From assembly GCA_021157815.1 (NCBI GenBank), contig JAGGVT010000195.1, positions 1 through 29,099 on the forward strand: 29,099 nucleotides of DNA, in the 5' to 3' direction. The DNA comes from a bacterium (lineage in GTDB: Bacteria; JAJVIF01; JAGGVT01). Positions 1 to 29,099 of the stretch are shown here, in pieces (the first letter of the stretch is position 1; every line of letters begins with the position of its first letter). Below the pieces are notes generated by a model, which did not search any database, was not told the origin of the DNA, and saw only the letters and a program-made list of their open reading frames with translations. The position numbers were made by a program, and so were the translations under genes.

Positions 1-656
1 ATTGTCGCGCCGGTTGTCATGACATCATCGACAAGAAGAATCGACTTGCCTGCAACAGCATTTTCATCCGCGACCTTAAACGCGCCACGTATGTTTATCA
101 ATCGCTCATCAAATCCCAATCCGGTTTGCGATTTAGTATCCCTGATGCGAATCAGGATGTCATCACGGTATGAAATTTCAAACGCTTCAGCAAGCTTTTT
201 AGCAATCAATCCTGACTGATTAAATCCTCGTGAAATAAAGCGCTTCCTGCTTAATGGGACAGGATGGATATAATCGCACCTTAGGTCTTCAAGGATATTT
301 TCCTTGTCGATTCTTGCATGAATCAGCTTGGCTAAAAAAGCCGCGATGCCTATTTCCCTTTCGTATTTCAATTCACGAATTAGTTTCCCAATCAGGCTGT
401 CATAAAGGGCAATCGAGATACCGCCATCGTGATGGCCGAATTCAACAGCGCATCTGGGGCAGTAGGATTTGTGTTCGTCCTCAAGAGGTATGCAGCAGTG
501 TTTGCATCTTGGCTTGTCAATATACACAATTTTTGAGAGACATGAATCACACAAGTATTTTCCCTCAATTACAGAGCATCCACGGCATCCTATGGGATAG
601 AGAAATTCTAGAAATCCCAGCCACACTTCTTTTATCCATGTCATCGCTGAATTCAT
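1..656 (-). CDS. comF: ComF family phosphoribosyltransferase-like protein (3' end cut off by window edge)
   Basis: I translated this by hand from an ATG at 656-654; the frame stays open to base 1, so only the N-terminal 218 residues are visible. ComF-type proteins are associated with DNA uptake and competence or with purine salvage-like phosphoribosyltransferase folds. The N-terminal third holds a cysteine-rich zinc-ribbon pattern (C-RG-C, C-DS-C, C-KH-C, C-PR-C). It is followed by the family-typical VPLSRKRFISRGFNQS segment and, at the window edge, a PRPP-binding loop (KSILLVDDVMTTGAT). The start lies 3 bp past the stop of the upstream oxidase on the same strand, so the two are probably co-transcribed and translationally coupled. 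No clear Shine-Dalgarno is visible. An in-frame ATG at 644 is an alternative start. The family call is strong; a competence role is inference only. Confidence 0.9.
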   Translation of the reverse strand, partial: MNSAMTWIKEVWLGFLEFLYPIGCRGCSVIEGKYLCDSCLSKIVYIDKPRCKHCCIPLEDEHKSYCPRCAVEFGHHDGGISIALYDSLIGKLIRELKYEREIGIAAFLAKLIHARIDKENILEDLRCDYIHPVPLSRKRFISRGFNQSGLIAKKLAEAFEISYRDDILIRIRDTKSQTGLGFDERLINIRGAFKVADENAVAGKSILLVDDVMTTGAT

Positions 657-659
657 ATA

Positions 660-2213
660 TCAGTCAGGCAGCATCACGCCGGGATTCAGCAATCCCGCGG
701 GATCAAATATATTTTTCAATTCAAGCATTGCATCAAGCATTTCAGGCGGATACTGAATCGGCATCAGATGGCGTTTAAACCTGCCTATTCCGTGTTCAGC
801 TGCAATTGTGCCTCCGAGCCTTACAGCATCCTTTGCCAGTTCGACATAGAGCTCATGTGCCAGGAGTAATTCCTTTTCGGTTTTTGGAAGCATATTCACA
901 TGCAGATGGTTATCTCCTATATGGCCGAATATCACATACTCGATTCCCGATTTATCAAGTTTTTTGTGATATGTCTCAAGCATGGTTTCAAGCATGCCAT
1001 CGGGAACAGCAAAGTCAGTGCTTAGTTTGTGTATATTGGGATTATCCTTTTTTCGCTCAGTGATAATCATGTTGATTGTCTCAGGCAGCGCATGGCGAAG
1101 TTGTTTCATGCGCTTTAGGTCTGAATCATTCATTCCGCTCCAAGTATTATCAAGCGAACGTTTCTGAGCATGTAAAATAATTTCCAACTCAGCAGAGATA
1201 TCGGAAAGTTCAGAATCATCCTTGTAAACGCAATCGATAAAAATAGCCGCGATTGCGTCATAAGGTATTTTAGCTACTGTCGATGAGGAGCCTTCATACA
1301 TACGGCGTTGCTTTAAAACAGCAATCGCTTCAGGAGAAAAATACTCAATAGCAAGCATGTTAAGAATATGTGAACTGCGGATAGCCTTGACCAAATCAAC
1401 TGACTGCTTCTCGCTTTCAGCCCAGATTACCGTATATAGTCGATTGGATGGTTTCTTAATCAGGCGTAAATCCACTTTTGTGATGATTCCAAGAATCCCC
1501 TCGCTTCCAACGAAAAGGTCGATAGCGTCCATATTCTCAGCCAGAATGAAACCAGCCGTGTTTTTTACTTTTGGGTATTTATGATTTGGAAATTCAAATG
1601 TTGTTTCAGGCTGACCGGGCAATTCGATTCTGAATCGCCTGCCGTCAGCGACAACATCGCCACGTTTTAAATCTAAAACAGAGCCGTCCGCAAGCACAAC
1701 TGTAATCGCGTTTACCCAGTTTCGAGTTGGGCCGTAATAATACGTTCTCGCTCCCGATGCATTTGATGCCACATTTCCACCTATACTCGATGTTGTTTCA
1801 GTCGGATCAACCGGATAGAACATACCAGGTATGTTATCCGAAATGTGTTTATCCAATTCATCAAGTGTAACTCCGCATTGGGCGCAAATGGATTTGTTAT
1901 CGAAACCGAGTATTTCATTCATACCGCTCAATGAAATCACGCAATCAACATTCATTGCGACAGCGCCGCCGACAACTCCGGTACGAGCTCCTGATACGCA
2001 ACCCCTTAATCCACGTTTATGCATGTCGCGCATTATTGCTGAAACATCCGATGTCGTTTCAGGAAAGAAAATGGTTTCAACCGAATTGCCCGAAAGGCGG
2101 GATTCATCGACAAGGTAATCGGGAAATTCCTCCAGGATACGAGAGGAACCTTCGATGCGCTTGATTAATTTGATATCTGAACAATATGTAAAATCCGGCT
2201 TTATCAAATTCAT
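660..2213 (-). CDS. FAD-linked oxidase, glycolate oxidase GlcD / D-lactate dehydrogenase type
   Basis: The 517-residue product looks like a full-length member of the FAD-binding type 4 / FAD-oxidase C family, which oxidises D-2-hydroxyacids (D-lactate, glycolate, 2-hydroxyglutarate) to 2-oxoacids. The FAD-binding segment shows SGARTGVVGG at about 74-83 and IGGNVASNASGART at about 144-157. The C-terminal half has HIGDNHLHVNML at about 431-442 and AEHGIGRFK at about 472-480, the usual metal- and substrate-site signatures. There is no Fe-S domain and no neighbouring GlcE/GlcF gene, so a stand-alone D-lactate dehydrogenase-like enzyme is more likely than a GlcDEF complex. Substrate cannot be fixed from sequence. 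No good Shine-Dalgarno precedes the ATG. It is first in an apparent two-gene unit with comF. Confidence 0.92.
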   Translation of the reverse strand: MNLIKPDFTYCSDIKLIKRIEGSSRILEEFPDYLVDESRLSGNSVETIFFPETTSDVSAIMRDMHKRGLRGCVSGARTGVVGGAVAMNVDCVISLSGMNEILGFDNKSICAQCGVTLDELDKHISDNIPGMFYPVDPTETTSSIGGNVASNASGARTYYYGPTRNWVNAITVVLADGSVLDLKRGDVVADGRRFRIELPGQPETTFEFPNHKYPKVKNTAGFILAENMDAIDLFVGSEGILGIITKVDLRLIKKPSNRLYTVIWAESEKQSVDLVKAIRSSHILNMLAIEYFSPEAIAVLKQRRMYEGSSSTVAKIPYDAIAAIFIDCVYKDDSELSDISAELEIILHAQKRSLDNTWSGMNDSDLKRMKQLRHALPETINMIITERKKDNPNIHKLSTDFAVPDGMLETMLETYHKKLDKSGIEYVIFGHIGDNHLHVNMLPKTEKELLLAHELYVELAKDAVRLGGTIAAEHGIGRFKRHLMPIQYPPEMLDAMLELKNIFDPAGLLNPGVMLPD

Positions 2214-2276
2214 GAGAGGTAGTTTAACATATTGTCAGAGTAGGGGAATCAATAAAAACAGTGAATGCTTCTATAA

Positions 2277-2492
2277 AATAACACCGTGCTTTAGCATGGT
2301 GCGTCTTGAAAAACCGCGCTATCATTAAATCTCGGGTGCCGCCCACACATCACGTCTTTTTGTGATTTGTGGGTGAAATGCATAACCTCGCTGCAAACAC
2401 CCATAAAGCCGGGACGGCTGTATGGGCGGCACCCGGTTTAATAGTATTCAGGTAGCCTGAAATGTCGAAAGTCGAGTTTAGCATGGTGCATC
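2277..2492. repeat. Composite palindromic repeat, copy 1 (103-bp core with flanking CATGC palindromes)
   Basis: The core at 2333-2435 starts with CGGGTGCCGCCCA and ends with its exact inverse TGGGCGGCACCCG, with further nested complementarity inside (GTGGGTG against CACCCA). The core matches a second copy at 15761-15864 with only about four substitutions and one single-base indel, all in the central part. A palindrome (CACCGTGCT TT AGCATGGTG) lies at 2281-2301 on the left, and a half-copy (TTAGCATGGTGC) lies at about 2478-2490 on the right. There is no coding potential, and it fills the gap between the oxidase gene and the next transcription unit. It looks like a non-autonomous mobile element (MITE/REP class) or a structured RNA element. 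Confidence 0.85.
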
Positions 2493-2502
2493 AGATAAAT
2501 GC

Positions 2503-2530
2503 AAAAAGGGAAGATTTCTCTTCCCTTTCG
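2503..2530 (-). terminator. Rho-independent terminator of the small orphan gene
   Basis: Read on the minus strand, a 10-bp AAAGGGAAGA/TCTTCCCTTT stem with a tiny loop is followed by a T-tract. It begins about 25 bp past the stop of the 76-residue gene. Confidence 0.8.
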
Positions 2531-2555
2531 TCTTGTTTGTCTGCCTGGTTCAGAT

Positions 2556-2786
2556 TCAAACCAACAGCTCATCCAGGTAGACTTTGGGGAATTGTTTAAC
2601 TACAAAGCTGTAGTTAAACTCTTTTTCCACGTAATCGGAATACTTCAGGAACTCGACCAGGAATTCCGGTGATACCGATTCACGTGATTCCCCATTAGTA
2701 GACCCGGAGGAGTGATTGAACATCTTGCGAAAGTACTTGAGATCTTCAGATACCATGTACCATCGCGCACTTGTGACTCCATTCAT
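2556..2786 (-). CDS. Small protein of unknown function (76 aa)
   Basis: I do not recognise this protein. I chose the ATG at 2786 over an upstream in-frame start because GGAGGT lies 7 nt before it, the best Shine-Dalgarno in the window. The product is 76 residues (begins MNGVTSARWYMVSEDL), is rich in aromatic and charged residues, and has no signal peptide or membrane segment. It includes a Ser/Gly-rich stretch near residues 25-35 and an acidic helical C-terminal half (EFLVEFLKYSDYVEKEF). It forms a monocistronic unit: a sigma-70-like promoter about 195 nt upstream, a long leader, and an intrinsic terminator directly after the stop. That complete architecture argues that it is a real, well-expressed gene. 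Function unknown. Confidence 0.75.
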   Translation of the reverse strand: MNGVTSARWYMVSEDLKYFRKMFNHSSGSTNGESRESVSPEFLVEFLKYSDYVEKEFNYSFVVKQFPKVYLDELLV

Positions 2787-2956
2787 TGCCTTACCTCCAG
2801 AGTCGATGAATAAATAAAAAGGGTAAAAAAAGATTAAATTCAATTTGGGGACCGGTTGGTCTAACTCTAAAGGCCTACTGTCAGAGTCTAATCTGATATG
2901 TGAGGATTTTTTTGGGTTTCACCCCTCCTGCAATTTGATAGATTAACTCTAACTAT

Positions 2957-2985
2957 ATTCTATCACATCTAAAAGCAATCTTCAA
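2957..2985 (-). promoter_or_regulatory. Sigma-70-like promoter of the small orphan gene
   Basis: On the minus strand, TTGAAG (-35, 2985-2980) is separated by exactly 17 bp from TAGAAT (-10, 2962-2957). The predicted transcript would carry about 160 nt of leader, including a GGGTGAAACCC hairpin and a TCAGA..TCTGA hairpin, before the gene start at 2786. Confidence 0.55.
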
Positions 2986-3186
2986 TTGTAGTTTAGTGCA
3001 AAAACCTTGCCATAATTTCTTTTCTATCTATTAGACTAAAGTGGCTTCAATATTGTTGGTACAAACCGTGAATTATTCAGAAAAAACTTATAGTGCATTA
3101 TGCATCAAACAGCACTTATTTGAGTAAATTGAAGATGCATTTTGGAGCATTTTAGATTTAGTGAAAAACATGCCGGAGCTGTTATA

Positions 3187-3196
3187 ATGGTTAATC
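3187..3196 (+). promoter_or_regulatory. Extended -10 promoter element before the GspE/PilB gene
   Basis: A TGTTATAAT extended -10 box ends about 30 bp before the chosen ATG at 3226. No convincing -35 is visible, as is common with extended -10 promoters. Transcription starting just downstream would exclude the earlier in-frame starts at 3142 and 3187, which supports the start at 3226. Confidence 0.4.
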
Positions 3197-3225
3197 GAAA
3201 AACTGATTACCAAGGGAGAAATCTA

Positions 3226-4974
3226 ATGAGAAACCCCTCAAAGGATAAGATGCTGGATGAGGCGGATGACCCTCGTTTTCAGCTGACAAGCCTGGAAAGA
3301 CATCTTGTTTCAAAAAAACTGATCGACCTATCAACTCTTCGATTACATCAGCGACGAGCTTTCGAGCGTGGTGTGAAAGTCGAGGATGAGATTCTTGAAT
3401 CCGGAGTCGTTGATGAGATGGAGATTCTCGCGTTCAAGGCTGAAGCTTTAAACATCGAAATTGTCAATCTCGAGGAAATTCGGATTGAGCCTGAGATAGC
3501 GACATTGATAACCCAGGAATACGCGCTTGAACATGGCGTGTTCGCATTTGAAAAGAAAGACCGGGAACTTTCTGTCGCGATGATTGACCCGAAGGATATC
3601 AAAGTCCGCGAGGAACTGCGCGTCATGACCGGTCTTGTGATTACTCCATTCCTGAGCACACGAAGCGCGGTTGAACATAAGGTTTTCGAATACGCGAATC
3701 ACTTCAGAAAAAAGGTGATAGATGAACTTCTTGAAACGGTGGGGGATGCCGGAGTTAAACTTACACGCGAATTGGGATTAGAAATCGGTTCAATCAAGGA
3801 AATAAAGGACCAGGCGCCGGTTGTCAAGGCGGTCAACCTCCTGATTCTCCAGGCGCTGCAATTAAGGGCAAGCGATATCCATGTCATGCCAATGCCTGAT
3901 GAAGTTCGTATAAAATTCAGAGTTGACGGCGTCCTTCAGGAGATGCAGCCTTTGCCCGTGGATTACAAGGAAAGCATTGTCAGTCGAATAAAGATCATGT
4001 GTGAATTGGACATTTCCGAAAAGCGGCTTCCACAGGATGGTTCTTTCAGAATAACAATTGAAGGGCAGGAGATAGATTTTCGTGTTGTTGTCAGCCCGAC
4101 AGTCCATGGAGAAAAAGCGGTTCTTAGAGTCCTGGACAGGTCAACTGTAATTCTCGATATGAAGCATCTTGGCATCGAGAGAGACATAATCGACAAATAT
4201 CGCCACAACATTGAAAAACCTCACGGCATCATTATTATGACAGGCCCAACAGGTTGTGGTAAAACAACAACGCTTTACAGCGCGATGAAACTGCTGAACT
4301 TCAGGGAGAAAAACATCACGACAGTTGAGAACCCGATCGAATATCACATGAATGAAATCACTCAGATTCAGGTTCATCCTGAAATCGGGTTGACTTTCGC
4401 GCACTGCCTGAGATCCATCCTGCGACAAGACCCGGATATCATTCTGATTGGTGAGATTCGAGATATTGAAACAGCGCAGATTGCGATTAGAGCATCGCAG
4501 ACCGGGCATCTTGTGTTCGCGACACTTCACACCAACGACGCTGCCGGTGCGGTAACCAGACTTCTCGACATTGGTGTTGAACCATTTCTGCTGGCTAGTT
4601 CACTCCGGTGTGTGCTTTCACAACGATTGGTAAGGCGAATTTGTCCGCAATGTAAAAAAGAATATATTCCAGACGATTCTTACTTGAAAGCGTTCGATGT
4701 CGTTCTTCCCGATGATGTAACCTCGCTTGCATACGGTACCGGTTGTGTGCATTGCTTCGACAAAGGATACAGCGGACGAATCGCAATTTGTGAACTGCTT
4801 GAGGTAAACGAGGAAATCAGGGCGGGGATAATGGAAAGAGCTAATAGCCAGATTATAAAGCGGTTGGCAATTAAGAACGGCATGATTCCCATTAAGCAGG
4901 ATGGACTGAAAAAAGTGTACAAGCAAATAACCACACTTGAAGAGGTTTTCGCGCAAGTCAGTGAGGATGAATAG
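3226..4974 (+). CDS. GspE/PilB-family type II secretion / type IV pilus assembly ATPase
   Basis: This hexameric AAA-like ATPase class powers pilin or pseudopilin polymerisation at the inner membrane. I chose ATG 3226 because GGGAG lies 8 nt upstream; the product is 582 residues. The N-terminal region resembles a MshEN/GspE-N domain (about 20-170). The ATPase core shows Walker A GPTGCGKTTT (340-349), an Asp-box segment around ENPIEYHM, Walker B/GEIRD (402-413) and the His-box HTND (435-438). A tetracysteine zinc motif CPQC/CVHC (Cys473, 476, 507, 510) is typical of GspE/PilB and absent from PilT. The gene stands apart from any pilin, GspF/PilC or GspD/PilQ gene here, so whether it serves a pilus or a secretion system cannot be told. 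It overlaps the downstream acetyltransferase gene. Confidence 0.93.
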   Translation: MRNPSKDKMLDEADDPRFQLTSLERHLVSKKLIDLSTLRLHQRRAFERGVKVEDEILESGVVDEMEILAFKAEALNIEIVNLEEIRIEPEIATLITQEYALEHGVFAFEKKDRELSVAMIDPKDIKVREELRVMTGLVITPFLSTRSAVEHKVFEYANHFRKKVIDELLETVGDAGVKLTRELGLEIGSIKEIKDQAPVVKAVNLLILQALQLRASDIHVMPMPDEVRIKFRVDGVLQEMQPLPVDYKESIVSRIKIMCELDISEKRLPQDGSFRITIEGQEIDFRVVVSPTVHGEKAVLRVLDRSTVILDMKHLGIERDIIDKYRHNIEKPHGIIIMTGPTGCGKTTTLYSAMKLLNFREKNITTVENPIEYHMNEITQIQVHPEIGLTFAHCLRSILRQDPDIILIGEIRDIETAQIAIRASQTGHLVFATLHTNDAAGAVTRLLDIGVEPFLLASSLRCVLSQRLVRRICPQCKKEYIPDDSYLKAFDVVLPDDVTSLAYGTGCVHCFDKGYSGRIAICELLEVNEEIRAGIMERANSQIIKRLAIKNGMIPIKQDGLKKVYKQITTLEEVFAQVSEDE

Positions 4975-5728
4975 CAGCATGATAGAAATTGGCAAATCCG
5001 ACTATCATATATTGAAAAAACTGTGCCCGGATGACCATATCTATGTCGAAATTCCCATGATTATTAATGACCGCAGGGGAAGAGCCTGGGTGGATGACAT
5101 CACAAATCCGCGATTAACACTGATAGTTTTGGGAGACATGGCATTTATCGAGGGTGATGGCGATATCGAGCAGCTTAAAAAACCGCTGGAAATCATCAGG
5201 GAAAAAACTCTGGAAATCTGCTGCGATAGAAAATACGGCGATATTGTTCGTGATTGTTTCAATTGTGTAAGTGAAACGTTCAATGTGTTTTTCCAACATG
5301 ATGGCGCAGGCAGGCATTTTTCGCATCCGGATGATTTTACAATTGAGAAAATCGACAGCGCCATTTTCCATAAGCTGAATGAAACAGGGGAAAACTGGCT
5401 TGGGGAGATGTATCTCGACGGGGATGATTTTGTCAAATCCTGCGGTTTGGGATATGCCGCCACATATAAGAACAATATAATCAGCGCCTCGATTGCTTTC
5501 AGCTATGATGGCAGACGAGCTAACATCGGAGTAGCTACCAAACCCGAGTATCGCTCTCTTGGATTGTCCACAGCTTGCACTTCAGCGTTAATAAACGATT
5601 TGCTTGCAATGCATATTGAACCTGTCTGGATAACAGGACCGGAAAATTCAGCCTCAAGAGCAGTTGCGGAAAAGAACGGTTTTAGTGAAACGGTGCGCAT
5701 ACCAATTTACTGGACATCAGCAGAATAG
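4967..5728 (+). CDS. GNAT-family acetyltransferase
   Basis: The start ATG at 4967 overlaps the stop of the preceding ATPase gene, which suggests coupled translation. An in-frame ATG at 4979 sits 12 nt after the same GTGAGG and is equally possible. The C-terminal half carries acetyl-CoA-binding features of GNAT enzymes: a YRSLGLSTACTSALI helix (variant of the Q/RxxGxG/A loop) and ENSASRAVAEKNGF near the end. The N-terminal half is an alpha/beta segment resembling the two-domain GNAT group that includes ZmaR-like proteins. The substrate is unknown. Pairing with a pilus/secretion ATPase suggests nothing specific. Confidence 0.8.
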   Translation: MNSSMIEIGKSDYHILKKLCPDDHIYVEIPMIINDRRGRAWVDDITNPRLTLIVLGDMAFIEGDGDIEQLKKPLEIIREKTLEICCDRKYGDIVRDCFNCVSETFNVFFQHDGAGRHFSHPDDFTIEKIDSAIFHKLNETGENWLGEMYLDGDDFVKSCGLGYAATYKNNIISASIAFSYDGRRANIGVATKPEYRSLGLSTACTSALINDLLAMHIEPVWITGPENSASRAVAEKNGFSETVRIPIYWTSAE

Positions 5729-5814
5729 TTTTTTGTGCAAGTATTTGGCATAGGCCTAAACTTGCTTGTTTTGAATATGATGTTGTCGTTTTTTTCTGCA
5801 ATCACTAAAAAGTT

Positions 5815-6071
5815 AAAAAGTGCCAGCCACGGTGACAGCCACGGTGACAGCCCATATCAAGTTCTATATTATTATATACGTAGGATAATAACTCACGTAA
5901 CAAGTTAAGTATGAGGGGAAAACCCAGTAAACATCGAGCATTGCTCCGTTGGAATACTTCAACTTGCAGCAAAAAGTGACAGCCATGGTGACAGCCACGG
6001 TGACAGCCCATATCAAGTTCTATAACAATATATGTGCAGGATAATAACTCATCTAACGGATAAATCATGAG
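5815..6071. repeat. Two ungapped 101-bp direct repeats with internal TGACAGCCACGG iterations
   Basis: Copies at 5815-5915 and 5971-6071 align without gaps at an offset of 156 bp. Each starts with two or three iterations of the 12-mer TGACAGCCACGG, then shares CCCATATCAAGTTCTATA and AGGATAATAACTCA blocks. The reading frame across them on the minus strand is an artefact of the repeat. The region (5729-6096) holds no other gene. Confidence 0.8.
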
Positions 6072-6096
6072 TGAAAAACAACTATAATATCAAAAA

Positions 6097-6127
6097 TCAA
6101 AAAACCGGATCATTTCTGACCCGGTTT
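6097..6127 (-). terminator. Rho-independent terminator of the ZnuA-like lipoprotein gene
   Basis: On the minus strand an AACCGGGTCA/TGATCCGGTT stem with a short loop is followed by TTTTTTGATTTTT. It starts about 25 bp past the stop at 6153. Confidence 0.8.
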
Positions 6128-6152
6128 GATTTTAAATTATCACTTACTAACA

Positions 6153-7349
6153 CTACTCAGTCCCGGTGTCTTTCTCTTTTGCTTGTCCCTTCAATTGCTC
6201 TTCCAGCGCCTTTCTAGCTTCTTCAGGGATTTCAATCTCCGCTGTTGGTGGCTTTTCAGGCTCAGCTGATGGCATTTCCACTTCCTGCTCAGGCAATCCA
6301 AGGTCGCGGAAATTCTTAAGCAGTATGTTTGTGTTTCCCATTATCTGCTGGAAGTAATCCTTCATGCCGGTTTCCTGCATGCCTGGATGAGGGTCGAGCT
6401 CGATGACAGGCAAGCCGGTCATTTCAGCGAAACGATCCGCGATGCCATTTCCATAACCGTTGGTTTTAATAATCGCGACGACATTGTTTGCCTTCGCTTC
6501 CGTCACAAGTTTCTGAAGCCGTGCTTCATCCGGTTCCGTGATACCGTCCTCCATAAGAGTAGCATAGATTGTAAGGTCGAAATACTCTGCAAAGTAAGGC
6601 CAGACAGGAACATCCTGAATTACTATTTTCCCGCCGATTTTCTTTAACTGATATTGTGAGGATGGGAAGATTGCCATGTTGTGTTGGAGTATTTCGCTGC
6701 CCTTGCGCATATCCTCATCCTTTTCAGGCCTGAAACTGAAATAGACCTGGTAAAAGGTGTCGGCGATTTTCATTATGCTTTCAGGATTCAACCAGAACCA
6801 CGGGTTGTATTCCTTTATCGCTGGACGAAACTTTGGATCAGGATTCCAAAGATTGCCGATTAAATCAACATTTCGAGAAAGATCGACAAGAACAAGATCG
6901 GGATTGGCTTTTTGGGCTTCCTCAACAAGCGGATCAATCCAGTCATCAAGACCGTTTCCGACCTTGAAAACAACATGAGCGTCCTCAAGCATCGGAACAA
7001 CCTTATCCCTGTCCGGTTTGAAGAGGTAGAGGTCAGTCGGTTTGATTACGACTATTTTTGTTTCAACAAGATCTGATGCAAGTCCACCGGCGAAGTACGC
7101 CATATCCCAGAACGTCACCACGATTTTGATAAGCTCATCATCCTCAAGTTTTACTTTCTCAAGTTTTGTAAGAGCTTGCCTGAACTCGCCGCCCTGATCG
7201 ACATTCCTGCTAATTTTAGGTTTTGTCAAATTCGGCAGTTTTTGCCAGCGTGATGAACCAGTGGCGTTAACCTCGCATCCGCTAACTAAAATACAAAGTA
7301 CTGTCAATATGAATGTTGCTGTAAGTATATTCCTAAATTCCTTTAACAT
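6153..7349 (-). CDS. ZnuA-like (cluster A-I) substrate-binding lipoprotein lacking canonical metal ligands
   Basis: The 398-residue product starts at an ATG with AGGAG 7 nt upstream. The N-terminus is a type II signal with lipobox LVSGC (Cys25). The overall plan follows zinc/manganese ABC-transporter binding proteins: a first lobe with FKVGNGLDDW (128-137), the NPxxWLNP segment (182-189), a linking helix, a second lobe with KIVIQDVPVWPYFAEYF, and a late LDPHPG (319-323). The positions where ZnuA proteins carry metal-binding histidines read Tyr (DLYLF, 108), Trp (NPWFW, 184) and Val/Asp (246-247). The final Asp-Pro is kept. The C-terminus is a Pro/Glu-rich tail. No ABC permease or ATPase gene is adjacent. 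The fold assignment is good; a non-metal ligand is inference. Confidence 0.8.
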   Translation of the reverse strand: MLKEFRNILTATFILTVLCILVSGCEVNATGSSRWQKLPNLTKPKISRNVDQGGEFRQALTKLEKVKLEDDELIKIVVTFWDMAYFAGGLASDLVETKIVVIKPTDLYLFKPDRDKVVPMLEDAHVVFKVGNGLDDWIDPLVEEAQKANPDLVLVDLSRNVDLIGNLWNPDPKFRPAIKEYNPWFWLNPESIMKIADTFYQVYFSFRPEKDEDMRKGSEILQHNMAIFPSSQYQLKKIGGKIVIQDVPVWPYFAEYFDLTIYATLMEDGITEPDEARLQKLVTEAKANNVVAIIKTNGYGNGIADRFAEMTGLPVIELDPHPGMQETGMKDYFQQIMGNTNILLKNFRDLGLPEQEVEMPSAEPEKPPTAEIEIPEEARKALEEQLKGQAKEKDTGTE

Positions 7350-7426
7350 GCCAGACTCCTGATAGTTGGTATATTCATTTTGATTTATTCATTTCAGTAT
7401 ATTCATTATTCCGACATTCCCACATT

Positions 7427-7542
7427 CCGACATTCCCGCGAAAGCGTGAATCCAATATTACGTCATTCCCGCATTCCGACATTCCCGCGAAAGCGTGAAT
7501 CGAATATTACGTCATTCCCGCAAAAGCGGGAATCCATTTTCA
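7427..7542. repeat. Tandem 49-bp unit plus dRS3-like palindrome
   Basis: A 49-bp unit starting CCGACATTCCCGCGAAAGCG is present twice in tandem (7427-7475 and 7476 onward). It ends in a complete CATTCCCGCAAAAGCGGGAAT palindrome at about 7512-7532. The ATTCCCGC...GCGGGAAT ends resemble the dRS3 family known from Neisseria and many other genomes. Related copies lie at 23231-23391 and 23430-23457, with looser ones at 25871-25910 and 26721-26782. Confidence 0.75.
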
Positions 7543-7620
7543 AGTTTAGAATAGTATCATTTTCCACAATCCTTTTCAAAACTGTCTATTAATGCTATTT
7601 TATGATTTTAAAAGATAAGC

Positions 7621-7648
7621 TTGTTCATCGTATTTAATTTGATATAAT
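7621..7648 (+). promoter_or_regulatory. Sigma-70-like promoter of ftsA-ftsZ
   Basis: TTGTTC (7621-7626), a 16-bp spacer and a perfect TATAAT (7643-7648). The leader to the ftsA start is about 175 nt and contains three small hairpins (GGGG..CCCC near 7672-7682, GAAAA..TTTTC near 7690, AGCTTT..AAAGCT at about 7718-7740). Confidence 0.5.
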
Positions 7649-7830
7649 TTCCAAACGGCTTCCAGCGCGGGGGAGATTCCCCGACTGTGAAAATCAACGT
7701 TTTTCAGAAGAGAAATAGCTTTCCTGATTGTGTAAAGCTGCAGGATTATGGATAATTTACTCTTTTAAAAACATGATTAGAATATATTCCAGGATCGTTT
7801 TACCTTCAGAGAGGTAACATCGGTGAGAGA

Positions 7831-9099
7831 GTGAATACAGGCATTTCAAATAAAGAAATAATCGCCGGGATTGATATCGGCACAACTAAAATCTGCACGA
7901 TAATCGCGGATGTTTCATCGAATGGCGATTATCACATCATTGGAGTTGGCAAGTATCCATCAGAGGGCTTGAGAAAAGGCCTGATTGTTGACCTTGAAAC
8001 AACAATTGCATCGATTCGTGAATCGAACCATATCGCGGAAAGAATGTCCGGCGTGTCGATAAAAAATGCCTGTGTTGGAATTACCGGAAACCATATCAAA
8101 AGCATACCGTCATCCGCTGTAGTGGCTGTGAATAATCCGGAAAGAGGAATTTCAGCGGACGACAAAAGAAGAGTGCTTGAAGTTGCAAAGAGAATCGAAA
8201 TGCCTTCCGGCCAACGGTTAATTGACATTCTTGTGCGCGATTATATTGTAAACAGCGAGGCTGGAATCAGAGACCCTCTGGGCATGAGCGGTATGAGGCT
8301 TGAGGTAAACACGCTTCTGATAACCGGCGCCATTATGCATATTGAAAATGTTTACAGGGCGATTGAAGCTGCGGATGTCATGGTTGATGAACTCTTCCTT
8401 GAGCCGGCTGCGAGCGGTGAAGCTGTTTTAACAAGCGATGAAAAGGAATCCGGTGTCGCGCTTGTCGATATCGGAGGCGGAACCACTGACATTGCTATTT
8501 ATCAGGATGGCTGTATCGCTTTCACGTCAATTTTTCCAATTGGCGGCGACCATTTCGATTCCGACATTTCATTCGGGCTGAATATAAACGTAAAGGAATC
8601 TGAACGTATCAAGTGCCTGATTGGCGGTGTTGACAAGGAAAGCTCAAATTCACAGGAGATAATAACTATAGCAAAAACCGTTATTGGTGAAGAACAGAAG
8701 ATTCCGGTAAAAATCATAAGTGAAATTATTAGTCCTCGAATTGAGGAGATTCTTGAATTAATAAAGAGGGAAATATCAAAAGCTGGTTTCTGGGGTAAAA
8801 TTCCATCAGGACTGGTAATTACTGGAGGAGGTTCGCAGCTCAGGGGTGTAATTGATGTTGCTGCAAGATTGATGTCAATGCCTGTAAGGATAGGACGCCC
8901 CCACAATATCAGCGGTTTGAAAGAGGACGTACAAAATCCGATTTACGCGACCGGGGTTGGGCTTATCAAACTGGCAGGGAAAAACAGAAAAAAAATTACC
9001 AATGGGAATTCAACTTATCCGGGTATTAATCCCAATCAAAGCATTATGGATAGAATAATCGAAAGCATGAAGAGGATTTTTGATTGGTACAGTAAATAA
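7831..9099 (+). CDS. ftsA: Cell division protein FtsA
   Basis: FtsA is the actin-like ATPase that tethers FtsZ to the membrane and recruits later division proteins. The 422-residue product starts at GTG 7831, preceded by GGTGAGA. It has the actin-fold phosphate-1 motif GIDIGTTK (13-20), the phosphate-2 region VDIGGGTTDIAI (about 212-223) and the adenosine loop VITGGGSQLRG. The C-terminal 18 residues (SIMDRIIESMKRIFDWYSK) form the conserved amphipathic membrane-targeting helix. Length is normal for the family. It is followed after one stop codon by ftsZ in the same reading frame, the classical gene order. The usual murein genes and ftsQ are not upstream here. Confidence 0.96.
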   Translation: MNTGISNKEIIAGIDIGTTKICTIIADVSSNGDYHIIGVGKYPSEGLRKGLIVDLETTIASIRESNHIAERMSGVSIKNACVGITGNHIKSIPSSAVVAVNNPERGISADDKRRVLEVAKRIEMPSGQRLIDILVRDYIVNSEAGIRDPLGMSGMRLEVNTLLITGAIMHIENVYRAIEAADVMVDELFLEPAASGEAVLTSDEKESGVALVDIGGGTTDIAIYQDGCIAFTSIFPIGGDHFDSDISFGLNINVKESERIKCLIGGVDKESSNSQEIITIAKTVIGEEQKIPVKIISEIISPRIEEILELIKREISKAGFWGKIPSGLVITGGGSQLRGVIDVAARLMSMPVRIGRPHNISGLKEDVQNPIYATGVGLIKLAGKNRKKITNGNSTYPGINPNQSIMDRIIESMKRIFDWYSK

Positions 9100-9189
9100 C
9101 GGGAGGACGGGAAAATTAGCAAAAAGAAAACTGACATACTAAAATCTGATGACAATGAAAAACTATCATTCGACAGCGAGTTTAAGGAT

Positions 9190-10491
9190 ATGGAAATGGA
9201 TGATAGCCGGGAATTGCCGGAATTTGATGACGATGTGGATTTAACTGAGGTTGAAAGTCCACAACAGGAAATTGTCGATGTTGGGAAGAGACGAACAACT
9301 GAGGCAAAACCGAAATCATCAGCAAAGAAGAAAAAACGTAATTCAGGAAAAGAATCAACCTCACCTGTTACCGGTTTTGGAATAAGGGAAAGGAAGATAA
9401 AAAGACAAATGACTCACACAGCAAGCATTAAAATCATAGGTGTCGGTGGCGCCGGCGGAAACGCTGTAAACCGAATGATCGAAGCGGGTCTTGAGGGCGT
9501 TGAGTATATCACCGCAAACACCGATCTCCAGGCTCTGTCTCTGTCTATGGCTAACAACAAAATCCAGCTGGGACCGAAATGCACTCGCGGGCTTGGCGCT
9601 GGAGGTGTTGCCGAGACGGGATTGAAAGCTGCTATGGAATCGAAAGCGGAAATCAGTGAGGCTCTCGAGGATTCTGTGATGGTCTTCATTACAGCGGGAA
9701 TGGGAGGAGGCACCGGAACAGGTGCCGCGCCTATTATCGCGGAAATCTCAAAGGAAAAAGGAGCTTTGACAATTGGTGTCGTGACAAAGCCTTTTACTTT
9801 CGAGGGATTCAAGAGACGGCATGTTGCTGAAAGAGGCATCGAAAATCTTCGTGATTCCCTTGATGCGCTTATCACAATCCCGAACGATAAATTGCTGGAG
9901 GTAATCAATGAAGAAACCACCATGCTCGAATCGTTCAGTATTGCGGATGATGTTCTAAGGCAGGGCGTTCAGGGAATAAGTGATCTCATCGTCAAGCCGG
10001 GCGTCATTAACCTTGACTTCGCGGATGTTGAAGCTGTTATGAAGGATGCAGGCACCGCGCTTATCGGAATGGGTTACGGTTCAGCCGCAAATCGCGCTAT
10101 TGACGCGGTTCGTATGGCTATCGCAAGCCCGCTTCTTGAAACCAACATTGAGGGCGCAAAACGTATTCTGATTAACTTCACCGGCAGCGATGTCAGGTTA
10201 AACGAGGTTAATCAGGCGGCTGATGAAATCTACGCCATTTCAGACAACGAATCGAATATCATATTTGGTACTTCAATCGATAATTCAATCAAGGATGAAA
10301 TCCGAGTTACTATTCTCGCGACTGATTTTATCAACGCTGATAGTGAACCGACAATTCCTATTAAAGAGGGATTGAGGGGAAGCGAGTTGTCCTCAGATTC
10401 CTCCGATAGCGACAACACTCCGCCTGACATTGATTCCGAAGTGGATTATGATATTCCTTCTTTCATTAGAAAGGGAAATTACAAGGACTGA
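9190..10491 (+). CDS. ftsZ: Cell division GTPase FtsZ with long charged N-terminal extension
   Basis: FtsZ is the tubulin-like GTPase that forms the cytokinetic ring. The tubulin core begins near residue 76 (GVGGAGGN at 84-91) and has the signature GGGTGTGA (172-179) and the T7 loop NLDFADVEAVM. The C-terminal peptide DIPSFIRK (about 422-429), the FtsA-binding tail, is present after an acidic Ser/Asp linker. The N-terminal ~75 residues are unusual: highly charged, with an acidic block followed by a Lys-rich block. The start is uncertain. ATG 9190 has AAGGA only 1 nt away; ATG 9196 has it 7 nt away. An in-frame ATT at 9115 has GGGAGG 8 nt upstream and would add 25 residues. An intrinsic terminator follows at 10526. 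Confidence 0.95.
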   Translation: MEMDDSRELPEFDDDVDLTEVESPQQEIVDVGKRRTTEAKPKSSAKKKKRNSGKESTSPVTGFGIRERKIKRQMTHTASIKIIGVGGAGGNAVNRMIEAGLEGVEYITANTDLQALSLSMANNKIQLGPKCTRGLGAGGVAETGLKAAMESKAEISEALEDSVMVFITAGMGGGTGTGAAPIIAEISKEKGALTIGVVTKPFTFEGFKRRHVAERGIENLRDSLDALITIPNDKLLEVINEETTMLESFSIADDVLRQGVQGISDLIVKPGVINLDFADVEAVMKDAGTALIGMGYGSAANRAIDAVRMAIASPLLETNIEGAKRILINFTGSDVRLNEVNQAADEIYAISDNESNIIFGTSIDNSIKDEIRVTILATDFINADSEPTIPIKEGLRGSELSSDSSDSDNTPPDIDSEVDYDIPSFIRKGNYKD

Positions 10492-10525
10492 GATCGGGAA
10501 TAGATATTTTTCATTTTGCGAATAT

Positions 10526-10548
10526 AACCGGGCATGCCCCGGTTTTTT
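10526..10548 (+). terminator. Rho-independent terminator after ftsZ
   Basis: A perfect 7-bp stem AACCGGG/CCCGGTT with loop CATGC, running into TTTTTT. It lies 35 bp after the ftsZ stop. Confidence 0.88.
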
Positions 10549-10580
10549 CCTGGGCATTTCTCTTTAACCCGCAAACCAGC

Positions 10581-10597
10581 TATAATCATTTGCAATG
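10581..10597 (+). promoter_or_regulatory. TATAAT box 8 nt before the radical SAM gene start
   Basis: A perfect TATAAT (10581-10586) is followed by 8 nt and then the ATG at 10595. The predicted transcription start would fall on or within 2 nt of the initiation codon. No -35 match (TTCTCT at 17 bp) or Shine-Dalgarno supports a different arrangement. Confidence 0.4.
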
Positions 10598-12097
10598 AGC
10601 GCGCGTAAGCAAAAAAATCGGATTGAATTATTCAAAAGGGAAATTCATCTTCCTGATTGCCAACCTGATAAAAACGGCAAACCTGTCGCGCTCGTTTACC
10701 CGGATTCGTATGAAGTTGGAATGTCATCGCTTGGATACCTGACTGTCTATAGGTATTTTGTCGAGGCAGGATTCAAACCTGAAAGATTTTTCTTCAATAT
10801 CCGCAATTCAAATAATGTTCCCATTTCAATTGAAACCGCGACAACACTAAAAAAACTCCAAACTATCGCGTTTCATTTTTCTTTTGAGCTTGATTATATC
10901 AATGCGCTGAAAATGCTGATTGATTCAGGAATCGAAACATCCCGGAAAAAACGTGAGAAGTCAGGCGGACATTATTTAATCGCTGGAGGGATAGCATCAA
11001 CCGCCAATCCACTGCCTTTGATTAAATTCATGGATGCAGTTTTTATCGGCGAACTGGAATCCGAATATGTAAATCAGATTGAAAACGCCTGTTTCGATGG
11101 AGATACCCCATGGTTTGTTTCAAAGGAATTTGAGGATTCAAATGGCGACTACAAGGTCAGGCAGAATCAAAATAACAACTGGGCCAGCTCAAGCAGTTTC
11201 AGTCCGATAATTACGCCGCTTTCGGTTTTTTCCATGGCCAATCTTATTGAGATAATTCGTGGATGTCCTGTAAAATGCAAATTTTGCCTTGCGGGGAATA
11301 TACGCCAAAAAATAAGTGAGCGTTCTTTAAACTTGATTCTTGAGGATGCTTTCCGCCATGAAAACGAATCGAAAAAAATCGGGCTAATCGGAGCGATACC
11401 ATCGCTTCATTCATCGATAATGCCACTGCTTGAAAATCTCATCGACAAAGGCATGAAACCATCATTGTCAGCGTTAAGTGTCAACTCGCTGAAATCACCC
11501 CTTCTCGATTTGCTCGCAAAAGGTGGAATGAAAACCCTTACTCTTGGAGTGGAAACTTTTGATGAGACTGTTCAGAGAAGCGTTGGAAAAATCATTAAGC
11601 TGGATGGACTTTTGAATCGTGTTGAATATGCGTTAAAATCGGGAATGAGGGAAATCAAACTATACCTTATGCTCGGTTTGCCTGATGCCGCCGATAACGA
11701 GGAAAGTCTGCTGATTGAGCGAGCACTTGAAATTAACAAAATTGCCCAGGGCGCAAGACCGGGGTCGAGAACAACAATCAGCCTGAACCCTTTCATACCT
11801 AAAATTGCCACACCTTATGAGAGAAAATCATTCATGGGAGAAAAGACTTTCCGTAAGAAAGTGAGAATGATTCGTACCCAATTGGCGAAAGAGGGGATAA
11901 ATGTTATCAGTGAAAGCCACAGGGGTTCTTTTATTCAGAATTTGATTTCTTGCGGTGATGAGGTAATCGGGGATATAATACTGAGGCTGGCAATCGGGGA
12001 TAGTATTAATCAACTTCGCAATTCACTGCCGGATGATTTGGATGCTTACCTGAAAGAAACAGCATCGAAGGTATCGAAAACGATTTTAAGAAATTAG
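10595..12097 (+). CDS. B12-binding-domain-type radical SAM protein
   Basis: The 500-residue product has a radical SAM iron-sulfur motif in RGCPVKCKFC (Cys224, Cys228, Cys231; CxxxCxxC), which binds the 4Fe-4S cluster and S-adenosylmethionine. The N-terminal ~200 residues (PVALVYPDSYEVGMSSLG, later AGGIASTANPLPL) resemble the Rossmann-like domain found before the radical core in methylthiotransferase-like and TIGR03960-type proteins. A cobalamin DxHxxG motif is not seen, so B12 binding is doubtful. No C-terminal TRAM domain was recognised. It sits between the ftsZ terminator and a thioredoxin-like gene 45 bp downstream. The substrate is unknown. Confidence 0.82.
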   Translation: MSARKQKNRIELFKREIHLPDCQPDKNGKPVALVYPDSYEVGMSSLGYLTVYRYFVEAGFKPERFFFNIRNSNNVPISIETATTLKKLQTIAFHFSFELDYINALKMLIDSGIETSRKKREKSGGHYLIAGGIASTANPLPLIKFMDAVFIGELESEYVNQIENACFDGDTPWFVSKEFEDSNGDYKVRQNQNNNWASSSSFSPIITPLSVFSMANLIEIIRGCPVKCKFCLAGNIRQKISERSLNLILEDAFRHENESKKIGLIGAIPSLHSSIMPLLENLIDKGMKPSLSALSVNSLKSPLLDLLAKGGMKTLTLGVETFDETVQRSVGKIIKLDGLLNRVEYALKSGMREIKLYLMLGLPDAADNEESLLIERALEINKIAQGARPGSRTTISLNPFIPKIATPYERKSFMGEKTFRKKVRMIRTQLAKEGINVISESHRGSFIQNLISCGDEVIGDIILRLAIGDSINQLRNSLPDDLDAYLKETASKVSKTILRN

Positions 12098-12142
12098 AAT
12101 TTTTCTATGCATAATTTTTTAGAAACATTTCGGAGGATATAC

Positions 12143-12745
12143 ATGAGTAAGGCAAAACTGCATTTAACAATCCTGATGGCACTCGTAATGATAATCTCTT
12201 TTGCCTGTACTGCGTTTGCGAAAGATAATGTAAAGATTATCGACGGCAACAAAGCGCATAAAGGAAAAAAAGCGCCAAGGTTTATTATAACCACAATGAA
12301 TAACGAGGAATTCAAGCTGTATGATTATCTTGGCAAGAAAGCGATAATCATGTCATTCTGGGCGACATACTGCGAACCATGCCTGGAGGAACTTCCATAT
12401 CTTCAGAAATTTTATGAAAAGCACTCCGATTGCGTTGAAATCATTGCAATCACAATTGATCCCAAACGGCAAAGAAAATTGATTGAGAATAATGTCAAGG
12501 AGATGGGATTAAAATTCACAATCGCGCACGATTATAAAAACAAACTCAGGAAAAAGATCTATCAGTCAAAACACATTCCTTTAATGATTGTGATTAACAA
12601 GGAAGGAAAAATTGTTCTGATACAAAATGGAACTGGCCATCCGGATAAACTTATCGCGGAACTCGATGAATTGCTTGGCGATGATTTAAACTGCAAACCT
12701 GATGAACCAGCTGAGGACGAGGATGAATCTGAAGATGATGATTAA
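12143..12745 (+). CDS. Secreted TlpA/ResA-like thiol-disulfide oxidoreductase
   Basis: I chose ATG 12143 because GGAGG lies 7 nt upstream; the product is 200 residues. A signal peptide (hydrophobic core about residues 8-22, probable cleavage after AFA) directs export. The thioredoxin fold shows the redox site WATYCEPCLEELP (Cys77 and Cys80) and the cis-proline segment KHIPLMIVIN. Proteins of this group reduce periplasmic disulfides, for example in cytochrome c maturation, but no cytochrome c genes are nearby. The C-terminal 20 residues are almost all Asp/Glu, which is unusual for the family. A strong terminator follows the stop. Confidence 0.88.
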   Translation: MSKAKLHLTILMALVMIISFACTAFAKDNVKIIDGNKAHKGKKAPRFIITTMNNEEFKLYDYLGKKAIIMSFWATYCEPCLEELPYLQKFYEKHSDCVEIIAITIDPKRQRKLIENNVKEMGLKFTIAHDYKNKLRKKIYQSKHIPLMIVINKEGKIVLIQNGTGHPDKLIAELDELLGDDLNCKPDEPAEDEDESEDDD

Positions 12746-12772
12746 TCGATAAACCTGATTCTGATTAAAAAC

Positions 12773-12800
12773 AAGCCGGACTCTCTTGTCCGGCTTTTTA
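12773..12800 (+). terminator. Rho-independent terminator after the TlpA-like gene
   Basis: A 9-bp stem AAGCCGGAC/GTCCGGCTT with a 6-nt loop is followed by TTTTTATTTT. Confidence 0.9.
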
Positions 12801-12820
12801 TTTTGCCCTGCATCAAACAA

Positions 12821-12849
12821 TTCAAATCATATTAAGCCTGTGCTATAAT
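12821..12849 (+). promoter_or_regulatory. Promoter of the transketolase operon
   Basis: TTCAAA (12821-12826), a 17-bp spacer and TATAAT (12844-12849) with an extended TGC just before it. A second TATAAT occurs at 12895-12900, only 6 nt before the first ATG. Confidence 0.5.
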
Positions 12850-12857
12850 TACGTCAT

Positions 12858-12886
12858 CCCGCAAGGGGGAGCGGGTTTTTGTTTTT
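12858..12886 (+). terminator. Terminator-like hairpin in the transketolase leader (possible attenuator)
   Basis: CCCGC, an 8-nt loop, GCGGG and then TTTTTGTTTTT lie between the promoter and the start codon. It may be an attenuator, or a decayed dRS3-like repeat that happens to look like one. Confidence 0.45.
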
Positions 12887-12906
12887 CATCAACATATAAT
12901 GGTGAG

Positions 12907-13755
12907 ATGATGGCTTTCAAAGATGTTTCTCTCGATGAATTAATCGAATTCGCAAGACAGGTAAGACTGGATATAGTCTTCCAGACAAACAAGGCTAAAT
13001 CAGGGCACCCCGGAGGCCCTCTAAGCGCGACTGATTTCACCACTGTTCTCTTTAAGTCAATAATGAATTACGATCCGAAAAATCCGAATTGGAATGAGCG
13101 TGATATTTTTATCATGTCGAAAGGGCATTGCAGCGCGCTTTCATATTCACTTCTTGCCCGTATTGGAGTAATCCCGATTGAATGGCTGGAGACTTTTAGA
13201 AAAACCGGAAGCCCTCTGCAGGGCCATCCCAATGCCATTAAATGCCCCGGAATTGAGGTTTCAACAGGCTCACTTGGGCAAGGGTTGTCTATCGGAAACG
13301 GAATGGCGCTCGCGATGCGTCTTAACGGCCAGAATGGCAGAAGAGTTTATGTTGTTGCTGGTGACGGTGAAATACAGGAGGGGCAGTACTGGGAGGCGAT
13401 TATGTCATCCGCGCATTATAATCTGGATAACGTTTGCCTTACTGTTGATGTCAACGGCCTTCAAATCGACGGCGCAACAGCTGATGTCATGAATGTTGAG
13501 CCACTGGCTGATAAATTCATAGCCTTCAACTGGCACGTGGTTAGTATCAACGGCCATGATTTCCAGCAGATAATTGACGCCTATAAGGAAGCCGCCGAGA
13601 CTAAAGGAAAACCAACTGTCGTGCTTGCACATACGATAAAGGGAAAAGGTGTCAGTTTCATGGAGGATAAAGCCGGATGGCACGGACGAGCGCCTAACGA
13701 TGAGGAATACAAGATAGCTGTTAATGATATTAACAATATGAAATATCCATGGTAA
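12907..13755 (+). CDS. Transketolase, N-terminal (TPP-binding) subunit
   Basis: Together with the next gene this makes a split transketolase of the pentose phosphate pathway, transferring two-carbon ketol units between sugar phosphates. The 282-residue product starts at one of two adjacent ATGs behind GGTGAG. It has AKSGHPGGPLS (30-40), SKGHCSALSY (71-80) and the thiamine-diphosphate/magnesium motif GDGEIQEGQYWEA (152-164) with DVN at 181-183. Length fits the half-size archaeal/bacterial subunit, lacking the pyrimidine-binding and C-terminal domains supplied by the partner encoded 31 bp downstream. Confidence 0.95.
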   Translation: MMAFKDVSLDELIEFARQVRLDIVFQTNKAKSGHPGGPLSATDFTTVLFKSIMNYDPKNPNWNERDIFIMSKGHCSALSYSLLARIGVIPIEWLETFRKTGSPLQGHPNAIKCPGIEVSTGSLGQGLSIGNGMALAMRLNGQNGRRVYVVAGDGEIQEGQYWEAIMSSAHYNLDNVCLTVDVNGLQIDGATADVMNVEPLADKFIAFNWHVVSINGHDFQQIIDAYKEAAETKGKPTVVLAHTIKGKGVSFMEDKAGWHGRAPNDEEYKIAVNDINNMKYPW

Positions 13756-13786
13756 AAAATCCAATCTTACGTTTGGGAGTAATACA

Positions 13787-14782
13787 ATGCCTGAAATTCC
13801 TGATGACTATAATGTTCTTGACTACATAAAGCGGGATGAGCTTCCTCCGTTTGAACTGACGCGAAAAGCTTACGCCGAGATGCTGATTGAAATTGGCGGT
13901 GAGAATGAGGATTTGGTTGTCCTCGATGCCGACCTTTCCAAATCAACTATGAGCGACAGATTCGATGAAAAATTCCCAAACAGGTTTTTCGATATGGGAA
14001 TCGCGGAGCAGGACATGCTTTGCACAGCGGCTGGACTTGCGCTTGAGGGTAAACTTCCCTGGGTAAGCACATACGCGGTTTTCGTGACCGGAAGGGCATG
14101 GGACCAGATTAGGAACACAATATGCTACGCTAATCTGAATGTAAAAATCGCGGCATCCCATGGCGGAATTAGTGTCGGTCCCGATGGTCCCACTCACCAG
14201 TGCATTGAGGACATCGGAATCATGCGAGTCATTCCCAACATGACAATCCTCGTTCCGGCTGATTATAACGAGGCGCGAAAGGCGATTAAAATGGCGTGTG
14301 AAATCGACGGGCCTGTAATCGTGCGCCTTAACAGGGAAAAAGTTCCCATCGTTACAAATCCGAATGACCCTTTCATATTTGGCAAAGCAAATATTATTCA
14401 TGATGGCTCCGATGTAACAATAATCACAACCGGCCTGATGAATTACTATTCACTGAAAGCAATGGTCGCTCTTGAAAAAGAGGGAATAAGCGTCCGAGTG
14501 GTAAACGCGCAAACTCTTAAACCATTTGATAAGGAAACAGTTATCAAATGCGCGAAAGAAACTGGCGCGATTGTTACTGTCGAAGAGCATAACATCTACG
14601 GCGGATTGGGCGAAGCTGTAGCGGGAATTGTCGCGCAGGAATATCCTGTCCCGATGAAAATAGTCGGCGTTAATGATGTATTCGGCGAAAGCGGTCCGTG
14701 GGATGAACTTCTCGAAAAATGGGGTCTCAACGACAAGGAAATAATCAAAGCGGTTAAAGCAGTACTTAAAATGAAGAGTTAG
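13787..14782 (+). CDS. Transketolase, C-terminal (pyrimidine-binding) subunit
   Basis: The 331-residue product starts at ATG 13787 with GGGAG 8 nt upstream. It contains the pyrimidine-binding domain with the catalytic glutamate in GIAEQDM (71-77; Glu74), the HGGISVGPDGPTHQ segment and a C-terminal transketolase domain ending KAVLKMKS. It is the partner of the preceding gene, in the usual A-B order. Its TAG stop codon is also part of the first unit of an 8-bp tandem array that forms the 3' flank. A DXPS-like enzyme was considered, but the split form and HGGxxxGxDGPTHQ favour transketolase. Confidence 0.95.
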   Translation: MPEIPDDYNVLDYIKRDELPPFELTRKAYAEMLIEIGGENEDLVVLDADLSKSTMSDRFDEKFPNRFFDMGIAEQDMLCTAAGLALEGKLPWVSTYAVFVTGRAWDQIRNTICYANLNVKIAASHGGISVGPDGPTHQCIEDIGIMRVIPNMTILVPADYNEARKAIKMACEIDGPVIVRLNREKVPIVTNPNDPFIFGKANIIHDGSDVTIITTGLMNYYSLKAMVALEKEGISVRVVNAQTLKPFDKETVIKCAKETGAIVTVEEHNIYGGLGEAVAGIVAQEYPVPMKIVGVNDVFGESGPWDELLEKWGLNDKEIIKAVKAVLKMKS

Positions 14783-14880
14783 CAGGTTAGCAAGTTAGTA
14801 AGTTAGTAAGTTAGCAAGTTAGTAAGTTAGTAGGTTAGCAAGTTAGTAAGTTAGTAAGTTAGTAGGTTAGCAAGTTAGTT
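14777..14880 (+). repeat. 8-bp tandem repeat array (AAGTTAGT family), 3' of transketolase
   Basis: About 13 units of an octamer varying between AAGTTAGT, AAGTTAGC and AGGTTAGC. It starts inside the transketolase stop codon. Because the period is not divisible by three, TAG and TAA occur in every frame on the plus strand and TAA in every frame on the minus strand. It is followed at once by a CCCGGCA..TGCCGGG hairpin at 14884-14905. The gap to the next gene (14783-15172) otherwise holds only palindromic repeats. Confidence 0.9.
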
Positions 14881-14906
14881 GTAGCCCGGCATCCCTTTGC
14901 CGGGGA
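14881..14906. repeat. CCCGG..CCGGGG hairpin repeat
   Basis: A short palindrome (CCCGGCA/TGCCGGG, 6-nt loop) of a family with copies at 17153-17200, 25799-25825, 25831-25857 and 25928-25975. Confidence 0.6.
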
Positions 14907-14969
14907 AACAAGTGGCTATCTTGGGCAAAATTCTGGTGAAGAGCCTGCCAGATTACAATTCACTTCCCC

Positions 14970-15040
14970 CCCTTAATCCCCTCGTGAGCGAGGGGAGATG
15001 CTTTTAAATATTTCATTTGTAAACTGCATATCTTGACTAT
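14970..15040. repeat. CCCCTCG..CGAGGGG repeat with conserved flank
   Basis: A TTAATCCCCTCGTGAGCGAG palindrome, then GGAGATG, a T/A-rich stretch and TCATTTG. The same layout recurs at 29011-29080. A second, differently oriented palindrome (CTCCCCGCTCGCGGGGAG) lies at 15071-15089. Confidence 0.6.
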
Positions 15041-15137
15041 ACAAGTGTGAACATTAAATGATGTTTACTCCCTCCCCGCTCGCGGGGAGGGCTGGGGTGG
15101 GGGCATTTAGTAAGAGGTAACATCGCGACTTTTCGTT

Positions 15138-15143
15138 TATAAT
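15138..15143 (+). promoter_or_regulatory. Candidate -10 box for the Nudix gene
   Basis: A perfect TATAAT 29 bp before the ATG. No good -35 was found, so it is tentative. Confidence 0.3.
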
Positions 15144-15172
15144 ACTTCCAGCAACAAAACGAGGATGCAATT

Positions 15173-15667
15173 ATGAACGACGACAAATCTGATATCCAGG
15201 CGGAACATTTCCAGAAACTCGGAGTGCCGCGTGTAACAGTGCGAGGTCTCTGCAAGCATCAGGGGAATCTATTCGCGGAATACTCAACCGAGCAATCCGA
15301 GATGGACAGGATTTATTCCCTTCCCGGAGGTGCGATTAAATGGGGTGAACGCGCGCGCGATGCTCTCCGTCGCGAATTCAAAGAGGAGTTCAACATGGAT
15401 GTTTCTGTCGGTCGTTTTCTTGTGATTATCGAAAATAAATTTGGTACATCAAAAGGACGCATTCATAATCTGGAATTGATATTCGAGGTGAAAACCGAAA
15501 CCGACGAATTTGAATTGATGGTTCCCGGTTTGGGCGCGAAATGGCTGGATATAAACGGCATAGACAGATACAACCTGAAGCCTGATGAACTTCGCGAGGC
15601 ACTCTTCACACAAAGCATCAACAGGCAGAAACACATGATTGCCGGTGACATGAAACTGACCAGATGA
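15173..15667 (+). CDS. Nudix hydrolase
   Basis: Nudix enzymes cleave nucleoside diphosphates linked to another moiety. The 164-residue product starts at ATG 15173 with GAGGA 7 nt upstream. The Nudix box is clear at 52-74: GGAIKWGE followed by REFKEEF (67-73), matching Gx5Ex7REUxEE except that the glycine after EEx is Asn. The rest is a compact alpha/beta domain of typical length. No domain fusion indicates the substrate; ADP-ribose/NADH-type pyrophosphatases and dNTP hydrolases are both possible. It is followed by the second composite palindromic repeat, so it appears monocistronic. Confidence 0.9.
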   Translation: MNDDKSDIQAEHFQKLGVPRVTVRGLCKHQGNLFAEYSTEQSEMDRIYSLPGGAIKWGERARDALRREFKEEFNMDVSVGRFLVIIENKFGTSKGRIHNLELIFEVKTETDEFELMVPGLGAKWLDINGIDRYNLKPDELREALFTQSINRQKHMIAGDMKLTR

Positions 15668-15687
15668 GACTTTGGTCTTAAACATTA

Positions 15688-15968
15688 AATAACACCATGC
15701 TTTAGAACTTGTCGAAAAGGATGTTAATCTTTATATATATACCATTATCTTGATAACTCTCGGGTGCCGCCCACACATCACGTCTTTTTGTGATTTGTGG
15801 GTGAAAATGCGTAACTTCGCAGAAAACACCCATAAAGCCGGGACGGCTGTATGGGCGGCACCCGATGTTATATATAAAAATGCTGAAACGAAATATGAAC
15901 CATATCGGCTTCAGCCTTTCACCGATAACACAATGCTTTAGCATGGTGCTTAGTAGCATGGTGCTGAA
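15688..15968. repeat. Composite palindromic repeat, copy 2
   Basis: Its core at 15761-15864 is about 95% identical to 2333-2435 and keeps the perfect 13-bp ends CGGGTGCCGCCCA/TGGGCGGCACCCG. It is bracketed by CACCATGCTTTAG at about 15692-15704 on the left. On the right are CACAATGCTTTAGCATGGTG (about 15930-15949) and a further half-copy GTAGCATGGTGC. It occupies most of the gap 15668-15998. Confidence 0.85.
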
Positions 15969-15998
15969 GTGCGGTAAAAATTATCAAAGGCGAATAAA

Positions 15999-17048
15999 AT
16001 CAACCTTCTCTCCTTCACAATAAAGCGCCTATATCAGCTAATCCCTGTCTTGCTCGGGATTAGTTTTATAACATTCATGCTGACCTTCATCGTACCCGGC
16101 GACCCCGTTCGCTTTATCATGGGACAGAAATCAGACCCGAAAATCGAGCAGAAAATTCGTGAGAAATGGGGACTCGACAAGCCGTGGTATGTGCAGTATG
16201 GACGATTCCTCACCAGCGCTGTTCAAGGGGATTTGGGAAAATCATATCGAATGCACGGGCGAGAGGTCAGCGACGTTCTATCTGAAAAGTTTATAAACAC
16301 TGCGATTCTCACAATCGCCGCGTTGGTAATCGCGATAATTATTGGGGTGGTTGTCGGAATATTCAGTGCGTTCAGGCCGAATACAATACTGGATTACATT
16401 TTCATGACTAGCGCTCTCATAGGCGTCAGCGCGCCTGTATTCTGGCTTGGCATGATGCTTTACATTGTCTTCATTTCAAAACTGCACTGGATAACCGGCG
16501 AGGGATTCATCGACACATTCCGATATATTCCAATAAGCATCGGCTCGTATAAAACCGCTATTCCATATTTTGATCAGGTTATTCGATTATCAATAGGGGA
16601 GGAAATCTGGAAAATAACACTTCCTTTTTTCCATGAAAAACTGGTACTACCCGCCCTTACGCTTGCAACAATCCCTATGGCTATAATCGCACGCATGACA
16701 AGATCATCCATGCTCGAGGTTCTTAATCTGGACTACATCCGAACCGCGCGCGCAAAGGGACTGAGTGAATTTAGAGTGATAACGCATCACGCTCTGAAAA
16801 ACGCGCTGATTCCAATTATCACGGTAATCGGAACACAATTCGCCTACCTTCTTGCCGGGGCGGTTTTGACTGAAACAGTATTCGCCTGGCCCGGACTGGG
16901 CAGCGTTGTGGTAGAGGCAATCCGCCAGCGTGATTTCCCAATCGTAATGGGCGCGGTTATGCTTTTCGCATTCGTATTCGTCCTAGTTAATCTTGTCGTT
17001 GATATTCTCTACGCGATGGTTGACCCACGTATCCGCTACGAAAGATAA
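15999..17048 (+). CDS. DppB/OppB-type peptide ABC transporter permease
   Basis: The product spans the inner membrane and would form half of a di/oligopeptide (or nickel) importer channel. The family-typical N-terminus (FTIKRLYQLIPVLLGISF) is encoded upstream of the first conventional start (TTG 16050), and there is no ATG, GTG or TTG between the upstream stop at 15975 and 16050. I therefore place the start at ATC 15999, with AAAGG 8 nt upstream; TTG 16050 is the conservative alternative. The conserved permease loop YIRTARAKGLSEFRVITHHA with ALKNALIP marks the ATPase-docking site, and the C-terminus DPRIRYER is typical. No DppC, ATPase or binding protein is adjacent, so the partners must lie elsewhere or the gene is an orphan. 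Confidence 0.9.
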   Translation: MNLLSFTIKRLYQLIPVLLGISFITFMLTFIVPGDPVRFIMGQKSDPKIEQKIREKWGLDKPWYVQYGRFLTSAVQGDLGKSYRMHGREVSDVLSEKFINTAILTIAALVIAIIIGVVVGIFSAFRPNTILDYIFMTSALIGVSAPVFWLGMMLYIVFISKLHWITGEGFIDTFRYIPISIGSYKTAIPYFDQVIRLSIGEEIWKITLPFFHEKLVLPALTLATIPMAIIARMTRSSMLEVLNLDYIRTARAKGLSEFRVITHHALKNALIPIITVIGTQFAYLLAGAVLTETVFAWPGLGSVVVEAIRQRDFPIVMGAVMLFAFVFVLVNLVVDILYAMVDPRIRYER

Positions 17049-17059
17049 ATAAACCAATC

Positions 17060-17138
17060 GTAGGGGCGCTGCTTGCCGCGCCCTGAATTTGCCATGTTTA
17101 ATGCGGTACACCGGGGCGCATCAAACAGCGCCCCCTAC
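17060..17138. repeat. GTAGGGGCGCTG inverted-repeat element
   Basis: GTAGGGGCGCTG at 17060-17071 and its near-inverse CAGCGCCCCCTAC at 17126-17138 enclose a GC-rich spacer with no coding potential. MITE-like. Confidence 0.6.
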
Positions 17139-17152
17139 AGGATATGCTTAAT

Positions 17153-17200
17153 TGTAACCCGGTGTCCCCTCACCGGGGTACTGCGTGAATTAGCCACCCA
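17153..17200. repeat. GTAACCCGGTGTCCC hairpin repeat
   Basis: GTAACCCGGTGTCCCCTCAC and CGGGGTA, then a shared tail ending AATTAGCCACCCA. It matches 25928-25975 over about 48 bp, tail included. Confidence 0.7.
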
Positions 17201-17215
17201 ATAATATCCCGGAAA

Positions 17216-17240
17216 ATAAAAAAACCCTCATTACGAGGGC
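17216..17240 (-). terminator. Terminator downstream of the octamer array, minus strand
   Basis: On the minus strand, CCCTC, loop GTAAT and GAGGG run into TTTTTTTATTTT. Transcripts of the lipoprotein gene at 17572-18369 would pass through the whole octamer array before ending here. Confidence 0.75.
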
Positions 17241-17246
17241 ACAATT

Positions 17247-17560
17247 TCACTAACTTACTAATCTTCTAACTCACTAACTTACTAACTCACTAACTTACTA
17301 ACTTACTAACTTACTAACTTACTAACCTTCTAACTTTTTAACCTGCTAACTCACTAACTCACTAACTTACTAACTTACTAACTTACTAACTTACTAACTT
17401 ACTAACTTACTAACCTTCTAACTTTTTAACCTGCTAACTTACTAACCTGCTAACTTACAAACCTGCTAACTTACAAACCTGCTAACTTACAAACCTGCTA
17501 ACTTACTAACTTACTAACTTACTAACTTACTAACCTTCTAACTTACTAACCTGCTAACTG
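17247..17560 (-). repeat. 8-bp tandem repeat array (AAGTTAGT family), 3' of the lipoprotein gene
   Basis: About 39 units, reading GTTAGTAA on the minus strand, with variants such as GTTAGCAG, GTTAGAAG and GTTTGTAA. It ends within about 12 bp of the lipoprotein gene stop at 17572. The orientation relative to its gene is the same as for the array behind transketolase. There is no coding capacity in any frame. Confidence 0.92.
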
Positions 17561-17571
17561 TTTTTCGGTAC

Positions 17572-18369
17572 TCACAGTTCCAAATTTGCTGAAATCAGAG
17601 TCTCCGGCAACCAGCCATTCATTTCCTCAATGCCACCTTTAATAAGGCGGATAAGATACCAGTTGCCTTCAATGCCCCGACGTCGTCCCTTGATTCGAAT
17701 TATCGTCGCGTGCGCACCCCACGATTTGACATCCTCCACACCGGTTATTTTCGATGTGTCCCATGTAATAAGAAGTGGTACGGGAGTACAGGAAGCGGTC
17801 ATTTCAGGATCGCCCATTTTTGAATTTCTCTCTTTACCTGATTTTTGGATATCAGCTGTTTCCTTTGGATATAATTTTGTACCATCCTGCTTGGATTTCT
17901 TGAATTTATCACCATCTGTTTTAAGTTCAGGATTTTTATCAAGTATCTCTTTCTCCTTTTGTATACGCTCTTCAAGCGCACTCGGGGATTCGCTCATTTC
18001 AGTCAACGGGTTTCCGTTTATATATGCCTTGTCGCCAATATCGAACTTAAATTGCGGACAACCATAATAATCGTTGGTTTCCTTCATCCTCTCCCAGACC
18101 TTCTTTGCGGCTGCGAACTGGTTTACGCATTTGGGTAGATGACCCGGTGAAACGGCTATTTTGTGAACATCCTCAGGTTTGGGTTCAGCTTTCTTGATTG
18201 TGGAGTTTGGGATAGCTGCTCCCTGCTGAGCGGTAATATCCACTACATCGCCTGATCCCGTTTTTTCATCTGGAAAATATTTGGATGTATCACTGCTCGG
18301 GCTGGAGCATGATGTTAATACCCCTAACGATAAAATCACCAATGCGAAAAATATGATAGTAAGTCTCAT
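17572..18369 (-). CDS. Lipoprotein of unknown function with C-terminal SH3-like segment
   Basis: The 265-residue product starts at an ATG with GGAG 9 nt upstream. It has a type II signal with lipobox LTSC (Cys21). A Ser/Pro/Lys-rich linker follows, then a cysteine-containing region (CVNQFAAAKKVWERM and YYGCPQF), a long Lys/Glu-rich stretch and a C-terminal segment (NWYLIRLIKGGIEEMNGWLP) that looks like a bacterial SH3-type fold. I do not recognise a family. Its transcript probably extends through the octamer array to the terminator at 17216-17240. An ATGATATC/GATATCAT palindrome at 18441-18459 sits near its likely promoter. Confidence 0.7.
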   Translation of the reverse strand: MRLTIIFFALVILSLGVLTSCSSPSSDTSKYFPDEKTGSGDVVDITAQQGAAIPNSTIKKAEPKPEDVHKIAVSPGHLPKCVNQFAAAKKVWERMKETNDYYGCPQFKFDIGDKAYINGNPLTEMSESPSALEERIQKEKEILDKNPELKTDGDKFKKSKQDGTKLYPKETADIQKSGKERNSKMGDPEMTASCTPVPLLITWDTSKITGVEDVKSWGAHATIIRIKGRRRGIEGNWYLIRLIKGGIEEMNGWLPETLISANLEL

Positions 18370-18389
18370 TTGTTATTCTCCGATCATCT

Positions 18390-18459
18390 TACGCACTTTT
18401 AATGCGTTAAGAACGAGCTTGAGATAAATTATATATTCGAATGATATCAAAGATATCAT
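18390..18459 (-). promoter_or_regulatory. Promoter region with 19-bp palindrome upstream of the lipoprotein gene
   Basis: TATAAT on the minus strand (18433-18428) is overlapped on its upstream side by the perfect palindrome ATGATATCAAAGATATCAT (18441-18459), a candidate operator. A second imperfect dyad (TTACGCA..TGCGTTAA) lies in the leader at about 18389-18411. Confidence 0.4.
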
Positions 18460-18512
18460 TTTTAATTATACTCGCTAAAAATTTATTGAACCGGAAAGAG
18501 ACCAGTACATGA

Positions 18513-20447
18513 TTATACCGGTTCTGGTGATAATCCGCCATGCTCTAATGAATCATCCTCCAGTTCATCCTTTTCATCCTTAATGGATTCCGAGCGTGGT
18601 GTTGAATCATCATCAGAGACGATTTCAGGCAATGGCTTCCCTTCCATTATCGCCTTGATTTCCTCAGCTACCAGCATTTCGCGTTCCAAAAGTGCGTGAG
18701 CAAGGGCTTCCAGTTTGTCACGATGAGCTTCAAGCATCGCGTTGACATCTGCAAAACAATCTTCAATTAGTTCATTTACTTCTTTATCAATTTCCTTGGC
18801 GATATCCTCCGAGTAATCGCGTTCCTCTCCAAAGTCCCGGCCAAGGAATACCTGGTGATGCTGTTTTCCGTATGTTCTTGGTCCAAGTTTTTTGCTCATT
18901 CCAAATTCCATAACCATTCGACGCGTAAGCTCGGTTACTCTCGAAAGGTCATCGCGTGCGCCGGTTGTCTGTTCGTTATAGATCAATTCCTCTGCTGCTC
19001 TTCCACCCAAAGCTCCTTTGACTTTATGGATAAGCTCATTCTTGGTTGTGAGGTATCTGTCCTCCAGTGGAAGCTGCAGAGTATAACCAAGCGCCATTCC
19101 GCGTGGGAGGATTGAAATCTTATGGATAGGATCAATATCTCCTGAGAAGAACATTACAAGAGCATGGCCGGCTTCATGGAAAGCGATCATTTCCTTTTCC
19201 TTTTCGGAAATGACTCTGCTTCTGCGTTGCGGTCCAGCTACAACCCTGTCAGTTGCCTCTTCGAATTGCACCATTGTAATTTTTTTCAATTCGAGTCGAG
19301 CGGCGAGTATAGCGGCTTCATTGACAAGATTCTGCAAATCCGCGCCTGTGAATCCCGGAGTTCTTCTCGCAAGGACTCTCAAATCGACATCATCAGCAAG
19401 TGGCGTTTCGCGAGAATGAATTATTAGAATGTCCTCTCTGCCTTTGACATCCGGTTTGTCAACCACAATTCGCCTGTCGAATCGGCCCGGTCGAAGCAGG
19501 GCGGGATCAAGAATATCCGGGCGGTTTGTGGCTGCCAGAATTATCACTCCGCTGTTTGGGTCGAATCCATCCATTTCCACAAGAAGCTGGTTTAGAGTTT
19601 GCTCGCGTTCATCATGGCCGCCGCCCAAGCCAGCGCCTCTCTGCCGGCCTACAGCGTCTATTTCATCAACGAAAATAATGGATGGCGCATGGTGCTTTGC
19701 CTGATCGAATAAATCTCTCACACGGCTCGCACCGACTCCAACGAACATCTCCACAAAGTCACTTCCGGACATGTGTAAAAAAGGAACTCCGGCTTCGCCT
19801 GCAATCGCTCGCGCCAGAAGGGTTTTCCCGCATCCGGGAGGGCCTACAAGCAAAACGCCTTTGGGAATTTTGGCTCCCAAAGCAATGAATTTCTTTTTAT
19901 CCTGAAGGAACTCGACAACCTCTTCAAGTTCCTCTTTGGCTTCCTCGATACCAGCGACATCGTTGAAATTTATATTCGGTTTGTTATCCGTAAGCATCTT
20001 GGCTTTGGACTTTCCAAAGCTCATTGCCTGTCCGCCGGATGCCTGCGCCTGTCTCATCATCAGCATATACAGGAATATTATAACGATAATCGGAAGGATG
20101 AAAATGAATGCCGGTCCCAGTATCTGAAGATAAAGCGGTGGTTTAAGAAAGCGGACAGTGTCCACAAGTTTGTTCTGTACGACAGATTCTATCCACCAGT
20201 CTGAGTTTGTTGGAAGGTTTGATTTGACGCGCGTTCCACTGGCTTTGGTCGCGATTACAATGCCTTCCTCATCACGAATCTCAAGCTCGGTGATTTGATC
20301 GTTTATTTCGCCTGTCCCAACGAGTTCCTTTTGAAGGGACATGAAATCGATTTCATCCATTCGCTTGCTGCTTGTCCAGATTGACCAGAACAACGCGACA
20401 AGTATGAGGAGGGTTAATGCGAATATGGCATTATAATTCTTGGACAT
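18513..20447 (-). CDS. ftsH: ATP-dependent zinc metalloprotease FtsH
   Basis: FtsH is the membrane-anchored hexameric AAA protease that degrades unassembled or damaged membrane proteins and some regulators. The 644-residue product has an N-terminal membrane segment (about 8-24), a periplasmic domain, a second membrane segment (about 108-130) and a conserved AAA module. That module shows Walker A GPPGCGKT (202-209), Walker B DEID (261-264) and the second region of homology [21 protein letters not shown] (306-326, arginine fingers). The protease motif HEAGH is at 424-428. The C-terminus is an acidic tail. It lies 65 bp downstream of tilS on the same strand; tilS-ftsH is a common bacterial order. 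Confidence 0.98.
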
Positions 20448-20512
20448 ATTTACTTTTTAGTACTCCCATAAAACCTTAATTATAGCACTATAAACTAATA
20501 AATTCGCCTTCA

Positions 20513-22039
20513 TTAAATAAAAACCTTTGTATGAACAGGCATCAGAACGCTTATCTTAAGAACTTTCTGCCCCGTGTGCGAATACATATCCCTGCGGCAG
20601 ACTCCAACTATCCAGATTACATCATTATCCTTTTTTAATACAGGCCACTTAACCCAGAAATCGACAAGAGCACGATTACCCAGTTTGGTGTATTCTTCCT
20701 TGATATCCTTTTTCGGTTTTTCCGACAACTTCTCCGAACCTGTTATTGTCGAACCGAAGACAAGTTCGATTCCACCATCGAGAATTGACGGATCAAAATA
20801 TTCTATTGACCTATCATCAGATTCAGACTCCTCCAGGTTGATTTCGGTTGTATCAATTGCCTCCACTATGACTTCATACTCACCGATTTTATATCTGCCG
20901 GGTTTCTTAATTCTGTTGTCATCACTCAATTGTGTCATTTCAACCAACTCCCTGACATACATCTCAGCATCCGCTGATAGCGGATCAAAATTCTCATGAC
21001 TCATTTTATCCTTTAAACACGCGATAATAAAGCCTTTGCCTGACCTTGCGATAAACACCCCGTTTCCAATGTGGTGAGATTTCTTCCCACCTTTCAGGCG
21101 GATGAAATCATCCGCCATTATAAATATATCGGCTTTTCTGCGCTTCAATGGAAAATGCAATTCGTTTAAAGCCCATAATAGTATCCTGTATCGCAATGCC
21201 GCGTGGGCGTTCTTTAAATCACTTACGGATGCGACAAAGCCGATTTTCCATTCAGTCTCGAATCTTTTCCAGATAGCTCCGGCTATTTCATCATCACACA
21301 ACAGAGTATCAAGCAAATCACTCTCTCGTTTAATATTTGAAATCGTTCGCGCGATTGATTTTCCCACATCCCTGGAAAATATTTCAGACAGATGCGGAAG
21401 AACAAGCAAACGAACCTTATTTCTAAGAGTGTCTGGCTGAAGATTAGTTTCATCCTCAACCCATGATTCCGAGTTTTCTTTAAGATATTTTCTTAATTCA
21501 TCTCTGCCACAATCGAGAAGCGGCCTTACAAGCAGAATGTTCGCTATTTTTGAACACACCGGAATACCCGATAAAGCCTTGAGAGACGCGCCGGTGGACA
21601 TCCTGAGAATGAATGTCTCAATGTCATCATCAAGAGTGTGGCCGGTAAGAATCACATCCGCGTTGATTCGCTCAGCTTCGCGAATCAGTCCGCTGTAACG
21701 ATATTCGCGCGCAGCCTCCTCAATTGACTGGCCCTTATCATTAGCCGATTCTTCAAGATTGTGCGCATGCTCAATTGTCAGTGGAATTGAGTTTTGCTCG
21801 CACCAGTTTTCAACAAATTGCGCGTCCTGTTTTGAACTTTCGCCTCTGATTCCGTGTTCAAGATGATAGGCGAATATTTTTCTATGGTGCATTTTTTTTA
21901 AATCGATAAGAATTCTGGCAAGCGCGATTGAATCACCGCCTCCGGATAGCGCAACAAGCATTGGAGAATCCGAATCGGGAAGATTCTCTTTCAGTATTAA
22001 ACTGGCGCGCTTGATTATGTTCTTTGTGTAATCACTCAT
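20513..22039 (-). CDS. tilS: tRNA(Ile)-lysidine synthase TilS
   Basis: TilS adds lysine to the wobble cytidine of the minor tRNA-Ile(CAU), changing both its codon and its charging specificity. The PP-loop ATP-pyrophosphatase motif SGGGDS is at about 32-37, followed by AYHLEHGIRG and GHTLDDDIETFILR. The long C-terminal part includes a TilS C-terminal-like domain (KEEYTKLGNRALVDFWVKWP, then IWIVGVCRRD). Total length about 508 residues, at the long end for the family. I prefer ATG 22039 over a TTG two codons upstream; neither has a clear Shine-Dalgarno. It is the upstream partner of ftsH. Confidence 0.95.
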   Translation of the reverse strand: MSDYTKNIIKRASLILKENLPDSDSPMLVALSGGGDSIALARILIDLKKMHHRKIFAYHLEHGIRGESSKQDAQFVENWCEQNSIPLTIEHAHNLEESANDKGQSIEEAAREYRYSGLIREAERINADVILTGHTLDDDIETFILRMSTGASLKALSGIPVCSKIANILLVRPLLDCGRDELRKYLKENSESWVEDETNLQPDTLRNKVRLLVLPHLSEIFSRDVGKSIARTISNIKRESDLLDTLLCDDEIAGAIWKRFETEWKIGFVASVSDLKNAHAALRYRILLWALNELHFPLKRRKADIFIMADDFIRLKGGKKSHHIGNGVFIARSGKGFIIACLKDKMSHENFDPLSADAEMYVRELVEMTQLSDDNRIKKPGRYKIGEYEVIVEAIDTTEINLEESESDDRSIEYFDPSILDGGIELVFGSTITGSEKLSEKPKKDIKEEYTKLGNRALVDFWVKWPVLKKDNDVIWIVGVCRRDMYSHTGQKVLKISVLMPVHTKVFI

Positions 22040-22062
22040 TGGCAATACCGGATTATTTTAAA

Positions 22063-22090
22063 AAGAGACCTCTGAAAGACTCTTTTTATT
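22063..22090. terminator. AT-rich hairpin AAAAAGAG..CTCTTTTT
   Basis: An 8-bp stem flanked by runs of A and T on both strands, near the tilS start and just before the large palindrome. It is a weak terminator candidate in either direction. Confidence 0.35.
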
Positions 22091-22298
22091 GTAGCCCGGC
22101 TTCTCATGAAAGTTTCTCATAACTCAATTATAAGCGAAAAGGTTTGTCATTCTGAGCGCAGCGAAGAATCTATTTGCGACTGTGTTGATGATTAAACCTG
22201 ATAAAATTTATCCTCACTATCTAAAATAGATCCTTCGCTTCGCTCAGGATGACAGAAAAAACCAAGTTATGAGACAATCTCATGAGAAACCGGGCTAC
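22091..22298. repeat. 208-bp nested near-palindrome upstream of the tRNA gene
   Basis: Three nested inverted pairs: GTAGCCCGG with TTCTCATGA against TCATGAGAA with CCGGGCTAC at the outer ends; TCTCATAACT against AGTTATGAGA; and TGTCATTCTGAGCGCAGCGA against a matching arm ending TCAGGATGACA. The inner arms are the common GTCATTCTGAGCG type of dispersed palindrome. Non-coding; MITE-like. Confidence 0.75.
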
Positions 22299-22331
22299 CA
22301 TTTATTTCCGTTTTTCAAAGGTCTCAAAAGG

Positions 22332-22360
22332 TTTATACCTTGTTGGAATTCTGATAGAAT
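22332..22360 (+). promoter_or_regulatory. Promoter of tRNA-Arg and the following lipoprotein gene
   Basis: TTTATA (22332-22337), a 17-bp spacer and TAGAAT (22355-22360) with an extended TGA. Predicted initiation lies about 15 nt before the mature tRNA 5' end. Confidence 0.5.
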
Positions 22361-22381
22361 CATCTTTTACGCAATTACATT

Positions 22382-22453
22382 GCGCCCTTAGCTCAACGGA
22401 TAGAGTGATGGCCTCCGGAGCCATAGATAAAGGTTCAATTCCTTTAGGGCGCG
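22382..22453 (+). tRNA. tRNA-Arg (anticodon CCG)
   Basis: A complete cloverleaf can be drawn. Acceptor GCGCCCT/AGGGCGC; D-arm GCTC/GAGT with loop AACGGATA. Anticodon arm ATGGC/GCCAT with loop CTCCGGA, giving CCG. A 4-nt variable loop. T-arm AAAGG/CCTTT with loop TTCAATT. The discriminator is G and CCA is not encoded. Confidence 0.95.
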
Positions 22454-22459
22454 AAGAAT

Positions 22460-23131
22460 ATGATAATGAAAATTCACTATATTATAGCACTCATTGTTCT
22501 GGCTGGGATGTTTGCAGCCGGCTGTGAGTCAAAACCCACAGATAAAGCGTCCGACCCATATGCCGAACCCGATATAATCAACGACAAGTATGGATTTGTC
22601 CTAATGGACATAGCGGATTTCACTCAGGATAAATCAGAAACGGATATCGCCTGGAATATTCTTACTCTGAGAAAAGCGGATGTGCGTGTTCAGTTTGGAG
22701 TAATTAAGGGATGGAGGATTACAAGCCAGATACCTGGAATTCCAGCACCAAGCGAAAAAAACATGCTTTATGAGTGGTCGATGGGCATGCTGATGGCGCC
22801 CAAATTTTATCCCGGAACGAATAAAGCTATTCTTAACAGCATATACACAAAAGTGGATGGGAAGAACGCGCTCGTTTCAGATATCCTTCTGGAGCTGGAC
22901 AAGGAAAAATTCGATTCACTTCCCGATGCTGTTCTCAAAACAAATTATGAAGAAATTGTGTTTATGAAAAAACATCCTAGAGCAATCCTCAGGACATATC
23001 ATATTTATCGTGGCGAAGATTTATTCCATATCGAGTTGTTTTCCGATCCCCTCACTTTCAATGCGGAATTGGATGGATTTGCAAATTCAGTAATCAAGGG
23101 ATTGAGATTTCTAAAAGCGGGAAAAGGTTAG
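22460..23131 (+). CDS. Lipoprotein of unknown function, adjoining tRNA-Arg
   Basis: The 223-residue product begins only 6 nt after the tRNA (ATG 22460, or ATG 22466). The N-terminus is a type II signal with lipobox FAAGC (Cys22). The mature part has a mixed alpha/beta pattern (YGFVLMDIADFTQDKSETD near the start; YHIYRGEDLFHIELFSDP and NSVIKGLRFLKAG near the end) reminiscent of PsbP/DUF1795-like folds, but I cannot assign a family. There is no independent promoter or clear Shine-Dalgarno between the tRNA and the start, so it is probably transcribed with the tRNA. Confidence 0.75.
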   Translation: MIMKIHYIIALIVLAGMFAAGCESKPTDKASDPYAEPDIINDKYGFVLMDIADFTQDKSETDIAWNILTLRKADVRVQFGVIKGWRITSQIPGIPAPSEKNMLYEWSMGMLMAPKFYPGTNKAILNSIYTKVDGKNALVSDILLELDKEKFDSLPDAVLKTNYEEIVFMKKHPRAILRTYHIYRGEDLFHIELFSDPLTFNAELDGFANSVIKGLRFLKAGKG

Positions 23132-23230
23132 GGGAAGCACGAGTGCTGTTGTGAATTCAAATCTTAAAAACCGAGCCATGAATGTTAGAGGTTGTTTGGA
23201 AAGTACGGCGACCAATTATACCGAATAACC

Positions 23231-23457
23231 CGTCATTCCCGCGAAAGGGGCTGTTGAAAAAGGGCTGAATGTAGGGGTAGGTCTCTGTGCCTACCCTAAA
23301 TATTGGCATAAATACAGGGCAACCACGGAGAGTTGTCCCTACGGTCTGGGATATAATAGGCTTTTTCAACAGCCCCGAAAGCGGGAATCCATTTAAAAAT
23401 GAGCGATGCCAACTCTCCATAAAAGAAAAATGGATTCCCGCTTTCGCGGGAATGACG
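23231..23457. repeat. Inverted pair of dRS3-like repeats, left copy interrupted
   Basis: The left copy (CGTCATTCCCGCGAAAG ... CGGGAATCCATTT, 23231-23393) is split by a 128-bp insertion. The right copy (23430-23457, ATGGATTCCCGC TTTC GCGGGAATGACG) is intact and inverted. About 35 bp separate them. The gap 23132-23549 holds no gene. Confidence 0.85.
23248..23375. mobile_element. 128-bp MITE-like element with 15-bp terminal inverted repeats
   Basis: Its ends are GGGCTGTTGAAAAAG and the exact inverse CTTTTTCAACAGCCC. It is flanked by a 6-bp direct duplication CGAAAG (23242-23247 and 23376-23381). Removing the element and one CGAAAG restores a perfect CATTCCCGCGAAAGCGGGAA palindrome. Internally it carries GTAGGGGTAGGT..CCTACCCT and AGGGCAAC..GTTGTCCCT hairpins. 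No transposase; it must have been mobilised in trans. Confidence 0.88.
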
Positions 23458-23549
23458 GAATCTTGTTTCGTGGGAATAAAGATTTTTTACTTGCACGACA
23501 TCCTCGTTAGTGAGGGGTTGGTGGGGATTGAAACAACATTTTATTAATA

Positions 23550-24668
23550 CTATCGCAGCCGTACAAATTCGCTCTTTTTCTCCTCAGGAAAATTCGAATA
23601 TTTATACACGCTGTTTGCCAATCCAAGAGAGATAAAATTCACAATCAGGGAATTGACTCCTGAACTCATAAAGGGAAGCGGTATTCCGGTAACCGGCATG
23701 ATACCTATTGTCATTCCTATATTGACGAAAGCCTGCATGAATATCATGGCGCAGATTCCCCATATTATCATACTGCCGTACGGATCCAGAGCTCGCGCGG
23801 CGATGGAGCCAAGACGAAGGAACATAAATAAATAGAGAAGCACTATGAACGATGACAGAACAAAACCACCCTCCTCACCGACAATTGAAAAAATAAAATC
23901 CGTTGATTGAGATGGAATAAAATCAAGCTTGTTCTGTGTCCCCTTGAACAACCCCTTGCCAGAAAAGCCACCGCTGCCAATCGCGATTTTGGATTGGTTT
24001 GACTGGTATCCCTTTCCGAGAGGATCCGATGCCGGATTGACAAACGACAGGATACGATCTTTCTGATAGTCTTTCATTAGAGGAAAAGCCGCTGGGACAA
24101 GAAGGATTCCCATTAGGACAAACGTAACAGGTATCTTCCAGCTGATTGGTGAGACGAAACTCATTAACAGGAAAATCAGCATGAAAATTATTGCGGTGCC
24201 AAGATCAGGCTCAAGCGCGATGAGGATTAATACTGGTAACAAGGCGCCGCATGAAAGAAGAAACACTGAGATATCATTGAAATGCCCTTTCAAGCGTGTG
24301 AAGAATCGAGCCAGAACAAGAATCATTAGAAGTTTCGCGTGTTCCGATGGCTGAATCTGATAGGAGCCTACAAGAATCCACCTTTCCGACCCGCCTCGTA
24401 CAGCGCCTGTAATCAATACCGCGGCAAGAATGATTATCGCAAATCCATAAATGCCAAGTGTGAGTTTTGCATAGTGTTTGTAGTTGATGAAACTGAAAAT
24501 AACATACAGAACAATCGCAACCATAAGAAAGAGCAACTGTTTTCGAGCGAGCATGGGCAGTCCGGATTCAAGCCCCCCCTCGCTTGAAATTATTGATATT
24601 ACTCCACCAAGCGAGAGCGTTATTCCAAGGGCAAATGTTATCCAGTCATTTCTGAAAAGCGTTTTCAC
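23550..24668 (-). CDS. rodA: RodA-type peptidoglycan glycosyltransferase (SEDS family)
   Basis: SEDS proteins polymerise lipid II into glycan strands; RodA works with a class B PBP in cell elongation. The 372-residue product starts at GTG 24668 and contains about ten hydrophobic segments. Family signatures: IAIGSGGFSGKGLFKGTQNK, then FIPSQSTDFIFSIVGEEGG, which includes the Asp of the catalytic region, and GIMPVTGIPLPFMSSGVNSL near the C-terminus. The SSGVNSL variant and the short N-terminus favour RodA over FtsW, which would normally sit with mur genes. The PBP2/MreCD partners are not visible. No Shine-Dalgarno is evident. Confidence 0.93.
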   Translation of the reverse strand: MKTLFRNDWITFALGITLSLGGVISIISSEGGLESGLPMLARKQLLFLMVAIVLYVIFSFINYKHYAKLTLGIYGFAIIILAAVLITGAVRGGSERWILVGSYQIQPSEHAKLLMILVLARFFTRLKGHFNDISVFLLSCGALLPVLILIALEPDLGTAIIFMLIFLLMSFVSPISWKIPVTFVLMGILLVPAAFPLMKDYQKDRILSFVNPASDPLGKGYQSNQSKIAIGSGGFSGKGLFKGTQNKLDFIPSQSTDFIFSIVGEEGGFVLSSFIVLLYLFMFLRLGSIAARALDPYGSMIIWGICAMIFMQAFVNIGMTIGIMPVTGIPLPFMSSGVNSLIVNFISLGLANSVYKYSNFPEEKKSEFVRLR

Positions 24669-24810
24669 AACGGCATCATATTATCACAAGGCGTTCATTC
24701 AGGCAGTTTGATCTTTTTTCTCAAGACATGGAACACATCCTCAAGTTATGCGTCTATCATATTCAGTAAGGAGAAGTTCATTTATTTTTTGGCATAGGGA
24801 GAAGAAAACA

Positions 24811-25686
24811 ATGGCAAAGAAAATAATCACATCAATTATTTCACTGATAATACTTGGTTCCCTTATATTAATATGCAATCCGGTTGATGCGAGACCCAAA
24901 GAAAATGCTCGGGATGGTTTTGATAAAGCTAAAATGGTTGAACACAGAATTGACCGGTTGACAATGATACTCGCTGATAAAGAGGAGGAGGGAATCGATA
25001 TCAAAGAGGCTGAGGATATTCTGCTTGAGGCTATAGACCTGTTCGAAGCGGAGAACTACGATGATGCTCTTGCCAAACTGGATGAGGTGGAAAAATCTCT
25101 CGGCATTGAACGTGGCAAGTTCAGGCGTCCTGGCGATGAAAGGCCGGGGAATGAAATGTTCAATCGGGACAGGCCGCCCGAAAGACGCCATTTCATGAAA
25201 AGGGAATTGACTGATGAGGAAAGGGAATTCCTTGTGGGCGAAGTAAAAGAGGGAATTTCCGCGGCTAAGAGGTTAATCGACGAAGGTAAATTTGAAGAAG
25301 CTTTTAAAACGCTCTCCGATGCGCAGCGCAAACTGGGAGAGGTAGCCGGAATTCCACCCCCATTCATGCAGGGAAACCGTGGAATGATGGGACCGCATAA
25401 TCAAGGCGGTCCTTATCAAAGTCAGGACGTTCGTAGAGGCAACCCCGGAATGAATCGCGGACCCGGATTTGATCCTGAAACCAGGGAGAAACTTAAGAGC
25501 GCAATGGAATCGCTGAAAGAGGCCGCTTGCAAATACCTTGAGCAAAACGAAAATGATGAGTTTATCGAATCATGTTTCAAGGAACTAAAAGGTATGGAGA
25601 AGGAACTCAGAAATGGTGAGATTAAACCGGATGAAGCGATTGAGATTATGAAATCGATTGAGGAAAAAATTCTCGATATGATTTAA
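24811..25686 (+). CDS. Secreted helical repeat protein with Gly/Pro/Asn-rich linker, function unknown
   Basis: I chose ATG 24811 because AGGGAG lies about 9 nt upstream; the product is 291 residues. A signal peptide (hydrophobic about 5-22, likely cleavage after VDA) predicts export. The mature part has two similar helical units: EAIDLFEAENYDDALAKLDE with EKSLG, and KRLIDEGKFEEAFKTLSDAQ with RKLGEV. Both have the alternating A/L spacing of TPR-like hairpins. A flexible Met/Gly/Pro/Asn-rich stretch (about residues 188-225) then leads to a charged helical C-terminal domain (ESLKEAACKYLEQNENDEF). I know of no matching family. A hairpin terminator follows at 25766. Confidence 0.72.
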   Translation: MAKKIITSIISLIILGSLILICNPVDARPKENARDGFDKAKMVEHRIDRLTMILADKEEEGIDIKEAEDILLEAIDLFEAENYDDALAKLDEVEKSLGIERGKFRRPGDERPGNEMFNRDRPPERRHFMKRELTDEEREFLVGEVKEGISAAKRLIDEGKFEEAFKTLSDAQRKLGEVAGIPPPFMQGNRGMMGPHNQGGPYQSQDVRRGNPGMNRGPGFDPETREKLKSAMESLKEAACKYLEQNENDEFIESCFKELKGMEKELRNGEIKPDEAIEIMKSIEEKILDMI

Positions 25687-25765
25687 TCTGCCGATTCGAT
25701 TTTTTTTCAGGCAGTATTATATTTATGTAGTAGGTTCTCTTTGTTGGATGCCTTACTGGTAATGG

Positions 25766-25799
25766 CCGGACTTCTTATGGAGTCCGGTCGATTTTATTA
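25766..25799 (+). terminator. Probable terminator after the helical repeat protein gene
   Basis: A 7-bp stem CCGGACT/AGTCCGG with an 8-nt loop, followed by TCGATTTTATT. Confidence 0.55.
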
Positions 25800-25975
25800 T
25801 GTAACCCGGTGTCCCTTCACTGGGGCAAAAAGTAATCCGGTGTCCCTTCACCGGGGCAAAACCAAATATATGTCATTCCGACATTCGCGAAGCGAATGGT
25901 CGGAATCCATCCTCCTAAAAATTTAAATGTAACCCGGTGTCCCCTCACCGGGGTAACGCACAAATTAGCCACCCA
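25799..25975. repeat. Cluster of CCCGGTG hairpin repeats with a dRS3-like palindrome
   Basis: Three GTAACCCGGTGTCCC-type hairpins (25799-25825, 25831-25857, 25928-25975) surround a palindrome with ATTCCGAC..GTCGGAAT ends (25875-25907). The last hairpin shares its long tail with 17153-17200. No coding potential. Confidence 0.7.
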
Positions 25976-25994
25976 AAATATTTCAACTAATCGC

Positions 25995-26043
25995 TTGACG
26001 GCGTAATATATGTTTAGTAATATTCTTGCCATGAATCACTAAA
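25995..26043 (+). promoter_or_regulatory. lexA promoter with overlapping dyad (candidate LexA operator)
   Basis: TTGACG (25995-26000), a 17-bp spacer and TAATAT (26018-26023). A dyad TTTAGT(aat)ATTC-N7-GAAT(c)ACTAAA spans about 26013-26043, covering the -10 box and the expected transcription start, where an autorepressor would bind. Confidence 0.5.
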
Positions 26044-26058
26044 ATTATGAGGTGAAAC

Positions 26059-26697
26059 ATGGCAAAAAAATTAACAGCGCGCCAGAAAGAAGTTCTTCAG
26101 TTTATTGTTGATTACATCAACGAGAAAAAGTATCCACCCACATTCAGAGAAATTGGCAGGAAGTTGAATATTACATCCACGAAGGGTGTAACTGACCATC
26201 TCGAGGTGCTTAGCAGAAAAGGATATATTGAGCGATCTCATCATCAATCGCGCGCGATACGTGTAATACGCCATCCCGATGCGAATCCCGATTCAATTCC
26301 ATCCGGGAAAATTCCTGTTGTTGGACGAATCGCGGCCGGTTCCCCGATCTTTGATGAAGGCAACGTTGATGACTACCTTGAACTTGACCCGCTTATCTTC
26401 GGACGCGGCACTGTGTTCGCGCTTCAGGTTAAGGGCGAAAGCATGATTGACGCTCATATCTGCGATGGCGACCTGGCGATTATTCGCAGGCAGGAAAAAG
26501 TGGACAACGGTGAAATCGCCGCAGTAATGATTGAGGGATTCGAGGAAGAAGCAACGTTGAAACGGTTTCATAAAATGGATGGCTCAATAGAATTACGGCC
26601 TGAGAATAGTGCTTATCCAAAAATCGTTGTTAACCCAAAGGAAACCAAAATTGCGGTTCTTGGAAAACTGATTGGCATTGTACGCAAGCAGTACTAA
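26059..26697 (+). CDS. lexA: LexA repressor
   Basis: LexA represses DNA-damage genes until RecA filaments stimulate its self-cleavage. The 212-residue product starts at ATG 26059 with GAGGTG upstream. The N-terminal winged helix-turn-helix covers about 1-70 (TARQKEVLQFIVDYINEKKYPP then TFREIGRKL). The cleavage bond is Ala93-Gly94 in RIAAGSPIF. The catalytic dyad is Ser128 (KGESMIDAHI) and Lys168 (EATLKRF). All elements are intact, so it should be functional. The dyad in its promoter suggests autoregulation. A bidirectional terminator separates it from the convergent malic enzyme gene. Confidence 0.96.
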   Translation: MAKKLTARQKEVLQFIVDYINEKKYPPTFREIGRKLNITSTKGVTDHLEVLSRKGYIERSHHQSRAIRVIRHPDANPDSIPSGKIPVVGRIAAGSPIFDEGNVDDYLELDPLIFGRGTVFALQVKGESMIDAHICDGDLAIIRRQEKVDNGEIAAVMIEGFEEEATLKRFHKMDGSIELRPENSAYPKIVVNPKETKIAVLGKLIGIVRKQY

Positions 26698-26720
26698 TTA
26701 AATAGGGAACCTCTGAAAAA

Positions 26721-26782
26721 GGATGGATTCCGGCTTTCGCCGGAATGACAATTACTGTCATTCCGGGCTTGATCCGGTTCTT
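26721..26782. repeat. Paired palindromes of the GGATTCCGG/CCGGAATGACA type
   Basis: GGATTCCGGCTTTCGCCGGAATGACA-type palindrome followed by an inverted TGTCATTCCGGGCTTGATCCGG-type copy, joined by TGACA-ATTAC-TGTCA. Both belong to widely dispersed palindrome families. The remaining gap 26783-27074 holds only the terminator. Confidence 0.55.
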
Positions 26783-26882
26783 TAGTCTGTCCTCAGAAAT
26801 CTATTCTTTTCGTTTCTAAAAGCCAGCATCATTTCTTCCTTTTTCAAATATCTCAATAGATTATTTTTAAGTAAAAAAAGAA

Positions 26883-26910
26883 ACCCGGGTGATTTACACC
26901 CGGGTCTTAT
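26883..26910. terminator. Bidirectional terminator between lexA and malic enzyme
   Basis: A 9-bp stem ACCCGGGTG/CACCCGGGT with loop ATTTA, flanked by an A-rich tract on the left and CTTATTTT on the right. It would serve both convergent genes. Confidence 0.85.
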
Positions 26911-27074
26911 TTTATATTCCGGTCTTTCTACTACCCCTCACGGCCCTCCAGGTCAAAAAGGACCCTGATGTTTAATGCCTATGTCTTATGAATCAATAAT
27001 TAATATAAAACCGGAATAATCACCTTAATTATACACTTAACACGCGGTAAATATCAATAACTGAAATAACTATT

Positions 27075-28418
27075 TCAGACTAAATCGTCCGGCGGCATTT
27101 GTATGAATTCATTCTCCTGCAGGCAATTAATCTCATCGCGTGAATGTTTAATTATCGTTTCAGCTATCTGATACAATTCTTCAGGAGTGTATTTCAATCT
27201 CGCGACTCCCTGCTCTATAGCTTTAAGCCCGACAGCAACCGCTTCTCTCGGATAAAGATCCCATTCATCCATAGTTGGTACAAGATAATCCTCATGGAAT
27301 CCTTTATCTTCAGCGCATTTTGCTATCTCATAAGCTGCAGCTATGCACATTTCATCAGTAATGGTTGTCGCCATGACATCCAGAGTGCCTCTGAAAATAC
27401 CCGGAAAGCCAAGTGAGTTATTCACCTGGTTGGGAAAATCAGAACGTCCGGTCGCAACTATTCGCGCGCCAGCTTCCTTTGCCTCCCATGGCCAGATTTC
27501 AGGAGTTGGATTTGCGCAGGTAAAAACGATTGCGTCATCAGCCATGGATGAGATCCATTCCTTTTTAATTGTATCAGGCCCCGGTTTTGAAAGAGCGATA
27601 AGAACATCAGCGCCTTTGATTGCCTCGGAAGGTTCAGCTTTCAGCTGATTCTTATTAGTTGTTTGGCAGAAATGCCATTTCTCCTTGAACTTTTCTTTAA
27701 GATCATCGCGTTCTTTATGAAGTGTGCCTTTGGAGTCACACATAATTATATTGCCGGGTGTTGCTCCCGCGGCGATGATTATTCTGAAAATAGCTATATT
27801 GGCAGCGCCCGCGCCGAAAGATACAATTTTAACATCCTCGATTTTCTTCCCCACTATTTTCAATGCGTTAATCAAACCAGCTAGTGTAACTGCCGCGGTT
27901 CCCTGCTGGTCATCGTGCCAGACAGGAATACGAGCCTTTTCGCGAAGGGTATCCAGAACCTTAAAACATTTCGGCTGAGAGATATCCTCAAGATTTATTC
28001 CACCGAAAGTTGGTTGAAGCGCGAGGCTGATATTTATAATTTCATCCGGATCTTTTGTGTCAAGGCAAATCGGGAATGCATCGACGCCGCCAAGATATTT
28101 AAACAGAATAGCCTTGCCTTCCATTACAGGCAATCCAGCCTCGGGACCAATATCTCCAAGACCCAAAACTCGGGTGCCGTCACTGATGACCGCGACAAAA
28201 TTTGATTTGTTAGTGTGTTTGAATACCTCTTCAATATTTTCATGAATTGCCATGCATGGTGCGGCAACACCGGGTGTGTACCATATAGCAAAATCAGTAA
28301 AATCACGGATACAGCATTTTGCTGTGATACCAATTTTACCCTTATAAAAAGGATGCAGTTTCATGGCATCTTTCGCCGGTTGTTCCGCTTTTCTTTTGAG
28401 TTCTTCAGTGTCTGTCAT
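27075..28418 (-). CDS. NAD(P)-dependent malic enzyme
   Basis: It catalyses oxidative decarboxylation of malate to pyruvate with reduction of NAD(P). The 447-residue product starts at an ATG with GGAGG 8-9 nt upstream. Signatures: IWYTPGVA (45-52, catalytic Tyr), VMEGKA (98-103, catalytic Lys), GGINLEDI (139-146) and [10 protein letters not shown] (168-177), which supply metal ligands, the Rossmann loop FGAGAANIA (201-209), then [18 protein letters not shown]. The length is that of the short malic enzymes, without the phosphotransacetylase-like extension of MaeB. Cofactor preference is not evident. Confidence 0.95.
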
Positions 28419-28518
28419 CAGGAGTGCCTCCGAGGACTTGTGAAAAAAATAACATGTGATTTATATAGCTTGATAAATTTTTTGTCAAGGTTTTGTTTTA
28501 CAGTTCAGTATTAATCAA

Positions 28519-28962
28519 TCAGCCAGGATAAACCGTCCGCAACTCAGGATTTTCGCCTCCACTTGAATCAAGAAACACCTTTCTGACATTTAATCCTGAA
28601 CCAAACTCCGCTTTAAGAATCATCTCAGCTTTCTCCATTTCTGATTTGTGCATTTCAAATTCAGATTCAGGAGATTCACTTGCTGATGAACCGCCGTACG
28701 CCCCGCAATCCCTGTGATGAATAATATAAACCGCTTTTGATTCGTGAAGCTCCATGCTTATCCTTATTGAATCAACAACCAGTTTGCGGCTTGTTTCATC
28801 AATTATCGCTTTCCCCGCGCCGGGTACAGAAACCAAATCGTATGATGAAACGCCCTCTTCATGAAGAAACTCATGAAGAGTATTCTCCTTGTAGATTCGA
28901 AAATCTATGCAGTTAATCACACAGACATTGCAAGCATGGGGTGATAGGTTGAATTTAATCAT
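28519..28962 (-). CDS. Small beta-carbonic-anhydrase-like protein
   Basis: The 147-residue product begins MIKFNLSPHACNVC. It has the beta-carbonic anhydrase pattern: a Cys-x-Asp-x-Arg motif (Cys18, Asp20, Arg22 in INCIDFRI) and His-x-x-Cys (His83, Cys86 in HHRDCGAYGG), the zinc ligands of the family. It is shorter than true beta-CAs (about 200 residues) and lacks much of the region between the motifs. It therefore belongs to the small CA-like group whose activity is often untested. Two extra Cys (11 and 14) precede the motif. It lies 100 bp upstream of the malic enzyme gene on the same strand. GGAAAACGG before the ATG is a weak Shine-Dalgarno. Confidence 0.8.
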   Translation of the reverse strand: MIKFNLSPHACNVCVINCIDFRIYKENTLHEFLHEEGVSSYDLVSVPGAGKAIIDETSRKLVVDSIRISMELHESKAVYIIHHRDCGAYGGSSASESPESEFEMHKSEMEKAEMILKAEFGSGLNVRKVFLDSSGGENPELRTVYPG

Positions 28963-29010
28963 TTCCGTTTTCCTTTTTAATTTAATAAAGATAATTTCGA
29001 ATTCCTTTCC

Positions 29011-29080
29011 CTACTTTAATCCCCCCGCGAGCGGGTGGAGATGTTTTATTTTATCATTTGCAAATATGTATCTGATTTAT
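29011..29080. repeat. CCCCCCGCGAGCGGG repeat with conserved flank
   Basis: TTTAATCCCCCCGCGAGCGG with GTGGAGATG, a T-rich stretch and ATCATTTGCAAA matches 14970-15040 in layout and in most positions. The end of the window (28963-29099) shows no gene. Confidence 0.6.
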
Positions 29081-29099
29081 AATCCACTAACTATGGACA

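Follow-up and report, generated by a model that had tools for sequence, protein, structure and literature searches.

Polar octamer arrays docked at stop codons across a bacterial genome

Tandem arrays of an octamer with the consensus GTTAGYAR are dispersed over the bacterial genome examined here with a pronounced polarity, in that the 5′ end of an array hugs a gene edge and, at gene 3′ ends, docks at the stop codon. The proteins encoded at these edges are intact, and the number of units varies between strains. We read the arrays, with a probability of about 0.5, as a dispersed, polymorphic and polar octamer satellite (VNTR) family, the placement of which would be due to seeding at gene ends in combination with purging. 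The placement is striking, but in character the arrays come closer to such a satellite than to an established RNA control element.

Sequences and Methods

The window, i.e. the whole stretch of 29,099 nucleotides that was analysed, is contig C38 of the source genome, an assembly of 3.2 Mb in 221 contigs that is 91% complete. In total, 1.71 Mb of this genome were read, picked partly for array-bearing contigs, and the gene set of 1297 genes comes from our own hexamer-trained caller.

Results and Discussion

An earlier note on this DNA had described about 39 octamer units on the minus strand between the stop of a lipoprotein gene and a terminator. This array is real (Table 1), with 38.9 copies at 17249-17559 according to TRF, in addition to the count from our own detector. 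Its first unit follows the TGA stop of the lipoprotein gene after 13 nt, and the terminator on the other side consists of the hairpin GCCCTC-GTAAT-GAGGGT and a T run. A Pfam search of the putative lipoprotein matched no family. The array on the transketolase side is likewise sense to its gene, as had been claimed. For the repeat unit, the octamer period given earlier stands, but a pure GTTAGTAA repeat does not, the consensus being GTTAGYAR. Allowing at most 3 mismatches, 31 24-mer matches are observed in the window vs 0 in dinucleotide shuffles, and an Rfam scan of the window returned tRNA as the only match. The transketolase is split, its N- and C-terminal subunits being separate genes, and the C-terminal subunit is full length, with profile end 625/627 reached at residue 328 of 331.

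Table 1. Octamer arrays, genes and neighbouring elements located in the window.
Feature	Position	Strand	Remarks
Transketolase N-terminal subunit gene	12907-13755		separate gene
Transketolase C-terminal subunit gene	13787-14782	plus	TAG stop (14780-14782) inside first array unit
First (GTTAGYAR)n array	14778-14881	plus	13 units; behind transketolase C-terminal subunit, same sense
REP-like palindrome GTAGCCCGGCATCCCTTTGCCGGGG	14881-14905	plus	abuts 3′ edge of first array
REP-like palindrome TACCCCGGTGAGGGGACACCGGGTTAC	17154-17180	minus	dispersed repeat; on 3′ side of array
Intrinsic terminator	17224-17240	minus	hairpin then T run; few nt 3′ of array
Octamer array (GTTAGYAR)n	17247-17558	minus (= sense strand)	37 in-phase units, own detector
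Putative lipoprotein gene	17572-18369	minus	265 aa; upstream of array; signal peptide with LTSC lipobox
REP-like palindrome	25801-25861		

Positions 1-3, 5 and 7 of the unit are 97-99.8% fixed and position 4 is A in 95%, with mostly C/T at position 6 and A/G at position 8. The variants GTTAGCAG, GTTAGTAA, GTTAGCAA and GTTAGTAG account for 37%, 25%, 15% and 10%, respectively. The unit has no GGG tract, and at most GG occurs, across unit borders. In the 1.71 Mb there are 106 arrays of at least 3 units, which extrapolates to ~148 genome-wide, and none of the called genes contains one of them. TRF over the same 1.71 Mb gives 84 period-8 rows and only 14 arrays of period 4-16 outside the octamer arrays; apart from the octamer, the source genome has no short-period repeat family of any size.

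Exact 3-unit matches number 1437 in the source genome, whereas none was present in the 58 other genomes searched, three of which belong to the same class. The earlier note had proposed to look for the octamer in other genomes of the lineage, and arrays of it were found in 0/3 of these same-class genomes. A 24-mer scan of GTDB genomes detected the octamer, with far fewer copies wherever these were counted, in Pseudoalteromonas, Glaciecola, Moorena, Bacteroidota, Prevotellaceae, a Planctomycetota MAG and others. A literature search with the octamer written out as an array found no paper.

It should be mentioned that many arrays are located close to or at the end of a contig (L133, L134, L136, L153, L164, L166, L172, L173 and L180). 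The assembly breaks there, and the true array lengths may therefore be longer. Two arrays (L130 16768-17207 and L175 9130-9407) are composite, with blocks of 3-10 octamers alternating with a repeated spacer of ~45-50 nt that is A-rich or palindromic, i.e. a higher-order tandem duplication.

The orientation of the arrays is far from the genome-wide 50:50 that the earlier note had set beforehand as the refutation of its proposal. In co-directional spacers, arrays of at least 5 units are sense in 39 cases and antisense in 9 (p=1.5e-5), and the ratio becomes 30:2 for spacers with a single array of at least 4 units. The starts of the arrays are closely tied to stop codons: with a same-strand upstream gene, 49 of 57 start in the interval that runs from 25 nt before the stop end to 15 nt after it, so that what had been noted for two of two arrays, a fixed orientation at the 3′ end of a gene, extends to the whole genome. 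In 14 of these 49, the TAG of the first unit is exactly the stop of the gene. At the stop or at most 15 nt from it, 42/48 arrays are observed, whereas uniform placement within these spacers would give 6.0. When only genes with a native stop are considered, 24/30 are docked vs 3.8 expected, and the docking is unchanged with stricter gene sets. In the mirror control, stops facing the 3′ edge of an array are docked in 1/19. The distance from the 3′ end of the array to the next start codon is mostly 50-500 nt.

Where the array supplies the stop, the proteins are full length in the testable cases: the matches of transketolase, PurB and HydF to their NCBIfam profiles run through to the final profile positions. 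Among genes with a native stop, PurH and GdhA are examples in which gene and profile end at exactly the same point. An array-free orthologue of the transketolase subunit from the same class is longer at the C-terminus by a few residues. An array that lands in the last codons does no harm, since every array has stop codons in all frames and thus acts as the new stop. These stops are present in both array orientations and hence cannot set the orientation, and selection for multi-frame stops was rejected as its cause.

The polarity holds for either orientation of the neighbouring gene: the 5′ gap is shorter than the 3′ gap for 47/48 same-strand and 20/22 divergent upstream neighbours. Spacers between divergent genes, where no gene 3′ end is present, carry arrays in 13/144 cases (9.0%), compared to 42/401 (10.5%) and 10/108 (9.3%) for the other two types (p=0.85). 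This equal frequency argues against the need for a 3′ end and, more than any other finding, against a purely 3′-UTR function; such a role cannot be the whole story. Paired arrays in co-directional spacers point inward ('><') in 7 cases and are arranged as '<>' in 0. In several '><' spacers (L126, L127, L133, L163, L165, L167 and L256), the array pairs flank other repeats, and RNA from the two members of a pair would anneal into long duplexes.

In every neighbour class, the 5′ border is sharply defined and shows about seven bases that are rich in A/G and depleted in C. The 3′ end is ragged, the decay being stronger at the 3′ end in 33 arrays and at the 5′ end in 8. After subtraction of the array, the spacer length has a median of 185 bp with arrays vs 188 bp without them, which means that the arrays are additions. 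The density of dispersed repeats 20-40 nt past the 3′ edge is 0.38-0.45, compared to 0.16 after ordinary stops, and on the 5′ side of arrays with divergent neighbours it is 0.00-0.03 over 300 nt that are partly coding. Palindromes of REP type adjoin many of the arrays. Such REP-like palindromes, of GTAG/GTAA-headed CCCGG..CCGGG families, are scattered in the spacers, often at most 40 nt from array 3′ edges.

As regards the number of units, one stop-docked Pseudoalteromonas array comprises 21, 11 or 7 units, depending on the genome, and three other Pseudoalteromonas genomes have the same gene end array-free, with a different spacer directly after the stop. Within the source species, one array of L113 (IMGVR_UViG_3300016457_001200) is 120 bp (15 units) shorter than in L175, a second one is likewise interrupted by an indel located at the array, and a triple array shows no difference, the flanks being ~99.5-99.9% identical; since metagenome assembly may collapse arrays, this comparison is weaker than the Pseudoalteromonas one. 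L113 is a contig of the IMG/VR viral collection that is ~99.5-99.9% identical over 11.6 kb to chromosomal-looking DNA of the species, and it probably represents a piece of chromosome from a second strain that was assigned to viruses in error. A BLAST search of the source genome with joined flanks, aimed at empty sites, gave among the matches listed only self and array-to-array matches. An empty site of the same lineage was thus not found, and insertion and local growth would both be compatible with the data.

According to the explanation that we favour, the octamer family would have been copied to ~150 places in the genome, with whole units gained or lost by slippage or recombination. The G-rich, C-poor strand starts sharply after a short A/G-rich tract at a gene edge, and from there the array runs outward into the spacer, where it decays before other dispersed repeats take over. 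As a consequence, an array at the 3′ end of a gene lies in sense orientation right at its stop codon. We infer that it is not selection for an RNA function that gives rise to the polarity, but seeding after A/G-rich tracts, which are favoured by the coding strand at gene ends, combined with the purging of insertions that do harm. Against seeding, it has to be pointed out that A/G tracts alone leave a ~4:1 excess of stop edges over promoter edges in co-directional spacers unexplained, and that the polarity in divergent spacers would hardly be derived from it with confidence. The same polarity for unrelated units in other phyla (19:6) and for published G-rich heptamers also hints that these cases have a cause in common, be it functional or mechanistic.

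As a tandem, non-coding short unit at many loci with whole-unit length variation between strains, the octamer resembles bacterial VNTRs and simple sequence repeats, but unlike VNTRs in general it is one family that dominates one genome, with strict polarity and stop-codon docking. With the REP/BIME palindromes in 3′ UTRs, e.g. the GTAG-tagged REPs (PMC3733652), the arrays share the dispersal and the frequent position downstream of genes; they differ in being tandem octamers of one fixed orientation instead of a palindromic unit of ~20-40 nt.

The earlier note had taken the orientation to suggest that the arrays act at the RNA level. The fixed orientation at gene 3′ ends stands, and where an array lies between a stop and a terminator, as in the window, its transcription in full is likely. 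That this shows a role at the RNA level is not supported. A 3′-UTR RNA element is possible but doubtful: the sense RNA, which is predicted to fold because GUUAGY is self-complementary with G-U wobbles, would form a long imperfect hairpin from the stop codon onwards that shields the mRNA from 3′-5′ exonucleases or binds a protein. The sense bias of 39:9, the docking at stops and the location of the window terminator after the array are all in line with this, and the predicted folding is considerable. The sense RNA beats shuffles in 80/80 arrays, with -0.252 kcal/mol/nt vs -0.042 for the antisense, the window array is predicted at -67 kcal/mol with a z of -10.8 vs shuffles, and there is little structure with DNA parameters. 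However, 23-47% of all 8160 octamer repeats fold at least as well, which makes this z not decisive, and selection on sense-RNA folding was rejected; the strand asymmetry of folding is only in the top 6-13% of octamers. Moreover, divergent spacers carry arrays as often and with the same polarity, and docked arrays do not exceed the others in length (p=0.57), their divergence being only marginally lower (p=0.03). Some arrays start just past a T-tailed terminator-like hairpin (L135 14833, L153 1 and L162 2519) and thus probably lie outside the main transcript.

Polar placement is also seen in other phyla. Using a cruder gene caller, the 5′ gap of GTTAG-type arrays is shorter in 37/51, and 24/36 with a same-strand upstream gene start at most 20 nt from the stop; not all of these cases are independent, since they include several orthologous loci of Pseudoalteromonas. 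For other units of 6-9 nt, oriented by the G-rich strand, the 5′ gap is shorter in 19/25. Many unrelated heptamer and octamer arrays are found in loci of Prevotellaceae, Moorena, Bacteroidaceae and Planctomycetota (L054, L066, L079, L090, L096 and L104); several of them are within ORFs as called, and the intergenic ones tend to have their 5′ end to the gene in the G-rich-strand orientation.

A similar rule has been reported for the heptamers GGGAATC and GGGGA(C/T)T of Xanthomonas and Nostoc, which lie close to the neighbouring ORF on their 5′ side regardless of its orientation and are located at most 50 nt from the stop, or overlap it, on the coding strand, with the C-poor strand outward (PMC4692102). 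The average gaps in Xanthomonas are 28 vs 160 nt. These heptamers come in about four copies, form G-quadruplexes, are scarce between divergent ORFs and lie in stable regions, and in this quadruplex context a function was not identified (PMC4692102). The GTTAGYAR arrays hug the neighbouring ORF in the same way, but their unit has 8 nt and up to 40 copies, and they hit divergent spacers equally often. Since a unit without a GGG tract still follows the rule, quadruplexes are improbable as its shared cause. The TAACTGA heptamer direct repeats of Beggiatoaceae, Cyanobacteria and Bacteroidetes, mostly with two to six copies, are in forward orientation just before start codons (PMC4679880). Here too, one short unit occupies well over a hundred sites with a patchy distribution across phyla, has stops in all forward frames and in some cases overlaps upstream stops; the GTTAGYAR arrays, in contrast, dock with their 5′ end at stops and not a few nt before starts.

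We consider it unlikely, though worth stating, that a general bacterial process docks arrays of 7-8-nt units at gene edges with the C-poor strand outward, independently of unit sequence, G-quadruplexes and gene orientation. The arrays would then be an undescribed polar gene-border element, e.g. a one-way transcription gate or the result of directed repeat addition at gene ends. Such a process would be extreme in the source genome and would also operate in Pseudoalteromonas, Bacteroidota, Moorena, Xanthomonas and Nostoc.

The specific version in which Rho makes the arrays a one-way gate is quite improbable. Polymerases running from the spacer towards the gene would be stopped by Rho on C-rich, G-poor and unstructured RNA while outbound ones pass, and gene ends would be insulated from antisense transcription and promoters from read-through. 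The inbound strand indeed has 31.8% C and 7.1% G and is predicted to be unstructured (-0.8 kcal/mol per 312 nt), Rho is encoded in the genome (C202, 611 bits), and the polarity is the same for both gene orientations. YC dimers are the preferred Rho contact, however, and they are sparse in the arrays (7.4 vs 11.8 per 100 nt genome-wide), which is not as expected of a Rho utilisation site with its regularly spaced YC dimers; pure GTTAGCAA arrays, e.g. those of Pseudoalteromonas, have none.

Very unlikely is also the mobilisation of the arrays together with the adjacent REP-like palindromes by Y1 transposases of the TnpA-REP type. The genome has nine Y1_Tnp genes, the repeat density past the 3′ edge is raised as given above, and some loci have the array and 200 bp of flank in common, but the same repeats are also present without arrays, and several different palindrome families adjoin them. 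Finally, templated addition or retro-insertion, in which a polymerase would extend a 3′ end with octamers at an A/G-rich site as in a telomere or a non-LTR tandem tail, should give a sharp 5′ edge, a ragged 3′ edge and head-to-head pairs, and agrees with the purine-rich sharp 5′ border, the 3′ decay, the pairs that are '><' and never '<>', and the concentration of dispersed repeats 3′ of the arrays, but it is highly improbable, as many unrelated repeat families are represented in the 3′ flanks and no reverse transcriptase gene (RVT_1) was found in the 91%-complete assembly, for which a reverse-transcriptase mechanism was rejected.

Conclusions

The octamer arrays constitute a very clear case of a polarity rule for which one earlier report was found, concerning G-quadruplex heptamers and given without an explanation. 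The rule is sharp and recurs elsewhere, and with ~150 natural replicates in one genome the analysis of orientation is straightforward. If the polarity is only a seeding bias, it shows how a satellite colonises gene ends without damage, bringing its own stop codon.
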